Source: Gracilibacter sp. BRH_c7a (GTDB lineage Bacteria > Bacillota > Desulfitobacteriia > Desulfitobacteriales > Syntrophobotulaceae). From it: a stretch of 64,000 nucleotides of DNA. The notes under the pieces are model-generated. The model did no database searches and was not told where the DNA came from. It was given only the letters and a program-made list of their open reading frames with translations. Numbering within the stretch: the stretch's first letter is position 1; each line of letters starts with the position of its first letter. The stretch is from positions 62,001 to 126,000 of the forward strand of contig LOEZ01000053.1 in NCBI GenBank assembly GCA_001516055.1. The letters are read 5' to 3'. The translations under genes were made by a program, and so were the position numbers. Of this stretch, positions 1-64,000 are shown piece by piece.

Positions 1-171
1 CCTTATCAGTTGATAGAGTTGTAGTTTAGGATGATCAAACGAGATATCAGGTTCCAATTTATCTTCAACCTCTTTTATGCTATTGATCTCTTTTTGTGCC
101 TTAATCTTTTCCTTGGCTATCTTTGTAGTGACCCAACGCAGTTTAATTCTACTTCTTGTTCCTTCATTCAT
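1..171 (-). CDS. MarR-family regulator, N-terminal part (runs off window)
   Basis: The first 57 codons of a minus-strand gene, read from ATG at 171 to the window edge. The product starts MNEGTRSRIKLRW and ends HPKLQLYQLIR, closely matching the first 57 or so residues of the MarR protein at 2396-2968 (shared TRSRIKLR near the start and HPKLQLYQLIR at the end). It is therefore a paralogue of that regulator. The helix-turn-helix lies beyond the edge, so DNA binding is inferred from the paralogue only. Confidence 0.75.
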   Translation of the reverse strand, partial: MNEGTRSRIKLRWVTTKIAKEKIKAQKEINSIKEVEDKLEPDISFDHPKLQLYQLIR

Positions 172-219
172 TACTTAATCTCCAATTCATTCTTGGTTTA
201 ACATCCATGGTGTTCAGTA

Positions 220-978
220 TTAAATCCTCTCGTAACTGTCGGAAGATGATATTAATTCTGCAATCCTTCTATTCGGGTTATCTGAATATATACCACCATG
301 ATAACAAATTACTTTTTTAATGTCATAATGAGTTAGCTTTTCTAGAGACTTAAGGGCTAAGCTCATATCTAACGTATGTACAGGATTTGGCCCAAACAAA
401 CGGTCACCTTCCATAATCAACGCATCACCTGTAATCAGCGTCTTACTCTGTTTGTGGTAAAGGCAAATATGTCCTGGAGAATGACCTGGTGTATGGATAA
501 CTTCAATTCCTTTACAATAGGGAAGTTCCTCTCTGTCATACAGGGTATTATCAACCCTTACTGCAAAATCTTTATAGAAATCTTTAAGAATATTATACCT
601 TACCTTGTTTTCTTCTGACAATGTATACCTTTCAGATTCAAACAGAGTTAATTTTCTTGGGACCTTTTCCCCTTGCAAATAAGCCTTTTCTTCTTCATGA
701 GCAAGAATCTCAAGATCTTCTGGCAACTCATTTATAAGGTTTATTAAACATCCAACATGGTCTATATCTTGATGAGTAATTATTATCTTGTTAATTTGAT
801 TAAATAAAATGCCTGCTTTCTCTATTACTTGTCGAACCTGCATGAATTGACCCGGATATCCTGCATCTACCAGAATACAGGTGTTATTATCCCAAAGCAA
901 GGTGGGACAAAAAACATTCACTTTTCCCATGCTAGTCACTGGTAATTCAAGCATTTCCACTCCGCAATCAATTTTCAT
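220..978 (-). CDS. MBL-fold metallo-hydrolase
   Basis: A 252-residue metallo-beta-lactamase-fold hydrolase. The metal motif reads HQDIDH at residues 69-74, a variant of HxHxDH in which the second histidine is Asp. Further ligands are H166 in HTPGHSPGH, D185 in TGDAL and H227 in CYHGG. The length fits the single-domain glyoxalase II/lactonase-like group. There is no signal peptide, so it should be cytoplasmic. It lies between two MarR paralogues and next to an MFS transporter, which suggests hydrolysis of a thioester or lactone made from an imported compound. The substrate cannot be told from sequence. Confidence 0.85.
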   Translation of the reverse strand: MKIDCGVEMLELPVTSMGKVNVFCPTLLWDNNTCILVDAGYPGQFMQVRQVIEKAGILFNQINKIIITHQDIDHVGCLINLINELPEDLEILAHEEEKAYLQGEKVPRKLTLFESERYTLSEENKVRYNILKDFYKDFAVRVDNTLYDREELPYCKGIEVIHTPGHSPGHICLYHKQSKTLITGDALIMEGDRLFGPNPVHTLDMSLALKSLEKLTHYDIKKVICYHGGIYSDNPNRRIAELISSSDSYERI

Positions 979-1050
979 TCACTCCATTCCTTTCTGCAGG
1001 TATTAATTTATCTTTCATTTAACAATTGCTGCTCACCTAAGAATTGCTGC

Positions 1051-2274
1051 TCATCGTAAAACTGCTAAATTTCTCTTTTTATCTCCTTGTGACCTTTTAT
1101 TGAAAAAAAGCACACAAGCTAGGACTGAAATTAGTGTAGACGTGACCGCTGGCCATACGCCTAAAGTCCACTTGCCACCACTTATAAAACTTGCCAAAAC
1201 CGGTGGTCCCAGAAGAAATCCAGTATTATAAACAAGGTTGTTAATCCCTACTCCTAAACTAATAAGTAAGGGAGAAGGTGCTGTCGAATGTATTGAGGAA
1301 GAGGCTAGAGTAAAGTTACCTGTTGCAAAAAAGCCCAAAAGAAGTCCTAATATCACAGCCCAAGGTACAATCCATTTTGCTGAAGGCAAAAAGTATACTT
1401 GGCTAAACATAATAACAATTAAACAAATACTCAAAATGTGAATAAGTTTTGATTTACGGTACTTAGATATGACCCAACCGGAGAACGGATTAGAAAATAT
1501 AGAGATCATAAATGGAATACTAACATAAAAATTAGATAAGCTTGCTTCTATACCGTAAAATTCCGAATAATATTGGGGAGCAAAAGTTAAAAACCCACTA
1601 TTAGCAAAGCCAAGACCCGCAAAACCTATACCTAAAAGCCATGGCTCCGGTGTTTTAATTCCTTCCTTAAAGCTAAAAACCATTATGGATGTATGTTCAT
1701 GTTCGGAATTTGTAACACTCTTCGGATTATCTACCACAATCACATAAAGCAAGAGAGCCACAAACGTTACGCATGCTCCGAGCCACCAGAGCCCTTGCCA
1801 CCCATACTCGCTGCTAATAGGAATAGCAGCATTATAGGAAATAAAAAAACCAACAGGAACCCAGGATGCCCATATTCCCATAGGGAGAGCACGCTTTTCT
1901 ATTGGAAACCAAGCTGCTATAACTGAAGGAGCAATTATTGCCATTAATCCCAGTCCAACGCCTTCAAGTATACGGGTTGATAAGAACAGTTCTGCGCTCT
2001 GAGCAAAACCTCCTGCCAAAGAACCTATAGTAACACAACTAAGCGCAATTAAACCCGTGATTTTAGGACCGTACCGCCCAATAATCAAGACAGTTGGAAT
2101 AGCCAGAAGGATTGACGCAACTGAAAAAACTGACATTAACCACCCGCCTTGAGTTATTGTTAAATCCAAGTCTTGAAGGATTAGCTTCATAACAGGCGGT
2201 ATTTTAAATTGATTAATAGTAATAGAAATACTGGCTAGATATATAGTAACTAAAATTAGCCATGGTTTACGCAA
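1051..2274 (-). CDS. MFS transporter (CynX/NimT-like)
   Basis: A 407-residue major facilitator with about 12 hydrophobic segments. The segment-2/3 loop contains GRYGPK in place of the usual GxxxDRxGR, and helix 4 reads RILEGVGLGLM. The overall pattern resembles the cyanate/nitroimidazole (CynX/NimT) branch. The start is TTG at 2274, preceded by a GAGG-type site. It is co-oriented with the MarR gene upstream (2396-2968), its likely regulator. The substrate is unknown; a small organic anion is plausible from the subfamily. Confidence 0.85.
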   Translation of the reverse strand: MRKPWLILVTIYLASISITINQFKIPPVMKLILQDLDLTITQGGWLMSVFSVASILLAIPTVLIIGRYGPKITGLIALSCVTIGSLAGGFAQSAELFLSTRILEGVGLGLMAIIAPSVIAAWFPIEKRALPMGIWASWVPVGFFISYNAAIPISSEYGWQGLWWLGACVTFVALLLYVIVVDNPKSVTNSEHEHTSIMVFSFKEGIKTPEPWLLGIGFAGLGFANSGFLTFAPQYYSEFYGIEASLSNFYVSIPFMISIFSNPFSGWVISKYRKSKLIHILSICLIVIMFSQVYFLPSAKWIVPWAVILGLLLGFFATGNFTLASSSIHSTAPSPLLISLGVGINNLVYNTGFLLGPPVLASFISGGKWTLGVWPAVTSTLISVLACVLFFNKRSQGDKKRNLAVLR

Positions 2275-2395
2275 GAAGCCTCATCCCTTCAAAAGAAATC
2301 CTGTGCAGATAAAAACATTTCTTCATCTACATCTAGTCCATAAGATGACCATGAGATCCATTGGGAAATCTTGTTACTGCCATTTTACTTATTTC

Positions 2396-2968
2396 TCAAG
2401 CATCAACATTAAAGATAGCACCATCGGGATTAATACTATGGGCTGTTTTTCGCAAAAGTTGAAGTAGATTATCAACATCAATATCTGATAGACCATTAAA
2501 TTGTTCTAAAATAAATGATCTATGGTACTTAGCTACCTTATCATGTAATCTTTTGCCTTTTAAAGTTATAGTTATATTGCTAACCCTTCTGTCTTGTTCT
2601 AGAGGAACACGCTGTACCAAGCCTGCACGTTCCATCCTGTCTATCAAAGTTGTCAAGTTACTCTTGCCTCTAAACAGCAGTTTACTTATTTTTGTCATAC
2701 TTACTGAGTCCAGGTCATCAAGTATTCTTAGGACTTGGTATTGGGCTTGAGTAGAACCGAGACTTGTTAAGTTCTTATCTGTTTCTGTAGTAATGTAGTC
2801 ATGACACCGCCTAATTAATTGATATAGCTGCAGCTTAGGATGGTTAAATGAGATATCTGCTTCTACTATATCGTCTATTTCATTAATTGCTAGTGACTTA
2901 TTTTTTTCCCTTGCCATTCTTGCCGTTATCCTACGTAATTTAATTCTGCTCCTTGTTTCTTCAATCAT
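2396..2968 (-). CDS. MarR-family transcriptional regulator
   Basis: A 190-residue winged-helix regulator. A basic N-terminal extension (about residues 1-45) precedes the MarR core. The recognition region reads SMTKISKLLFRGKSNLTTLIDRMERAGLV, shown here only as a location within residues 90-120, and is followed by the wing RVPLEQDRRVSNITIT. MarR proteins bind palindromic operators as dimers and usually respond to small aromatic ligands. It lies directly upstream of the MFS gene in the same direction. A second copy begins at the left window edge. Start ATG at 2968. Confidence 0.9.
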   Translation of the reverse strand: MIEETRSRIKLRRITARMAREKNKSLAINEIDDIVEADISFNHPKLQLYQLIRRCHDYITTETDKNLTSLGSTQAQYQVLRILDDLDSVSMTKISKLLFRGKSNLTTLIDRMERAGLVQRVPLEQDRRVSNITITLKGKRLHDKVAKYHRSFILEQFNGLSDIDVDNLLQLLRKTAHSINPDGAIFNVDA

Positions 2969-3035
2969 TATGTCTCCTATAATTTAAAAATATTTTATAT
3001 TTTTTTGTTAACTCTCACTGCCCTTCACTTGAACG

Positions 3036-5294
3036 TTATTTAGTAGCCATAAATACTCGTTCCGGGGTTATAGGCAGAGTATTAATCCGCACTCCTACCG
3101 CATCAAACACAGCATTAGCTACTGCGGGAGCCGTAGGAATGGCTGGCGGTTCACCGATTCCCCTTATATCTTCAGGTACACGCGCATTTGGTTTTTCTAT
3201 TATAATCGGAATGATTTCCGGCACATCTAACATTGTTGGGATACGATAATCTAAAAAGTTAGCATTAATCATCCGACCCTGGTCAAAAACGGCTTCCTCG
3301 GATAGAGCATAACCTAAACCCATCGCTACTCCACCTTGGATTTGACCTTCAACACCTTTGGGAAAAACAGCTTTTCCTACGTCATGAGCAGCTATTACTT
3401 TACATACACTTACTTTACCCGTTACCAGATCGACATCCACAGCCGCCGCTTGGGCACCAAATACAAAGAACGGTTTACTCGCCCTGCTATGGCTGCTTAC
3501 TCTTTGCTTATCATAGTCTGGTTTAAACGGAGTACTGCTAGCAGTAACGACGATTGGTCCTCCACCGGTCGCGTTAATTCGAGAATTTGCAACCTGTTCT
3601 AATTTAAGCATTCGTGAACGGTCATTTTTAACAAATATTCTGGAATCTCCTAACTCTAATTCTTTTACATCAACATCTAATTGACCGCTGGCAAATGATA
3701 AAACCTGTTTTTTTACCTCCCTGGCTGCGTTGAGAACAGGAACCCCCAAATCGTGGGTTGTCCGGCTCCCTACTGCACCACCTTCATATGGACCAGCATC
3801 AGTATCTCCACTTATAACCGAGACGTTTTCCACCGGAATGCCCAACTCCTCAGCGACCAACAAGGCCATCGCCGTTATTACGCCGTTTCCAATTTCTACG
3901 GCTCCAATAAATAACGTCACTGAGCCGTCCTCATTCAAGTGAATTGTTGCCCCAGAGCCAATCCCACTCATTCCCCAGAAACATCCTGCGATACCGATAC
4001 CACGGGCCTTACCAGGTGTAAGTGGGATGTTATCCAGGTGATCTTTCATCGCTATTTCTAACTGATTAAGAACATTAGTATAGCCGTAATCTGTTAATAC
4101 TTGGCCAGGGACAGTATCATCCCCTGCTTCCAGCGCATTTATCCGCCTGAGCTCGAACGGATCTATTCCTAATTCACGAGCAATACGATCCATTTGGGTT
4201 TCAGCCGCAAAATGGGCCTCCGGGCCACCCGGCCCTCGGCAAGCCCCACAGGGAATTTTAGTCGTATAAACACAAGTTCCCTCGATATCAAGATGTTCAA
4301 ATTTATATGGCCCTGTAATTAAGGTTACAACTTGCGAAGTAGTATTGGCTCCGAAAATGTCATACGCTCCAGAGTCCACTAGGATTCTGGCCTGGCGAGC
4401 AATTAAGCGACCATCTTTTTTGACACCTGTTTTCACCCAGATTTTCATGGAGTTTCGGGGATTAGCTGCATAAAAGTCATCCTGACGCGACATTTCTATT
4501 TTTACATGACGCCCAGACTTTATAGCAAGCATAGCTGCAACTGTTTCAATTGTAGCGGTAGTCTTTGCCCCGAAACCACCCCCTACCCGTACTCCGACAA
4601 CTCTTACCCTAGACAAGGGAAGTTGTAAATATCTTGCTATACCTCGCCTTACACTGAACGCCGATTGAGTACCCGTCCACACTGTCAATTTCCTATTAGA
4701 ATCATAGTATGCCACCGTGGCCTTAGGCTCCATAGGAGCATGATGAATAAGGGGTAATATAAATTCGTCTTCAATTATCAAATCACTGGCAGCAAAGCCC
4801 GCCTCGATATCTCCTTTTTTCGCTGTAACCAGGGCATCAATGTTATCGCGTCGCGTCAAAGGTACACTAGTCCAGTAACTTTGCCAATTTTCATGTATCA
4901 AAGGAGCATTATCTTCCAAGCCTCCCTCAGCTGAAAATACTCCGGGAAGTTCTTCCAGTTCTATTTCTATTAACTCCAGCGCCCGTTCGGCAGTCTCTTC
5001 ATCAACTGCTGCCACCGCTGCTACCCCTTCTCCGATGTAACGAATTTTATTCTTCACCATGGCTTGTTCATCACGAACTGTTCTTCCGCCATATACATCT
5101 GGGAAATCTTTACCGGTGATAACCGCCAAGACTCCGGGCAATTTAGATGCCCTGTCCGTAATTATATTCTTAATCCGGGCATGTGCTACTTTGCTGCGCA
5201 ATATCTTACCGACCACAATTCCTTCTACATGTATATCTCCAGCAAAAATCGCCTTTCCTGTAACTTTTTCATTTCCTTCCAAACGGTTAGTCAC
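3036..5294 (-). CDS. Molybdenum hydroxylase, Mo-binding large subunit
   Basis: 752 residues, the molybdopterin-binding subunit of a xanthine-dehydrogenase-family hydroxylase, which hydroxylates heterocycles or aldehydes using water as oxygen source. Visible signatures are RVGGGFGAK, the CGACRGPGGPEAHFAAE block with the following MDRIARELGIDP, the VGSRTTHDLG block, and the catalytic-Glu motif RGIGEPPAIPTAPA, with Glu at about 715. Length is normal for three-subunit enzymes. The start is GTG at 5294, overlapping the FeS gene by 8 bp. Accessory genes 6650-10066 imply a labile selenium ligand on molybdenum. The substrate is unknown; nicotinate- or purine-like heterocycles are candidates. Confidence 0.93.
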   Translation of the reverse strand: MTNRLEGNEKVTGKAIFAGDIHVEGIVVGKILRSKVAHARIKNIITDRASKLPGVLAVITGKDFPDVYGGRTVRDEQAMVKNKIRYIGEGVAAVAAVDEETAERALELIEIELEELPGVFSAEGGLEDNAPLIHENWQSYWTSVPLTRRDNIDALVTAKKGDIEAGFAASDLIIEDEFILPLIHHAPMEPKATVAYYDSNRKLTVWTGTQSAFSVRRGIARYLQLPLSRVRVVGVRVGGGFGAKTTATIETVAAMLAIKSGRHVKIEMSRQDDFYAANPRNSMKIWVKTGVKKDGRLIARQARILVDSGAYDIFGANTTSQVVTLITGPYKFEHLDIEGTCVYTTKIPCGACRGPGGPEAHFAAETQMDRIARELGIDPFELRRINALEAGDDTVPGQVLTDYGYTNVLNQLEIAMKDHLDNIPLTPGKARGIGIAGCFWGMSGIGSGATIHLNEDGSVTLFIGAVEIGNGVITAMALLVAEELGIPVENVSVISGDTDAGPYEGGAVGSRTTHDLGVPVLNAAREVKKQVLSFASGQLDVDVKELELGDSRIFVKNDRSRMLKLEQVANSRINATGGGPIVVTASSTPFKPDYDKQRVSSHSRASKPFFVFGAQAAAVDVDLVTGKVSVCKVIAAHDVGKAVFPKGVEGQIQGGVAMGLGYALSEEAVFDQGRMINANFLDYRIPTMLDVPEIIPIIIEKPNARVPEDIRGIGEPPAIPTAPAVANAVFDAVGVRINTLPITPERVFMATK

Positions 5295-5775
5295 ATTCTC
5301 CGCCCCCTTCAGGTAAACGTCGAGCAGCAGCCGTTTGGACTGCTTCTACGATTTTAACATAGCCTGTGCATCGGCAAAGATTACCTTCCATAAAGTTTCT
5401 GATTTCCTCTTCGCTGGGATTGGGGGTCTCTTCCAGCAATGCATGCGTCATCATGACCATTCCCGGTGTGCAAAAACCACATTGGACTGCTCCGCAGTCC
5501 ACAAATGCCTGCTGAATGGGATCGTTTTTCTCTTCATTAGCTAGCCCTTCAATGGTTATAACCTCACAGCCATCGACTTCAGCAGCCAGAACCAAGCATG
5601 AATTGACAGGTTGCTTATTGAGTAATACAGTACAAGCACCGCAATCACCTTCATCGCACCCTTTTTTTGTCCCCGTCAAGTGAAGTCTTTCTCTTAGGAT
5701 ATCCAAGAGAGTTTGGTTATCTGCCGCCTCTATACTTTGCATAACTCCATTAACCCTAAATTTGATTTGTCTCAT
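5287..5775 (-). CDS. Molybdenum hydroxylase, [2Fe-2S] small subunit
   Basis: 162 residues. The N-terminal plant-type [2Fe-2S] domain shows CDEGDCGACTVLLN and a further cysteine in NSCLVLA. The C-terminal four-helix [2Fe-2S] domain shows CGFCTPGMVM and CRCTGY. Such subunits pass electrons from the molybdenum centre to FAD. The start ATG at 5775 overlaps the upstream FAD-subunit stop by four bases (ATGA), which indicates translational coupling, and a strong AGGAGGTGA site lies upstream. The length is typical of CoxS/XdhC-type small subunits of three-subunit enzymes. Confidence 0.95.
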   Translation of the reverse strand: MRQIKFRVNGVMQSIEAADNQTLLDILRERLHLTGTKKGCDEGDCGACTVLLNKQPVNSCLVLAAEVDGCEVITIEGLANEEKNDPIQQAFVDCGAVQCGFCTPGMVMMTHALLEETPNPSEEEIRNFMEGNLCRCTGYVKIVEAVQTAAARRLPEGGGECD

Positions 5776-6647
5776 TTAACTTCACCTCCTGGTAACTCAA
5801 TTGTCGTAGATATCTGCCACAACGCTTTCTCTATTAATGACTTAACCATTAAGCGGCGATAATCAGCACTAGCTCTAATATCACTGATTGGCTGACAGCT
5901 TTGGGCTGTAATGTATGCAGCGTCAGTGATTAACTCTTTACTCAAAAAATTACCTGCCAATAGATTCTCAGCTTGGGGAACCCGCATTGGCACCGGGGCT
6001 ACCGCCCCCAACCCTATTCGGGCATGAGCGATTTTTCCAGCAACCACCTCCAGCAATACAGCAACACCAACAAAGGCAATATCCATTGCCCGACGCACAC
6101 TAAGTTTATGGTATATCCCACGAGAAGTAGTTGGTGGAACTTTAACAATTAGTTTCCTTAATATTTCTCCATTCTGCAAAATCGTCTGACCTGGACCGAT
6201 AAAAAAGTAATCTAAGGGAATTTGACGTACCCCTGTCGGACCGACGATTTCGGCCACTGTATCTAGACACAATAGTGCCGGTACAGTCTCGGCACTGGGT
6301 GCGGCATTACAAATATTACCCCCTATAGTCGCCTTATTGCGAACCTGAACTGACCCTAGTTTACCTGAGGCCGAAGAAAGTATAGGCAAACGTTCTTTCA
6401 CCTGAGGAGAAATCTCAATCTCTCTAATCGTCGTAAGAGGCCCAATCTCTGCACGATCATCATAAAAACTTATTCCTCTTAAGCCTGGAATTTTCTTTAG
6501 ATCAATCAGCACAGATGGTTTAATCCTTTCAGTTTTAATCTTACCCAGCAAATCGGTTCCCCCTGCCAAATAGTAAGCTTGTGATTCTTTTGACCATTTT
6601 AACGCCTCGGAAATATTGCCCGCTTTCTGATAACGGAATGAATTCAC
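5772..6647 (-). CDS. Molybdenum hydroxylase, FAD-binding medium subunit
   Basis: 291 residues from the chosen GTG start at 6647. This start has a GAGGTG site about 6 nt upstream and lies two bases after the stop of the preceding gene. Longer upstream reading would overlap that gene. Two FAD contact motifs are present: AGGTD (residues 28-32) and TIGGN (107-111), followed by a CO-dehydrogenase-flavoprotein C-terminal domain. The subunit accepts electrons from the [2Fe-2S] subunit and passes them to NAD or another carrier. The order FAD, FeS, Mo subunit is normal for this family. Confidence 0.93.
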   Translation of the reverse strand: MNSFRYQKAGNISEALKWSKESQAYYLAGGTDLLGKIKTERIKPSVLIDLKKIPGLRGISFYDDRAEIGPLTTIREIEISPQVKERLPILSSASGKLGSVQVRNKATIGGNICNAAPSAETVPALLCLDTVAEIVGPTGVRQIPLDYFFIGPGQTILQNGEILRKLIVKVPPTTSRGIYHKLSVRRAMDIAFVGVAVLLEVVAGKIAHARIGLGAVAPVPMRVPQAENLLAGNFLSKELITDAAYITAQSCQPISDIRASADYRRLMVKSLIEKALWQISTTIELPGGEVK

Positions 6648-6649
6648 TC

Positions 6650-7504
6650 TTAACACCTCACTCTGTCTTTGGCATCTCTTGTATTCCATTCTAATATCCC
6701 AAGCAGAACTCCAGCCCCTATCGCTCTTGCTTTTTCTGAGATAGTCCAACAAAACTCTTCCTTGCCTCGAGGATCGACATCACCGATTTTCATATTCACC
6801 TTAACTGAGGTATCGGTATGTATTAGACCTCTTAAAACTCCATCAAGAGAGGAAACAACGTATTCTATAGAAATACCATCATAAATTTCCCCTATTACAT
6901 CGCCACATCGCACTTGCTGACCGATACAATGGCCTGATTTAAAAATACCGGCTTTTGCAGAATATATTACTCTTTCCTTCGTGAACCCTTCGAGTAATCC
7001 TGGGATTCCTGTATTGGGTTCAGCTGGTCCAGAATAAATAATTCTTCCAAGATTATGTCCCCGATTTGTTTCTATGACTAAATTAACATCTTTTCCTGCT
7101 ACGAAACCTGGTCCTAAACCAATCGTTAAGGGTGCCATATCCTTCTTCGTGCCTGTGTTACGCTTAGCCATAATCCCATCAATTAGAATTGTTGGATTTA
7201 TATCAGTTATTTCTTGAAGGTCATGATCAACAATAATGGGGATTTCACCTTTCTCCCAAGCTGAGGCAAATTGCCGAGGATGATCCACCTTCCGAGCAGT
7301 AACTTTTTCCACTTGCCAGACTCCTTCAGCAACAGCCGTGCCAAAGCAAACCGATCGGCGTACCATGAGGGGTTTAGGTACTTCTGTCATCGCTACTCTA
7401 AAACCTGCCTTAGCCAGAGTCCATCCCACTCCGGACGCTTGTTCTCCAGCTCCGCGTATTAGAACAACTTTTGCATCTGCCATATTCTCTTGATTTCCCA
7501 ACAT
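6650..7504 (-). CDS. yqeB: YqeB/EF2563-family selenium-dependent molybdenum hydroxylase accessory protein
   Basis: 284 residues from ATG at 7504, which has a GGTGAGG site 4-6 nt upstream. A longer in-frame ATG at 7612 lacks this support and would overlap the preceding gene. The N terminus VVLIRGAGEQASGVGW is a Rossmann-like loop typical of the EF2563/YqeB family. The family is known from comparative genomics as a marker of selenium-dependent molybdenum hydroxylases that carry labile selenium, not selenocysteine. Its biochemical step is not settled. It sits directly upstream of the three structural subunits, as expected for a maturation factor. Confidence 0.85.
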   Translation of the reverse strand: MLGNQENMADAKVVLIRGAGEQASGVGWTLAKAGFRVAMTEVPKPLMVRRSVCFGTAVAEGVWQVEKVTARKVDHPRQFASAWEKGEIPIIVDHDLQEITDINPTILIDGIMAKRNTGTKKDMAPLTIGLGPGFVAGKDVNLVIETNRGHNLGRIIYSGPAEPNTGIPGLLEGFTKERVIYSAKAGIFKSGHCIGQQVRCGDVIGEIYDGISIEYVVSSLDGVLRGLIHTDTSVKVNMKIGDVDPRGKEEFCWTISEKARAIGAGVLLGILEWNTRDAKDRVRC

Positions 7505-7560
7505 AATCCTCACCTCGGGTAACTTAACCTTAAAACTATTTGTCAAATAAGTAATAAGTG

Positions 7561-7881
7561 TTATCTTTTTGAATTTAAAGGTTCGAGAAAAATATCCATA
7601 GTACCACCGCAAATCATACCATCATTCTCGGCCATCTCATGAGTCAAATCTATTCGTATCATTGCTGGCTTTCCTGAACTAACCATACTCAAAGCATGCT
7701 GGCTAACTTCAGCCTCGCCATAACCTCCGCCAATCGTTCCGATGATTCGCCCATCACAGAAGAAAATCGCCTGAGAACCCGCTTTACGGGGAGTAGAACC
7801 ATGGGTTGCTACAATTGTTGCTAATACCGCTTCCTCCTTTGACTTGAGCTGCCCAATCGCTTTCACCACTCTAACATCCAA
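7561..7881 (-). CDS. XdhC/CoxI N-terminal domain protein (stand-alone)
   Basis: 106 residues carrying only the XdhC/CoxI N-terminal domain. Visible motifs are ATIVATHGSTPRKAG, GTIGGGYGE and CGGTMDIFLEP. The Rossmann half found in full-length XdhC is absent, but the following motifs end cleanly, so this looks like a genuine short protein and not a truncation. The start is TTG at 7881 with GGAGG nine bases upstream, and it overlaps the neighbouring XdhC gene by 11 bp. XdhC proteins load the sulfurated (here probably selenated) cofactor into the apoenzyme. Confidence 0.85.
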   Translation of the reverse strand: MDVRVVKAIGQLKSKEEAVLATIVATHGSTPRKAGSQAIFFCDGRIIGTIGGGYGEAEVSQHALSMVSSGKPAMIRIDLTHEMAENDGMICGGTMDIFLEPLNSKR

Positions 7882-8662
7882 CTTTTTCTTCCTCCTGCTT
7901 CATTTTTAAGCCTCTGCTAAACCCATAATGGTTAACCATAACTACTTCAGCCATGATGCTTAAAGCAATTTCCTCAGGAGTTTGTGCTCCGATGTCTAGG
8001 CCGATTGGAGCATAAACTCTATCTAACCTATCCTCGTCACAACCACTTAATCTTAGTTCCTGGAAGAGACTATATACTTTACGTTTACTTCCAATCATCC
8101 CAATATAAGCTGGCTGCGGTTGTTTTAGACTTTCCTCCAGACATGTTTTATCATGCTGGTGGCCACGAGTGATGATAATAATGTAGGTATTTCGATCGAA
8201 AGATGCTTCTCTGATAGCTTTAGTAAAATCCTGACACAGGACATTATCAGCTTGCGGAAACCTATCCGGTGAAGCAAAAGAAGGACGGTCATCAATCACA
8301 GTGACTTGATAATCAAGAAGCTTGGCAATGGATACAAGAGGCAGAGCAATGTGCCCGCCCCCAAAGATAATTAACCGTTCTTGAGGATAAATAGGATCAA
8401 TAAAAATCTCATAAGGGACTCCGTCAAATACTACTTGTATAACTTTTGGCTTTTTGTCTTTAATAATCTCAGGTAAGAAGTCTTTGAGCATGGCGAAAAT
8501 AGGCTCTTTGATTTCCTTTACTAGATTGTGCCCTGTCTCGTCCACCAAAAACTTGGATCCTGTTGGACAGATGTCGGAACTTCCTCGAACAACGGTCCCC
8601 AGTGCACCTATCTCTTTCGAATCTATCATGGAATTTAACCGTTCATAGATTTTTTTCTTCAT
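7871..8662 (-). CDS. XdhC-family cofactor maturation protein with Rossmann domain
   Basis: 263 residues from ATG at 8662, chosen because an AGGTGAG site lies about nine bases upstream; an earlier in-frame ATG at 8713 overlaps the preceding gene. The N-terminal XdhC domain shows GALGTVVRGSSDICPTG. The C-terminal Rossmann domain shows LIIFGGGHIALPL and TVIDDRPSFAS, with YIGMIGSKRK near the end. Full-length XdhC binds molybdenum cofactor, promotes its sulfuration and inserts it into xanthine dehydrogenase. Together with the short XdhC next door it forms a two-gene insertion pair. Confidence 0.88.
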   Translation of the reverse strand: MKKKIYERLNSMIDSKEIGALGTVVRGSSDICPTGSKFLVDETGHNLVKEIKEPIFAMLKDFLPEIIKDKKPKVIQVVFDGVPYEIFIDPIYPQERLIIFGGGHIALPLVSIAKLLDYQVTVIDDRPSFASPDRFPQADNVLCQDFTKAIREASFDRNTYIIIITRGHQHDKTCLEESLKQPQPAYIGMIGSKRKVYSLFQELRLSGCDEDRLDRVYAPIGLDIGAQTPEEIALSIMAEVVMVNHYGFSRGLKMKQEEEKVGC

Positions 8663-8702
8663 ATCTATCAACTCACCTTTTGGATAAAATAACATAGAAG
8701 TA

Positions 8703-9332
8703 TTACGCTTCATTACGCTGAAAAATACGAATTGATTTACGATAATCCTCCGGCGTGTCTATATCACGTAAGAAGTCCTCACTGACAGAATATCTTTCTA
8801 TATATTCTGGATGACTTTGGAGAACATGTTTGCCGCCTTGTTCTTCTTCTAACATTTTTAGTCTTCCTACATATTTTCTATGGAATATGACGGGGGAACC
8901 ATTATGTCTACAAAAAGGAACTAAAATTTGAGGTTTACTATCTAAAAAGTGGCGGATTAATGCTGACAATTCCAGGGCGTTTATTCCAATTTGATCACCC
9001 GGGAGAAATCCTATGCCACTAATTCTTTTCGGAAGATTCTCTAGGCCCAAGTAGATGTTCTGGGACAAGAGTTGATTACTACTTAATATCCAATGACCGT
9101 CCAAACTAACGAAAGTTTTCATAAGATCTGTTGGAATATAGGTTGCTATAGGTTTCTGCGCTATAACATAGATTTGGATATCTTGTTTGGTTGTAGTTTT
9201 TAGGAGTTTGCTAGTTTCCAGTGCACATCGCAACACTGTCCCCAGAACAGTATTTTTCCCCCATGGTAAAGCCAGTTTATCCTGACCCATGCGACTGGCC
9301 TTCCCTCCTGCCAAAATTACAAGTCTAACCAC
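8703..9332 (-). CDS. MocA-like molybdenum cofactor nucleotidyltransferase
   Basis: 209 residues with the nucleotidyltransferase signature LAGGKASRMGQDKLALPWG at the N terminus and DTPEDYR near the C terminus. MocA relatives attach CMP to molybdopterin to give the dinucleotide cofactor used by xanthine-dehydrogenase-type enzymes. The GTG start at 9332 overlaps the yqeC-like stop by 16 bp and has GAGGGG eight bases upstream. The position inside the hydroxylase operon supports cytidylylation of the cofactor for this enzyme. A MobA (GMP) activity cannot be excluded by reading alone. Confidence 0.85.
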   Translation of the reverse strand: MVRLVILAGGKASRMGQDKLALPWGKNTVLGTVLRCALETSKLLKTTTKQDIQIYVIAQKPIATYIPTDLMKTFVSLDGHWILSSNQLLSQNIYLGLENLPKRISGIGFLPGDQIGINALELSALIRHFLDSKPQILVPFCRHNGSPVIFHRKYVGRLKMLEEEQGGKHVLQSHPEYIERYSVSEDFLRDIDTPEDYRKSIRIFQRNEA

Positions 9333-10066
9333 CTAATTAACCCCTCCTTAACATTTCCAACTGCAAATCTAGGAAATGCTCTATCCCCAAGAACAGCATT
9401 TTTTTTGTCAGATTCTAGAAGCTTTACTTGGTTTAAGATATTTTGCCCTGAGCAAGAAGTCTCATTAAACAAAACTACCCAAGAAGTATTTTTAAGCTTT
9501 AGCCTGCAAACAGGTGAGTACTGAAGATAGTTCCAAAATGTTTGGGTGTTCCATGTTCGGTCTATCAAGTCCTTACAATATTCCGGACGATGGACATCTT
9601 TGGAATGCAAAGTCTTACCCCATAAACCGGCACTTATTATTAGCACAACACAGTCTGTATTCGAGGGTATTTGTGGTTCATGTCCTGCCCAACATTTTAA
9701 ATACAGGCTTCTGGCACCATCTCCCTCTATTATCCAGACTCGGTTATTGTTGTGATTTTTATCATAATCAATAGCTTCTTCTACTTTTTCTGTATCTGGT
9801 CCAATCCATTTACCATCATTACTTTCTTCTTTATACCAAAAGCAGGGGTATCTTATATCATCAGGTGGAGGGATTACATCTACCCAAATGGTAGCACAAT
9901 CGATCGGGTAGACTTTTGTGGTTGTTGTTGCTATAACCTTTGTTCCGTGTGCAGATAATTCCTGAATAAGACGAACCAGTGCGGTGGTCTTACCTCCGGC
10001 ACCAATCATTGTGATTACTTGGGAATGATAGAGTGTTTCCCATAGACTGCCAAAACTATCCTGCAA
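9317..10066 (-). CDS. yqeC: YqeC-family selenium-dependent hydroxylase accessory protein
   Basis: 249 residues with a P-loop-like GAGGKTTALVRL at residues 21-32 and ATTTTKVYP soon after, as in the YqeC family of putative selenium-dependent hydroxylase accessory proteins. A later WVIEGDGARSLYLK segment is also typical. YqeC and YqeB together mark labile-selenium molybdenum hydroxylase loci. The start is TTG at 10066 with GGGGG eight bases upstream. It is the first gene of the eight-gene minus-strand unit ending at 3036. The exact reaction is not established. Confidence 0.83.
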   Translation of the reverse strand: MQDSFGSLWETLYHSQVITMIGAGGKTTALVRLIQELSAHGTKVIATTTTKVYPIDCATIWVDVIPPPDDIRYPCFWYKEESNDGKWIGPDTEKVEEAIDYDKNHNNNRVWIIEGDGARSLYLKCWAGHEPQIPSNTDCVVLIISAGLWGKTLHSKDVHRPEYCKDLIDRTWNTQTFWNYLQYSPVCRLKLKNTSWVVLFNETSCSGQNILNQVKLLESDKKNAVLGDRAFPRFAVGNVKEGLIRWLDL

Positions 10067-10094
10067 TAAATTAACCCCCTATGCTAAACAACTC

Positions 10095-10169
10095 AACCGA
10101 CAAGATTCCGAAATCACTGGGATCACTGTCGGTTAAGTGTTAAGATAGTCCGAATCGATTGCCATTCGG
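10095..10169 (-). repeat. Two inverted repeats between M24 gene and yqeC
   Basis: Arms AACCGACA (10095-10102) and TGTCGGTT (10127-10134) form one hairpin with a 24-nt loop. Arms CCGAAT (10150-10155) and ATTCGG (10164-10169) form a second. In the minus-strand transcript they lie just upstream of yqeC, after the M24 stop. Neither is followed by a T-run, so a simple terminator is unlikely; an operator or RNA processing element is possible. The sequence is too short for the known Moco riboswitch. Confidence 0.45.
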
Positions 10170-10180
10170 AACACAATGGA

Positions 10181-11374
10181 TTACTCGATTATCATTATCT
10201 TTTGCGGTGTCTTGTGCAGAAGTTCACCACCGTTTTCTTTGATTAAGAAATTATCACAACAAAAGGCATATGCTTGATCATTAGCCGCAATTGGATGTAA
10301 GGCGATCAGCATCCCAGTTTTTAATAGCATGGTTTCGTCTGGCCGAAGTGCTGGTCTTTCCACCAAATCATAGCCTTGTCCGTGCGCAAACAACCTTCCT
10401 TCTCCAGCGAATCCTTTGCTAATCATAAAATCATTATTAGCTATTAATACATCACCAGGCTTAGCACCAGGCTTTAAAAGAGAGGCAGCTCGTTTTTGAG
10501 CCTCTAGAGCTATCTCCCAGCAACGAAGTAATTCCTTGGGAGGTTCACCTAAACACCAAGTCCGGCCAAGCTCTCCGTAATAACCTCCGGGTCCATTCAC
10601 CTCAATCATGATTAAGACCTGATCACCCTTTTTTATTTTGCGATTTTGAAAAAATGTCGGGTGCTGACCGGTATTAATGCCTGGCTGATCGGATCCTATC
10701 ATAATCCATTGTTCTTCACTGCCTAAATCAGTTAGAATTCTGGTAAGTTCACTTCTTATTTCATACTCGTATTTTCCGGGACGAAGAATTGTTGATACAG
10801 CCTCGGCAGCGATATCTTGAATTTCCACACACTTGCGAATATATTCAATTTCATCGTCACTTTTAACAGCTTTGATTTCATCAACCAGGTCGGTGGCGTC
10901 CACGAATTCTACTTCTGTTAATTGTTCCTTCATATAAAGATAGGTCGCTGCAGGTATAAGTCCCAGGTTAATCATCCCAACCCGTTTATCTTTCCTGCGC
11001 TTCAAGACGTTGACAATGGCTTCGGCATCAACGGTATTTGTATAGTGAAAAGCGCGAAAATAGGATAGTCCAATTTTTTCCTTAATTCCTCTGGAGGCCC
11101 AGTCCGGAGGGGGCGGAGGGGCAGAACTTCCACTTGAAATTACAGTCATTTCATCGTTAGCGGGAAAAATTACTGTATACGGATAAGCTTGCTCGCTTGG
11201 CAAGTCAGTAAAATATCGCACATACCCGCCTAGCCATTGATTATCATTTTGCATAACAATGGAGTCAATACCTACTTTTTTCATCTCTTCTCGAACTAAA
11301 GACCACCTCCGTTCCAATTCCCGGGTTGGAATCGGGAACCGGATACGTTCAGGCTTAAACTCTTTTAAGCTCAT
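10181..11374 (-). CDS. M24-family creatinase/Xaa-Pro peptidase-like protein (copy 1)
   Basis: 397 residues: an N-terminal creatinase-type domain (about 1-165) followed by a pita-bread M24 domain (about 175-397). The conserved histidine is H238 in NTGQHP, and H331 lies in AHGQGYD. The metal positions are altered: E258 and E268 stand where aminopeptidases have Asp, the EP glutamate is His (ALHP, about 360) and the last glutamate is Asp (CCDNF, 374). This departs from metallo-aminopeptidases and recalls metal-free creatinase. A close paralogue lies at 19670-20860. C-N hydrolysis of a small substrate is inferred. Start ATG at 11374. Confidence 0.85.
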   Translation of the reverse strand: MSLKEFKPERIRFPIPTRELERRWSLVREEMKKVGIDSIVMQNDNQWLGGYVRYFTDLPSEQAYPYTVIFPANDEMTVISSGSSAPPPPPDWASRGIKEKIGLSYFRAFHYTNTVDAEAIVNVLKRRKDKRVGMINLGLIPAATYLYMKEQLTEVEFVDATDLVDEIKAVKSDDEIEYIRKCVEIQDIAAEAVSTILRPGKYEYEIRSELTRILTDLGSEEQWIMIGSDQPGINTGQHPTFFQNRKIKKGDQVLIMIEVNGPGGYYGELGRTWCLGEPPKELLRCWEIALEAQKRAASLLKPGAKPGDVLIANNDFMISKGFAGEGRLFAHGQGYDLVERPALRPDETMLLKTGMLIALHPIAANDQAYAFCCDNFLIKENGGELLHKTPQKIMIIE

Positions 11375-11436
11375 GTTTTATACTCCCCCTTAATCGTTAT
11401 GATTTAAGTATCATTAAATAATTTATATAGTAATTT

Positions 11437-12501
11437 TTATTTTTTTGTAAGTTTCTTCTTTGTCCAATCTGCAATTAAAGGGCGATACAAGTAGGCAATA
11501 TTGTTGCATACATGATTTCCTTGATCGTAAATTACAAGTTCCACTTCAGTCGCAGCTTCTTCCTTAATCCTTTCAAGGGTTTCCACCGGAGCAATCTTAT
11601 CTAATCTACCATGAACGACCATCAAGGGACATTTAACTTGATTAAGAATACCTTCTAACGTTAATCCTTTGGAAAACTCTTTAGCCTCATCCCAGTTTTC
11701 TTTACCGAATAGATTAGTGAAATTATTTTTCATTAAATCTGAATAGCTATCCCATTCTCTAAAACTATAAAAACCTCCTACAGCTGCTGCAGATTGAAGC
11801 CTTGGCTCAAAACAAGCGGCTTGAAGTGCTAAGAATCCACCAAAGCTGGTTCCAACTAAACTAATCTGCTCCGGATCAACTTTGCCACAATGAACAAGAT
11901 AGTCCACTGCAGAATTAACTGCCTTGTAATAGTCTTGGCGCATCGGCATCTGAAAACGGGTTATCCCCTGACCTGGTCCATCCATCCCCAAAGTAGACAT
12001 TCCCCGGGCTAAAAATACATTCTCCATTGTGTGAATCTGCTCTTTACTAGAATCTGCTCCCGGTAAAACTATCACACAAGGGCCGGGCTTGGGGGAGTCT
12101 ACTAACCGTAGATAAGCAGGAAGAGTTGTGTTTTCGAAGGGAATTTCTACCGCTTGAGCAGGTACGGAAAAATACGGCGCGCCTTTGGCATAAGCATTAA
12201 CTCGCTTGATAATAGCTTCTTTCTTCTCTTGCGGACGATGAAAGAACATGAACTGACCAAAATGATAGTACATAGATGCTCTAACATAAGCATCAGCAGC
12301 GGTTGCAGTATTTCCTGCAGCTATTGCTTCTTCACCCAATTGGTAATGAAAATCACCAAACTTGTTCCATTTCTCTAACCAATCATCCCAATCTTGAATG
12401 TTATTTAACAATATTTCTAAATCGTTTGGATCCACCCCTGCAACCCAAAACCTCGGACCCCAATGTCCAACAACTTCTTTCATTGTTTTTTCACTCGACA
12501 A
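11437..12501 (-). CDS. Alpha/beta hydrolase resembling 2,6-dihydroxypseudooxynicotine hydrolase
   Basis: 354 residues. A helical N-terminal domain (about 1-115, rich in Trp, with HWGPRF and FGDFHYQLGEEA) precedes an alpha/beta hydrolase core. The triad is visible as S219 in GTSFGG, D301 in HGRLDKIAP and H330 in QGNHVCNN. E249 in YSFREW lies where, from memory, the nicotine-pathway C-C hydrolase of Arthrobacter has its essential Glu248 (triad about 217/300/329). This suggests cleavage of a C-C or C-N bond in a ring-opened intermediate. The start is TTG at 12501 with AAAGGAG eight bases upstream. Confidence 0.83.
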   Translation of the reverse strand: MSSEKTMKEVVGHWGPRFWVAGVDPNDLEILLNNIQDWDDWLEKWNKFGDFHYQLGEEAIAAGNTATAADAYVRASMYYHFGQFMFFHRPQEKKEAIIKRVNAYAKGAPYFSVPAQAVEIPFENTTLPAYLRLVDSPKPGPCVIVLPGADSSKEQIHTMENVFLARGMSTLGMDGPGQGITRFQMPMRQDYYKAVNSAVDYLVHCGKVDPEQISLVGTSFGGFLALQAACFEPRLQSAAAVGGFYSFREWDSYSDLMKNNFTNLFGKENWDEAKEFSKGLTLEGILNQVKCPLMVVHGRLDKIAPVETLERIKEEAATEVELVIYDQGNHVCNNIAYLYRPLIADWTKKKLTKK

Positions 12502-12537
12502 ATTGAATCACTCCTTTCATACTAAAAAATTATTACT

Positions 12538-13956
12538 CTAGTGGATTATAGGAATTCCTACTTGGGGCCAATAAAACTTAGCCGCCAATAAAACAAGAAT
12601 GAACATCAAAAAGTTAATGATGATTGCAGCCCGCGCCATTTCTTTAGCGGAATAAAAACCATAAGAATACGTGATTACACCCGTTGAAGTTTGGGTAGGC
12701 AAAAAGGTTAAGGTGGCAGCATAGAGAACAACCAAGCTAAGCCATATCGGGTTAATGCCAATTGTTGTCCCTAGATTAAAAACGATAGGCATTAAGGCTG
12801 CAATAACCGGCATAATATTATTCATCCCCAGACGAATAATCATGGTTAAGAAAAATATTACCGTTAATAAAGCTAAAGGTGAGAAATTCTCGATATAGCC
12901 CAAAATAAAACCTGCGAAATCATTAACAATATTTGTCACCTGCAGAGCTTTAGCTATCGCAAAACCGGCACTGAAAAGAATGAGTATCCCCCAATTAATC
13001 CCACTGGAAGCTTCCTTCCAAGTTAATATCCCAATCTTAGGGAACATAAGGATTAATGCTGCTAATAGTTCTGCTGGGTAATCTGTCGCTAAGTTGGATA
13101 ACCAACAGAATAATAAAATCCCATAAACGAACAATACTTTCTTCTCTTCTGACGTTAATGGTCCAGCTTCTTGAATTACCTTATTCAGATATTCAATCCC
13201 TCCTGGAAACTCCTCGATCTCCGGAGGATAAAGACGGGTCAATATAAAGTACATTGCTATAGTAATTGTTAAACCAATAGGGAAATTCGCAATAAACCAA
13301 CTCAAGTAACTAAATTTGAATTGGGCTAGTTCTTGCATTAACCCTGCAGCGTAGATGGTTGACGAGGAACCAACAATCACGCTTGTGCTTGAAATAAGAG
13401 ATATTATCGGTAAAGATATAAAGATAATTTTACCGATATTACTAGGCGGCGAAATTTTTAATCCCGCAAAAAGCCCTAAGACCATGGTTAACATCAACAT
13501 AACTCTTCCTGTGATAGCAGGAACTAGGAAGATAAACAAAAAAGTTAACATAAGGTAAAAGAAAAGAAAGTTTCTGACTTTTCCATTAGCAAATCCGAAA
13601 ATTTTGTATACTATTCGTTGACCCAGTCCCGACTTTTTGACTGCTTCAGCAAATATGAAAATCCCCATAAGCCTCCAGATAATCGTCGAACCTAATCCTT
13701 CAGCTACGTCGGAATATGGCAGAACCTTAAATAAGGATATTAATACGATAACTGCAAGTGAAACTACAATTGGATTCAGGGCTTCGGTAGACCACAGAAC
13801 AACAGCAAATAATAAGATACTTAGAATCTTTGCTTGAGACGGATCAACATTGATAACTTGTGGTATGACTACTCCCGCAATCAGGAACCCAACAGCTATG
13901 AAATAACTCAAATACTCTTTATACATACTTTTTTCATGGCTTTTACTTTCATTCAA
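12538..13956 (-). CDS. SLC13/DASS-family anion:sodium symporter
   Basis: 472 residues with about 12 hydrophobic segments and the two-repeat layout of the divalent anion:sodium symporter family (DIT1/CitT/INDY type). The ion/substrate-binding tips appear as ISSTSVIVGSSS in the first repeat and FLPTQTSTGV in the second, variants of the usual SNT motifs. Such carriers import di- or tricarboxylates. The TTG start at 13956 has only a GGCGGG-like site. It sits between a nitroreductase and the alpha/beta hydrolase, so it probably moves the substrate or a product of the same pathway. Confidence 0.85.
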   Translation of the reverse strand: MNESKSHEKSMYKEYLSYFIAVGFLIAGVVIPQVINVDPSQAKILSILLFAVVLWSTEALNPIVVSLAVIVLISLFKVLPYSDVAEGLGSTIIWRLMGIFIFAEAVKKSGLGQRIVYKIFGFANGKVRNFLFFYLMLTFLFIFLVPAITGRVMLMLTMVLGLFAGLKISPPSNIGKIIFISLPIISLISSTSVIVGSSSTIYAAGLMQELAQFKFSYLSWFIANFPIGLTITIAMYFILTRLYPPEIEEFPGGIEYLNKVIQEAGPLTSEEKKVLFVYGILLFCWLSNLATDYPAELLAALILMFPKIGILTWKEASSGINWGILILFSAGFAIAKALQVTNIVNDFAGFILGYIENFSPLALLTVIFFLTMIIRLGMNNIMPVIAALMPIVFNLGTTIGINPIWLSLVVLYAATLTFLPTQTSTGVITYSYGFYSAKEMARAAIIINFLMFILVLLAAKFYWPQVGIPIIH

Positions 13957-14002
13957 GTTATAGAACCCGCCTTATGTTAATCATTTTTTAACATGTTGGA
14001 TG

Positions 14003-14743
14003 TTATTTCACACTATATCCTTGCCTAATGATAAAGTCTTTGATATCAGGACGCCTTTTTTTGTCGAAGTAGTTTGAGATTGTCTTACTCCAACCTTCAG
14101 ATCGTTCGCCATTCGTTCGCTCTGCATAATACACTTCAGTGATGTCTTCATACTCTTCTAAGGCAGAAACTGCGTTATCAATACTATAAAATTCGTTATG
14201 AGCCACTCCACTTAAGGGGAAGCGAGGCTTTTGCTGCGGATCCTCATCAGGATAACCTAAAGCCATCCCGACTAAAGGAATAACATAACGCGGAAGCTTT
14301 AATAATTCAGATAATTGTTCAGCCTTTTTGCGGACAGCACCAACCATCACTCCGCCCAAATCATATGATTTAGCTGTAAGAAAAGCATTTTCTGCCGCTA
14401 AAGTAGTATCCACGGCACCGACTACTAAGTAATCTAATTGATCAATATCAAACCTTATATCATTCTTTTGACAAGCCATATTTATGCGGAAATAATCGAT
14501 ACAAAATACCAGAAAGACCGGACATGTTTCTATTGCAGATTGCCCTTCACATAATTCAGACACCTTTTTCTTTGTTTCCGCATCTTTGATTGTAATAATA
14601 CTATAGCATTGAAAGTTATTAGAAGTAGGTGCCCACTGTGCTGCTGTTAGAATATCATTTAGAACTTCGTCCGGTATTAACTTATCCTTATATTTCCTGA
14701 TTGAACGGTGGTTTTTAACTAATTGTGCAACTTCGTTCGGCAT
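14003..14743 (-). CDS. Nitroreductase-family FMN oxidoreductase (NfsA/FRP-like)
   Basis: 246 residues. The N terminus VKNHRSIRKYKDKLIP is the FMN-phosphate-binding signature of the family, followed by AAQWAPTSNNFQCYSI. VPLVGMALGYPDEDPQQKPR matches the NfsA/FRP branch with its NADPH-binding C-terminal excursion. Enzymes of this family reduce nitro groups, flavins or quinones, and some reduce enone or iminium bonds. It is encoded between the tripartite transporter genes and the DASS carrier, so a reductive step on the transported compound is plausible. Cytoplasmic. Confidence 0.88.
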   Translation of the reverse strand: MPNEVAQLVKNHRSIRKYKDKLIPDEVLNDILTAAQWAPTSNNFQCYSIITIKDAETKKKVSELCEGQSAIETCPVFLVFCIDYFRINMACQKNDIRFDIDQLDYLVVGAVDTTLAAENAFLTAKSYDLGGVMVGAVRKKAEQLSELLKLPRYVIPLVGMALGYPDEDPQQKPRFPLSGVAHNEFYSIDNAVSALEEYEDITEVYYAERTNGERSEGWSKTISNYFDKKRRPDIKDFIIRQGYSVK

Positions 14744-14789
14744 GAGTTGCTCTCCTTCCCCATAATCTTTATTAATTATTCATAATATT

Positions 14790-15323
14790 CTAGCCTAGGA
14801 TTAATTTTACTAACCATCCTTCATAGAACTGAACTTCAAGAACAAATATAAACAGAATGTAAACACTAATCTCAGTTACAAATGCTATGAGAAGTGCCTT
14901 GATCCAATGCGTCTTAGAAATCCACACGAAAAATCCAAAGACAAATAAGAACATCGCCGGCATTATACCAATGAGCAAGGTCATCACTAAATAAGTTAAT
15001 ACTATAAGCAGCCCTACATGTTCCTTGCCGCCCTCAATTTTTTTAACCTTAACTTCCTCTACTTCATCATGGACTTTTCCCTCTACAATAGAATCTGCGG
15101 AGCGACCACCAGTTAGGAGTTCAGCTGCATCCACATTTAATTCAATATCTTTCCTAAAATTCATCAAGTAAATTTGCAACAGCATAACAACTGCCGAAAC
15201 AACTGCAATTGGTACTGGTACCATTCGCGCTTTAGGGCTGTAATCAAACGATATAACAATCATAGCTATAAAGAAAAATAAGAATATAAAGGCTATGATA
15301 TTTTCTTGTGCACGTTTACTCAT
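14790..15323 (-). CDS. tctB: Tripartite tricarboxylate transporter small subunit TctB
   Basis: 177 residues with four predicted membrane segments (about 8-26, 33-52, 102-138 as a pair, 145-168) and a charged cytoplasmic loop (about 55-98), the layout of TctB. It follows tctA by two bases. The gene order here is tctC, tctA, tctB, whereas C-B-A is more common. It works with the large membrane subunit and the lipoprotein receptor to take up a carboxylate by an ion gradient. Confidence 0.85.
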   Translation of the reverse strand: MSKRAQENIIAFIFLFFFIAMIVISFDYSPKARMVPVPIAVVSAVVMLLQIYLMNFRKDIELNVDAAELLTGGRSADSIVEGKVHDEVEEVKVKKIEGGKEHVGLLIVLTYLVMTLLIGIMPAMFLFVFGFFVWISKTHWIKALLIAFVTEISVYILFIFVLEVQFYEGWLVKLILG

Positions 15324-15325
15324 TT

Positions 15326-16825
15326 CTAAACCCCCTTAGCTTGTTTGCGTGCTTTAAGTGTTTTGCGCACAAACGGATAAATCAATGACAAGAGAACTAG
15401 TGCTAGTAAACCAAGGGATATAGGCCTTTGAAGAAGGAAATCCTGTCCATAGAGTGTAAATGAGATATGCATATACCTTTCAATCATTAACCCAAGCACC
15501 ATGCCGATAATCATATCCGCCCGTGAATAATGATATTTATCCATGTAATAACCGATAAAACCAAAGAAAACACAAACAACAACATCAAATATATTTCCAT
15601 TAATAGCGTAAGCCCCTGCAAAACAAACAGCTAGGATAATGGGAACGAGAATATTTCCGGGCAAGGTTGTCATTCTCACCAACCTTCTCGAAATTAGGAT
15701 CCCAAACGTTGTGGAGAATATATTGGTTATCACAATCAACCAAACCAAGTTAAAGACTAAATCCAAATTAGTCGTCAGCATTTCCGGTCCCGGCTGAATT
15801 CCTAACATGACAAATGCTGCCAACAAAATAACCGCAACTTCCGAACCAGGTATCCCGAACGCCAAGGTGGGTATCAAATGACCCCCTTCAACGGCAGCGT
15901 TGGTTGCTTCAGGAGCAATAACACCTTCTACAGTTCCTTTACCAAACCTCTCAGGATGCTTGGAAGTCTGGACTGCGTGACCATAAGCTGCTACCGAGCC
16001 AATACTGGCTCCAACCCCAGGTAAAGCACCAATAAAAACTCCTAATAGGCTCGAGCTAATAACTAAACGCCAATGTCTAATGCTATCTTTAATCCCATCC
16101 ATGATTCCGGTTTTGGAACCAGCTAGATCGATATCCCTTTCAACAATTGAGCCACCTTTAACATACAATTTTATCATTTGGGAAACAGCAAAAAGACCCA
16201 TAATTGCTACCGGAAAATCAAAGCCATCTATCATCTCCGAGATACCAAAAGTATATCTCGACGTTCCTGTAACAGGGTCCATCCCAATAAAAGAAACTGC
16301 TAAACCAAAGCCAGCAGCAACTAGGCCTTTAAGAACTGACCCGTCACTGAAAATCGCTATGATGGTTAAACCCCAGATAGCCATCATGAAGTATTCTGGT
16401 GCTGCCAGGGCAAGCATGACCATTTTCATTACAGGCAAGGCTAACGTCAAGGCAATAGCTCCTACAATGCCTCCCCATAACGAAGCCATTGCTCCGGCAG
16501 CTAATGCTCTTATACCTTCGCCCTTCTGGGTCATAGGAAACCCGTCAAAACATACGACAACACTTTTGGCAGCCCCAGGAACATTAAAGAGAATACTGGT
16601 AATGGAACTACCAAAGAGTGTTCCTGTATGGGCTCCAATTAATAAGGCAAATGCTTCTGTTGGAGATAGTCCGAAGGCAAACGGTAGTATTAAGGCCATG
16701 GCTACTATTCCGCCTAAACCCGGCAGAAAGCCGATGATTAAGCCAAAACCTATTCCCAGAAACATAAAAATTATACTATTGACTGTAAATATGTGTAATA
16801 GTCCTTGTATCGATGCTTCTAACAA
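15326..16825 (-). CDS. tctA: Tripartite tricarboxylate transporter large subunit TctA
   Basis: 499 residues from a TTG start at 16825. This start has AAAGGAG eight bases upstream and gives the family's usual length of about 500; an ATG 123 bases further upstream has no ribosome site. Family signatures are GFLPGLGG near the N terminus, GAHTGTLFGSSITSILFNVPG, GALPGVGASIGSVAAYG and AFGIPGSEVAVILLAA. About 11-12 membrane segments are seen. It is the permease of the high-affinity, binding-protein-dependent carrier made with TctB and TctC. Confidence 0.93.
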   Translation of the reverse strand: MLEASIQGLLHIFTVNSIIFMFLGIGFGLIIGFLPGLGGIVAMALILPFAFGLSPTEAFALLIGAHTGTLFGSSITSILFNVPGAAKSVVVCFDGFPMTQKGEGIRALAAGAMASLWGGIVGAIALTLALPVMKMVMLALAAPEYFMMAIWGLTIIAIFSDGSVLKGLVAAGFGLAVSFIGMDPVTGTSRYTFGISEMIDGFDFPVAIMGLFAVSQMIKLYVKGGSIVERDIDLAGSKTGIMDGIKDSIRHWRLVISSSLLGVFIGALPGVGASIGSVAAYGHAVQTSKHPERFGKGTVEGVIAPEATNAAVEGGHLIPTLAFGIPGSEVAVILLAAFVMLGIQPGPEMLTTNLDLVFNLVWLIVITNIFSTTFGILISRRLVRMTTLPGNILVPIILAVCFAGAYAINGNIFDVVVCVFFGFIGYYMDKYHYSRADMIIGMVLGLMIERYMHISFTLYGQDFLLQRPISLGLLALVLLSLIYPFVRKTLKARKQAKGV

Positions 16826-17003
16826 CTTAATGTCTCCTTTCAAATATTTGATCAGATATGACATTATCTTTGTGTCCAAGACCTTGTGTTGAAACAGTCT
16901 AGATAGAAATAAGTAAAAGAAGGGTAGAAGTATATCAAAAGGAATCATTACTTCATGTACTTCTACCCTTTCAGTAATGTATTAAGCTGGAAGCTTGATT
17001 TAA

Positions 17004-18071
17004 TTATTTAATTTTTGCGGTTGCTTCATCAAATATCGCTTTAAATCCTGTAGCAGATTTCATTAAATCAGGAATCATTTTTTCAAGCTCTGCGCCAGGA
17101 ATATAAGCTGGTGTTCCACCAAGCTTTACAATTTTGTCCATGGCTTCAGTATTATTAAATACTTTGTCCATAATGTCACGCCATGCTGCTGCAGCCTCGG
17201 GATCCATGTTAGGCGGTCCCCAGAAAGACTCATAAAGTGCATATAACTCAACTATGTCTTCCATGGCTTGTCTTCCAGGCCCATCACCTACTACATCTAA
17301 AACAGTTGGCAGGCCATCTGGATAATCCGCAATACCACTTACCGGTTCTGGATTAAGCACCATGATAGGAACTAAATCACCTGATTTAACCAGCGATCTT
17401 GCTTTTTCAAAAGTGGTAAATAATCCGTCTACAGTTCCTTGAACCTGAGCCACTTGGCATTCTGGCTCTCCGTCAAACCCAGTAACGATGTTAAGCTCAA
17501 TGCCTAAGGAATCGGCAATAACGTTCATTGTATAGAAATCATCGTCTACACCCACAGCTGGATATATATATGGGCGATCCAAATTCATAAGATCATCTGC
17601 TGTGTCAATGCTGGATTTTTCTCCTACGGTGAGAACTAAAGGCTTGTTAATAGCCCTTGCCAACCAAGTTGATTCTGTTGGATTAAATTCTATAGCAGGG
17701 TCCTCTGCAATATAGGCCATAACATGCGTAATGGCACTAGCAAACATGATTGTTTCTCCGTCACCCTTGGTATGCCATACTTCATTCATACCTAGAATGC
17801 CGCCTCCACCTTTTTTGTTTACTACACGGACGTCCTTAGCCCCAGCGTATTCTTGAATATAAGGGGCTAGGGTACGGGCAGCGGTATCGTGACCACCGCC
17901 TGGGGAATTAGGAACAATAATGGTAAGGATCTTATCTTCGAAATAAGGTTTTTCCACCGGCTGTTCTGTCGGCGATTGAGCTGGTTGTGTCTTAGCACAT
18001 CCACCAAGTAAAGTTAGGGACAGTACCAATAACAGAATAAGCACATAAACAGGTTTTGATTTTCTAATCAA
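17004..18071 (-). CDS. tctC: Tripartite tricarboxylate transporter substrate-binding lipoprotein TctC
   Basis: 355 residues. A lipoprotein signal (LTLLGGCAK, Cys at about 26) anchors it outside the membrane. The mature part begins with KILTIIVPNSPGGGHDTAARTLAPYI, the TctC ligand-binding signature (positions about 47-72). Family ligands are carboxylates such as citrate, aromatic acids or nicotinate-type compounds. The start is TTG at 18071 with GGAGG eight bases upstream. It leads the tctCAB operon that continues into the nitroreductase, DASS carrier and hydrolase genes. Confidence 0.92.
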   Translation of the reverse strand: MIRKSKPVYVLILLLVLSLTLLGGCAKTQPAQSPTEQPVEKPYFEDKILTIIVPNSPGGGHDTAARTLAPYIQEYAGAKDVRVVNKKGGGGILGMNEVWHTKGDGETIMFASAITHVMAYIAEDPAIEFNPTESTWLARAINKPLVLTVGEKSSIDTADDLMNLDRPYIYPAVGVDDDFYTMNVIADSLGIELNIVTGFDGEPECQVAQVQGTVDGLFTTFEKARSLVKSGDLVPIMVLNPEPVSGIADYPDGLPTVLDVVGDGPGRQAMEDIVELYALYESFWGPPNMDPEAAAAWRDIMDKVFNNTEAMDKIVKLGGTPAYIPGAELEKMIPDLMKSATGFKAIFDEATAKIK

Positions 18072-18105
18072 TTTTCTTTCCTCCTTTTTTAATTAGAACT
18101 TTGAG

Positions 18106-18195
18106 TTACTCCAAACCCTTAACTCTTTTAATATCACCTCCTTCGAGCAGATGCCTGGATGCATCTGAATCTTCGACTCGAGTTAGCAAAGGCAT
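18106..18195 (-). other. Possible 29-codon leader ORF upstream of tctC
   Basis: An ATG at 18195 opens a 29-codon frame ending 34 bases before tctC. A GGGGGTGG stretch lies about eight bases upstream of the ATG. The frame contains an internal AAGGAGGTG stretch. The peptide has no recognised family. It may be a chance frame or a short translated leader; the remaining 18196-18323 shows no clear gene. Confidence 0.2.
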
Positions 18196-18323
18196 ACGGT
18201 TTATCCACCCCCAGATTTAAGCTCTATTTAAGTAGGTATATCAAGGATTTGTAATTTTCTGAATATTATTGTGATAAAACTAGCTCTTTAACATCCAACC
18301 GCAAAATAACGTTTACAAGAATA

Positions 18324-19292
18324 TTAAAATCCTTTGTCAACGTCGACTACATATTTTAATTCATCACCATGTAGAAACTTGTTAATATTTATTCTGAATA
18401 GATCAGCTAGCCTTTGTGGGTTATAGTCCCCTTGACCGCCCAAATGTGGTGTCATAACAAAATTTTTCACTTTCCATAACTCACTTATGTTGGAAAGGGG
18501 TTCTTCCTCAAAAACATCAAGTCCAGCTCCAGCGATTATTCCTCTATCCAGTGCTTCAATAAGGGCTGTTTCCCTTACGAGTTTGCCACGCGAAACATTG
18601 ATTAGGATGCTGCTTTTTTTCATAAGTTTAAAAGTATCCCGATCAAACATGTAAAGATTTTCACTTGTTAGGGGTAATGTTAAAATAACTATATCGCATT
18701 TAGCCAAGAAATCCTGGAATTGTCCTGGCAAGAAAAATTCGTCAACATTGCTATCTTCAACACCGGCAATAACATCATACACAAGGATATGCGTATTAAA
18801 AGCCTTTGCTCTTTTACTCACTTGCTTACCGATACCACCATAACCAATAATTCCAACGTTCTTTCTTTCTAAGGAAGAGGTGCGTTCCCAGAGTTGCTCC
18901 CTGTTATATTGGTGCTTCTGTTTGTCACTTTCAGCAGCCGCAACCTGCCGGATAATAGCTAAGAGCAACCCCATCGCCTGCTCTGCCACGTTTGTATCAA
19001 AAATACCAACTGCTTTAGTTATTACAACTCCTGATGGGGTGCCATAACGTATCAGTTCATCTACACCAACAGTTGTAGTCTGGATCCACTGCAGATTTTT
19101 GGCTTTCGCTTTTACAATATCAGCAACATCAGATGTGTACCTTGGTGCAAGGATAAACAAAGCATTTGTATCTGTAATCTGCTTGGAAACTTCTTCAATA
19201 TCTTTAGCAAAAAAAATCTTTACATCTGGAAATTCTGAGCTTAAGACTGCCCATTCCGGAACCTCATCATAAAAAGCAAATAGAATTTTCAT
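18324..19292 (-). CDS. D-2-hydroxyacid dehydrogenase family protein
   Basis: 322 residues from ATG at 19292, chosen for the AGGAG site about ten bases upstream; a further in-frame ATG at 19343 has none. The NAD-binding Rossmann motif is GIIGYGGIGKQV (about 142-153), followed by the family signature LTLPLTSENLYMF and the active-site segment LINVSRGKLV. The late His-containing motif reads MTPHLGG. These enzymes interconvert 2-keto and D-2-hydroxy acids. It is co-oriented upstream of tctC, 250 bp away, and may act on a product of the transported compound. Confidence 0.9.
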   Translation of the reverse strand: MKILFAFYDEVPEWAVLSSEFPDVKIFFAKDIEEVSKQITDTNALFILAPRYTSDVADIVKAKAKNLQWIQTTTVGVDELIRYGTPSGVVITKAVGIFDTNVAEQAMGLLLAIIRQVAAAESDKQKHQYNREQLWERTSSLERKNVGIIGYGGIGKQVSKRAKAFNTHILVYDVIAGVEDSNVDEFFLPGQFQDFLAKCDIVILTLPLTSENLYMFDRDTFKLMKKSSILINVSRGKLVRETALIEALDRGIIAGAGLDVFEEEPLSNISELWKVKNFVMTPHLGGQGDYNPQRLADLFRININKFLHGDELKYVVDVDKGF

Positions 19293-19556
19293 GGACTCAC
19301 TCCTACATTTAATTATTCCATCAACATAGCCTACAACTTTCAATAGGCTCTTTCGATAGCGGAATTTGACACCTCAGCATTGTTGAAATGTGTGTTTTTA
19401 TAGTACGCAACCGTTTAGTATGTATGTTTACTATATTTATGTATACTTTTATTTTATATCTATCATTCTGAATATTCAATATTTTTAAAGTACAATATTC
19501 TTCCTTTTATCTCAGTAATTTCACATCCGCCAAATATCCGTAACTCGAAGTAGAAT

Positions 19557-19584
19557 GACAAAACCGCTAACATTTGTCAGCGGT
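19557..19584 (-). terminator. Possible terminator after M24 copy 2
   Basis: ACCGCT (19563-19568) and AGCGGT (19579-19584) form a six-pair hairpin with a ten-base loop. In the minus-strand transcript it is followed by TTTTGT. It lies about 85 bp beyond the M24 copy 2 stop. The rest of 19293-19669 holds only AT-rich, promoter-like DNA upstream of the dehydrogenase. Confidence 0.45.
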
Positions 19585-19669
19585 CTCTAAGACTATATTT
19601 ATTCTGCATTTTTAGAGTTATTCTGACAATTCATAGAGAGGCTCTATTTAAAAGCACCGTCATAAGACA

Positions 19670-20860
19670 TTAAACTACAAATAACTCAAGTGGCGTTTCA
19701 TGAATTCGAATCGAACCGTTCGCAGTTGTTAGGTAATTATCACAGCAATAAGCATGTGCTGTCTGGGTAACGATTCGCGGATGAACTGCAATATTCATGT
19801 TTTCTTTTATTAACATGGTTTCATCAGTGCGAATAGCAGGTCTCTCCACTAAATCATAGCCCTGGCCATGACAATATAACCGACCTTCAGGTGGATAACC
19901 GCGATCCATTAGAAATTGATTATTGGCGTCAAATATATCTGCGGGCTTTGCTCCTGGTTTCAGAAGGGATGCCGTAAGTTTCTGAGCTTCTACAGCTTCT
20001 TGCCAAATATTTTTGAGCTCTGTAGTGGGTTTTCCTAGGATATACGTACGGCCTACTTCCGTATAGAAACCTCCAGGTCCGTTAACTTCATTCATTACGC
20101 ACACTTGATCCCCTTTTTCTATCACCCTATTTTGCAGGAAAGGGTGCTTTTGATTGGATAGTTGACCGGCTGGTGCGGAGCCTATCATAATCCATTTTTC
20201 TTCACTTCCCAAATCCATCATCATATGCTCTAAAGCAGATCTGAGTTCAAATTCCCTCATCCCAGGTTTCAATAATTCCGGTATGGCAGCCATCCCAATG
20301 TCTTGAATAGCGGCACACTTTCTAATCAGAGAGATTTCTTCCTCACTTTTTATAGCTTTAATCTCGTCGACAAAATCTGCCGCTTCAATGAGTTCTACTG
20401 CAGGAAGATTTTTTCTTAAATAATTGTATAAAGATGCAGGGATAAAGTTTTCTCCTAGTAAGCCTACTACCTTGGCCTCGTTTACCTTTAAGGTTTTGGC
20501 TATAATCTCGGCATCTAAAAATTTAGTATAATTAAACGTCAGAAAGTAAGATGCTGGTACAACCTTTGCACCTCTTACTGCCCACTCCGGAGGGTAAGCT
20601 GGAATCGGAGGGCCGCCAGATGATACAATAGTCATTTCCCCTTCTAACGGGAAGATAACAGTTAATGGATATCCGTTCACAGCAGGAACATCAGTAAACC
20701 AACGTACGTATCCTCCAAGGAACTGGCTGTTATTTTGCATAACTAAACAATCGATTCCTTTGTCCGTCATCATCTTACGGACTTCTTGCCATCTTCTCTC
20801 CAGCTCTCCTGTGGAGATGGGCTGAAAGATGCGTTCTCGACGATATTTTGTAACGTCCAT
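19670..20860 (-). CDS. M24-family creatinase/Xaa-Pro peptidase-like protein (copy 2)
   Basis: 396 residues, collinear with the M24 protein at 10181-11374. Shared blocks include ERRW near residue 22, LGGYVRxFTDxP, HGQGYDLVERPA and the C-terminal CCDN segment. The same atypical metal positions are present: EVNGPGGFYTEVGRT in place of the two Asp motifs, and AVHP in place of the EP motif. The pair arose by duplication or was acquired together. It is followed by a possible terminator and lies upstream of the dehydrogenase and tct genes. Substrate unknown; amidinohydrolase or amide hydrolysis is inferred. Confidence 0.85.
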   Translation of the reverse strand: MDVTKYRRERIFQPISTGELERRWQEVRKMMTDKGIDCLVMQNNSQFLGGYVRWFTDVPAVNGYPLTVIFPLEGEMTIVSSGGPPIPAYPPEWAVRGAKVVPASYFLTFNYTKFLDAEIIAKTLKVNEAKVVGLLGENFIPASLYNYLRKNLPAVELIEAADFVDEIKAIKSEEEISLIRKCAAIQDIGMAAIPELLKPGMREFELRSALEHMMMDLGSEEKWIMIGSAPAGQLSNQKHPFLQNRVIEKGDQVCVMNEVNGPGGFYTEVGRTYILGKPTTELKNIWQEAVEAQKLTASLLKPGAKPADIFDANNQFLMDRGYPPEGRLYCHGQGYDLVERPAIRTDETMLIKENMNIAVHPRIVTQTAHAYCCDNYLTTANGSIRIHETPLELFVV

Positions 20861-20962
20861 TTTTTACCTCAATTCATTTATCAGTATTTATCTAATATCT
20901 TCTTAAAAAATCAAACGTAACATCTGGTGCCATAAATTAGTCTGTAATATACAAGACTTATG

Positions 20963-21490
20963 CTATCTCAAATTAGAGATTGCAGATAATATCTTAGCGG
21001 CGGCTTTTCCAGAAACTTGTTGGGATAGTTCATTAATTTCTCCGTATTTTAGGGCCTTAGTAGGACAGGTTCGAACACAAGCCGGCTCTAATCCATAATC
21101 GATCCTCTCTTTACACATCTGGCATTTTTCCATTTTACCATCGTCGGTAAAACGAGGAATACCGAAAGGACAAGCGAGGGAGCAACTATGACATCCTATA
21201 CAAAAATCCTGCCGAACACCAATGATTCCAGTATCAATGTCTTTAAATATAGCCCCTGTCGGACAGCCTAGCAAACAAGGAGTATCCTGACAATGCATAC
21301 AAGCCAAAGAAATATATGATATTTTGGCTTCCGTAAAACTACCATTCTCAATCTTATATACCTGACGCCAGAAATCATTTCTTTTTTTGTTAAATAAATC
21401 ATTCTGATCCATACAGGCTACGATACAAGCCTGACAACCCGAACATCGCGTGACATCTATCAGAAAGCTCATGGTCATATTGTTTTTCAC
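20963..21490 (-). CDS. Four-cluster ferredoxin-like electron-transfer subunit (DmsB/PhsB type)
   Basis: 175 residues with four cysteine groups: CSGCQACIVAC, CMHCQDTPCLLGC, CIGCHSCSLAC and CQMCKERIDYGLEPACVRTC. These should hold four [4Fe-4S] clusters, as in the B subunits of DMSO and polysulfide reductases. No signal peptide is seen. It is the last gene of the five-gene redox operon, 86 bp after the molybdopterin oxidoreductase, for which it is the likely electron-transfer partner. No membrane anchor (C subunit) gene follows, so the complex is probably cytoplasmic. Confidence 0.92.
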   Translation of the reverse strand: MKNNMTMSFLIDVTRCSGCQACIVACMDQNDLFNKKRNDFWRQVYKIENGSFTEAKISYISLACMHCQDTPCLLGCPTGAIFKDIDTGIIGVRQDFCIGCHSCSLACPFGIPRFTDDGKMEKCQMCKERIDYGLEPACVRTCPTKALKYGEINELSQQVSGKAAAKILSAISNLR

Positions 21491-21576
21491 CTCCCGTTTT
21501 AGAAGTTTCTATCACTTAATTTATTGATTACTCTGCTTAATACTTTTAATGCTGAACTACTTTCTTTATTTAGTTC

Positions 21577-23727
21577 CTAATTGCTTACTACTTTTTCTAC
21601 TTTGCATAATAAGGACTTAAATCCTGGAAAACCTGAGATTGGATCAAGATAATCACAATCAAATAATGTGTTAACATCGGCATTGGAGTAAGCATGATAC
21701 ATATGAACAACTCCTGGTTGTACCAATAAGGTTAGATTCGCTTTTACATAAATCTCACTCTGTGGTGTTGAAATTTTGATTTCATCTCCCTGAACAATAT
21801 TAAGGCTCTGGGCATCTGCTGGGTTTAGGTCAGCCATAGCCTCTGGTCTTAAACTTGACGTCCACGGTACACGAAAAGTTCTACTATGAATAAACATCGG
21901 TAAACGGGAACCCGTATTAAGGATTAAAGGAAATTTCTCAGCTAATTCTGGCGTGTTCTCTGCACTGCATTTTGGTGGATGATAAACAGGCAGTGGATCA
22001 TAACCATAATCGTTAGCATATCTTTCAAGAATTAAGGATTTGAATTCCATTTTTCCTGATGGAGTAGAAAATCCTTGAGCGATATATTTCTTTTCAGGTA
22101 TTCTCAAGGGATTGAGAACTGGCATCCCTGCAGGGTGTTTTTTTAATTCTTCAATGGTAATGTGACTCGGTTCTAAAATATAATCAAGCGAAGCTTCATA
22201 GCCGGCATTAATCAGAGGATCATTCAACTGTAATCTTTGACCTAAATCAAAAATAATATCAGCATCTGATCTGGAATCATAGAGAGGTTGAATTGCCGGT
22301 TGAGTATAAATAATATAACGCTCTTGGTAACAACGGAGTTCAGACCTTTCGACAGAACTGCAGGCTGGTAGAATTAAATCAGCATATTTGGCGGTGTCTG
22401 TCATGAAAATATCTACGTCTACGAAAAAATCAATTTCTTGAAGGGCTTGTAACATATTTTTGGAATCTGGCCACATCCTGTGATTAATTCCGAAAGCCAG
22501 CATTGCTTTAATCGGATAAGGACTTCCTGATTTAATTTGCTGAGGTAAATCCATGGCCTGTGCTTGGTCAACCAATTCCGACCAGACCGGGAATCTTTCC
22601 TGTCCTACCCGCACAGGCATTTCCTCAAATTTTTTAGAATGCACAAACTCGTTCTCTCTGGTTGCAACCCCTCCAGAAACTCCTATGAAGCTAGGTGGAT
22701 CAACAAAATTGCCTCCGCTAATATCATAATTTCCAGTAAGTGCTATCAAAGAAAAAACTGCTCTGTAATTCTGTACCCCATTAGTATTGTGAACAACCGG
22801 TGCAGCACTTTGCATGATTGCCGCAGGCTTGGTATTGGCATACAATCTTGCCGCTTGGACTATTTTTTCAGCCTTTACACCTGTGATAAGTTCCCCTTTT
22901 TCTGGAGTGAACTCTTGAATATACTGAGCAAATTCTTCAAATCCAAATGTATAATTACTAATAAAGTCTTGATCAAATAGCTGTTCATTAATAATCACAT
23001 TAGCCATTGCCAGGGCCAACGCTCCATCTGTTCCAGGTTTCAGCTGTAAATGGATATCTGCTTGTGCTGTCATCGGAGTACATCTGGGATCTACTACTAT
23101 AATCTTCATTCCTCTATCTTTAGCAGCTAATATCTTCCGGGCGAGAGTAGTATTAGAGTGAAAAGGGTTGGCACTCCAGACTAGAAGGCAGTTTGTATTT
23201 TTAACGTCAGGGCCTGTCGCAGTTCCGAAATTGAGCTTTTGAGCCATATACGTAGCTTGGGCACAAGTACTAGACTCAGTCAGATAGTTGGGAGATCCAA
23301 ATGAATGCGTTAGGCGATGGAGAAAAGGTCTCAGCCACTTGGTATAACCACAATAAAAAGCAACTGATTCCGGACCAAACTTACTTTTATAATTGATAAG
23401 TTTTTCTGCAATCTCATCAAGAGCTTGATGCCAAGATATCGCAGTGAATTCACCTGAACCTCTTGGTCCGGTTCGTTTCAGCGGAGTCTTTAATCTTTCA
23501 GGACTATAAACATACTGGCGGGTCGCTGCCCCTTTAGCACATAAGGTTCCTTCGTTTTTAGGATTTTCTTTACTGCCTTCTACTTTGATAATTATATTGT
23601 CCTTTACATATAGATTCAGACCACATTGGGTGAGCGGGTCACAAATTGTACAAATTGATTTTTTAATTGTAATTCCTGTACTTTCACCAGGTATTTTTCC
23701 TTTTAATTGATCCGCTGTTTTACTCAA
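21577..23727 (-). CDS. Molybdopterin-dependent oxidoreductase (DMSO reductase superfamily)
   Basis: 716 residues. The N-terminal [4Fe-4S] ligands are C26, C29, C35 and C63. A candidate metal-ligand cysteine is C155 in ESSTCAQ. The C-terminal cofactor-binding domain contains LNTGSRLPMFIHSR. There is no twin-arginine signal, so it is cytoplasmic, unlike exported PhsA/DmsA proteins. Acetylene-hydratase-like and formate-dehydrogenase-like enzymes share this layout; the reaction cannot be assigned. The TTG start at 23727 overlaps the upstream flavoprotein by eight bases. Confidence 0.9.
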   Translation of the reverse strand: MSKTADQLKGKIPGESTGITIKKSICTICDPLTQCGLNLYVKDNIIIKVEGSKENPKNEGTLCAKGAATRQYVYSPERLKTPLKRTGPRGSGEFTAISWHQALDEIAEKLINYKSKFGPESVAFYCGYTKWLRPFLHRLTHSFGSPNYLTESSTCAQATYMAQKLNFGTATGPDVKNTNCLLVWSANPFHSNTTLARKILAAKDRGMKIIVVDPRCTPMTAQADIHLQLKPGTDGALALAMANVIINEQLFDQDFISNYTFGFEEFAQYIQEFTPEKGELITGVKAEKIVQAARLYANTKPAAIMQSAAPVVHNTNGVQNYRAVFSLIALTGNYDISGGNFVDPPSFIGVSGGVATRENEFVHSKKFEEMPVRVGQERFPVWSELVDQAQAMDLPQQIKSGSPYPIKAMLAFGINHRMWPDSKNMLQALQEIDFFVDVDIFMTDTAKYADLILPACSSVERSELRCYQERYIIYTQPAIQPLYDSRSDADIIFDLGQRLQLNDPLINAGYEASLDYILEPSHITIEELKKHPAGMPVLNPLRIPEKKYIAQGFSTPSGKMEFKSLILERYANDYGYDPLPVYHPPKCSAENTPELAEKFPLILNTGSRLPMFIHSRTFRVPWTSSLRPEAMADLNPADAQSLNIVQGDEIKISTPQSEIYVKANLTLLVQPGVVHMYHAYSNADVNTLFDCDYLDPISGFPGFKSLLCKVEKVVSN

Positions 23728-25003
23728 CTTCCATCACTCCACTCTTCATTACCTTTTGTAAATTAATAATAGTCTCCGCAGGAAAACCTCTTTGCGGACC
23801 AGAAGGATCATGATAATTAAGTGTTTTAAGGATTTCGTATCGTATAATACCTATAGAATTAATCCATTCGTAATTACCAAGTGTTAAAAAGTTAACACCA
23901 ATAATGCGGCCTTTAGACTTAAAAAAGAAAGAGAAGGCATTATTCCCGTGTCTTCTTTCAATTTCATCATAATTATGAACATCTCCAATACTCACAAAGA
24001 ACATATCAAAAAAATGAGTGATATTTTGTGGAATACTGCCAGGATAAATCACGTCTGCCCCTGCCATATTAGCTCCGGCTATTCGGCCTTGCTGACAGGC
24101 ATTTGCCCATAAGGCGAGGACCTCTTTTTTTTGATTTATAAGGTTCAGTCCTTGAACAACATCTCCAGCAACATAAACATTACCGGCACTGGCACGCATT
24201 CTATTGTCCACTAAGATTCCTTTTTCAATTTCTAATTGACCAGGCTGAATATATTCTAAATTTGGTCTTACTCCAATGCAAAATACAAGCAGATCAACTT
24301 CCAGCTCTAACCCCGACTCTGCAAGATTTACTTTCAGACCTTCTTTGGATTCTTCGATCGCTTCAACCTTGGTATTTAGAATAAGGTTAATTCCATGTTT
24401 CTGTAATTGCTCTTCCATGACGGTAGCACATTCTGGATGAGCAGCCTGAGCAAAAACATGGTGAGCCAAATCAACCAGAAATACCTCAGACCCAGTTTCC
24501 TGAAAGATTTCGACAAGTTTGATTCCAACCATGGATGCGCCAATCAGTAAGACCTTCCTAGGTCTAGTAAGATATAACTCTCGTAATCTTACCGCATCCT
24601 CTATTGTCCGGATGGAGAATACCCGCTGGCTCTTCGACCCAAAAACAGGAGGTACAATTGCTGAAGCACCGGAAGCTATCAAGCATGAATCATAATTAAC
24701 TTTTTGTCCTTGGTCATCTATTACTAACTTCTCTTTAACATCAAGCATTGTTATAGGTCTACCGCTATGTAGATTCACCCTATACTTCTGAAAAAAATCA
24801 AAACTGTTTCCGAATAAATAGCATTTTTCTAGTGGTATTTTTCCACCTAAGTAGTACGTAAGTAACATGGGATTAAAAGGAGGTTGGACACCATCTGAGA
24901 AAAGGTGGACTTCCCCTTGATATGAATTTTCTCTAATTGCTTTTACGGCATTTACAGCCGCACCTCCACTACCCACGATGACAAGCGGTAAACTGTTACT
25001 CAT
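23720..25003 (-). CDS. NAD(P)/FAD-dependent oxidoreductase
   Basis: 427 residues with two Rossmann folds: the FAD motif IVGSGGAAVNAVKAI at the N terminus and the pyridine-nucleotide motif VLLIGASMVGIKLVEIF at about 148-164. The FAD ribityl motif reads VYVAGDVVQG. It belongs to the rubredoxin reductase/NirB-type class and is distantly similar to the flavoprotein of the glutamate synthase operon at 41542-42810. Its 8-bp overlap with the molybdopterin gene suggests it couples that enzyme to NAD(P)H. Start ATG at 25003. Confidence 0.9.
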   Translation of the reverse strand: MSNSLPLVIVGSGGAAVNAVKAIRENSYQGEVHLFSDGVQPPFNPMLLTYYLGGKIPLEKCYLFGNSFDFFQKYRVNLHSGRPITMLDVKEKLVIDDQGQKVNYDSCLIASGASAIVPPVFGSKSQRVFSIRTIEDAVRLRELYLTRPRKVLLIGASMVGIKLVEIFQETGSEVFLVDLAHHVFAQAAHPECATVMEEQLQKHGINLILNTKVEAIEESKEGLKVNLAESGLELEVDLLVFCIGVRPNLEYIQPGQLEIEKGILVDNRMRASAGNVYVAGDVVQGLNLINQKKEVLALWANACQQGRIAGANMAGADVIYPGSIPQNITHFFDMFFVSIGDVHNYDEIERRHGNNAFSFFFKSKGRIIGVNFLTLGNYEWINSIGIIRYEILKTLNYHDPSGPQRGFPAETIINLQKVMKSGVMEVE

Positions 25004-25092
25004 TAATTATCACCAACTTATTTGACTTATCTTAAGAATTTAAGCATAAACACATTAGATATATTAGGCAAAATTATTTTAATCTCTTAGAA

Positions 25093-26772
25093 CTAATGTC
25101 TGTCTCTCCACTTAATTTCTGCCTTCCCTTCTACCTTTTGCACAGTAATAAATCTATTGTTGTTAAGGGGATTTGTGAAGGGATAGTCAACCCTGTTATG
25201 TTTTCCTCTCGTCTCTTTTCGTTCCTGGGCCGTAAGCATTATTAATTCTCCAAGTTGGATTAAATCCAGTACTTCCAAACACCGCATAAGCTCGTGAGAA
25301 TTTTGGCAATACATAGCAGAGGTTGCTTTACCTTTCAGATCTTTTAGGTATTTTAACCCGGCCTTAAAAAGGTGCTCTGAACGGACTTCAACACCTGCAT
25401 AATCCGTCATAATCTGTTGTAAGGCGATGTTGACTTCTTTCCAGGAAGGGCTCGCAGTACCAGCTTCCCGAGAAAGGAGTTCAGAATAAAACTGTCTTTT
25501 TTCCTCAACTAATGAATTTTCTTCTGCTGGTTCAAAAGTTCTTATATCTTGTGCTCTTTCGGCTGCACTCTTACCAGCAATCCAACCAAAAGTGGCGGCA
25601 CTGGCGATATCGGCTCTAAAGTTTCCGACCTCATCTCCAGCAGCATACAAACCTTGGATATTGGTAGCAGCCTTCTCGTTAATTTCTATTCCACGCCCGA
25701 TTAAGAAAGGCTCATATGTTGAAAATTCGACCATATGCTTGCGGACGTCAATCCCTTCATCGTCCATATAGTTAAGCAATGAGGTATCACCTTCTTGGGT
25801 TAAGCCCCAGAGCATATATTGAATATCCTCTTCCGAAGTTTCTGAGCAATCCATATAAACTGGTTCCCCAGCCTTATTCTTTATACCGAAGACCCCATGC
25901 CAAATATCGGCAGTGATATCTCCTAATTCCTTACTTGGCTTGGCCACAAAAGGACCAATAGGTTTACCTTCATAATCCTTAAGTACCCCTATCCAAGTTG
26001 CCTTTCCACAACGGTTAAAAAATTTAGGTCCCGCATGTGTATTAGGAATATCTAAGTTAACAAGTTTCGCTCCTGCTCTGTAAGCAGCTGCACGTCCATT
26101 TCCTGCACAGCTTGGGCAAAAACCGAGATTGAACATCATTCCAGCTGTTTTAGGTGAATATAACCGGTTCGCAGTTCCTGTAGTTAAAATTACATTTTTT
26201 GCTCGAAAAACCCTTAGTTCTGGTTCCTCTGATGCAATACTGACTCCCAGAGCTCCGATGACTTCTCCGGAATCATTAGTGATGATTTCCACAATAGGAA
26301 GTTTATTAAAGATAGTGACCCCACGCTTCAGTGCCTCACGGGTAAGAACTTCTTTTTGATTAGCACCCGCATATTTAAGAAAAATTCGAGGACGCCCAGG
26401 CATAGCATGACCGTTAAATTCCCAGGTCCCATGAGGTCTCATATTAATGCCCCACTTATCCCAATCCTTAACCCGGTCAAACGATTCTTTTAAGAATAAG
26501 ACGAGTAGGTCCTGATCCAAATATCCACCCGTTAGACACTCATTCATTTCTCTAATGATAGGTTGCATATCCTCTCCATGAACTTCAGGTATGTAACACT
26601 GAAAATGATCGTTACCTGTGCTTCCTGAGCCACTTCGTTTGGTGTTTGATTTCTCGGCTATAACAACTTTAGCCCCTGATTCGGCTGCTGATATCGCAGC
26701 CATTAAACCGCCTATCCCGCCACCAACAACCAAAACATCACATTCAACAGAGCTGTTATTTATCTTAATCAT
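25093..26772 (-). CDS. AprA/fumarate-reductase-like FAD flavoprotein
   Basis: 559 residues. The N-terminal FAD site reads DVLVVGGGIGGLMAAISAAESGA, within residues 13-36, followed by RSGSGSTGNDHF. The second FAD segment is IQGLYAAGDEVGNFRADIASA. This is the succinate dehydrogenase/fumarate reductase flavoprotein superfamily, closest in layout to adenylylsulfate reductase alpha. Its partner, a small AprB-like ferredoxin, is encoded 20 bp upstream. No sulfate activation gene (sat) is in the window, so true APS reductase function is not supported. Reduction or oxidation of an organic substrate is an alternative. Confidence 0.87.
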   Translation of the reverse strand: MIKINNSSVECDVLVVGGGIGGLMAAISAAESGAKVVIAEKSNTKRSGSGSTGNDHFQCYIPEVHGEDMQPIIREMNECLTGGYLDQDLLVLFLKESFDRVKDWDKWGINMRPHGTWEFNGHAMPGRPRIFLKYAGANQKEVLTREALKRGVTIFNKLPIVEIITNDSGEVIGALGVSIASEEPELRVFRAKNVILTTGTANRLYSPKTAGMMFNLGFCPSCAGNGRAAAYRAGAKLVNLDIPNTHAGPKFFNRCGKATWIGVLKDYEGKPIGPFVAKPSKELGDITADIWHGVFGIKNKAGEPVYMDCSETSEEDIQYMLWGLTQEGDTSLLNYMDDEGIDVRKHMVEFSTYEPFLIGRGIEINEKAATNIQGLYAAGDEVGNFRADIASAATFGWIAGKSAAERAQDIRTFEPAEENSLVEEKRQFYSELLSREAGTASPSWKEVNIALQQIMTDYAGVEVRSEHLFKAGLKYLKDLKGKATSAMYCQNSHELMRCLEVLDLIQLGELIMLTAQERKETRGKHNRVDYPFTNPLNNNRFITVQKVEGKAEIKWRDRH

Positions 26773-26792
26773 AAGAGGTCATTCTCCCTTCT

Positions 26793-27020
26793 TTACTTTT
26801 TTTCCGGTGCATCAAGGTAAAGCATCATGGCGGGAAGCGGAAGCCGCAATTTGATAGCTTGCACCGCACAGTCGAGTACACAGGCATTGCAATGCCAACA
26901 TTCCTCCGGATAGGTTATCTGAGGAATATCCTCCCCTGTCATATGTAAAACATCACAGGGACAGATCTCAGCACATACCCCACATCCAATACATTCATCT
27001 TTGTTGATAACAGGTGGCAA
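26793..27020 (-). CDS. AprB-like two-cluster ferredoxin
   Basis: 75 residues from TTG at 27020, eight bases after AAAGGAG; an earlier TTG at 27029 abuts the ribosome site and is less likely. Two [4Fe-4S] motifs are seen: CIGCGVCAEICP and CWHCNACVLDC. The tail LPLPAMMLYLD resembles the C-terminal arm of AprB, which wraps around AprA. It is the first gene of the redox operon and should transfer electrons to or from the adjacent flavoprotein. Confidence 0.87.
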   Translation of the reverse strand: MPPVINKDECIGCGVCAEICPCDVLHMTGEDIPQITYPEECWHCNACVLDCAVQAIKLRLPLPAMMLYLDAPEKK

Positions 27021-27203
27021 AAGAAACAACTCCTTTCTTCCTATACATAATTTTATCTAAGCAAATCGGCTCACCGATTAAAACAATCAATAATAATGCT
27101 ATGATTCTTTCATAGATTGAATCTTTTACAACATTTCCGTATATATCCATTAAATATAGGATACCTTTAAATGTCAAACAGCATTAATATCTGAGAATTA
27201 GTG

Positions 27204-27270
27204 ATAATCGAAGAAAAAAGACTTAATCATCTATTTTTTAACCTAAACGATAATCGATTATTATTAGTTA
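27204..27270. promoter_or_regulatory. Palindromic operator ATAATCGATTAT (site 1) with upstream half-site
   Basis: A perfect 12-bp palindrome ATAATCGATTAT lies at 27250-27261, within the divergent region between the redox operon (minus) and the LVIVD gene (plus). A half-site ATAATCGA is at 27204-27211. The flank AAACG on the left and AGTTA followed by a T-run on the right are repeated at site 2 (31929-31940). The shape suits a MarR-, GntR- or LacI-type dimer. The rest of 27021-27424 shows no gene. Confidence 0.6.
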
Positions 27271-27424
27271 TTTTTTTTTTCCTCCCTGACATAAAATAAA
27301 ACAATTTGAGATTTTTGTAACAATGCAAAAATATCAGGAAGGAATTTCCACTAAAAAAGAGAATATCTAGAATCAGAATCTTCTGATTACTTAGGTGTTC
27401 ATTATTTTTTTTGGGAGGATGCTA

Positions 27425-28651
27425 ATGACAAACAATATTGATTTATCTAATCAACACTATTTAGAGAACTTGGAGCTCGTAGGGTATTCGGACCTTGGTG
27501 AAAAACCGGGATTTAAAATGGCAATACAGGTAGTCGATAATCGTTGGTACCTCTATGTTGCTCATCTTTGGGAACCGGGGTGGAGTATTCTAGATGTTAC
27601 CGATCCAGAGGAACCTAAACTTCTCAAATATATTTCCGGACCGTCGAATACATGGACCTTGCAAATACAGGTTGCAGATAGTTTAATGCTTACCAGCTTA
27701 GAGAAAATTTCGCCGGGATGGGGCGGAAACGATAACGAACCTAACGGAGAGGGAATCATTCTCTGGGATGTCTCTCAACCTGACTCGCCTGTGGAGTTGA
27801 GCCGTCTTAAGTTTGGAGCTAAGGGTACCCATCGGAACTTTTATGCTGGTGGTCGTTATGCCCACCTAGCAGCCTCTGTACCCGGTTATGAGGGAAATAT
27901 CTATCTGGTTATCGACCTTTTAGATCCTGCTAATCCCAAGGAAGTCTCAAGATGGTGGCTGCCTGAACAGGATATTTCTAAAAACCCTGATGCTGGAAAA
28001 GTAAAAATATCCCTCCATGGACCTGCCCATGTGGAGGGCGATAGAGTCTACCTGCCCTATGGTCATGGTGGCATGGTTATTCTTGATATCTCAGATATCT
28101 CTGCTCCAAAGCTTGTAAGCAAGTTAGATTTTGGACCTGATATGGGAAGTAAGATAGGGGTTCATACTGTCCTCCCAGTTCCCGGAACTAGTATTGCAGT
28201 AGTTAATACGGAAGCTATAAAAGAAAATAGCAATGAGCCTTATAACTATACTGCAATTGTAGACATTAAGGATGAGAAAAACCCTAAAATACTCTCCTTC
28301 TTTCCTCTGCCGAAGGTACCCTTGGGTCAACCTGCCGATTATTTCGTTACTAAAGGCGGCAGATTTGGGCCTCACAACCAACATCATCCACAGGGCCAGC
28401 CTCATCTTTTGGTGCGCTCAGACCTTATCTATTTGACTTACTTTAACGCGGGATTACGGTTGTATGATATCCAAGACCCCTTCCGCCCAAGAGAAGTAGG
28501 TTCTTTCTTACCGGCTAACCCTCAAAAACGCTATGGTTTCAAACCCACGACACTGGTATCCCAAACTGAGGATGTCCTAGTAGATGCTCGTGGACATATT
28601 TACATTACTGATAAGAATCACGGTATATTTATTCTCCGTGAAAAGGCTTAA
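27425..28651 (+). CDS. LVIVD-repeat beta-propeller protein
   Basis: 408 residues from ATG at 27425, six bases after GGGAGG; a longer ATG at 27395 has no site. Repeated units of the form WSILDVTDPEEPKLL, IILWDVSQPDSPVEL, IYLVIDLLDPANPKEV, MVILDISDISAPKLV and LRLYDIQDPFRPREV mark an LVIVD beta-propeller. Conserved His-rich stretches (KGTHRNF, LHGPAHV, GPHNQHHP) could bind a metal. No signal peptide is evident. The function of this family is not established. It is divergent from the redox operon and shares its palindromic operator region. Confidence 0.85.
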   Translation: MTNNIDLSNQHYLENLELVGYSDLGEKPGFKMAIQVVDNRWYLYVAHLWEPGWSILDVTDPEEPKLLKYISGPSNTWTLQIQVADSLMLTSLEKISPGWGGNDNEPNGEGIILWDVSQPDSPVELSRLKFGAKGTHRNFYAGGRYAHLAASVPGYEGNIYLVIDLLDPANPKEVSRWWLPEQDISKNPDAGKVKISLHGPAHVEGDRVYLPYGHGGMVILDISDISAPKLVSKLDFGPDMGSKIGVHTVLPVPGTSIAVVNTEAIKENSNEPYNYTAIVDIKDEKNPKILSFFPLPKVPLGQPADYFVTKGGRFGPHNQHHPQGQPHLLVRSDLIYLTYFNAGLRLYDIQDPFRPREVGSFLPANPQKRYGFKPTTLVSQTEDVLVDARGHIYITDKNHGIFILREKA

Positions 28652-28760
28652 TTATGTCACTACCTTTACTATAAGAATAGTCATCTTTAATCATAAAACG
28701 TAGTTGCTTAAGATAGGCATAGCAATGTAATGGCAAAGCAATAAGCAAAGTTCTAGAGGA

Positions 28761-28790
28761 AAATAGAGGCACAAACGTGCCTCTATTTTT
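28761..28790. terminator. Bidirectional terminator between LVIVD gene and dctQ
   Basis: A 12-bp perfect stem (28761-28772 with 28777-28788) closes an AAAC loop, with T-runs on both sides as read from each strand. It separates the convergent LVIVD gene and TRAP operon. Confidence 0.85.
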
Positions 28791-28806
28791 ATGTCAGGAT
28801 TTCATA

Positions 28807-29319
28807 TCACATATTCTCTTTGGGTTTCGCATCAAATATTGCCACAAATAAATCAACCAGTAAGACTAAACTTAAAAACAGCACACCAACTGAAGCCGCA
28901 AGCATGAATGGGTATTCTGGAATATGAAGGGAAGGTGAAACATCATATCTCGAATATATAGAATAAGTTTCACGAAACATTTGAATGGTTACCAAGATAA
29001 AGAATCCTGTTGCCAAAAAATAGTTAAAGATGTTTAAAATTCTTCGAGCCTTTACCGATAGCCTTCTCACAAACATCTCAACATTAACGTTTCCCTTTTC
29101 TCTCTGCCCATTAGCAAAGAAACAAAATACCAGTACAGCCATCATAAACTCCACGATTTCAAAGGAACCTTGGATTGGCCTGTTGATAGTATTTCTTAAA
29201 ATTACATCAACCGTAATTAAGAGCATCATGGACATAACAACGACAGTACCTATTACATTCAAAAGTCGGCTCGCCCAATATATTTTTCCTTTAATATTTG
29301 CGGCTAAATTGATTAACAT
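28807..29319 (-). CDS. dctQ: TRAP transporter small permease DctQ
   Basis: 170 residues with four membrane segments (about 18-38, 48-66, 88-108, 128-150). The segment VDVILRNTINRPIQGSFEIVE is the DctQ signature (about residues 38-58). It is the third gene of the order dctM, dctP, dctQ, following dctP by 12 bp. DctQ binds the large permease DctM in the membrane. Start ATG at 29319 with a GGAGATT site. Confidence 0.92.
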   Translation of the reverse strand: MLINLAANIKGKIYWASRLLNVIGTVVVMSMMLLITVDVILRNTINRPIQGSFEIVEFMMAVLVFCFFANGQREKGNVNVEMFVRRLSVKARRILNIFNYFLATGFFILVTIQMFRETYSIYSRYDVSPSLHIPEYPFMLAASVGVLFLSLVLLVDLFVAIFDAKPKENM

Positions 29320-29331
29320 TAATCTAATCTC

Positions 29332-30411
29332 CTATTGAGGATTTTGTTTAAGAAGCTCTTTAATAAGTTCTAAAGTTTTTGTACCGGCTAACCCTTTTGC
29401 GTCAACTGCTTTGGCATAATCATTGATTACTTGCTCGGCAATAGGTGCCATTTGGGCTTCCACATCTTCAGGAAGGAAGGCAACTGTATTCCCACTATCT
29501 TCAGCAGCTTTTATCGTTGGCTCTGTGCAATCATCATAGACATTGGCAACAAGTTGCGAAAAGTAATCCCCGCAGAGGGAATCAAACGTCTCTTTGTATT
29601 TGTCAGGTATTTTTGCATAAGAATCTTCATTCATAACGATTACATGCATACTATGATAAAAACTAGTATTGAAACGGTAAATATAGGGGGTTATTTCGGT
29701 TAGCTTGAATCCTTGGACAGCCTGCCAGTCAATAGACCAACCATCTAAAACTTTCTTTTCCAATTGTTGATACATTTCTGGAGGTGGCATTACAGCAGGA
29801 ACAGCACCAATTTGCTTAGTAAATTCTGTTGGTGTACCACCCAGACTTCTCATTTTTAATCCTTTAAAATCATCCAAGCTTTTAATCTCTTTAAATGTAC
29901 CGAGAGGGGTTTCGCCACCGGACATCAAACCGATTACTTTTGTACCAGTCTCAGCCCATTCCTTTTGGACATCCCCAGAGGTCTCATACAGCTTCCAGCC
30001 AATCTTTGAAGCATGTCGGCCATCTTTAAAGCCTAACATTGGAGCAATCAAGGTCTCTGTAAGAGGGAATCTCCCGGCGTAAAGACCGATTGAAGCCCAG
30101 CTGATATCAGATATTCCGTCTTGAGCTAATTCTATTCCTTTAGGTCCAGGTCCAAGAGTAGCTGAAGGATAAAGCGTAACTTTAACTATCCCATCTGTTT
30201 TTGCAGCTACTTCATCGGCCCACTTCTGAAATGCTGTTCCCATTGGCCCATGGGGTGGATCTTGAAAGTGCATCTTTAGTTCAACCGGTTCAATAACCTC
30301 TTCTTCTGAAGGTGCTGCAGGTTGACTGGCTGGTGCACTACAGCCTACGACCATTGTGACCATAAGACATACGATTAACAATAGTAATCCCGTTCTTTTC
30401 CAATTTAACAT
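29332..30411 (-). CDS. dctP: TRAP transporter substrate-binding lipoprotein DctP
   Basis: 359 residues with a lipoprotein signal (VGCSAP, Cys at about 24). The mature protein begins LKMHFQDPPHGPMGTAFQKWADEV, the DctP fold (about residues 44-67), and includes LRSLGGTPTEF close to the conserved Arg that pairs with a ligand carboxylate in most members. TRAP systems import organic acids with sodium. Substrate unknown. Start ATG at 30411 after GGGAGG. Confidence 0.92.
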   Translation of the reverse strand: MLNWKRTGLLLLIVCLMVTMVVGCSAPASQPAAPSEEEVIEPVELKMHFQDPPHGPMGTAFQKWADEVAAKTDGIVKVTLYPSATLGPGPKGIELAQDGISDISWASIGLYAGRFPLTETLIAPMLGFKDGRHASKIGWKLYETSGDVQKEWAETGTKVIGLMSGGETPLGTFKEIKSLDDFKGLKMRSLGGTPTEFTKQIGAVPAVMPPPEMYQQLEKKVLDGWSIDWQAVQGFKLTEITPYIYRFNTSFYHSMHVIVMNEDSYAKIPDKYKETFDSLCGDYFSQLVANVYDDCTEPTIKAAEDSGNTVAFLPEDVEAQMAPIAEQVINDYAKAVDAKGLAGTKTLELIKELLKQNPQ

Positions 30412-30495
30412 TTCTTAACCTCCCTTTTATTCTTTCTATATTTAGTTAGATGCGCTTCTAATCACCACCGTCCCTTCATTCCTCTATCTCAATTT

Positions 30496-31797
30496 CTATC
30501 TCGTAATGCTGGGTAAGAAGAGTGCTATATCAGGAAAGACAAGCAAAATAGCAATGAAAAAAAGCATCACAATCCAAAATGGTAACACACCCTTAAAGAT
30601 TGTTTCTAAAGGCACATCTTTAGCAACACCATGAATGATATAGACATTAAGCCCAACAGGCGGGGTGATCAAAGCCTGTTCCATAATTACAACCACGAGA
30701 ACCCCAAACCAAATCGGATCAAATCCCAGAGAAATAACGACCGGATAAAAGATTGGGATAGTAAGTAAAATCATTCCTATCGCGTCCATAATACAACCAA
30801 GAACTAAATAGAGAGCAATAATCCCGATCATAATAACGGTAGGCGGAAGGGGTAAAGCAGATATAACCTCTGTTAAAGTGGCGGGTATTCTGGTTATCGC
30901 CAGGAAATAACCGAATATAAAGGCTCCAATCATGATAATAAATACCATGGCTGTAGTCCTCCCGGTATCAAACAGGCAATTGCGTAGGTTCTCAAACGTG
31001 CACTGCCCTCTAAAAACCATAAATAGTAACGCGCCAAAGGCTCCAATCGCTGCTGCTTCGGTTGGGGTAAAAAGTCCAAACATCATGCCTCCGATTACAC
31101 CGACAAACAACAGGACAATCCCCCATACCCCCTTAAGGGCCTCAACCTTCTCTTTTAAGCTAAATTTCGGACCAGCTGGACCTTTTTCCGGATTTATTTT
31201 TGCTATTATATAAATAGTTAGCATGAAGAGACTAGCAAGGAGAAGTCCAGGGACAATACCTGCCACGAATAATTCTCTAATTGAATTCTCACTAATGACT
31301 CCATATAAGATAAAACCTACACTTGGAGGAATCAGTATTCCTAGGGTTCCCCCTGCAGCTACAGATCCCGTAGCTAGCCCCATATCATATTTATATTTTT
31401 TCATTTCGGGAATAACAATCGTACCCATGGTTGCTGCAGTCGCAGGACTTGCTCCACAAATCGAAGCAAAACCTGCACAACCGCCGATGGAAGCAATGGC
31501 CAGACCTCCCGGAACGAAACCTAACCAACGATAGAAAACATTAAATAAATCTCGGCTCAGCCCCGAGTAAAACGCGAAATATCCCATCAAGATAAATAGC
31601 GGTACGACACTCAGCGTGTAACTGGAACAAGCTTCAAATGGTACCATTTTCAACATACCGAGTGCTGCCTTAAATGAAGTTAAATAGGCATATCCGCCAA
31701 ATCCAACTAAACACATCACAAAACCGATCGGCATACCGATAATGATTAACACTAATAACACTACTATGCCTATAATCCCTACAATAATAGGATCCAA
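30496..31797 (-). CDS. dctM: TRAP transporter large permease DctM
   Basis: 433 residues with about 12 membrane segments. Family signatures are SVVPLFILMGYFAFYSGL, GFASICGASPATAATMGTI, GGTLGILIPPSVGFILYG and LITPPVGLNVYIIHG. The start is TTG at 31797, five bases after GGTGAG. It is the first gene of the TRAP operon. Two copies of the ATAATCGATTAT palindrome lie upstream, which links its control to that of the redox operon. Confidence 0.93.
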   Translation of the reverse strand: MDPIIVGIIGIVVLLVLIIIGMPIGFVMCLVGFGGYAYLTSFKAALGMLKMVPFEACSSYTLSVVPLFILMGYFAFYSGLSRDLFNVFYRWLGFVPGGLAIASIGGCAGFASICGASPATAATMGTIVIPEMKKYKYDMGLATGSVAAGGTLGILIPPSVGFILYGVISENSIRELFVAGIVPGLLLASLFMLTIYIIAKINPEKGPAGPKFSLKEKVEALKGVWGIVLLFVGVIGGMMFGLFTPTEAAAIGAFGALLFMVFRGQCTFENLRNCLFDTGRTTAMVFIIMIGAFIFGYFLAITRIPATLTEVISALPLPPTVIMIGIIALYLVLGCIMDAIGMILLTIPIFYPVVISLGFDPIWFGVLVVVIMEQALITPPVGLNVYIIHGVAKDVPLETIFKGVLPFWIVMLFFIAILLVFPDIALFLPSITR

Positions 31798-31907
31798 TTA
31801 AACTCACCCACCTATCGGTCTCTTTATTATCGCTTTCATAAATTGTTAATATATATGTAGAATTAGCTGTATGATTTATTGAGAAGCTGATATCAAATAA
31901 CAAGTAA

Positions 31908-32000
31908 CTAATCGCTCCTATATAAACGATAATCGATTATTATAGTTAATTTTTTTTGTGCTTTTTTTCTTTTAGAAATGCACAAAGTAACACTTCTCAA
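31908..32000 (-). other. Possible 30-codon ORF upstream of dctM
   Basis: A TTG at 32000, preceded by GGAGGTGAAAG, opens a 30-codon frame that reads through palindrome site 2 and stops 110 bp before dctM. The lysine-rich peptide has no recognised family. The strong ribosome site is the only support. Confidence 0.2.
31924..31947. promoter_or_regulatory. Palindromic operator ATAATCGATTAT (site 2)
   Basis: The same 12-bp palindrome occurs at 31929-31940, with AAACG on its left and AGTTA followed by a T-run on its right, as at site 1. It lies about 137 bp upstream of dctM. Confidence 0.6.
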
Positions 32001-32024
32001 ACTTTCACCTCCATATCAGAATAT

Positions 32025-32036
32025 ATAATCGATTAT
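32025..32036. promoter_or_regulatory. Palindromic operator ATAATCGATTAT (site 3)
   Basis: A third exact copy of the palindrome, 96 bp centre to centre from site 2. The flanks are not conserved. Paired sites upstream of the TRAP operon could allow looping by one regulator. No gene is seen between 31798 and 32134 other than the doubtful short ORF. Confidence 0.55.
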
Positions 32037-32134
32037 TTTAAGTATATTGCAAAGGAAAATCTTTAACAACCCTTGTTAGTACAAGTTATTATTACAATTT
32101 TCGATAAAATTTTCACAAACTTTTCCCTTTTCCT

Positions 32135-33115
32135 TTAGAATAGGCACTTCAGCAGTTCGGCTCTTGTAAGTCCATTAAAATAATTTGACAAATCTACACT
32201 TTCTAAAAAAGTATTCAAATCATCTTCCCGATACCTTACTCCCTGAAAACTAGCTGCCAGTTCATTGATATCTTCATTACTAAAAAAATCACCATATATT
32301 TTACATTTTTCAATAATACCTTTCTGAACATTGAGACCAATCTCTATCCCTCCGCAACTAAATCGACCACTTTTTTTTAGATTGAATTCTGGTGAATGAC
32401 CATAATTCCATTCCCAAGTGAGGTATTTATCCTCAACTAACTGTTTAATTCTATTCTGTTCTTCTTCCGAAAGCTTATATTCCTTAATAGGTTTTTCCTC
32501 AAATAAATGATATAACAATAATTCGCGGAATTCTTGAACGGATATTTTTTCAGCGATGTAATCAACAATATTGGTTACCCTACTACGTACAGACTTTAAA
32601 CCTTTTGATTCAATCTTATCAGGCTTGACACTCAATGCAGCCTGAACGTCTTCCAAGCGGGAACTAAAGAGTATTGTACCGTGATGTAAAGTTCTATCTC
32701 TAAAATGATATTGAGCATTACCCGAAAACTTTTTGTTATCAATCGTTATGTCATTTCGCCCCGTATGTTCAGCTTGGATGCCAATTTTAGCTAAGGCACT
32801 TACTACAGGTTCAGTGAATTGACGAAAATCTATCATGTTTTTCGAATCTGTCACTATGAAGGAAAAGTTCAGATTACCTAAATCATGATAGACAGCCCCT
32901 CCACCGGTAATTCTTCTGACAACATTGACATTATTTTCTTTAATATATTGGGTGTTAATCTCTTCAATTGTATTCTGAAAGCGACCGATAATTACAGAGG
33001 GTTCATTTTGCCAAAGAAGGATATAGCTTTCGTTTTGGTCAAGGTTTTTTAATACATATTCCTCTAAAGCCAGGTTGTAGTACGGATTAAGAGAATCATT
33101 ACGTATATAAATCAT
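32135..33115 (-). CDS. lplA: Lipoate-protein ligase A
   Basis: 326 residues. The lipoate/AMP-binding motif is RRITGGGAVYHDLGNLNFSF (about 65-84), and DNKKFSGNAQ carries the catalytic-region lysine. An accessory C-terminal domain (about 245-326) is present. The enzyme attaches scavenged lipoate to 2-oxoacid dehydrogenase E2 or glycine cleavage H proteins. None of those substrates is encoded in the window. It stands alone, upstream of the TRAP promoter region, with its own start ATG at 33115. Confidence 0.93.
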   Translation of the reverse strand: MIYIRNDSLNPYYNLALEEYVLKNLDQNESYILLWQNEPSVIIGRFQNTIEEINTQYIKENNVNVVRRITGGGAVYHDLGNLNFSFIVTDSKNMIDFRQFTEPVVSALAKIGIQAEHTGRNDITIDNKKFSGNAQYHFRDRTLHHGTILFSSRLEDVQAALSVKPDKIESKGLKSVRSRVTNIVDYIAEKISVQEFRELLLYHLFEEKPIKEYKLSEEEQNRIKQLVEDKYLTWEWNYGHSPEFNLKKSGRFSCGGIEIGLNVQKGIIEKCKIYGDFFSNEDINELAASFQGVRYREDDLNTFLESVDLSNYFNGLTRAELLKCLF

Positions 33116-33669
33116 AGATTCTTAAACTCTCCTCTAGTTATTCTTTTATTCCATATATTTACTATATATACCTATCATATCATATAATCATCTAGTATAT
33201 TTTTGTAAACATCTCAACTCATTAAGATCTAATAAGTTGAGATATTTCTCTTAATAGTGCAAAGGAATGGTCAACACTCGTGGTCCCATCACCGTTAATA
33301 AGACAGCATCGAGAAGGGGCTAACCAAGAACGATCAAAAATCAATAGTTAGCTCTCCCTATCTATCTTATCACATAATTATCTATATAAATTTACTAAAA
33401 CAAACTTATTTCGGATAAGTTTTATTTCTATTAATTCATGTCTTAAACGTGACAATACTAGATATTCCCTAAGAACACCTCTTAGTTTTTTCGAAATTTT
33501 CTAAGAATTAATTGATTATAAATTGGAAGGAATTTACACAAATGTGCAGAATACAATGAGTCAATCTGAATATTCTGAATATTGGGACTAGTTATTTAGA
33601 GACTTCTAATTATGCTAAGAATTCTAACGAAACACTATCCGTCAGAATCAAGTAGAAGGGAGAATGTTC
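33116..33669. other. 554-bp intergenic region between lplA and nitrilase
   Basis: No complete gene. On the minus strand, a frame of about 41 codons without a start (stop near 33230, upstream stop near 33355) may be a degraded gene end. The rest is AT-rich DNA holding the divergent promoters of lplA and the nitrilase gene. Confidence 0.5.
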
Positions 33670-34686
33670 ATGGGAGACAACTATCCAATAGTAAAAGTAG
33701 CTGCTGTCCAATCAGCACCGGTTTTTTTAAACCGAGAAGCAACTACCGAAAAAGCTTGTAGTCTGATTAGGGAAGCCGGAGAAAATGGGGCTAGAGTTAT
33801 TGCATTTCCAGAGAGTTATATACCGGCACATCCTATTTGGTTTCACTTTCATCCAGGTACGGATTCCATAGCCACCAAGTTAAGTGTAGAACTCTTCAAA
33901 AACTCCGTAGAAATCCCCGGCCCAGAGGTTGAAGCTTTGGGAGCAGCAGCTCGTGAGGCAAATGCCTACGTAATTATGGGAATCTGTGAAAAAATACCCA
34001 ATACCTTTGGTACGATGTTCAATACCCAAATCTTTATTGGGCCTGATGGAACTCTATTGGGTAAGCACCAAAAAATTATGCCCACAGTTGGAGAGCGACT
34101 TGTACATAAAGGTGGTTACGGCGATACCTTTATGACATTCAACACAGAATTTGGCCCGATTAGTGGGTTGGTGTGCGGAGAAAATACCAATCCGCTGGCC
34201 ATCTTTGCCTTAACTGCTGAAGGCACACGAATCCATATTATGGGATGGCCAAACCATTTTCCAAAGATTAGCCGCCCTATGCGTGAGAGGGTAGAAACGA
34301 CTTCTAAAACTTTTGCTGAAATGACTAAGGCATTTGTCATTAGCTCATGCGCCATAGTGGATGAAGATATTATTAAGATACTGAAGGTGAACCCTGAGCA
34401 AGAGGAATTCTTGCGAAATCCTTTGAATTCGGGCGGTTCATCAATTGTTTCTCCAGACACCAAAGTTCTTGCGGGACCTATGGGTAATGAAGAAGGGATT
34501 ATTTACGCGGACATTGACCTTGAGGTTGGTGTCAAAATGAAGATACGCCATGATTTTGCAGGTCATTATAATAGACCGGATATCTTTCACCTGACAATTA
34601 ACAGAAGCGTGCCTACCCTCTATTCAGAATCAGGGTCATCAGAAATTAATTTTTCTGAGATTACCGAAACCTTAGAAATCAAATAA
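33670..34686 (+). CDS. Nitrilase-superfamily carbon-nitrogen hydrolase
   Basis: 338 residues from ATG at 33670, about seven bases after AGGGAG; the ATG two codons earlier is too close to the site. The catalytic triad is E48 (FPESYIP), K135 (KHQKIMP) and C169 (LVCGENTNP). The CGENTNP context and length match the nitrilase/cyanide hydratase/aliphatic nitrilase branch, not the amidase branches. It converts a nitrile to acid and ammonia, or to amide. It is followed on the same strand by an ABC-type binding protein, possibly the receptor for the nitrile or its product. Confidence 0.9.
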   Translation: MGDNYPIVKVAAVQSAPVFLNREATTEKACSLIREAGENGARVIAFPESYIPAHPIWFHFHPGTDSIATKLSVELFKNSVEIPGPEVEALGAAAREANAYVIMGICEKIPNTFGTMFNTQIFIGPDGTLLGKHQKIMPTVGERLVHKGGYGDTFMTFNTEFGPISGLVCGENTNPLAIFALTAEGTRIHIMGWPNHFPKISRPMRERVETTSKTFAEMTKAFVISSCAIVDEDIIKILKVNPEQEEFLRNPLNSGGSSIVSPDTKVLAGPMGNEEGIIYADIDLEVGVKMKIRHDFAGHYNRPDIFHLTINRSVPTLYSESGSSEINFSEITETLEIK

Positions 34687-34820
34687 TTTTGGAAGCCCTG
34701 TTATAAGTTAAATGCGGGCAAATATCTTATTAAGGAGGTGAGGCGAACGAGTACTAAAAATTAATCCAGAACTGTATAGTTGGGCCACGGTGATTAATAG
34801 AAAAACGAGGAGGAAAAAGT

Positions 34821-35885
34821 ATGTTTAAGAAAAACAAACTCATAACTGTCATAATCATCATCAGTATGCTCATATTAACTGCATGCAGTTCACCTGCTAC
34901 GCGTAATCAGCCTGCGGAACCACAACAAGCTGCTGAAAAGGAATTGACTAAATTTGTTATCGGGATGGCTGTAACTCCTCCGAACCTTGTCCATGTTGTT
35001 CCATACATGGCCAAGGATTTAGGCTATTTTGAAGAAGAAGGCCTTGATGTAGAATTATTGGAGTTTGAAGGCGGATTACAGTCCATCAGGGGAAGTATTT
35101 CCGGTGGAGTTGATATGGGATGGACCAGTGTTGATTCCGTAATCCTGGCAAGAAATGCCGGAGACCAGGATATTATGGTCTACTATAGTGCGGCTCCACG
35201 TCTTGATGTATCCATGGTAGCTAACGAAAGTATCAAAACATTAGATGAATTGGCAGGCAAAAACATTGGTGTGTCGGGTGAGGTCGGCGGTTTTGCAGAT
35301 TTAATGAATACATTGGTCTTTGAAAAAACAACTGTGCCATATAAAGATCAGACTACGATAACAACTTCAATGGCAGGACGCGTACAAGCACTGGTAACCG
35401 GCACAGCCGACACGGGAGTACTTCATATCGATCAGGTGGCTGCCGTTAAAGCTCAACGTGAAGACATTCATATTCTAGCCAATCTCTGGGACGTAGCACC
35501 CGAATGGTGGTTCTCCGCCATGGTCGCAAATAAAAATGAAGTTGAAAAGAACAAACAAGCTTACGAAGGAGCAATTCGGGCTCTGATTAAAGCTACACGT
35601 TACATGTATGACAATCCTGAAGAAACCATAAAAATGTCGGCAGGTTTTACCGGAGTAGCTGAAGACACCATCAGAGAGTCTTATGATCTGCTTACTGATG
35701 GCAAGGTTTGGGCTGTCAACACCGGCTTAAGTACAAAGATGTATGAATCTACAGCAGCTAAAATGGTTGACATAGGCAAATTAGAAGAAGGGAAAACCCC
35801 TAGCTACAATCAAGTTATTGACTCATCTCTCGCTGACAAGATTGTCAACGAATTGGGAGCCGTGGAAGGCGAAGGTTTGCTATAA
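34821..35885 (+). CDS. ABC transporter substrate-binding lipoprotein (SsuA/TauA/NMT1-like)
   Basis: 354 residues. The signal peptide ends at ILTACSSP (Cys at about 22), so it is lipid-anchored. The mature part has VVPYMAKDLGYFEEEGLDVELLEF, the SsuA/NMT1 fold (about 54-78), with GGVDMGWTSVDSV next. Family ligands are sulfonates, taurine, pyrimidine precursors and nitrate-like anions. No permease or ATPase gene follows: a strong terminator ends the unit at 35931. It is therefore an orphan receptor that must use components encoded elsewhere. Start ATG after GAGGAGG. Confidence 0.9.
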   Translation: MFKKNKLITVIIIISMLILTACSSPATRNQPAEPQQAAEKELTKFVIGMAVTPPNLVHVVPYMAKDLGYFEEEGLDVELLEFEGGLQSIRGSISGGVDMGWTSVDSVILARNAGDQDIMVYYSAAPRLDVSMVANESIKTLDELAGKNIGVSGEVGGFADLMNTLVFEKTTVPYKDQTTITTSMAGRVQALVTGTADTGVLHIDQVAAVKAQREDIHILANLWDVAPEWWFSAMVANKNEVEKNKQAYEGAIRALIKATRYMYDNPEETIKMSAGFTGVAEDTIRESYDLLTDGKVWAVNTGLSTKMYESTAAKMVDIGKLEEGKTPSYNQVIDSSLADKIVNELGAVEGEGLL

Positions 35886-35930
35886 CTAGTTTCTACATTG
35901 TTTCAACACGGTTTCTACATTTAAAAATGA

Positions 35931-35977
35931 AACTTGCTTCAGGGGGGTATAAAGCCCTAGTGAAGCAAGTTTTTTAT
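35931..35977. terminator. Terminator after the nitrilase/binding-protein unit
   Basis: An 11-bp stem (35931-35941 with 35961-35971) is followed by TTTTTT on the plus strand. An A-rich stretch on the left could let it also serve the convergent citrate synthase gene. Confidence 0.88.
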
Positions 35978-36015
35978 ATATTCAATCATGGTGCAGTAGA
36001 AAGCATCCTATAAAA

Positions 36016-37383
36016 CTACTTTCTATTATCAAGAGAAATATATTCTCTCCTCGTTGCAACACTTTTAAAGGCTGGTCGAATAATCTTGCCGGCGTTAACA
36101 ATCTCTTCGATACGATGAGCACTCCATCCCGATATTCTGGAGATAGCAAAAATCGGGGTAAACATCTCCAGCGGGATTCCCAACATTCTATACACGAAAC
36201 CGGAATAGAAGTCAACATTGGCACTGATAATCTTATACATTTTATTGTACTTAGATATTACTCCAGGTGCTAGTCTCTCTATATTCAAGTAAAATTTGAA
36301 CTCATCCTCGAGGTCCTTCTCTTTAGCAAGCATAGCTATATACTCTTTAAGAATAACAGTTCTTGGATCTGATATGGAATAAACAGCATGACCGATACCA
36401 TAGATAAGTCCGGTTTGATCAAATACTTCTTTTTTGAGTATCTTTGTCAGGTAACTTTCTATTTCTTCATCATCTTTCCAATCCTTAATATTCTCTTTCA
36501 TATCTTCGAGCATATCAACAGCCTTTATATTAGCACCACCATGTTTCGGTCCTTTGAGTGCCCCTATTGCGGCAGCCATGACAGAATAGGTGTCTGTCCC
36601 AGTTGAAGTTACCACATGGGTAACGAAAGAAGAATTGTTACCTCCACCATGTTCTGCGTGAAGTACGAGGGCGAGGTCAAGAAGCCTTGCTTCCAAATCT
36701 GTATATTTATTATCCGGTCTCAGCATATGAAGAATATTCTCAGCAGTACTTAAGTCAGTCCTCGGACTATGAAGATACAGACTTTGATTTCCATGGTAAT
36801 GCCTGTAGGCTTGATAACCATATACTGCTAAAGCTGGGAACCAAGCTATAAGTCGTATGCATTGCTTCAGAACATTTTTAACAGAAGTGTCATCGGCATT
36901 TTCATCATAAGGGTATAACGCTAATATACTTCTGGCTAAAACGTTCATAATATCTTTACTTGGGGTTTTTAGTATCACTCCTCGGGTAAAATCATCAGGT
37001 AATTTTTGATGAACAGCGAGAAGATGCTTGAAATCCTCAAGAGCCTCATTTTTTGGCAAATTACCAAATAGCAGGAGATAAATGACTTCTTCATAACCAA
37101 AGCGACCTTCGCTAATAAATCCATTGACAATATCCCTGATATCGATACCTCTATAAATTAACCTTCCTGGGACGGGAACTGTTTCCCCTTCATCAATAAT
37201 GTAAGAGTGTACCTCTCCTATCTCTGTTAAACCTACTAGTACGCCTTTTCCATCTAAATCTCGGAGACCTCTTTTGACCTCATATCTGGAATACAATTCA
37301 GTATCGATTTTGCTTTTAATAATGCTCCCACTTAGCTCATTAAGCATATTCTCTTCGAATTGTCTAAACTCCATCATTTCCAT
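36016..37383 (-). CDS. Citrate synthase
   Basis: 455 residues, in the size range of clostridial citrate synthases. Active-site motifs are HAEHGGGNNSSF, GPKHGGANIKA and YGIGHAVYSISDPR; the latter contains the catalytic His region, and a late Arg/Asp region is present in the C-terminal helical part. It condenses acetyl-CoA and oxaloacetate; 2-methylcitrate synthase activity cannot be excluded. Start ATG at 37383, eight bases after AGGAGG. It stands alone, with no aconitase or isocitrate dehydrogenase gene beside it. Confidence 0.93.
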   Translation of the reverse strand: MEMMEFRQFEENMLNELSGSIIKSKIDTELYSRYEVKRGLRDLDGKGVLVGLTEIGEVHSYIIDEGETVPVPGRLIYRGIDIRDIVNGFISEGRFGYEEVIYLLLFGNLPKNEALEDFKHLLAVHQKLPDDFTRGVILKTPSKDIMNVLARSILALYPYDENADDTSVKNVLKQCIRLIAWFPALAVYGYQAYRHYHGNQSLYLHSPRTDLSTAENILHMLRPDNKYTDLEARLLDLALVLHAEHGGGNNSSFVTHVVTSTGTDTYSVMAAAIGALKGPKHGGANIKAVDMLEDMKENIKDWKDDEEIESYLTKILKKEVFDQTGLIYGIGHAVYSISDPRTVILKEYIAMLAKEKDLEDEFKFYLNIERLAPGVISKYNKMYKIISANVDFYSGFVYRMLGIPLEMFTPIFAISRISGWSAHRIEEIVNAGKIIRPAFKSVATRREYISLDNRK

Positions 37384-37688
37384 AATATGTACCTCCTTTT
37401 ATTTTAATAATGTTTTTAGTTAGCACATTTTTTCGGCTCTTACTTATTGTATTAAGTATTAAGTATTATTAGATTAAATTTATTCGCTATAATAATCAAT
37501 CTACCTGCAAATAAAAAATTTGTTTACAAATTTCTATATTTACTGGTTATATTCTTAAAAATGAGGCATAAATTTCCGCTTATCCACTGTTAGACTTTCC
37601 TTTATTTTATATATAAATACCGATACTTTCGAGCAATAATTCAAACTGCCCAGATAGAGTCATTAATTTCTAGTTATTTGTTTAAAGA

Positions 37689-37718
37689 AAAAAGCCATCA
37701 TTGAAAAACGATGGCTTT
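37689..37718 (-). terminator. Terminator of the glycine-zipper gene
   Basis: The hairpin pairs AAAGCCATC with GATGGCTTT around a short loop and in the minus-strand transcript is followed by TTTTTT. The rest of 37384-37758 is AT-rich upstream DNA of citrate synthase, with no gene seen. Confidence 0.82.
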
Positions 37719-37758
37719 GATACCTATATAATATAAAGCATAGTTTTTTGAGTTTTTC

Positions 37759-38220
37759 CTATATTATTAATCCTTTTTTCTTAGCATCTGCGTCAAGAGA
37801 TGACCCTATTGCTAATCCTATACTTAATCCTATTGGAATCCCGATGGCTATATTATCCAATGCGGCTCCGAAAGGTAATCCAAGTGCAATACCTAAAGAC
37901 ATATACAGGTTGGTGTAATGTCCTTCTCTTATTAATTTATGTTTTTTTTCCAAATGAGTGGTTAACTGCGTCAGAAGAGATTGATAATCCTTATAATCCT
38001 GTTTATCCAGTTCATTATGTTTATCTTTAATCCTAGTAATAATAATTGTTAAATCATTTAATGCTTCTGTACATTCATCACATTCTTTAGTTAGTATACC
38101 CATTCTGTTAATTATTCGTTCAACTAGGTCTAACTTGAGCTTCTTGACTTCTTTGTTATCTAACTTTTGTTTTAGTAAAGTAATATCCTTTAATATTTCA
38201 TGCAAATTTTCATTGCCCAT
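37759..38220 (-). CDS. Hypothetical protein with C-terminal glycine zipper
   Basis: 153 residues. The first two thirds (1-105) are charged and helical, probably coiled coil. The last part (about 105-145) is a Gly/Ala-rich hydrophobic stretch with small residues at regular spacing (LGIALGLPFGAAL, then IGIPIGLSIGLAIGSSL), a glycine-zipper membrane-associating segment. No enzymatic motif is seen. It is followed by its own terminator and preceded closely by the HAD phosphatase gene. Function unknown. Confidence 0.75.
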   Translation of the reverse strand: MGNENLHEILKDITLLKQKLDNKEVKKLKLDLVERIINRMGILTKECDECTEALNDLTIIITRIKDKHNELDKQDYKDYQSLLTQLTTHLEKKHKLIREGHYTNLYMSLGIALGLPFGAALDNIAIGIPIGLSIGLAIGSSLDADAKKKGLII

Positions 38221-38248
38221 CTATTTTATTCTCCTAATAGTTAATTTC

Positions 38249-38920
38249 TCAAAAAAGAATCATCCATTTTTTATCAATGGCAACTGCTTTCAGCTTAGCG
38301 TCAGGATTAACCACTATAGGCTGACCAACAGCTTGAAGCAGTTTTAGGTCGGAATAACCATCTGCATAAGCACGACTTGCTTCCCAGTCTACCTCTTCAT
38401 AACCAAACCGTTCAATAATCTTCTTCAGCTTCAAATCTCCGATTACAATTTCTGTTTCCTTCTTGCTGTCATATTTCCCGTGATTGAAATACATCTGAGA
38501 TCCAATTACGGTATCAAATTCAAGCTGATCACCAATGTTCTGTAAAAATTCATGGTAAGTCCCCGAGAGAAGAACGGTGTGAAACCCCTCATCACGGGCC
38601 TTTTGCACTTCTTTTAAGACAGATTTATTAAACAAACCTTGCACCTCTTGCGAACAAATCATAAAAAAGTCCTTTAATTCCTGTTCGTTCATACCATTAA
38701 AAATGGGGTTAAACTTCCTAACAGCTTGAAGCTTCATTTCTTCCCTAGACAGCTTGGCGAATAATCCTAATTTGTATTGAAAAAACAAGGGAATTAAAGA
38801 TATGTAAATCTTATAGATAGTAAATCTCGAACACTTGAGATATTTTCTCCGCGTTAATAAATAAGGCAGTGTATCTTTAGGGAAAAGTGTACCATCGAAA
38901 TCAAAAATTGCTAGCTTCAT
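38249..38920 (-). CDS. HAD-IB family phosphatase
   Basis: 223 residues. Haloacid dehalogenase motif I is FDFDGTLFP at the N terminus, with the nucleophile Asp6; motif II is LLSGTYHEF; motif III/IV reads ADGYSDLKLLQAVG. Subfamily IB includes phosphoserine phosphatase and related enzymes that act on small phosphate esters. The substrate cannot be assigned. Start ATG at 38920 with a GGAGGG-type site. Confidence 0.88.
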   Translation of the reverse strand: MKLAIFDFDGTLFPKDTLPYLLTRRKYLKCSRFTIYKIYISLIPLFFQYKLGLFAKLSREEMKLQAVRKFNPIFNGMNEQELKDFFMICSQEVQGLFNKSVLKEVQKARDEGFHTVLLSGTYHEFLQNIGDQLEFDTVIGSQMYFNHGKYDSKKETEIVIGDLKLKKIIERFGYEEVDWEASRAYADGYSDLKLLQAVGQPIVVNPDAKLKAVAIDKKWMILF

Positions 38921-39058
38921 GGGGCCCTCCCAGACTATTTATCGTATCTCTACTGGATACTTAACGTTTAACTGGAATCACTCGGTTGTCTTATTATACC
39001 ATTTAAGTAAGTCCTGCAAAATATCCAAAAAATAATGAGTGCATGTATACCCATTATC

Positions 39059-39541
39059 CTATGGTATCAAATTAACTATAATCCCAGATAAAGGGGGGAT
39101 AATTAGAACAAGAGCTAATCTTAAGAACATAAATCTTGAACCAATTATGGCCAACTCAAAAGGAATTGCTCCCATTCCTAACATAGCCCAGCCCGTAATA
39201 AAGGATACTGCTGTACCTAAACCTGCCCCTGCATTAACCACAGATGCTATTATTGGGAAAGCTACATAAGGACCCCCGGGTATCAATGCTCCTGCGATAC
39301 TTCCTATTAGCACACCTCTTAGACCAGCTTCTGCTCCTAACCAGCTCCTTATTAAATCTGGCGGGATAGCCACTTGGATAAATCCTGCCATTAAAAATGC
39401 AATTATAAGTAATGGCCACATACTAATCAACGTCTTTTGGGCTATTTTAAAGCCTTTGCGATGACTACCGTCACCCTTTTTATAAGCTAGAACGGAAGTA
39501 ATTGCTGCTAACACAAATAAAATAATTAAAGCTGTAATCAT
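39059..39541 (-). CDS. Half-size permease, second half (ArsP/UPF0718-like)
   Basis: 160 residues with about four to five membrane segments. It is homologous to the neighbouring gene: both contain a WLGxxAGLxG segment followed by GALIPGGPYV. Together they resemble the two internal repeats of ArsP/YraQ-type permeases (PF03773-like), normally one protein of about 300-350 residues. The start ATG overlaps the upstream half-gene stop by four bases. Substrate unknown. Confidence 0.72.
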   Translation of the reverse strand: MITALIILFVLAAITSVLAYKKGDGSHRKGFKIAQKTLISMWPLLIIAFLMAGFIQVAIPPDLIRSWLGAEAGLRGVLIGSIAGALIPGGPYVAFPIIASVVNAGAGLGTAVSFITGWAMLGMGAIPFELAIIGSRFMFLRLALVLIIPPLSGIIVNLIP

Positions 39542-40086
39542 TTTTTGTCACCTACCGTTTGCATCAATTTTATTTGCTCCGTAACTCTTTCTCCATAATT
39601 TCTAAAGAATAGATTGGCGATTAGGCCAACTAAAATCGGAAATACGAAAGTTACAATATATCTAATTGCCGTGAGTCTTGGACCCATTAAGGCAACTTCC
39701 ATTGGCAGCCGACTTATAGTCCATAAATTTTTAGCAACCACAAAGGCTAGAACCGCACCAATTTCCGCTCCAGAAAGCAAAAAGGAAGCTGCGATTGGAT
39801 AAAACACATATGGTCCGCCAGGTATTAATGCACCTGCAACCGCTCCTAAAAGTATTCCCTTTAGTCCAGCATCTTTACCTAGCCATTTATTTATTAGTTC
39901 CTTAGAAATTAACACCTGTATCATTCCAGCTAAGACAAAAGCTGCTGCTAGCAAAGGTATCACTTGAATTAGCATTTTAGCACCAGCTATTATTCCAGCA
40001 GTAATTACGCTTGGACCTTGCTGAACAACTCCAAATACAGCTAAAATGATAGTTACTGTTGTCATAATAATAATGTTATTCTTCAT
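39538..40086 (-). CDS. Half-size permease, first half (ArsP/UPF0718-like)
   Basis: 182 residues from ATG at 40086, seven bases after GGGAGG; an upstream ATG at 40233 adds a basic, non-conserved stretch and lacks a site. It has about five membrane segments, with KWLGKDAGLKGILLGAV and GALIPGGPYVFYP in the middle. Paired with 39059-39541 it would make a heterodimeric transporter. No arsenic- or metal-resistance gene is next to it. Confidence 0.75.
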   Translation of the reverse strand: MKNNIIIMTTVTIILAVFGVVQQGPSVITAGIIAGAKMLIQVIPLLAAAFVLAGMIQVLISKELINKWLGKDAGLKGILLGAVAGALIPGGPYVFYPIAASFLLSGAEIGAVLAFVVAKNLWTISRLPMEVALMGPRLTAIRYIVTFVFPILVGLIANLFFRNYGERVTEQIKLMQTVGDKK

Positions 40087-40346
40087 CTCTTTCCTCCCTC
40101 GAAACCGCCTACAGGTGACTAACCATTTTTCTTCCAATCTGCATTGTATTCTCCATTTTCTATTTTTCTCCTTTATCTTAGGCAGAAAATAACGCCAGAT
40201 TAACTGCCTTTTTGCCAAGTATATACCTCTCACCCTTAAAATTTCTTATCAACTACTCCCACGAAATCAGCAGTTAATTTTTTTTGTAGGATGATGATTT
40301 ATGTCTGTAATAAAAATCCCTAAATAGTTACTATATATATATAGAA

Positions 40347-40621
40347 CGTTCTAAAATGTGGTGGTCAAGTTAGGACATGAAAAGCATATCAGATATGTAC
40401 CTTGAGTTTACCAAATTGTTAAAGAAGGTCTGAACTTTAAAACTGAAGCACCTTCGGATAAAGAAAATCCGGTTGTTATCCTGCCTGAAATAACAGGCAA
40501 GTTCCAAGTTATCAATGAGAGCGGTGAAAAACTTTCCTCATATACAGGCAACATCTGGAGTGGTAATATCTTTGGCAATGGCCAAAATCATCCAGACGAG
40601 AGCATTACTATTAACCCCTAA
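40347..40621 (+). pseudogene. Gene remnant of unknown family
   Basis: A plus-strand frame reads from about 40347 to a TAA at 40619-40621, interrupted by an in-frame TGA near 40403. After the TGA it runs about 72 codons with good coding character (for example NPVVILPEITGKF and SSYTGNIWSGN). No start with a ribosome site is seen. It is followed by a hairpin at 40641-40676. It looks like the decayed 3' end of a gene; I do not recognise the family. Confidence 0.4.
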
Positions 40622-40640
40622 TATTCTATACAAATTTACA

Positions 40641-40676
40641 AAGAAGCTCTGCCTTTAAAAACTGGCAGAGTTTCTT
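40641..40676 (+). terminator. Hairpin after the gene remnant
   Basis: A near-perfect 13-bp stem (40641-40653 with 40664-40676) around a ten-base loop. T-rich DNA follows but there is no clean T-run. The rest of 40622-40801 holds nothing else recognisable. Confidence 0.5.
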
Positions 40677-40801
40677 CTTATAATTTCCTTTTATACTTTT
40701 AAGAATTAAAGGCTTTTGAAGCTTTTAAACTTTATCATTAATATTTGTGTATTACTTAGCAATCCTTTAGAGCAGATAAGAGTCCAGATGCACAAATATC
40801 A

Positions 40802-41545
40802 TCACCAAGCAGTATACATATTCCCATAAGGCCTTTTATTATAAGGTATCAACTTGCTAAAAGGCTTAGACAATATACTCTTCACATTACCACCGAAGTA
40901 AGCTACATACCTTTCCACATATCCCCGAACTAGTGCCTTATCTTTATCGGTCATCTCTACAATCTTGACTTCCTTACCCAGGTTGAATTCTGGAATCTGT
41001 CCCCGAACATACATGACTCCTCCATGCATACCCGTACCGCAGTAGTCACCTACTATATCCTCTCCTTCTCTAAGTCCTAGACCAAGCACCAGGACTATGC
41101 CACCTGCCATATATTCACCTAAGAAATCTCCAGCTGTTCCCCCGATAATGATGGCTGGTATCTTCTCCATATATTCCTTCATATGGATTCCTACACGGTA
41201 GCCGACATAGTCACGAACAAATATTTCTCCACCTCGCATACCATATCCGGTGGTATCGCCAGTGTGACCATGGACTATGATTCTGCCTTGATTCATTGTA
41301 TTTCCTGTCCCATCTTGGCCGTTACCTTTAACCACGATTTCCAGACCATCCATGAAGGCTGCCATATCGTTTCCGGGAGTTCCTTCCAAGATAAGCCGCT
41401 GGCTTCCAGTAACTCCATCACCAATATAGCGCTGGCCGTTAACATTTTGGACTATGATTTCTTCTACCCCTTTATCCAAGTGATTTCTCAGATTATGGTT
41501 CAGCTCTTTATAGTAGACACCTTTGGCATCGATTGTCATGGTCAT
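40802..41545 (-). CDS. Glutamate synthase GXGXG (alpha C-terminal) subunit, archaeal type
   Basis: 247 residues with repeated G-rich beta-helix turns, for example GDGVTGSQRLILEG, GNTMNQGRIIVHGHTGDTTGYGMRGG, in the 40-110 region, and later GDYCGTGMHGGVMYVRG. This is the GXGXG domain of glutamate synthase made as a separate protein. It is structural and helps connect the glutaminase and FMN sites through the ammonia tunnel. Last gene of the five-gene operon; its start overlaps the flavoprotein stop by four bases. Confidence 0.88.
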   Translation of the reverse strand: MTMTIDAKGVYYKELNHNLRNHLDKGVEEIIVQNVNGQRYIGDGVTGSQRLILEGTPGNDMAAFMDGLEIVVKGNGQDGTGNTMNQGRIIVHGHTGDTTGYGMRGGEIFVRDYVGYRVGIHMKEYMEKIPAIIIGGTAGDFLGEYMAGGIVLVLGLGLREGEDIVGDYCGTGMHGGVMYVRGQIPEFNLGKEVKIVEMTDKDKALVRGYVERYVAYFGGNVKSILSKPFSKLIPYNKRPYGNMYTAW

Positions 41546-42810
41546 AGTTTTATCACCCCCAGCAATTGCTCTTGCCTGTATTCCTTGGGCAAGTGAGCAT
41601 AGCCAAAATCTTTATAGAGTAATTTATCCTTAAACGTATTGATGTCTATTTCTTTTTCCATCAGACCGGTTAGGATACCAGCTCTATCCACTTCATTTAA
41701 AGCAATAAATCCAACCAGTTTGTTATCTCTTAGAACTATTTTACGATAGTTTCTTTTGGTAGAATCCCGTTCTATCATCTCAGTGAATTCGGAGCTGTCT
41801 GGTTTGATTATACCTGCCGTTATCATCGGTAGACCAAAGAAGCTAATGGCATTCATTCCAAATCCACCGTGATATCTTTCTTCTTGTCCCGCCATATTAT
41901 GCCCAGCAGTATATCCCTGCCTATAAGCATTAGGTAAGATAGGTAATACTCTTCTTTGTTTATAAAGAATGTCATACCCTTCCGAAACGTCCCCTGCTGC
42001 ATAAATATCGGGATAATTGGTTCTCAGATAATCATCCACTACTATTCCTCTGTTAACCGCTAGTCCTGCCTCAGTAGCCAAATCTTTATTGGGGGAAACA
42101 CCGATAGCAATAATGACGGCATCACATTCTAATTCTGTGTTATCTTGAAGCAGCACTCCTGAGACTTTATCGCCACTGCCCTGAATCTCCTTGACCGTAT
42201 TATTCAGAGAGAACTCGACCCCTTTATCTTCCAGGGTCCTCTGAACTATCTCGGCAGCTTCTTCATCAAGGATAGCACTTAGTACTCTGTTAGCTAATTC
42301 CACAACTGTAACTTTTACTTCCAGCCCTACCATGGCTTCTGCGGCCTTTAGTCCAATTAAACCTGCCCCAATGATGACTATCTTATTGTATTTGTTAATG
42401 TTAGCTTCGATATCTTTGACATCATCCCACTTAAGGAAAGAGAAAACTCCTTTAAACTGTAACCCGGGCATTTCAGGAATAATAGGCTTACCACCTGTGG
42501 CTAGCATTAGAGTTTCATATTTTACTATTTCTCCAGTACTCAAGGACACTGTTTTCTCATCTGGATGAATCTCTTCCACTTTTACTCCTAAACGAAGGTT
42601 AACGTTCAGTTTCTCATAGAAGTCCGGTTCCCTATAATACATTTTCTCAGGCTTAACCTTACCAGCCAGATAATAAGATATCAACGGTCTGGAATAAGTG
42701 TGATAAGGTTCATCAGAGATAAGCATAATTGAACCTTCAGGATCAACTTGACGAATACCTTCGATAGTTCCTATCCCAGCGGCTGAATTACCTATTACTA
42801 AATATTTCAC
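41542..42810 (-). CDS. Glutamate synthase operon NAD(P)/FAD oxidoreductase
   Basis: 422 residues from GTG at 42810, which follows the ferredoxin stop by one base and has GAGGAGG about eight bases upstream. FAD motif YLVIGNSAAGIGTIEGI at the N terminus; NAD motif IVIIGAGLIGLKAAEAM; ribityl motif IYAAGDVSEG. It belongs to the NirB/rubredoxin reductase-like class and replaces the usual GltD small subunit as electron source. It probably reduces the adjacent ferredoxin subunit with NAD(P)H. Confidence 0.88.
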   Translation of the reverse strand: MKYLVIGNSAAGIGTIEGIRQVDPEGSIMLISDEPYHTYSRPLISYYLAGKVKPEKMYYREPDFYEKLNVNLRLGVKVEEIHPDEKTVSLSTGEIVKYETLMLATGGKPIIPEMPGLQFKGVFSFLKWDDVKDIEANINKYNKIVIIGAGLIGLKAAEAMVGLEVKVTVVELANRVLSAILDEEAAEIVQRTLEDKGVEFSLNNTVKEIQGSGDKVSGVLLQDNTELECDAVIIAIGVSPNKDLATEAGLAVNRGIVVDDYLRTNYPDIYAAGDVSEGYDILYKQRRVLPILPNAYRQGYTAGHNMAGQEERYHGGFGMNAISFFGLPMITAGIIKPDSSEFTEMIERDSTKRNYRKIVLRDNKLVGFIALNEVDRAGILTGLMEKEIDINTFKDKLLYKDFGYAHLPKEYRQEQLLGVIKL

Positions 42811-42811
42811 C

Positions 42812-43273
42812 TTACTCCCCTCCTCTCGATATCTCAGCAAAGATTAAAGCATTATTGGGACATTTCTCAACACAAATAGGATTGGTGTCATTATTACTGC
42901 AGAGATCACATTTAGAAGCAACCTTGTGTCCGGTCTCATCCCGCTTAATCGCCCCGTAGGGACATACCAGTACACACGTCCAACAACCGACACATCTGCT
43001 TTCATCATTCGTGACTATTCCTGTTTCAGGATTCTTGGTCATAGCACCGGTGATACAAGCCTGAGTACAATTAGCTTCTTCACAATGCCTACACTGGAGA
43101 GCAAAGGAAAGGGGTTGATCTACTTCCACTAAAATCCTAGCTATGGGTCTAGTCTCCTGTTTCAGAAAGGCTTTCAATATACTATTTGGATATTCGGAAT
43201 GTGCTGTAGCACAATATACTTCACATAATTTACACCCTGCACACACTTCCTCGCGGGCATATACTCTTTTCAT
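42812..43273 (-). CDS. Four-cluster ferredoxin of the glutamate synthase operon
   Basis: 153 residues with four cysteine groups: CAGCKLCEVYC, CRHCEEANCTQAC, CVGCWTCVLVC and CDLCSNNDTNPICVEKC. These predict up to four [4Fe-4S] clusters of the DmsB/HycB type. It lies between the FMN subunit and the NAD(P)/FAD subunit and should carry electrons between them. Start ATG at 43273. Confidence 0.88.
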   Translation of the reverse strand: MKRVYAREEVCAGCKLCEVYCATAHSEYPNSILKAFLKQETRPIARILVEVDQPLSFALQCRHCEEANCTQACITGAMTKNPETGIVTNDESRCVGCWTCVLVCPYGAIKRDETGHKVASKCDLCSNNDTNPICVEKCPNNALIFAEISRGGE

Positions 43274-43310
43274 AACGTGTCCCCTCTTTCTCCTTCATGA
43301 TACAGAAGGG

Positions 43311-44813
43311 TTATTCCCCTGCTGGTAATATTCCTAATATTCTGTACTCAGTCTCACTTAGTCCTACCCCTCTAAGCATAAGACGGTTACCCCTGAGACT
43401 TTCTAAAGCATTTATACCCATCCCACCAAGAAGTTCTTTAATCTCATGGGACCAGGCATGAATGAGATTAGCAAGACGTTGGGCACCTATCTCTGGATTG
43501 AGGCGTTTAACAAGTTTGGGGTCTTGGGTACAAATACCCCAATTACATTTACCTGTATAACAAGTCTGACACATACGGCAGCCCATAGTAATGAGGGCGG
43601 CAGTGCCTATATAACAAGCATCCGCTCCAAGAGCAATAGCCTTAACAACATCAGAACTATTCCGAATCCCACCAGCGATAACCAATGATGCCTGGTTCCG
43701 GATACCTTCCTGACGTAACCGCGAATCGACTGAGGCTAATGCCAGTTCTGCAGGTATACCTACACTATCACGAGTTCTTAAAGGTGCTGCACCTGTTCCG
43801 CCACGAACCCCGTCTATTGCTACGATGTCTGCTCCGGCTCGTACAATTCCCGAGGCTATAGCTGCTACGTTATGAACGGCTGATACCTTTACACTCACTG
43901 GTTTCGTGTATCTCGTAGCTTCTTTAAGGGCATATATCAGTTGACGTAAATCTTCGATGGAATATATATCATGGTGAGGGGCCGGCGAGATGGCATCTGA
44001 GCCGATAGGAATCATCCGTGTCCTAGATACCTCTTCACCAACTTTTTCTCCAGGCAGGTGACCACCAATACCTGGCTTGGCTCCTTGTCCAATTTTAATC
44101 TCTATTGCTGCCCCGGCATTCAGATACTCAGCATCAACTCCGAATCTTCCTGAAGCAACCTGAACAATACAGTTCTTACTATATTCATAGGCATCTCTAT
44201 GCAGACCGCCTTCTCCAGTATTCCACATAATCCCACAGTCTGTAGCTGCCTTAGCTAAAGATTTTACTGCACTAAGACTTATCGCCCCAAAAGAAAGTGC
44301 TCCAAACATAATAGGAGCATCCAGTACCAATTGAGGTGGTAATTCTTTTATTAACTTACCATCCTTGATTATCACATTGTCTGGTTTACTTCCCAAGTAA
44401 GTTTTGATCTCCATGGGTTCACGCAGTGGGTCGATAGAAGGGTTAGTTACCTGACTGGCGTTCAAGAAGAGTCTGTCCCAATAGATAGGGATAGGTCTGT
44501 CGGTCCCCATCCCAGTCAACAGGACTCCTCCCCCTTCAGCCTGACGGTCTATACCTCGGATAGTACGAGCATTCCAGTAACTATTCTCTTTATATTCAGT
44601 TGGATTCCTCCTAATTTTTAAAGCACGGGTGGGACAGTAGGTGACACAACGATGACAATTTACGCATTTTTCTTCTGCTGCTATGACACTGTCAATATCT
44701 TCGTCCCAACTATGAACTTCATTGGCACATTGATTGACACATACTTTACACTTAATACATCTATTTGGATCGCGTTCAACCAAATAATCAGGCAGTTGCA
44801 TACTGATACTCAT
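43311..44813 (-). CDS. gltB2: Glutamate synthase central/FMN subunit with N-terminal ferredoxin domain
   Basis: 500 residues. An N-terminal two-cluster ferredoxin (CIKCKVCVNQC and CVNCHRCVTYC, residues about 18-58) precedes the FMN-binding synthase barrel (about 95-480). Signatures are GEGGLHRDAYEYSKN, GQGAKPGIGGHLPG and the 3Fe-4S ligands in CRMCQTCYTGKCNWGIC. It converts 2-oxoglutarate and ammonia to glutamate. The ATG overlaps the glutaminase gene by 26 bp. This is the archaeal-type synthase in which domains are separate genes. Confidence 0.93.
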   Translation of the reverse strand: MSISMQLPDYLVERDPNRCIKCKVCVNQCANEVHSWDEDIDSVIAAEEKCVNCHRCVTYCPTRALKIRRNPTEYKENSYWNARTIRGIDRQAEGGGVLLTGMGTDRPIPIYWDRLFLNASQVTNPSIDPLREPMEIKTYLGSKPDNVIIKDGKLIKELPPQLVLDAPIMFGALSFGAISLSAVKSLAKAATDCGIMWNTGEGGLHRDAYEYSKNCIVQVASGRFGVDAEYLNAGAAIEIKIGQGAKPGIGGHLPGEKVGEEVSRTRMIPIGSDAISPAPHHDIYSIEDLRQLIYALKEATRYTKPVSVKVSAVHNVAAIASGIVRAGADIVAIDGVRGGTGAAPLRTRDSVGIPAELALASVDSRLRQEGIRNQASLVIAGGIRNSSDVVKAIALGADACYIGTAALITMGCRMCQTCYTGKCNWGICTQDPKLVKRLNPEIGAQRLANLIHAWSHEIKELLGGMGINALESLRGNRLMLRGVGLSETEYRILGILPAGE

Positions 44814-45903
44814 CTCTGACTCCCTCCTTTTGCAGCATCCCTATCACGGGTTCCCCGCCTTTCGGTGTCCAAACATGATCGGGATTAGGACAAATTTCCC
44901 TGATAGCCGATTCTTCTGAAGATACATAAAGGTTATCTCCTTTAGTAGCAGCCACCAAAGGTCTTAACTTAATACGATCATTAAGAGCGATAATACCATT
45001 GCTCGTACCTAGAATAATAGAAAACGGTCCATTTAGAAGCAGGTTGCCATATACAACTCTTAAAGCGGTATACATTTCTTTCTTTGCAGGATCCATTCTC
45101 TCCATGTTTCTCCAAAATGGAGGTGCTAAAACTGAACAAGCTGTTTCCAAATCTAGTCCATGTTTACGAACCAGGAGATCAAAAGCATACGTTATGGCCT
45201 CAGTGTCAGTCTGTAAAGACAGCTGATAACCAAACATCTCCAGGTAACGTTTATTGGCACCGTATGATGATATTTCCCCATTATGAACGATTGACCAGTC
45301 CAGTAAAGTGAAGGGATGTGCACCTCCCCACCATCCGGGGGTATTGGTTGGAAAACGTCCATGTGAAGTCCAGATATATCCTTTATACTCATCTAGTCGG
45401 AAAAATTCCCCTATTTCCTCTGGATAACCCACCCCTTTAAAAGCTCCCATGTTCTTACCACTGGAAGCAACAAATGCCCCTTCAAACTTGGAATTAATCA
45501 ACATAACAATCTTCATAACAACTTCATCGCTGCCACAATCTTCATCAATAAATTCACTTTTAGGTTTGACGAAATAACGCCAGACAATAGGTGGATTTTT
45601 TACTGAAGCTACCTTTTTAGTGGGGATTTCATGACTTTCTGCAATGTTAAATTTGCTGCTCAAAAAGTCTTCTGTATATTCTTTGATACTCAGGTCATCA
45701 TAATAGATATGAAAAGCATAATGCTCTGCATATTCAGGATATATACCGTATGCGGCAAAACCCCCACCCAAGCCATTGGAGCGATCATGCATTAAGGCAA
45801 TGGACTTCATCACATCATGACCAGAAAATCTTACTCCTTGCTTGTTTATTATTCCACTAATAGCACAACCTGATGGGATCCGGATTTCGCCTTCTCTTAA
45901 CAA
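44788..45903 (-). CDS. gltB1: Glutamate synthase glutaminase (class II amidotransferase) subunit
   Basis: 371 residues. The catalytic N-terminal cysteine is at position 13 (SGCAISGI), so a 12-residue propeptide must be removed, as in other class II amidotransferases. TSHGRFPTNTPGWWGGAHPF and WSIVHNGEISSYGAN form the glutamine-binding loops. It releases ammonia from glutamine for the FMN subunit. The start is TTG at 45903, eight bases after AGGAGG. First gene of the operon; a small CCCAA/TTGGG hairpin (45925-45944) sits just ahead of the ribosome site. Confidence 0.9.
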   Translation of the reverse strand: MLREGEIRIPSGCAISGIINKQGVRFSGHDVMKSIALMHDRSNGLGGGFAAYGIYPEYAEHYAFHIYYDDLSIKEYTEDFLSSKFNIAESHEIPTKKVASVKNPPIVWRYFVKPKSEFIDEDCGSDEVVMKIVMLINSKFEGAFVASSGKNMGAFKGVGYPEEIGEFFRLDEYKGYIWTSHGRFPTNTPGWWGGAHPFTLLDWSIVHNGEISSYGANKRYLEMFGYQLSLQTDTEAITYAFDLLVRKHGLDLETACSVLAPPFWRNMERMDPAKKEMYTALRVVYGNLLLNGPFSIILGTSNGIIALNDRIKLRPLVAATKGDNLYVSSEESAIREICPNPDHVWTPKGGEPVIGMLQKEGVRDEYQYATA

Positions 45904-46003
45904 TTTAATCTCCTCCTAATAAATCCCAACTGTTTATGATTGGGTACTTGCTTTCTTTTTCTTGCTAATAGAATTCTAACACAAATATTTAATTTAAAAC
46001 CAA

Positions 46004-46060
46004 ATTATCTATATATATACAGTATTATTTAAAAGAATACGTTTTTTGAATATTGTATAC
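46004..46060 (-). promoter_or_regulatory. Nitrogen-gene motif AATATTGTATAC and putative glutamate synthase promoter
   Basis: The exact 12-mer AATATTGTATAC lies at 46049-46060 in the divergent gltB1/gdhA region. On the minus strand, GATAAT (46004-46009) with TTAAAT 17 bp upstream (46027-46032) is a plausible promoter; the motif centre is about 50 bp from the end of the -10. On the plus strand a TATAAT lies at 46094-46099 for gdhA. The same motif and spacing recur at amtB and glnN. The rest of 45904-46257 is AT-rich and gene-free. Confidence 0.6.
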
Positions 46061-46206
46061 TTGTAAACAATAGTCTATTTATTTAAATTTAAATATAATA
46101 ATAAACATTTTTGATAAAATATTACAATTAAATTAACACATACATTATTTTAGATAATGAATACAGTATTACATCGGAAAGAGTGTATGCAAGATACCTA
46201 AAATAA

Positions 46207-47595
<1,389 letters not shown>

Positions 47596-47620
47596 GATAA
47601 GAAATATTCTTGGTTACAGA

Positions 47621-47656
47621 AAAGGCTTGGATGATTAACATCCAAGCCTTTTTATT
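47621..47656. terminator. Bidirectional terminator between gdhA and alr
   Basis: A 13-bp stem (47621-47633 with 47639-47651) around ATTAA, with a T-rich tail on the plus strand and AAA ahead of the stem for the minus strand. Confidence 0.88.
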
Positions 47657-47675
47657 TTTCTCCTTAATGCTTTTT

Positions 47676-48791
47676 TTAATTATCTTTATAAATTCTCGGA
47701 ACCCTTTTGGTGATTCCGCAGAGTATCTCATAACTGATTGTATCAGACTTATTAGCTAATTCCTGAGCAGTAATCTCTTCATCTCCATCCCTACCTAGGA
47801 TTGTTACTTCATCTCCTATAGCAACATTTTCAATCTCCGTTACATCTACCATTGTCTGATCCATGCAGACCTTTCCGATGATTCGAACACGTTGCCCTCT
47901 GATAAGAACTTCTCCTCCGTTAGACATGGTTCTTCGTAAACCGTCTGCGTATCCCAAAGGAAGAGTAGCAACTTTTACGAGATGATCAGCAATGAATGAT
48001 CTACCATATCCTACACTATCTCCTGAGTTAATAGTTTTCAGATGAGATATGCGTGCTTTAAAAGATAAGACAGGTTCTAACATTACATCCCGAGGGCCGT
48101 CTTCTAACGGGTTAAGTCCATACATAATTAGGCCTGGACGGCAGATCTCATAATGGCTGGCAGGCACCTGCATCACTGCTGGAGAATTAGCAGCATGCCT
48201 GATTGGGATCTCTATACCCGCGGAACAAAGTCTCTCGTAGAGCTCATCAAGTTGAGTAAGTTGTTTCTGAACATAAGATAAATCAGGCCAATCTGCTGTA
48301 GCCAAGTGGGTGTATATTCCTTCCACATAAATATTTGGAAGTGAAGCTATCTTCGTAATATCTTCAAAAGCCGTTTCTCTAAACCCTATCCTACCCATTC
48401 CTGTGTCAATCTTAATATGGATCTTTGCAATCCTTTTAAATTTAACAGCAGCCTCAGAAAGAGCGATTGCCTGTTCTACTTGAAATATCTCAGGAATAAT
48501 ATCTTCCTTTACCAGAAACTCGGAAAATTCCGGTAAAGTTGGACCAATAACCATTATTATTAAATCTGGGAAATTGTATCTTAATTCAAGAGCCTCTTCT
48601 AAAAAGGCAACTCCAAATCTTTTTATGCCTTCCTCTTTTAGTGTGCGTACAACTTGTACGGCTCCATGTCCGTAGGCATCAGCTTTGACGATAGGCATGA
48701 TTTCACTTTTTGTATAACCTTTAATTGCTTGAAAGTTGTGTCTAAGTGCACTTAGATTTATCTCTGCCCATACAGGACGAAAATTCGTCAT
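47676..48791 (-). CDS. alr: Alanine racemase
   Basis: 371 residues, normal for the family. The PLP-binding lysine is K36 in IVKADAYGHG. The second catalytic residue is the Tyr in SVGYGRSF, and RPGLIMYG and MDQTMVDVT are also present. It makes D-alanine for peptidoglycan. It follows nnrDE by 12 bp in an operon whose upstream members are acpS, the LytS-type kinase and the BusR-like regulator. Start ATG at 48791. Confidence 0.96.
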   Translation of the reverse strand: MTNFRPVWAEINLSALRHNFQAIKGYTKSEIMPIVKADAYGHGAVQVVRTLKEEGIKRFGVAFLEEALELRYNFPDLIIMVIGPTLPEFSEFLVKEDIIPEIFQVEQAIALSEAAVKFKRIAKIHIKIDTGMGRIGFRETAFEDITKIASLPNIYVEGIYTHLATADWPDLSYVQKQLTQLDELYERLCSAGIEIPIRHAANSPAVMQVPASHYEICRPGLIMYGLNPLEDGPRDVMLEPVLSFKARISHLKTINSGDSVGYGRSFIADHLVKVATLPLGYADGLRRTMSNGGEVLIRGQRVRIIGKVCMDQTMVDVTEIENVAIGDEVTILGRDGDEEITAQELANKSDTISYEILCGITKRVPRIYKDN

Positions 48792-48803
48792 ATTAATCCT
48801 CCG

Positions 48804-50372
48804 TCAAGAGTTATCAATTCCTCTTCTCACCTTAGGTAGACATTCTACTACTTCAGAAGCTGTATATCCCGATGAACCATACTGTTCTTTAAGAATATCT
48901 GCTGCTTTTCCATGGAGGTAAACACCCAAACAAGCTGCTCCTAATGGAGGAACGCCCTGAGCTAACCAGGACAGAATACTACCTGTTAAGACATCCCCTG
49001 TTCCTCCAGTCCCTAAGCCTTCGTTACCGGTTGAGTTGAGAAAAACCCTACCATCAGGGGATGCCACGATTGTCCCAGCACCCTTAAGGACAACGATAAC
49101 ACCCCACTCTAAAGCTTTAGAAACTGCAAGCTTAAGCCTATTCTCCTGAACATCCTCAATTGAACATCCACATAGGCGAGCCATCTCACCAGGATGAGGA
49201 GTAAGGATAAGAGTCCCTTTCCCTTTTCTTAAGTTTAGTATATCAAGTTCACGGGAAATCAGATTCAAGGCATCAGCATCCAAGATAATCGGAACTTCAG
49301 TTTCTTTCAGTATATTCTTTAGGACAGGGAGAAATAACTCTGTTTGTTTTAGCCCTGGTCCAACTGCACAGGCATTGGCTCCTGCTAAGCGTTCCTCTAT
49401 GACCTTCCAGGAACCATTTGTTAAGACTTCATAATCCTTGGCAGGCCAAACGGTAGCTTCAATAACTCCTAAATCGACTGTTTCCGCAATTCCTTCGGGA
49501 ACCACTATTTGCAGGAGCCCCACTCCACAGCGTTGAGCTGACTTACCAGCAAGGATAACAGCACCACTCATCCCAATTGAACCTCCGATTAGAACCGCTC
49601 TGCCGTGTGTTCCTTTATGACCGTGAGGATGACGAACTGGAATTAAGGGCTTAATTACATCATCATTTAATAGATAGGCAAAAATCTTTTCTTCATTAAT
49701 AATGTATTCTGGTATTGATATTTGATCGACAACTAATCTTCCCGTGTAGATTGGGCCCTGCCCAAGAAAATGACCTAGCTTGGGAAGACCGAACGTTACT
49801 GTAACATCTCCGTTCACTACTGAATTATGTACCTTGCCCGTATCAGCCTCCAAACCACTGGGAATATCTACACACAGAACTGGTAGTTCTGACTTGTTCA
49901 GATCTTCTATATAACTAGCCATATTCTCCGGTATAGACCCTTTAAAACCTGTTCCGTAAAGTGCGTCTACAGCTATTTGTGATTGCATAAGAGCTAGTTT
50001 GAACAAGCGCAGCTGTTTTTCATCTTCAACACTAATTACCTTACCACTCATCTTTTGGAAGAGTTCAAAGTTGAGCTTAGTATCTCCACTTAGCTCGATT
50101 ATTCCGGCAAAGAGAAATACCGTTACTTCCATCCCTAGGACAGTTAAGTGCCTGGCAATAGCTAAGCCATCCCCGCCATTATTACCTTTACCAACAAGAA
50201 TAACAGCTTTTTGACCTTTAATAATTTTCTTATCTTCAATAGTAAGTATTTTCTTTATTTCTTGTACTACTGCCAAAGCAGCATTTTCCATAAGCACAAT
50301 ACCAGGTATACCATAATTGTTGATGGCGTTGGCATCAATGCTTCGCATCTGACTTGAACTCACTATGCGCAT
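48804..50372 (-). CDS. nnrDE: Bifunctional NAD(P)HX epimerase/dehydratase
   Basis: 522 residues: an N-terminal YjeF_N epimerase domain (about 1-220, with GNNGGDGLAIARHL and DALYGTGFKG) fused to a C-terminal ADP/ATP-dependent dehydratase domain (about 230-522, with LTPHPGEMARL and GTGGTGDVLTG). It repairs hydrated NADH and NADPH. The acpS-nnrDE-alr order is common in Firmicutes. Start ATG at 50372, 92 bp after acpS. Confidence 0.95.
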   Translation of the reverse strand: MRIVSSSQMRSIDANAINNYGIPGIVLMENAALAVVQEIKKILTIEDKKIIKGQKAVILVGKGNNGGDGLAIARHLTVLGMEVTVFLFAGIIELSGDTKLNFELFQKMSGKVISVEDEKQLRLFKLALMQSQIAVDALYGTGFKGSIPENMASYIEDLNKSELPVLCVDIPSGLEADTGKVHNSVVNGDVTVTFGLPKLGHFLGQGPIYTGRLVVDQISIPEYIINEEKIFAYLLNDDVIKPLIPVRHPHGHKGTHGRAVLIGGSIGMSGAVILAGKSAQRCGVGLLQIVVPEGIAETVDLGVIEATVWPAKDYEVLTNGSWKVIEERLAGANACAVGPGLKQTELFLPVLKNILKETEVPIILDADALNLISRELDILNLRKGKGTLILTPHPGEMARLCGCSIEDVQENRLKLAVSKALEWGVIVVLKGAGTIVASPDGRVFLNSTGNEGLGTGGTGDVLTGSILSWLAQGVPPLGAACLGVYLHGKAADILKEQYGSSGYTASEVVECLPKVRRGIDNS

Positions 50373-50464
50373 TCGTTCCCCTCCAGACCCTGATAAATCG
50401 TATAGAGCGTTTGTTATTTTAGTAGTTATATATTATTAATAAAAATTATATTAAGACTAAAAAG

Positions 50465-50827
50465 TCATTTAGAACTTAAAATAGCTACAGCAATCGCTAA
50501 ATCTTTGCTGTGGGAGAGGCTTACCCTGACTTCTCCTGCTCCTCGGGATAAAGCAACTTCTCTAGCCTTCGAGCTCAGATATACTTGGGGTTCGCCCACC
50601 TCATTACTGATTATTTCTATATCGTGCCAGGATAGTCCTCTTAGCCCTGTCCCAAGTGCTTTTAGTACTGCCTCCTTACCTGCAAACCTTGCTGCCAGAG
50701 ATGCTCCATTCTCAGCTGATTTCTCATTAAGCTCTCTGAGGGTAAAAAGCCTCTGGGTGATTCGCGGATTCCTTTGACAAGCTCCTTTAAATCTGGATAT
50801 TTCAATTATATCAGTACCTGGATACAT
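50465..50827 (-). CDS. acpS: Holo-[acyl-carrier-protein] synthase
   Basis: 120 residues from ATG at 50827, seven bases after GGAGG; the in-frame ATG at 50851 adds eight residues that lack support. Family motifs are GTDIIEISRF (metal-ligand Asp) and RFAGKEAVLKALGTG. It transfers phosphopantetheine from CoA to acyl carrier protein. It follows the kinase gene by 28 bp. Confidence 0.94.
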   Translation of the reverse strand: MYPGTDIIEISRFKGACQRNPRITQRLFTLRELNEKSAENGASLAARFAGKEAVLKALGTGLRGLSWHDIEIISNEVGEPQVYLSSKAREVALSRGAGEVRVSLSHSKDLAIAVAILSSK

Positions 50828-50855
50828 TCTATATCCTCCAATTTTTAACAATAAT

Positions 50856-52265
50856 TCAAGAGACCTCTTGTTTGATAACTCTAGAATAAGGAAGCCTCAT
50901 TTTTACTGTTGCGCCCTCGTTAAGCTTACTGGTAATAACTAAACCATATTCCTCGCCATATAACCCCCGAAGGCGGGCATGAACATTTGCCAGCCCAACC
51001 CCATTGCCTGATCCTACTCCTGGTAGGAGGACATCATTTAACCTTTTGGCTTCTATTCCCAATCCATCATCCGTAATTTCTACGAGGAGCTCAATATCGC
51101 CGTTATCTGATTCAATTCTATCAACACGGATTAACACTGTACCCCCGGTAAGCTTGGGTGTAATCCCATGTTTAACTGCGTTTTCAACCAAAGGTTGAAT
51201 ACTCAGACGTGGAACCTCTGCCTCCATCAAATCCCGAGGTATTTCTGATTTAATTTTAAGCTTGCGTCCAAAACGTGCCTTTTCCAATACTAGATAAGTG
51301 TTGACAAACTCCATTTCTTCTTTCAAAGATATTAAAGAAGCTTTTGATTTAAGGGCCTTACGGAAGAACTCAGCCAAATGAATTAATAGTCTCCTTGCCC
51401 GATTGGGATTGGAACGGCTTGTAGCTATAATGGTATTCATGATATTAAAAAAGAAATGGGGATTAATCTGTGCTTGAAGAGCATCTAATTTTGCCTCGGT
51501 GACAAGATTTGCCTGGTGATCTAAATCGGCTAACTCAACTTGAAGACTGAGAATCTGTCCCATTCCAATCGCCAAACGTATAAGGTCAGGAGACATTTTT
51601 CCGTCTTTGGTTTCGTAAAGCTTAAATGTTCCAACGACTATGCCCTTGCAGACTAAAGGAACAATAACCGCTGCCGCTAATGGACAATCACAGGTATCAG
51701 CTAGAGGACAATTTAATTCTTCTTGAGTTTGAACTATTTTAAAGTCTTTTGTCCGGATAACTTCTCTAGTAGCTTCCGTGAGAATCTTGTCTCCGGGGTG
51801 ATGTCGATCGCAACCTGCCCCGATATAAGCAAGTTGTTTTTCACAATCGGTAATAGAGACTGCGGCTACCTGTCCAATATCCTGAATAATTTTCGCTATA
51901 GCATGAGCATTTTTTTCGTTCAGACCTCTCCTCATAAAAGGTAGTGTCTCGTGAGCAATTTTTACACTCAAATCAGCTTGTCGAATATTATTTTGGGAAG
52001 TATGTTTCTTTTCTAACTTGTTTATTATCCAATAAAACAACAAGGAGTTAAGTCCCATAAAGAAAATTAATAAACCAAAATTATGAGTTATAAACCCTGC
52101 AATTATCTCTAAGATGACAATTACAGTTATTCCTCGCTTTATCTCTTTTGCCAGAAGATTTTGTTTAGTTATGGGTATTCTAGTATTAATAGGTATTCTA
52201 GTATTAATAGGTATTCTAGTATTAATAGGTATTTTAGTATTAATAGGTATTTTAGTATTATGCAT
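50856..52265 (-). CDS. LytS-type sensor histidine kinase with N-terminal hexapeptide repeats
   Basis: 469 residues. Residues about 4-33 are near-perfect tandem copies of IPINT(K/R). Two membrane segments follow (about 45-62 and 63-82), replacing the longer 5TM unit of LytS. A Cys-rich GAF domain (about 105-245, with NCPLADTCDCPLA) precedes the His_kinase domain, with phospho-acceptor H270 in QINPHFFFN and the ATPase N-box QPLVENAVKHG. No LytTR response regulator is next to it. ATG at 52265, seven bases after GGAGA; it follows the BusR-like gene by 28 bp. Confidence 0.88.
   Translation of the reverse strand: MHNTKIPINTKIPINTRIPINTRIPINTRIPITKQNLLAKEIKRGITVIVILEIIAGFITHNFGLLIFFMGLNSLLFYWIINKLEKKHTSQNNIRQADLSVKIAHETLPFMRRGLNEKNAHAIAKIIQDIGQVAAVSITDCEKQLAYIGAGCDRHHPGDKILTEATREVIRTKDFKIVQTQEELNCPLADTCDCPLAAAVIVPLVCKGIVVGTFKLYETKDGKMSPDLIRLAIGMGQILSLQVELADLDHQANLVTEAKLDALQAQINPHFFFNIMNTIIATSRSNPNRARRLLIHLAEFFRKALKSKASLISLKEEMEFVNTYLVLEKARFGRKLKIKSEIPRDLMEAEVPRLSIQPLVENAVKHGITPKLTGGTVLIRVDRIESDNGDIELLVEITDDGLGIEAKRLNDVLLPGVGSGNGVGLANVHARLRGLYGEEYGLVITSKLNEGATVKMRLPYSRVIKQEVS
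52174..52260. repeat. 18-bp tandem repeat within the kinase gene 5' end
   Basis: Almost five copies of GGTATTCTAGTATTAATA begin at 52174, 52192, 52210, 52228 and 52246 (the last is 15 bp). Three are identical; two share a C-to-T change. The 18-bp period keeps the reading frame, so copy-number change would alter protein length without a frameshift. Confidence 0.95.
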
Positions 52266-52293
52266 CTTTATTCTCCATTCTTGCTTTCTCTAA

Positions 52294-52908
52294 CTATTCC
52301 TGAATATTATCCAGTAGAGATTGGACTTCTTTAAGACCCTCATCCGGGCTTACTACAAGTAGAATATCACCTATCCTGAGAATATAGTCTGCTCCGGGAG
52401 AAAAGTTCTCATTTCCGTTTCTTACTACTCCAACAACAGTGGCCCCAGTTAGTTCTCTAACTTTAAGCTCCCTTAAAGTACGTCCGACAGCTTTTGATTC
52501 AGGTTGTACTTCAATCTCAGCAACGTCATTCCAGCGCGAAATAAATCTATCGGCATATCCTGTCAGTTTATTCAGTAGATTATCGATCTGTCTATCTATC
52601 TCTCTTCTTTTCTCCAGCAGGTCTTTAAGGTCCTCCATAAAGGATTGAATTTCGTTTTTCTGATTATAGGACCTTAAAAACTTTTCGGCCTGTTTTTTAG
52701 AATTTACTATTATACCAATACCTTGTCTTACTCCAACTACATCTTCACTTTGAAGTATAGCAATAGCTCTGCGGATAGTTTCGGGGGATACATTAAATCT
52801 TCCTGCTAAAGTAGATCTGCCATGTATCTTTTCTCCTTCATGGTACTCTCCTAAAACAATAGAATATGCTATTGAGTTGGCAATTTCTTGGTATCTGGCT
52901 TGTTCCAA
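52294..52908 (-). CDS. GntR/RCK_C regulator resembling the c-di-AMP-responsive BusR
   Basis: 204 residues: an N-terminal GntR winged helix (about 1-70, with GRFNVSPETIRRAIAILQSEDVV), a charged coiled coil (about 75-115) and a C-terminal TrkA-C/RCK_C domain (about 122-204, ending ADYILRIGDILLVVSP). This three-part layout is that of BusR, which binds c-di-AMP through RCK_C and represses osmolyte uptake. It leads the operon with the kinase and is divergent from glutamate 2,3-aminomutase. Start TTG at 52908 with AAGGGA six bases upstream. Confidence 0.82.
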   Translation of the reverse strand: MEQARYQEIANSIAYSIVLGEYHEGEKIHGRSTLAGRFNVSPETIRRAIAILQSEDVVGVRQGIGIIVNSKKQAEKFLRSYNQKNEIQSFMEDLKDLLEKRREIDRQIDNLLNKLTGYADRFISRWNDVAEIEVQPESKAVGRTLRELKVRELTGATVVGVVRNGNENFSPGADYILRIGDILLVVSPDEGLKEVQSLLDNIQE

Positions 52909-53109
52909 AATTGATCCCTTACTTTCTTATTAAATTAACTCTCTATTTACAGTAAGTCCAAATCGATTTACAGCTATACTTCAATCAGCTAATAAAAAAG
53001 CAACATATCTATTTGCGAATTTTCTATCTTAATTCTACAGTAGCTATCAGCTGAAAACAACAATTCACCTTAATCTAAATAATAAAATATTATCCATTTT
53101 TACACCCTC

Positions 53110-53139
53110 TTGACGCGTGCCAACTTTATATGTTAATAT
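53110..53139 (+). promoter_or_regulatory. Putative promoter of glutamate 2,3-aminomutase
   Basis: TTGACG at 53110-53115 is followed after 18 bp by TAATAT at 53134-53139. It lies about 110 bp upstream of the gene, in the 341-bp region shared with the BusR-like regulator. No clear operator palindrome was recognised in 52909-53249. Confidence 0.5.
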
Positions 53140-53249
53140 CGGATGGCAGTATTATACCTAAAAATAGTATGATAGACAAGCAACTGAGTTATTATATATA
53201 CATGAGCTTTTTTTGGTTATCTTTTGTGTGGAAAAGGAGGTCGTTCATA

Positions 53250-54512
53250 ATGGCTAAACAATCCTCTAAACGCGAGCAGGAATTACGTGAATACTCCTTA
53301 AAACGGGCTGATGAGCTTAAGCAGAAAATCAAGCCCTATTTAGAGAATTCTAAGAATATTCCTACCGGACTTAACCTAACTGAATTCTATGAAGCTCAAA
53401 AAGAAAGAATCCTAAATTATTTCAAAGCTACCCAAGAAGATTGGGATGACTGGCATTGGCAAATGAGAAACCGAATTTCAGATGTTAATACTCTAAGTTC
53501 AATATTTCCGATGACCGAAGAACGCAAAGCTGAAATTGCTAAGACCGGTAATATATTTCGGTGGGCAGTATCACCTTATTATCTTAGCCTGATGGATTTC
53601 GATAATCCCAGCGACCCAATTCTTCTTCAAGGGATACCAATGGGATTAGAGCTTGAAGATAAAAAAGGTGAAGTCGATCCTATGGGAGAAGCAATGACGT
53701 CACCTGCTCCTTGCATAACCCGGCGATATCCTGATCGCCTTATTATTAATGTTACCAATATATGTGGAATGTATTGCCGCCATTGTCAGAGAAGACGAAA
53801 TATAGGGGAGATAGATCAACACAGCAAAAGAGAAGACTTAATCGCTGCTTTAGATTATGTAAGAGCAAATCCGGAAATTCGAGATGTTCTTATTACTGGA
53901 GGAGATGCGCTCCTTTTAAGTGACAGCACTCTTGATTGGTTGTTAAGTGAACTTCAAAGTATTCCTCATGTAGAGATAAAGCGCTTAGGTACTCGAACTC
54001 CTGTTACGCTACCTATGCGGGTAACAAAAAAACTGGCAGATATCTTGGCAAAATATCCTCCACTTTATCTTAATACCCAGTTCAATCATTCCAAGGAAGT
54101 AACTCTGGAATCAAGAAAAGCTGTAGATAAATTAGTCGCCGCTGGAGTGATTGTCGGCAATCAAGCAGTTCTTCTCAAAGGGGTCAATAATAATCCTGAT
54201 GTTATGAAGAAGATGAACCATGAACTTTTAAAAATTCGTGTCCGCCCGTACTATATCTTCCATGCTAAAAAAGTTAAAGGTACAACCCATTTCATCCCTT
54301 CCATTCAAGAAGGATTAGATATCATGAAAGCTCTCAGAGGGTTTACTTCGGGTCTAGCTATCCCGACTTATATTGTTAATGCGCCTCAAGGAGGAGGCAA
54401 GACCCCTCTCCTCCCAGAGTATTTAGTTTCCCTTGATGACGATAAGGCTGTTCTTAGAACATGGGAAGATAAGATTGTAGATTACGATACGGATTCAGAT
54501 ACGGATAGCTGA
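53250..54512 (+). CDS. eam: Glutamate 2,3-aminomutase (radical SAM, PLP)
   Basis: 420 residues from ATG at 53250, nine bases after GGAGG. The radical SAM cluster cysteines are C172, C176 and C179 in CGMYCRHCQRRRNIGE. The two Asp residues that bind the lysine side-chain amine in lysine 2,3-aminomutase are replaced by K340 (IFHAK) and N377 (YIVNAP); their 37-residue spacing matches the Lys/Asn pair reported for glutamate 2,3-aminomutase. The enzyme makes beta-glutamate, a compatible solute. No lysine-fermentation genes are nearby. Divergent from the BusR-like regulator. Confidence 0.88.
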   Translation: MAKQSSKREQELREYSLKRADELKQKIKPYLENSKNIPTGLNLTEFYEAQKERILNYFKATQEDWDDWHWQMRNRISDVNTLSSIFPMTEERKAEIAKTGNIFRWAVSPYYLSLMDFDNPSDPILLQGIPMGLELEDKKGEVDPMGEAMTSPAPCITRRYPDRLIINVTNICGMYCRHCQRRRNIGEIDQHSKREDLIAALDYVRANPEIRDVLITGGDALLLSDSTLDWLLSELQSIPHVEIKRLGTRTPVTLPMRVTKKLADILAKYPPLYLNTQFNHSKEVTLESRKAVDKLVAAGVIVGNQAVLLKGVNNNPDVMKKMNHELLKIRVRPYYIFHAKKVKGTTHFIPSIQEGLDIMKALRGFTSGLAIPTYIVNAPQGGGKTPLLPEYLVSLDDDKAVLRTWEDKIVDYDTDSDTDS

Positions 54513-54548
54513 TAATTTACTAATATATATTTTAGTTAGCAAAAAACT

Positions 54549-54596
54549 GGGAGCATTGCTTACTACTTAATAAGTAGTAAGCAATGCTCCCTTTCT
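54549..54596. terminator. Bidirectional terminator after glutamate 2,3-aminomutase
   Basis: A 21-bp perfect stem (54549-54569 with 54571-54591) with A-rich and T-rich flanks, between convergent genes. Confidence 0.9.
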
Positions 54597-54628
54597 CATT
54601 AGTTCTATTGCATAGCACAAATATATAA

Positions 54629-55558
54629 TTAATTACCTTCATCGATTCTAACAAACTTGCTTCCTTGGCAACTATTTCGTCTCTCCATTTCTCTATCTAT
54701 GCCGTTTAGAACTTCCCATTTCTTACGTGTCCACTCCGGTGCGATTACATCCGAGGAGGGACCGTCTCCCATAAGTCTATGAATGATAATGTCTGGGGGT
54801 AGGATTTCTAAAATATCACTAACAAGTATAATATACTCGTCCATAGTAAGAAGAGAGAACCCTTCTTGGAGAAAAGAGTCCGCAAGTCTCGTCCCTTTCA
54901 AGATATGAAGTGAATGGATTTTTATTCCCTGGAGAGAGAGTCCCGCCAGCGACTTGGCTGTAGAAAGCATTTCCTCTCTGTTTTCATAGGGTAAGCCCAA
55001 GATAATATGAGCACAAACTCGGATATTTCTTTGTCTTAATTCAGATAACGCTTCTTTAAAACAATCAAAGTCATGACCACGATTCATCCATTTAAGAGTT
55101 TTAGCATGAATAGATTGAACCCCCAATTCGAGCCATAAGTAAGTCCTTTTATTAAGATCTTCAAGTATATCAAGAATTTCATCAGATAGACAATCGGGCC
55201 TAGTCGAGATAGATAAACCAACTACTCCTTCCTGTCGTAAAGCTTCTTCATATAATTCTTTTAGATAGTTAGGGGAACCATAGGTCCCCGAGAAAGATTG
55301 AAAATAAGCTATATATTTGGCGTTTGGCCACTTTGTTAAAGTTCTGGCGCGTACTTGGTCGAACTGCTCCTTAATGGGAAACCCTCTTTGACCGGCAAAG
55401 TCTCCCGATCCTTTTTCACTACAAAAAATGCATCCTCCATAGCTTAGGGTTCCGTCCCTATTTGGACAGCTAAGCCCAGCATCCAAAGATACTTTGATAA
55501 CTTTTTCTCTGAAAACTTCTCTTAAGTGTTGGTTGAGAGTATAGTAACGTTTCTCCAT
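54629..55558 (-). CDS. TIGR01212-family radical SAM protein (YtqA-like)
   Basis: 309 residues. The cluster-binding motif has the wide spacing of this family: C in LSCPNRDGT and the pair in GGCIFCSEKG (pattern CxnCxxC). Later blocks YFQSFSGTYG, VGLSISTRPDCL and LELGVQSIH also match. Length is normal. Function is not established; a tRNA- or peptide-modification role has been proposed for relatives. It is downstream of ogt with a four-base gap. Start ATG at 55558. Confidence 0.9.
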   Translation of the reverse strand: MEKRYYTLNQHLREVFREKVIKVSLDAGLSCPNRDGTLSYGGCIFCSEKGSGDFAGQRGFPIKEQFDQVRARTLTKWPNAKYIAYFQSFSGTYGSPNYLKELYEEALRQEGVVGLSISTRPDCLSDEILDILEDLNKRTYLWLELGVQSIHAKTLKWMNRGHDFDCFKEALSELRQRNIRVCAHIILGLPYENREEMLSTAKSLAGLSLQGIKIHSLHILKGTRLADSFLQEGFSLLTMDEYIILVSDILEILPPDIIIHRLMGDGPSSDVIAPEWTRKKWEVLNGIDREMERRNSCQGSKFVRIDEGN

Positions 55559-55562
55559 AAAA

Positions 55563-56087
55563 CTATTCAGCCCTTCTATTTTCCAGATCTAGAAGCATGC
55601 TTTTATTCCCCAGACCACTAGCATACCCTACAAGGTGACCATTCTTTCCTATAACCCTGTGACACGGGACCACGATCCCTAAGGGATTCTTATTATTGGC
55701 TAGCCCAACCGCTCTTTGTCCCTTTAAGCATCCGATTTGTTCAGCTATATCAGAATAACTGCATGTTTGCCCATAAGGAATATCTAGCAGTGCCCGCCAG
55801 ACTCTCAGTTGAAACTGTGTCCCTAGCTGCCAAAGAGAAAAGGTAAAATTCCGCCGTTCTCCATTGAAATATTCCTGGAACTCCTTGATTATATCTAGAT
55901 TTGGTTCTTTCTGTTCAGTTACTTCATATTCTGGTAAGTAACGTCTTACAATAGTATGAAGTTGATTCAGGAGTTTTTCTTTGTCATCCAGACCGCTCAT
56001 AATAAGACGAGAGGAAGAAACGGCAGTAAATAACTCCAACCTCTTTGTACCTATTTTTACAGGTTCTATCCAGTAATATACTTTCAT
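55563..56087 (-). CDS. ogt: Methylated-DNA-protein-cysteine methyltransferase
   Basis: 174 residues from ATG at 56087, about seven bases after AGAGGT. The active-site motif is IVVPCHRVIG with acceptor Cys, and GYASGLGNK follows. The DNA-binding helix carries RAVGLANNKNP. It removes O6-alkyl groups from guanine by irreversible self-alkylation. A long N-terminal part without Ada regulatory domains fits the Ogt/MGMT type. Confidence 0.94.
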   Translation of the reverse strand: MKVYYWIEPVKIGTKRLELFTAVSSSRLIMSGLDDKEKLLNQLHTIVRRYLPEYEVTEQKEPNLDIIKEFQEYFNGERRNFTFSLWQLGTQFQLRVWRALLDIPYGQTCSYSDIAEQIGCLKGQRAVGLANNKNPLGIVVPCHRVIGKNGHLVGYASGLGNKSMLLDLENRRAE

Positions 56088-56190
56088 ACTTATACCTCTA
56101 CTTGACAATAGTCATTTGATTGCTGACATTAATGATATTAATTTCAAAAGATATTAGTTTAATTATATATTCATTCTGTATTAATAACAA

Positions 56191-56244
56191 AGCACTTTCA
56201 TTTAAGTATAATAAAAAAGCACTTTCATTTAAGTATAATAAAAA
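56191..56244. repeat. Two-copy 27-bp direct repeat
   Basis: Two identical 27-bp units (56191-56217 and 56218-56244) directly abut in the ogt/amtB intergenic region, next to the amtB terminator. Probably a slippage duplication. Confidence 0.9.
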
Positions 56245-56272
56245 AGAGTTTTAGGTTATTTCCTAAAACTCT
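56240..56272 (-). terminator. Terminator of amtB
   Basis: An 11-bp perfect stem (56245-56255 with 56262-56272) around a six-base loop; the minus-strand transcript continues with TTTTT. It ends the amtB unit. Confidence 0.88.
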
Positions 56273-56291
56273 AAGCTGTCTTAAAATATAC

Positions 56292-57551
56292 TCATATATT
56301 ATAGGTTGGATTAGCTGTCATCCCTTCCATATCGGGGTACGCACTTTCACCATGTTGGGTTGTGTCCAATCCCGATACTTGCTCTTCTCCTGAAGCCGTA
56401 AGAGGAGTGATAGCTGAAATAATCTTAAGAATAACAAAGGTTCCGATTCCTGCAAAAGCATAGGTAGCTAATACTGCAATCATTTGGATACCCACTAGTT
56501 CAAAGTTCCCACTATAGAAGAGACCATCAGCTCCACCAGCATTTACTGAGGTAGTGGCGAACAGTCCTGTTGCCAGCGCTCCCCAAGTTCCACCAATACC
56601 ATGGATACCGAAGACATCAAGGGCATCATCGTATCCAAGTTTTTCTTTTAATTTAGCTACAGCCAAGTAGCATATTCCACCGGAAATCAATCCTATGAAG
56701 ATTGCTGCTATTGGGGTAACAAAGGCAGTCGCAGGGGTGATTGCCACCAATCCGGCAATTACTCCGGAGATGGCTCCCAGGACGGTTGGTCGCCCATGAT
56801 ATATCTTCTCTACAATAACCCAACCTAGAAGACCTGCACTGGCTGCAATATGTGTAGTTACAAAGGCTAGGACCGCAATGCCATCGGCAGCCAGTTCGCT
56901 ACCGGCGTTGAATCCAAACCAGCCAAACCACAAGAGTGAACCACCAAGTATTACATAGGGAAGATTATGTGGGATTGTAGGTTCAGATGATTTGTTTAGA
57001 CGTTTACCAATCACAATAGCTGCGATTAGACCGGAAAATCCAGAGCTGATATGAACTACAGTACCACCGGCAAAATCAAGGGCCCCAAGGTTACCTATCC
57101 AACCGCCTCCCCAGACCCAGTGTGCCAGTGGGGCGTAGATGAATAAACTCCAAAGACCTATCAATAATACATAAGCTGGGAAGCGTAATCTTTCAGCGGT
57201 AGCACCTATCATCAATGCAGGAGTTAATACTGCGAACATAAGCTGGAAGATCATAAAAAGCAAAGGAGGAATCCCATCCCCTTCAGCACCTACCAGACCT
57301 ACTCCTCTCAGAAACACGTGGTCCAGATTACCGATAAGAGAACCGGTACTTGATCCGAAAGCCAAGGAATAACCGATAACTACCCACAATATTGTTACAA
57401 TACCAAAAGCCGCAATACTCTGCATCATTATCGATAATACATTACGCCTTTTTACCAAACCTCCATAAAAGAATGCTAGGCCAGGTGTCATGAGAAATAC
57501 TAGTGCCGTACTGACAAGCATAAAGGCAATATCGCCAGAATTGTAATCCAT
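56292..57551 (-). CDS. amtB: Ammonium transporter
   Basis: 419 residues with 11 membrane segments. Amt signatures are FFYGGLVKRRNVL near the N terminus, WVWGGGWIGNLGALDFAGGTVVHISSG (about 145-172, with the first pore His region) and DVFGIHGIGGTWGALATGLFA with the second pore His. It takes up ammonium. No PII (glnK) gene is adjacent, which is unusual because amtB and glnK are often paired. The leader has a promoter with the shared nitrogen motif and a hexaloop/terminator switch. Confidence 0.95.
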   Translation of the reverse strand: MDYNSGDIAFMLVSTALVFLMTPGLAFFYGGLVKRRNVLSIMMQSIAAFGIVTILWVVIGYSLAFGSSTGSLIGNLDHVFLRGVGLVGAEGDGIPPLLFMIFQLMFAVLTPALMIGATAERLRFPAYVLLIGLWSLFIYAPLAHWVWGGGWIGNLGALDFAGGTVVHISSGFSGLIAAIVIGKRLNKSSEPTIPHNLPYVILGGSLLWFGWFGFNAGSELAADGIAVLAFVTTHIAASAGLLGWVIVEKIYHGRPTVLGAISGVIAGLVAITPATAFVTPIAAIFIGLISGGICYLAVAKLKEKLGYDDALDVFGIHGIGGTWGALATGLFATTSVNAGGADGLFYSGNFELVGIQMIAVLATYAFAGIGTFVILKIISAITPLTASGEEQVSGLDTTQHGESAYPDMEGMTANPTYNI

Positions 57552-57586
57552 TTTCTTCTCCTCCTTGTTATTTGTTGTAATCTAAG

Positions 57587-57643
57587 ATTATAAAAAAATA
57601 TAGGCCTCAAAAAAGCTTACGCTTTTTTGAGGCCTCTTTGCCT
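57587..57643 (-). promoter_or_regulatory. amtB leader attenuator with ANTAR-like hexaloop hairpin
   Basis: In the minus-strand RNA a hairpin AGGC-AAAGAG-GCCT (57643 to 57630) has a six-base loop with A at position 1 and G at position 4. Its 3' side overlaps the left arm of a perfect 15-bp terminator stem (57635-57621 with 57616-57602) followed by seven T's. The two structures exclude each other. This is the logic of ANTAR-protein antitermination. The usual first hexaloop was not found. The terminator could alternatively serve the upstream radical SAM gene. Confidence 0.55.
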
Positions 57644-57680
57644 GATTGAGTATAAAAACTTGATGAAACTTTATACCAGT

Positions 57681-57736
57681 ACTATATTATTTCTTTCCCA
57701 ATCTGTAAAGTGTTTTTTTGATTAAATATTGTATAC
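57681..57736 (-). promoter_or_regulatory. amtB promoter with nitrogen motif
   Basis: On the minus strand, TTTACA (57704-57709) and TATAGT (57681-57686) are 17 bp apart. The 12-mer AATATTGTATAC (57725-57736, plus-strand reading) has its centre 49.5 bp from the end of the -10, the same distance as at glnN. Confidence 0.6.
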
Positions 57737-57764
57737 ACGTTTTGCTTGATGCTACTTGTATCAA

Positions 57765-58712
57765 TTAATCCAGTCCCTTTCCCCAAATCTCCAGACCGCA
57801 AGCGGAACACCTTCCACCTTCTGTCTCCACCTTAACTTTCCAATCTCTGGTTATTAATTCAAGTCCGCATTGAGGACAGTAAGTCGTATTCCCATCTAGA
57901 ACATTTCCCATATAGACATAGGGAAGATGTTCTTTGGCAAGCTCCCATAGATGTTTTATTTGTTTAATATCTGTGGCAGGGATATCACTTTTATACATAG
58001 GATGATACCTGCTTAGGTGCCAAGCCACTGGTGCTTTTAAATCGGCTAACCAACGAGCCAAAGATTCAATCTCTTTAGAACTGTCATTTAGGGTAGGGAT
58101 TACTAAAGTTGTAATTTCAGTATGCACTCTGCCCGCTAGTCTTTCTACGGTTTCCAAAACCCATTTCAGTTTACCGCCGGTATATCTAAGGTAGAATTCT
58201 TCTGTAAAAGCTTTGATATCTATGTTAACAGCATCGATAAAAGGAATGATATCTTCAAGGTGCCTGGCTTCAATTATGCCATTACTGACTAAGGCAACCT
58301 TCCCTCCCTGTTTTTTTACCAGAGGTGCAGTGTGAGCAATCATCTCATACCAGACAAGTGGTTCAGAATAGGTAAAGCATAAGCCTATTGATCCCTCTTC
58401 CAATGATGCATAAGCTAATTGTTCAGGCGTAACCTTATGACCTCTTTCATATTTCTGAGAAATCTCATAATTCTGGCAAAAGAAACATCTTAGGTTGCAA
58501 CCATACCCTCCCACCGATAGAATCCGGTTCCCAGGATAAAAATGATATAACGGTTTCTTTTCCATGGGATCGATATGCCAAGCTGCAATTTCTCCATATG
58601 TTAGGGAGACTATCTCCCCTTCTTTACATCCTCTTGCCTTACATAATCCAGTCTGTCCTTCCTGCAGTTTGCAATGTTGAGGGCAAAGGGAGCATTCTAC
58701 TTTCTCATTCAT
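57765..58712 (-). CDS. amrS: AmmeMemoRadiSam system radical SAM enzyme
   Basis: 315 residues. The radical SAM motif is CNLRCFFCQNYEIS (CxxxCxxC). An N-terminal Cys group (CSLCPQHC and GLCKARGC) and a C-terminal zinc-ribbon-like pair (CPQCGLEL, CSACGLEIWG) match the AmrS/PflA-like family TIGR04337. YPGNRILSVGGYGCN and YHFYPG are also typical. Function is unresolved. It overlaps the Memo/AMMECR1 fusion gene by eight bases, so the two are translated together. Confidence 0.93.
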   Translation of the reverse strand: MNEKVECSLCPQHCKLQEGQTGLCKARGCKEGEIVSLTYGEIAAWHIDPMEKKPLYHFYPGNRILSVGGYGCNLRCFFCQNYEISQKYERGHKVTPEQLAYASLEEGSIGLCFTYSEPLVWYEMIAHTAPLVKKQGGKVALVSNGIIEARHLEDIIPFIDAVNIDIKAFTEEFYLRYTGGKLKWVLETVERLAGRVHTEITTLVIPTLNDSSKEIESLARWLADLKAPVAWHLSRYHPMYKSDIPATDIKQIKHLWELAKEHLPYVYMGNVLDGNTTYCPQCGLELITRDWKVKVETEGGRCSACGLEIWGKGLD

Positions 58713-59967
58713 AATACCGCTCTACCTCGAAGCGCCAGAGTTCTACTTCTTCTTCTGGCCATATTCCTGCTTTCTGCTTGGCAATCTCTAATTGGTGTTC
58801 TACCGTGTCCACTCCTTCCAAATGAGGCAACAAGAGTCCCACTTTACCTCCATGACGCACAACAACGCCATATCGCTTTGGATCCAACTCTTCAGAACTA
58901 ATTATTTTCTCCATATCCCCTAAGACATCGACGCTTATGGTTATTAAGGGTAACTCATCTGGTTGGAGAGGCCAGAAGCGCGGGTCTTGAGTACCTGCTG
59001 AGATGGAGTTATGTTTAATTTCCGAAGCGAGGTTTTCGCGTACAGGTTGTACTGTTCCTATACACCCCCGCAGATCCCCATCTTTTTTCAAGGTTACAAA
59101 ACAACTTCTTTTTTCCTTAAGAAGAGGGTCGCCAGGGATAATAAGTTTATCAAAAGGCTGAGCTGTAAGATGATAAGTCAGACATTCCCGAGCGAATCCG
59201 GCTATAGGAGAAGATCGGTAGATCTCAGCAACCAAATATCCTACTCCAAAAGGTCCTTCGTAGGAAAACACCTTCACTGATCCCTCCCTTGCCCCTAACC
59301 CAAAGAGAAGCGAATTGTATCCACACTGACCAGCTTCTTCTACTAGGTCTGAAGGCAGACCTCTAGCTAAAGTAGTATCCTTTTTGAGTGCTTTTACTAT
59401 GATATTGTCAAATTTGGGTCCCGAAGGATGATAAGAATATGGTCCATCCTCTTTAAGTCTATGGGATAGATCTCCACTGGCGATTACGGCACACTTTTGC
59501 GGATAATCATTTAGTGCCTGTCCTACATCACGTCCATACTTCTCCGGCTTATTAAGCGGCATGCTAAACACTATGATTCTCCCGTTCCAGCCCGCTTTCT
59601 TCAGAAAATATAACGGCACTAAAGCTCCATGATCGAGTTCCCCGCGAATAGGAAAACTATCTGGAACTCTTGCCTTTACACTTTCCAGAAGCTCTTTATC
59701 TACTGGATAACTGAATTTAATTTTTTCTGCCCTGAAACGTCCAAAATCTCCTTTTAGTATATCTCCTGCTAAAAATCCCAAACCATCATCAGGGAGAGGA
59801 GCATGTGGTGAAACAATAACGACAGTCTCAACATCCAGACTGATAATTTCTTGACATAGCCTAGCAAACCCATCAATAGTATCCTGACAAACCTTCTCTT
59901 CCCCACGCCCGATTTCTGGAACTAGTATCGGTGGATGTGGGACATATCCAACATAGACCAAACTCAT
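58705..59967 (-). CDS. AmmeMemoRadiSam system Memo-like/AMMECR1 fusion protein
   Basis: 420 residues. The N-terminal half (about 1-265) is a LigB-type fold related to extradiol dioxygenases, starting YVGYVPHPPILVPEIG. The C-terminal half (about 270-420) is AMMECR1, with LRGCIGTVQPVR and RYGVVVRHGGKVGLLLPHLEGV. In other organisms these may be separate genes. Their constant link with AmrS suggests one modification pathway, of unknown substrate. Start ATG at 59967 after GGAGGTG. Confidence 0.92.
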   Translation of the reverse strand: MSLVYVGYVPHPPILVPEIGRGEEKVCQDTIDGFARLCQEIISLDVETVVIVSPHAPLPDDGLGFLAGDILKGDFGRFRAEKIKFSYPVDKELLESVKARVPDSFPIRGELDHGALVPLYFLKKAGWNGRIIVFSMPLNKPEKYGRDVGQALNDYPQKCAVIASGDLSHRLKEDGPYSYHPSGPKFDNIIVKALKKDTTLARGLPSDLVEEAGQCGYNSLLFGLGAREGSVKVFSYEGPFGVGYLVAEIYRSSPIAGFARECLTYHLTAQPFDKLIIPGDPLLKEKRSCFVTLKKDGDLRGCIGTVQPVRENLASEIKHNSISAGTQDPRFWPLQPDELPLITISVDVLGDMEKIISSEELDPKRYGVVVRHGGKVGLLLPHLEGVDTVEHQLEIAKQKAGIWPEEEVELWRFEVERYYE

Positions 59968-60167
59968 AAATACGCACCTCCGATTATTACGTTCGCCGGA
60001 TTATTTAATTTCGTAAAGCTAAGTAATTAACTTCATGAAGTACTTATCTTCATGAAATAATTACCTGCATGAACTATCTTCGTTGAATTATCAAACTTTT
60101 CCTGCTTACATTTTCAATGCTTAGTTTATTATGAAAATATTTATTGATATTTATAACCTCAAAAATT

Positions 60168-60223
60168 AATATTGTATACATAGCAATAACCTACTTGTTA
60201 TTTGTAGTCAATTGTGTTAAATT
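60168..60223 (+). promoter_or_regulatory. glnN promoter with nitrogen motif
   Basis: AATATTGTATAC at 60168-60179 lies upstream of TTGTTA (60195-60200) and TAAATT (60218-60223), which are 17 bp apart. The motif centre is 49.5 bp from the end of the -10. An alternative promoter, TTGATA 17 bp ahead of TAATAT at 60167-60172, overlaps the motif. The region 59968-60167 is otherwise gene-free. Confidence 0.58.
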
Positions 60224-60243
60224 TTTAACATAATATTGTCGCG

Positions 60244-60302
60244 AAAGCAAAGATGCTTTTCCCAAAAACTTTTTTAAGTTTTGGGCTAAGTGTCTTTTTT
60301 TT
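60244..60302 (+). promoter_or_regulatory. glnN leader attenuator with ANTAR-like hexaloop hairpin
   Basis: A hairpin AAAGC-AAAGAT-GCTTT (60244-60259) has A at loop position 1 and G at position 4. A longer hairpin pairs 60249-60271 with 60276-60297, with one internal loop and one bulge, and runs into eight T's (60295-60302). The two share 60249-60259 and exclude each other. The layout parallels the amtB leader. Clostridial glnA genes of type III are known to be controlled by an ANTAR antiterminator. No ANTAR gene is in the window. Confidence 0.58.
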
Positions 60303-60338
60303 ATTTAATCTTTTATATCACTGAAGGGGGATAATAAA

Positions 60339-62432
60339 ATGAAATTATTTGGAAGTAACGTGTTTAATGATGCAGTCATGAGAGAAAGGCTGCCCAAAGC
60401 AACCTACAAAGCTTTGAAGAAGACTATTGATGAGGGACTAGAACTTGATCCCACTGTTGCGGAAATAGTTGCCAGTGCCATGAAGGATTGGGCTTTGGAG
60501 AAAGGAGCTACCCATTTTACTCATTGGTTCCAACCCATGACAGGCCTCACAGCCGAAAAACATGATTCCTTCATCGCTCCTACTTCGGATGGTAAAGTAG
60601 TGATGGAATTCTCAGGCAAAGAACTAATCAAAGGGGAGCCTGATGCTTCATCATTCCCGAGCGGAGGAATTCGTAATACATTCGAAGCTAGAGGATATAC
60701 TGCCTGGGATTGTACTTCACCGGCATTTTTCAGAGAAGATAAAAATGGTAATGTTACACTTTGTATCCCTACAGTTTTTTATTCCTACACTGGTGAATCT
60801 TTGGATAAGAAAACACCTTTATTACGATCTATGGAGGCTTTATCCAAACAAGCCATCCGCCTCGTAAGATTGTTTGGTAACACGAACAGCACCAGAGTAA
60901 TCACTACAGTTGGGCCCGAACAGGAATACTTCTTGATTGATAAAAGCTTTTATGACATGAGGATGGATTTGGTTCTAACCGGACGCACCCTCTTCGGTGC
61001 CGCTCCTCCTAAAGGACAAGAGATGGAAGACCATTATTTCGGAAGTATTAAAGAGCGTATCTCTTCATTTATGAGAGAACTAAATGAAGAGCTTTGGAAA
61101 CTAGGAATTTCAGCTAAAACTCAACACAACGAAGTTGCTCCAGGACAGTTCGAATTAGCACCAATATTTACTACAACCAATATTGCGACAGATCATAATC
61201 AGCTTATTATGGATACTCTAAAAAAAGTAGCACTACGCCATGACCTCGTATGTCTGCTGCATGAGAAACCTTTCGCCGGAGTCAATGGTTCAGGTAAGCA
61301 CAATAACTGGTCTATGAGTACAAATGACGGTATTAACCTCCTGGATCCGGGTACAACCCCTCATGACAATGCTCAATTCTTAACTTTTCTCTGTGCCATA
61401 ATTAAAGCCGTAGATGAATATTCTGAGCTCTTAAGACTTTCAGCATCTAACCCAGGTAATGACCATCGTTTGGGTGCCAATGAAGCCCCTCCTGCTATTA
61501 TTTCTATCTTCTTGGGTGATCAGTTAACAGATATAATCGAGCAGATCGAGAATAACGGAGGTGCCAAGAGTTCCAAGAATGGTGGAACAATTAAAGTAGG
61601 AGTAACTACCCTGCCAGAAATACCCAAAGATAATACGGATCGGAATAGAACTTCTCCATTTGCCTTTACCGGAAATAAATTTGAATTCCGGATGGTCCCC
61701 TCCAGTGCTTCTATCGCCTGCCCGAACATGGTCCTCAATACTATCGTAGCTGAAACTATCTCACAGATAGCAGATAGATTAGAAAAAGCTTCCGATTTCA
61801 ATACTGAGCTTCAGGTCATACTCAAAGAAATTATCTCTAATCATAAACGAATAATCTTCAATGGCAATAACTATTCAGATGAGTGGGTGGTTGAAGCAGA
61901 AAAACGAGGTCTTGCCAATATAAGGAATATGGTAGATACCTTACCCCATTATATTTCTGAAAAAAGCATTAAAGTATTTGAAAACCATGCTGTCTTAGAT
62001 AAACATGAAGTCCATTCCCGTTATGAAATTCTCTTGGAGCAATATTGTAAAACTATCAACATTGAAGCTAGAACTATGATAGATATGGCTAATAGACTTA
62101 TACTTCCGGCAGTTTCTCACTATATCGGTAATTTGGCTACTACGGTTCAGACTATCAAGAGTATTATTCCAGGTGCCGACACCTATGCTCAAGAAGTAGT
62201 TCTTAAAGATATCTCTAGCACATTGAGGTTATTCAAAGAAAAGACTGAAGCTCTAGAAAAAGCTGTTGAAAACACTGAACATGAAGACCTGTACGATAGC
62301 GGAGTGTATTATCGTGATACTGTATTTACAACTATGCAAGAACTGAGGATGCATGGGGATAAGCTTGAAACTCTAGTAGATGCGGAAATTTGGCCGTTAC
62401 CTACCTATGCAGAGATGCTGTTCCTCATTTAA
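60339..62432 (+). CDS. glnN: Glutamine synthetase type III
   Basis: 697 residues, the length of the large type III enzymes, about 250 more than type I. Catalytic-domain motifs include [25 protein letters not shown] and [19 protein letters not shown], and [12 protein letters not shown]. The extra C-terminal helical region (about 500-697) is typical. It makes glutamine from glutamate, ammonia and ATP. Start ATG at 60339 after GGGGG. The leader carries the nitrogen motif and a terminator switch; a strong terminator follows the gene. Confidence 0.97.
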
Positions 62433-62454
62433 TCCATAACCCTTCAGAAGAGAA

Positions 62455-62484
62455 ATAGGGAGAGAGCATTTGCTCTCTCCCTAT
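62455..62484. terminator. Bidirectional terminator after glnN
   Basis: A 14-bp perfect stem (62455-62468 with 62471-62484) between convergent genes; downstream T's are interrupted. Confidence 0.8.
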
Positions 62485-62520
62485 TCTCTATATAAATCGT
62501 AATCATACTACATTCACCTG

Positions 62521-63054
62521 TTAACCTTTTCTTTTTGCCAGTCTAGTTGTCCAGAAACCGCCTCGGAAATACTTTGGTTCTTCGAAAACGACAAAGGCAG
62601 TCGGACAGAAGGTGTCTATGAGCTTAAGTAATTCTTTCTGTCGTTTACGTTTAGCGAGCACGATCATCACAAGGCGCAGTCCATCACGTCCCTCTCCTAT
62701 CCAAGATGTAACTCCGAATCCATTGTTCCTCAGTTCTTGTGGAAACGTGTTATTTACCGAATCAACAATAACTTCAGCCGTGATATATCCTAAAGCCAGT
62801 CTTTCCTCGATTATACTTCCAATGTAAACGCCCATTGCATAACCAAGGCAATAGGCAGCAATATTCCAAATACTATTCAGATTGTTTAAGATTATTGAAA
62901 GACCCATAATATAAACAAATACTTCGAATATTGATAATGCTGATGCATATCCACGTAAGCCCTTAATCATTAAAATTAATCTGACCGTAGTAAGAGATAC
63001 ATATGTGATATTAATAGCGACAATTAATAAGATAAATAATACAGCTTGATTCAC
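62521..63054 (-). CDS. DUF2179/UPF0316 membrane protein
   Basis: 177 residues: three membrane segments in the first 90 residues (about 5-25, 38-55, 62-80) and a soluble C-terminal domain (about 90-170) of the DUF2179 type, with GYITAEVIVD and FVVFEEPKYFRGGF. Such C-terminal domains may bind a nucleotide or other small ligand. Function unknown. The start is GTG at 63054, with GAGGTGA about five bases upstream. Confidence 0.87.
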   Translation of the reverse strand: MNQAVLFILLIVAINITYVSLTTVRLILMIKGLRGYASALSIFEVFVYIMGLSIILNNLNSIWNIAAYCLGYAMGVYIGSIIEERLALGYITAEVIVDSVNNTFPQELRNNGFGVTSWIGEGRDGLRLVMIVLAKRKRQKELLKLIDTFCPTAFVVFEEPKYFRGGFWTTRLAKRKG

Positions 63055-63258
63055 GTAATCACCTCGTAGTTAAAGAAATAGAGTAATCTTTTCATTTCAT
63101 ACATCCAAAGTTCAAATGAAATCAGAATGTTTTTTTGGCAAAATAAAAAAAGACACGTTAGCCTTAATAATTTAAAAAGTTTACCTCGGTTAAAGTTATT
63201 TTAAACCTTATTTCTTATTTTATTACTAAGATAATACGATTTCAACCGTAACCCCTAA

Positions 63259-63741
63259 TTAATAATCACTTTCCATTTTCTTCTTATGCGTATGAAAAAG
63301 GTCTAGCACACTCTTATTCTCCTGAAAGAATCTAACCAAAGCATACAAAGATTCAAAAGTATCCGCATTTATATGATGTTCGATTTGCTCTACATCTGTC
63401 TGAAGATTCTTATCGGCACCTAAAAGAAACAATAATTCCTTTAAAGTATTGTGCCTCATTAGAAAGAAAAATCCTAGTCTTTCTCCCTCATCAGTGAGAC
63501 TAATTACCCCGTATTTTTCATAATTCAATAAGTCTTTATCGTGAAGCTTCTGCATCATTTTAGTCACTGAAGGAGGTTGGACATTTAACCTCTCCGCTAA
63601 ATCATTAACTCGTATATAACGATGCTTACGACTTAACCGATAAATCATCTCAATGTAATCTTCCATACTAGGAGTTAAGGAATTCTCTGGGGCTGCTATT
63701 TCATATCCCCTAGCAGTAAAGAATTTTTCTTTTTCAGCCAT
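63259..63741 (-). CDS. DtxR/MntR-family metal-dependent regulator
   Basis: 160 residues. A winged helix (about 25-90, with VNDLAERLNVQPPSVTKMMQKL) is followed by a dimerisation domain containing EQIEHHINADTFESL, which has the metal-ligand His/Glu pattern of MntR/DtxR. The SH3-like third domain of DtxR is absent, so it is MntR-like. It probably represses manganese or iron uptake genes; none is in the window. An N-terminal extension of about 22 residues is unusual. Start ATG at 63741. Confidence 0.9.
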   Translation of the reverse strand: MAEKEKFFTARGYEIAAPENSLTPSMEDYIEMIYRLSRKHRYIRVNDLAERLNVQPPSVTKMMQKLHDKDLLNYEKYGVISLTDEGERLGFFFLMRHNTLKELLFLLGADKNLQTDVEQIEHHINADTFESLYALVRFFQENKSVLDLFHTHKKKMESDY

Positions 63742-64000
63742 ACATACCCACCTTAAAGGAAAACTCTACTGTCTAAGAATATGTTGTCATAATTACTGAA
63801 ATAACTATAACTTATGAATAAAGTTATCAACCTTTATGCACAGTTAGCTGTCGGATAGAAAAAAGTGTTTGTAAAAAGTCGGTTATTACAATAAGACAAA
63901 AGACGAAAGGTTTTCGGTTTTGAGCCTTAAGTCCTATTATTTTTTCAAGTTTTTTATGCTAAGATATATTAAAGTTTTGTATTATATGTAAAATTTCGAC
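63742..64000. other. Right-end intergenic DNA
   Basis: No gene or clear structured element seen in these 259 bases. It contains AT-rich, promoter-like DNA upstream of the DtxR/MntR gene and perhaps of a gene beyond the edge. Confidence 0.4.

Follow-up and report, generated by a model that had tools for sequence, protein, structure and literature searches.

Background

In the NitR-glnA system of solvent-forming Clostridium, an ANTAR gene is linked to that of a type III glutamine synthetase, and a linkage of this kind is also present at some of the glnN loci described here. AmiR combines a pseudo-receiver with an ANTAR domain, as does the ANTAR protein of the genome examined in this study. The two differ in that AmiR controls one operon and the present protein, as we read it, a regulon, and in that no AmiC-like partner was found next to the present ANTAR gene when the ANTAR locus was inspected.

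The eut leaders of Enterococcus, Listeria and Clostridium, which are targets of the ANTAR protein EutV (Ramesh 2012, PMC3369931; Walshe 2022, PMC8934654), carry a C-G-closed hairpin whose six-base loop (hexaloop) has A as its first base and G as its fourth (A1/G4) and whose 3′ arm overlaps an intrinsic terminator. The known ANTAR target consists of two hexaloops, P1 and P2, separated by 5–12 nt and both reported to be necessary; deletion of P1 or a change in the linker drastically reduced induction (PMC3369931), and lengthening the linker abolished antitermination in vitro (PMC8934654). According to the current model of EutV antitermination, a dimer meets both loops in turn (PMC8934654). Dual-hexaloop nitrogen regulons were also predicted by covariance search in Desulfotomaculum and Pelobacter (PMC3369931). 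Since the accepted two-hexaloop rule underlies the published covariance searches, leaders with one hexaloop would be missed by them. Our search of the literature on NitR/glnA and single hexaloops returned only the 2022 structure paper (PMC8934654), in which a lone hexaloop is redefined as the minimal site for ANTAR binding, single sites are expected only in the absence of a race with the polymerase, and bioinformatics on single hexaloops is called for.

The glnN and amtB leaders

The window, i.e., the whole stretch of 64,000 nucleotides analysed here, contains two leaders with one short six-base-loop hairpin each, one preceding glnN (60224-60338, plus strand) and the other preceding amtB (57680-57552, minus strand). 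Their features are listed below; R1 is the covariance model described in the next section.

60195-60223, plus strand: predicted glnN promoter, −35 TTGTTA, 17 bp, −10 TAAATT (consensus scan)
60243-60260, plus strand: single hexaloop hairpin of glnN, putative antiterminator; GAAAGC 60243-60248, loop AAAGAT 60249-60254, GCTTTT 60255-60260 (fold, comparison of leaders, R1)
60249-60303, plus strand: intrinsic terminator of the glnN leader; fold 60249-60297, then U-run (fold, stepwise folding, R1)
60339-62432, plus strand: glnN, glutamine synthetase type III (PF12437 GSIII_N, 268.5 bits, and Gln-synt_C)
57681-57709, minus strand: predicted amtB promoter, −35 TTTACA, 17 bp, −10 TATAGT (leader scan)
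57630-57643, minus strand: single hexaloop hairpin of amtB; AGGC 57643-57640, loop AAAGAG 57639-57634, GCCT 57633-57630 (fold, comparison of leaders, R1)
57590-57635, minus strand: amtB intrinsic terminator, in overlap with the 3′ arm of the hairpin; fold 57635-57602, then U-run (fold, R1)
56292-57551, minus strand: amtB, ammonium transporter (PF00909, 432 bits)

Both hexaloops are of the A1/G4 type with C-G as the closing pair, and in the glnN leader the loop together with the 3′ arm of the hairpin makes up the left arm of the terminator. An earlier note on this DNA had described in each leader one C-G-closed hairpin with loop AAAGAN whose 3′ arm doubles as the left arm of a terminator; our coordinates and folds agree with it, and neither leader has a second hexaloop. 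The terminator folds have an MFE of −21.6 kcal/mol (z −3.4) for glnN and of −26 (z −5.8) for amtB. Folding showed the hexaloop hairpin and the terminator of glnN to be mutually exclusive; in stepwise folding the hairpin appears first and is displaced by the terminator once the right arm is made. A1 and U6 of the glnN loop are also able to pair. The spacing of the glnN promoter, with promoter and start both predicted, is kept in relatives.

We read these leaders as attenuators in which an ANTAR protein would hold a lone hexaloop, equivalent to the P2 half of the known target with P1 absent, allowing readthrough into glnN, amtB and nifH, and we put the probability of this reading at about 0.8. 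The analysis shows the anatomy of the leaders, their mutually exclusive folds, conservation, the regulon, the co-occurrence with ANTAR proteins and the absence of P1; binding, the direction of control and the signal are inferred. A scan of the window by a simple definition of hexaloop plus terminator found 4 cases against 1.6 expected by chance. This window-only scan was dropped as proof, the cases being too few and near chance, and therefore the argument is built on the comparison and conservation of leaders.

Distribution of the element

We compared glnN and amtB leaders from the family and order of the window and from a group of genomes that we take to be Heliobacteriaceae-like (G075 among them), together with glnN leaders from named genomes; the named relatives within the order were Acididesulfobacillus acetoxydans and Desulfosporosinus. 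The hexaloop hairpin occupies the same place in most glnN and amtB leaders of the order and is also present in many glnN leaders of distant Clostridia.

R1, trained on 33 leaders of glnN and amtB, was run on this genome and on those of relatives. The glnN and amtB leaders of the window, themselves part of the training set, scored 52.7 and 50.5 bits, respectively. Elsewhere in the genome, two hairpin/terminator units in series (L271:6580-6830, minus strand) were identified before nifH, one gene for P-II and three for nitrogenase components, with E values of 0.005 and 0.06, the nif leader being outside the training set. One further unit (E 0.0012) precedes a chemoreceptor-like gene with MCP signal and dCache domains. 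In relatives, R1 detected leaders of genes for glutamate synthase, P-II, type I glutamine synthetase and a second amtB, as well as leaders of ABC-transporter binding proteins and of the chemoreceptor-like gene. Judging from the protein sequences, from which the target genes in relatives were named, the R1 targets appear to be nitrogen genes almost throughout. The regulons predicted in Desulfotomaculum and Pelobacter likewise hold amt, glutamine and glutamate synthase, P-II and nif targets; on the other hand, the models used there demanded two hairpins, whereas the elements identified here are single, sometimes serial, each with a terminator of its own.

Several observations concern individual members. 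Two or three serial hexaloop/terminator units, each with its own terminator and with no P1-P2 pair, occur in the nif leader of this genome and in L323, L310, L316, L148 and L141. In the Heliobacteriaceae-like genomes (L203-L209) the unit lies within an operon, between the P-II gene and amtB, and the loops of this group include ATAGGG and ACTGGA. The small chemoreceptor-like gene (L270:1990-2991, G000:C77) is under the same attenuator in relatives too (L314, L334, L337), and a nitrogen-linked sensor with MCP signal and Cache domains was unexpected as a member of a hexaloop regulon. An R1 match on the plus strand of the window (57602-57639) was rejected as a separate element, as it is the opposite strand of the amtB terminator.

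ANTAR proteins in genomes with the leader

Exactly one ANTAR protein is encoded in the genome (PF03861, about 45–47.5 bits against a curated cut-off of 27.3). The earlier note had predicted ANTAR control from the leaders, naming conservation of the hexaloops in orthologous leaders and an ANTAR protein in the genome as the points at which the prediction could fail. Both were found, and together with the match to P2 they lend support to ANTAR control, in which the protein would bind the loop.

Taking a C-G-closed A1/G4 loop in the glnN leader as the strict hexaloop, we searched 49 clostridial genomes in which the glnN locus is named. An ANTAR protein is present in each of the 26 hexaloop-positive Clostridia, and the 7 ANTAR-negative ones are all without the hexaloop (Fisher p 0.003, or 0.0009 when loops starting with G are counted; these values are inflated by shared ancestry); the remaining 16 have an ANTAR protein and no strict glnN hexaloop, 3 of them having a G1 loop. 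Among 41 relatives, R1 matches were present in 29 of the 32 ANTAR-positive genomes vs 1 of the 9 ANTAR-negative ones (p 1.4e-5, inflated likewise). The one match in an ANTAR-negative genome (G016, L338) is partial, has no hexaloop and was taken as chance. G006 has neither ANTAR nor a glnN-leader hexaloop, and in G018 and G059, both incomplete assemblies, the leader is present and ANTAR was not found. The ANTAR gene directly adjoins glnN, in divergent orientation, in three distant Clostridia (L113, L158, L161) and is close to it in G009 and G019.

The link to ANTAR might be incidental, with the hairpin serving as antiterminator for another RNA-binding protein or a small-molecule sensor, or acting autonomously. 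The ANTAR gene of this genome is unlinked, and some glnN leaders in ANTAR-positive genomes have no hairpin. However, A1/G4 with a closing C-G pair is the very loop rule of ANTAR targets, the element resembles P2 of eut so closely that the sequences are nearly the same (e.g., eut gagcAATGAAgctc, aagcAAAGAGgctt), and hexaloop leaders both co-occur with ANTAR genes and adjoin them. As for a riboswitch, a hairpin of 4–6 bp and a loop of 6 nt fall short of the size of a typical aptamer, and Rfam gave no relevant match in the window and 14 loci at the gathering threshold, or in the glnN leader at E up to 10. We consider an incidental link improbable, and the glnN and amtB hexaloops are, by their sequence, presumably bound by the ANTAR protein.

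This 188-aa protein (G000:C55) consists of a receiver-like domain and ANTAR, with Gly at the position of the phospho-acceptor Asp54. The Asp is lost in 37/39 ANTAR proteins of single-hexaloop genomes vs 0/22 EutV-type proteins, another respect in which the eut system differs besides its P1. The best sequence match of the ANTAR protein is Rv1626 (1s8n, E 6.9e-13), and it also matches AmiR (1qo0 chain D, E 6.8e-5) and EutV. The RNA-contact residues of EutV are partly kept (R142, K143, E160, Y164, R168, M172 and R175) and partly lost (K147 to Q, K149 to V, N173 to T and R177 to T). K149 of EutV touches G4 of the loop, and its loss is common to a clade of ANTAR proteins from this family and from some Desulfitobacteriaceae (L242:4005-4571 and orthologues in L243-L258). 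In several genomes the K149-less protein is the only ANTAR, and the loop is conserved there nonetheless.

Absence of the P1 hairpin

P1 and its linker, which are part of the eut target, have no counterpart in the nitrogen leaders, where the hairpin is close to the predicted 5′ end. With P1 defined identically for both sets (C-G closure, linker 1–16), it was detected in 0/125 nitrogen leaders vs 16/29 P2-like sites in clostridial eut loci (p 3e-14). As a positive control, the same scan was applied to 13 clostridial loci around EutV-like genes, and tandem P1-P2 was found in all 13. A looser search (A1/G4, stem of at least 3 bp, 45 nt upstream) gave 13/125 leaders vs 12.5 expected from shuffles, and under several definitions P1 showed no excess over shuffles. 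The "reduced or divergent version" suggested by the earlier note can thus be specified as the P2 half of the dual motif.

The leaders could still be standard dual-hexaloop ones in which P1 was overlooked because its stem is weak or its loop unusual, as P1 stems may be as short as 3 bp and some P1 loops of eut start with G and escape the scan. Both the strict and the loose counts above argue against this, as do the short distances from the −10 box to the start of the hairpin, which leave little room (medians of 16 nt in order-level glnN, 13.5 in distant glnN and 27 in amtB). We regard an overlooked P1 as quite unlikely. By these predicted starts, the hairpin, 10–30 nt past the −10 box, falls within about the first 10–30 nt of the transcript, and because it is so near the −10 box, P1 with a linker of 5–12 nt would rarely fit.

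The element is therefore set apart from the published dual-hexaloop family by the absence of its defining feature. We take it to be a P1-less, 5′-proximal variant of ANTAR antitermination that would work like the P2 half. Since EutV antitermination needs P1 (PMC3369931), a site that lacks it might be bound but fail to antiterminate. Conservation of the one-hairpin form in many Clostridia suggests that half of the target is enough. The nitrogen leaders are conserved single-hexaloop sites that do race with the polymerase, and such natural variants make the question of what P1 is for directly testable.

Loop and stem conservation

Hairpins overlapping the terminator were listed by loop size, with loop letters unrestricted. 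Six-base loops dominate and other sizes and classes are rare; the eight-base class is the same hairpin minus its closing pair. Among the hexaloops, A1/G4 was found in 37/44 for glnN, 34/36 for amtB and 17/23 for distant glnN. Position 3 is unconstrained over 111 elements (A 53, T 36, C 15, G 7); position 5 always holds a purine, and 106 elements have A at position 2. The stems vary but stay paired: 75 cells changed on both sides vs 24.1 in shuffles, a figure that leans towards structure because the input had been picked for C-G-closed stems of 4 bp or more. At loop position 1 the glnN leader of G032 has U, and several leaders of distant Clostridia have G (GANGGY; L031, L105, L149, L155, L169, L171). 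These U1 and G1 loops loosen the A1 rule.

That the leaders are plain terminators with an A-rich tract upstream, the hexaloop being a by-product of the symmetry between A-tract and terminator, would fit A1 and A2 being able to pair with the U-run and the near-chance number of two loops per 64 kb, but is very unlikely, as the 5′ arm, needless for a terminator, covaries with the 3′ arm, position 3 is free while G4 is fixed, other loop sizes and classes are rare, and the targets are nitrogen genes.

Motif upstream of the promoters

The earlier note had also pointed to a 12-bp motif shared by the two promoters, which is confirmed here and kept at a fixed distance from the −35 box in relatives.

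60168-60179, plus strand: AATATTGTATAC, the 12-bp motif preceding the glnN promoter (TGTATAC/GTATACA counts in relatives)
57725-57736, minus strand: the copy preceding amtB, which reads GTATACAATATT on the strand of the gene, in reverse orientation with respect to it

TGTATAC or GTATACA lies in the 60 bp preceding the −35 box in 37/54 glnN leaders (0.36 expected) and in 20/37 amtB leaders (0.34 expected). The spacing to the −35 box is 17–18 bp in glnN and mostly 23–24 bp in amtB, and the TGTATAC-containing motif is conserved across the order at this fixed distance. The motif TGTATACATTAT is also present upstream of the nif operon of this genome (L271, about 6862-6850, minus strand). The 12-bp motif is likely a site for a DNA-binding regulator, and the putative binder is probably an activator.

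Proposed mechanism

On the preferred reading, that of ANTAR-controlled attenuators with a lone hexaloop, RNA polymerase would first make the short hexaloop hairpin (C-AANGRN-G) near the 5′ end of the transcript. If the hairpin is left unheld, the terminator sharing its 3′ arm would form and transcription would stop. When nitrogen is short, presumably, the ANTAR protein would grip the loop via G4 and stabilise the hairpin, and the polymerase would continue into glnN, amtB and nifH. The hairpin would thereby take the role that P2 has in the known ANTAR target, with the P1 recruitment hairpin dispensed with. Since its pseudo-receiver is without the Asp, the protein may be switched by a partner or a ligand instead of phosphorylation; an ANTAR protein of this type may be dimeric without phosphorylation, in which case it could do without P1, the hairpin to which the 2022 model assigns recruitment. 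A second regulator at the TGTATAC motif probably sets initiation.

We lean, less firmly than for the leaders themselves, towards a wider proposal, namely that in Clostridia whole nitrogen regulons (glnN, amtB, glnA, gltB, P-II, nif and the chemoreceptor-like gene) are widely run by a second mode of ANTAR antitermination that is independent of P1, in which an ANTAR protein with an Asp-less receiver, perhaps always dimeric, acts on one hexaloop within the first 10–30 nt of the transcript. The single-hexaloop leaders would then suggest a general clostridial nitrogen control that has no Rfam family.

Neighbouring genes

Between amtB and glnN (window 57765-59967) there are a radical-SAM gene and a second gene which, by sequence, resemble the AmmeMemoRadiSam pair (AmrS and AMMECR1-type). 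Another gene of the window (52294-52908) encodes a protein that joins a GntR-type DNA-binding domain to a TrkA_C ligand domain and possibly responds to a dinucleotide such as c-di-AMP.
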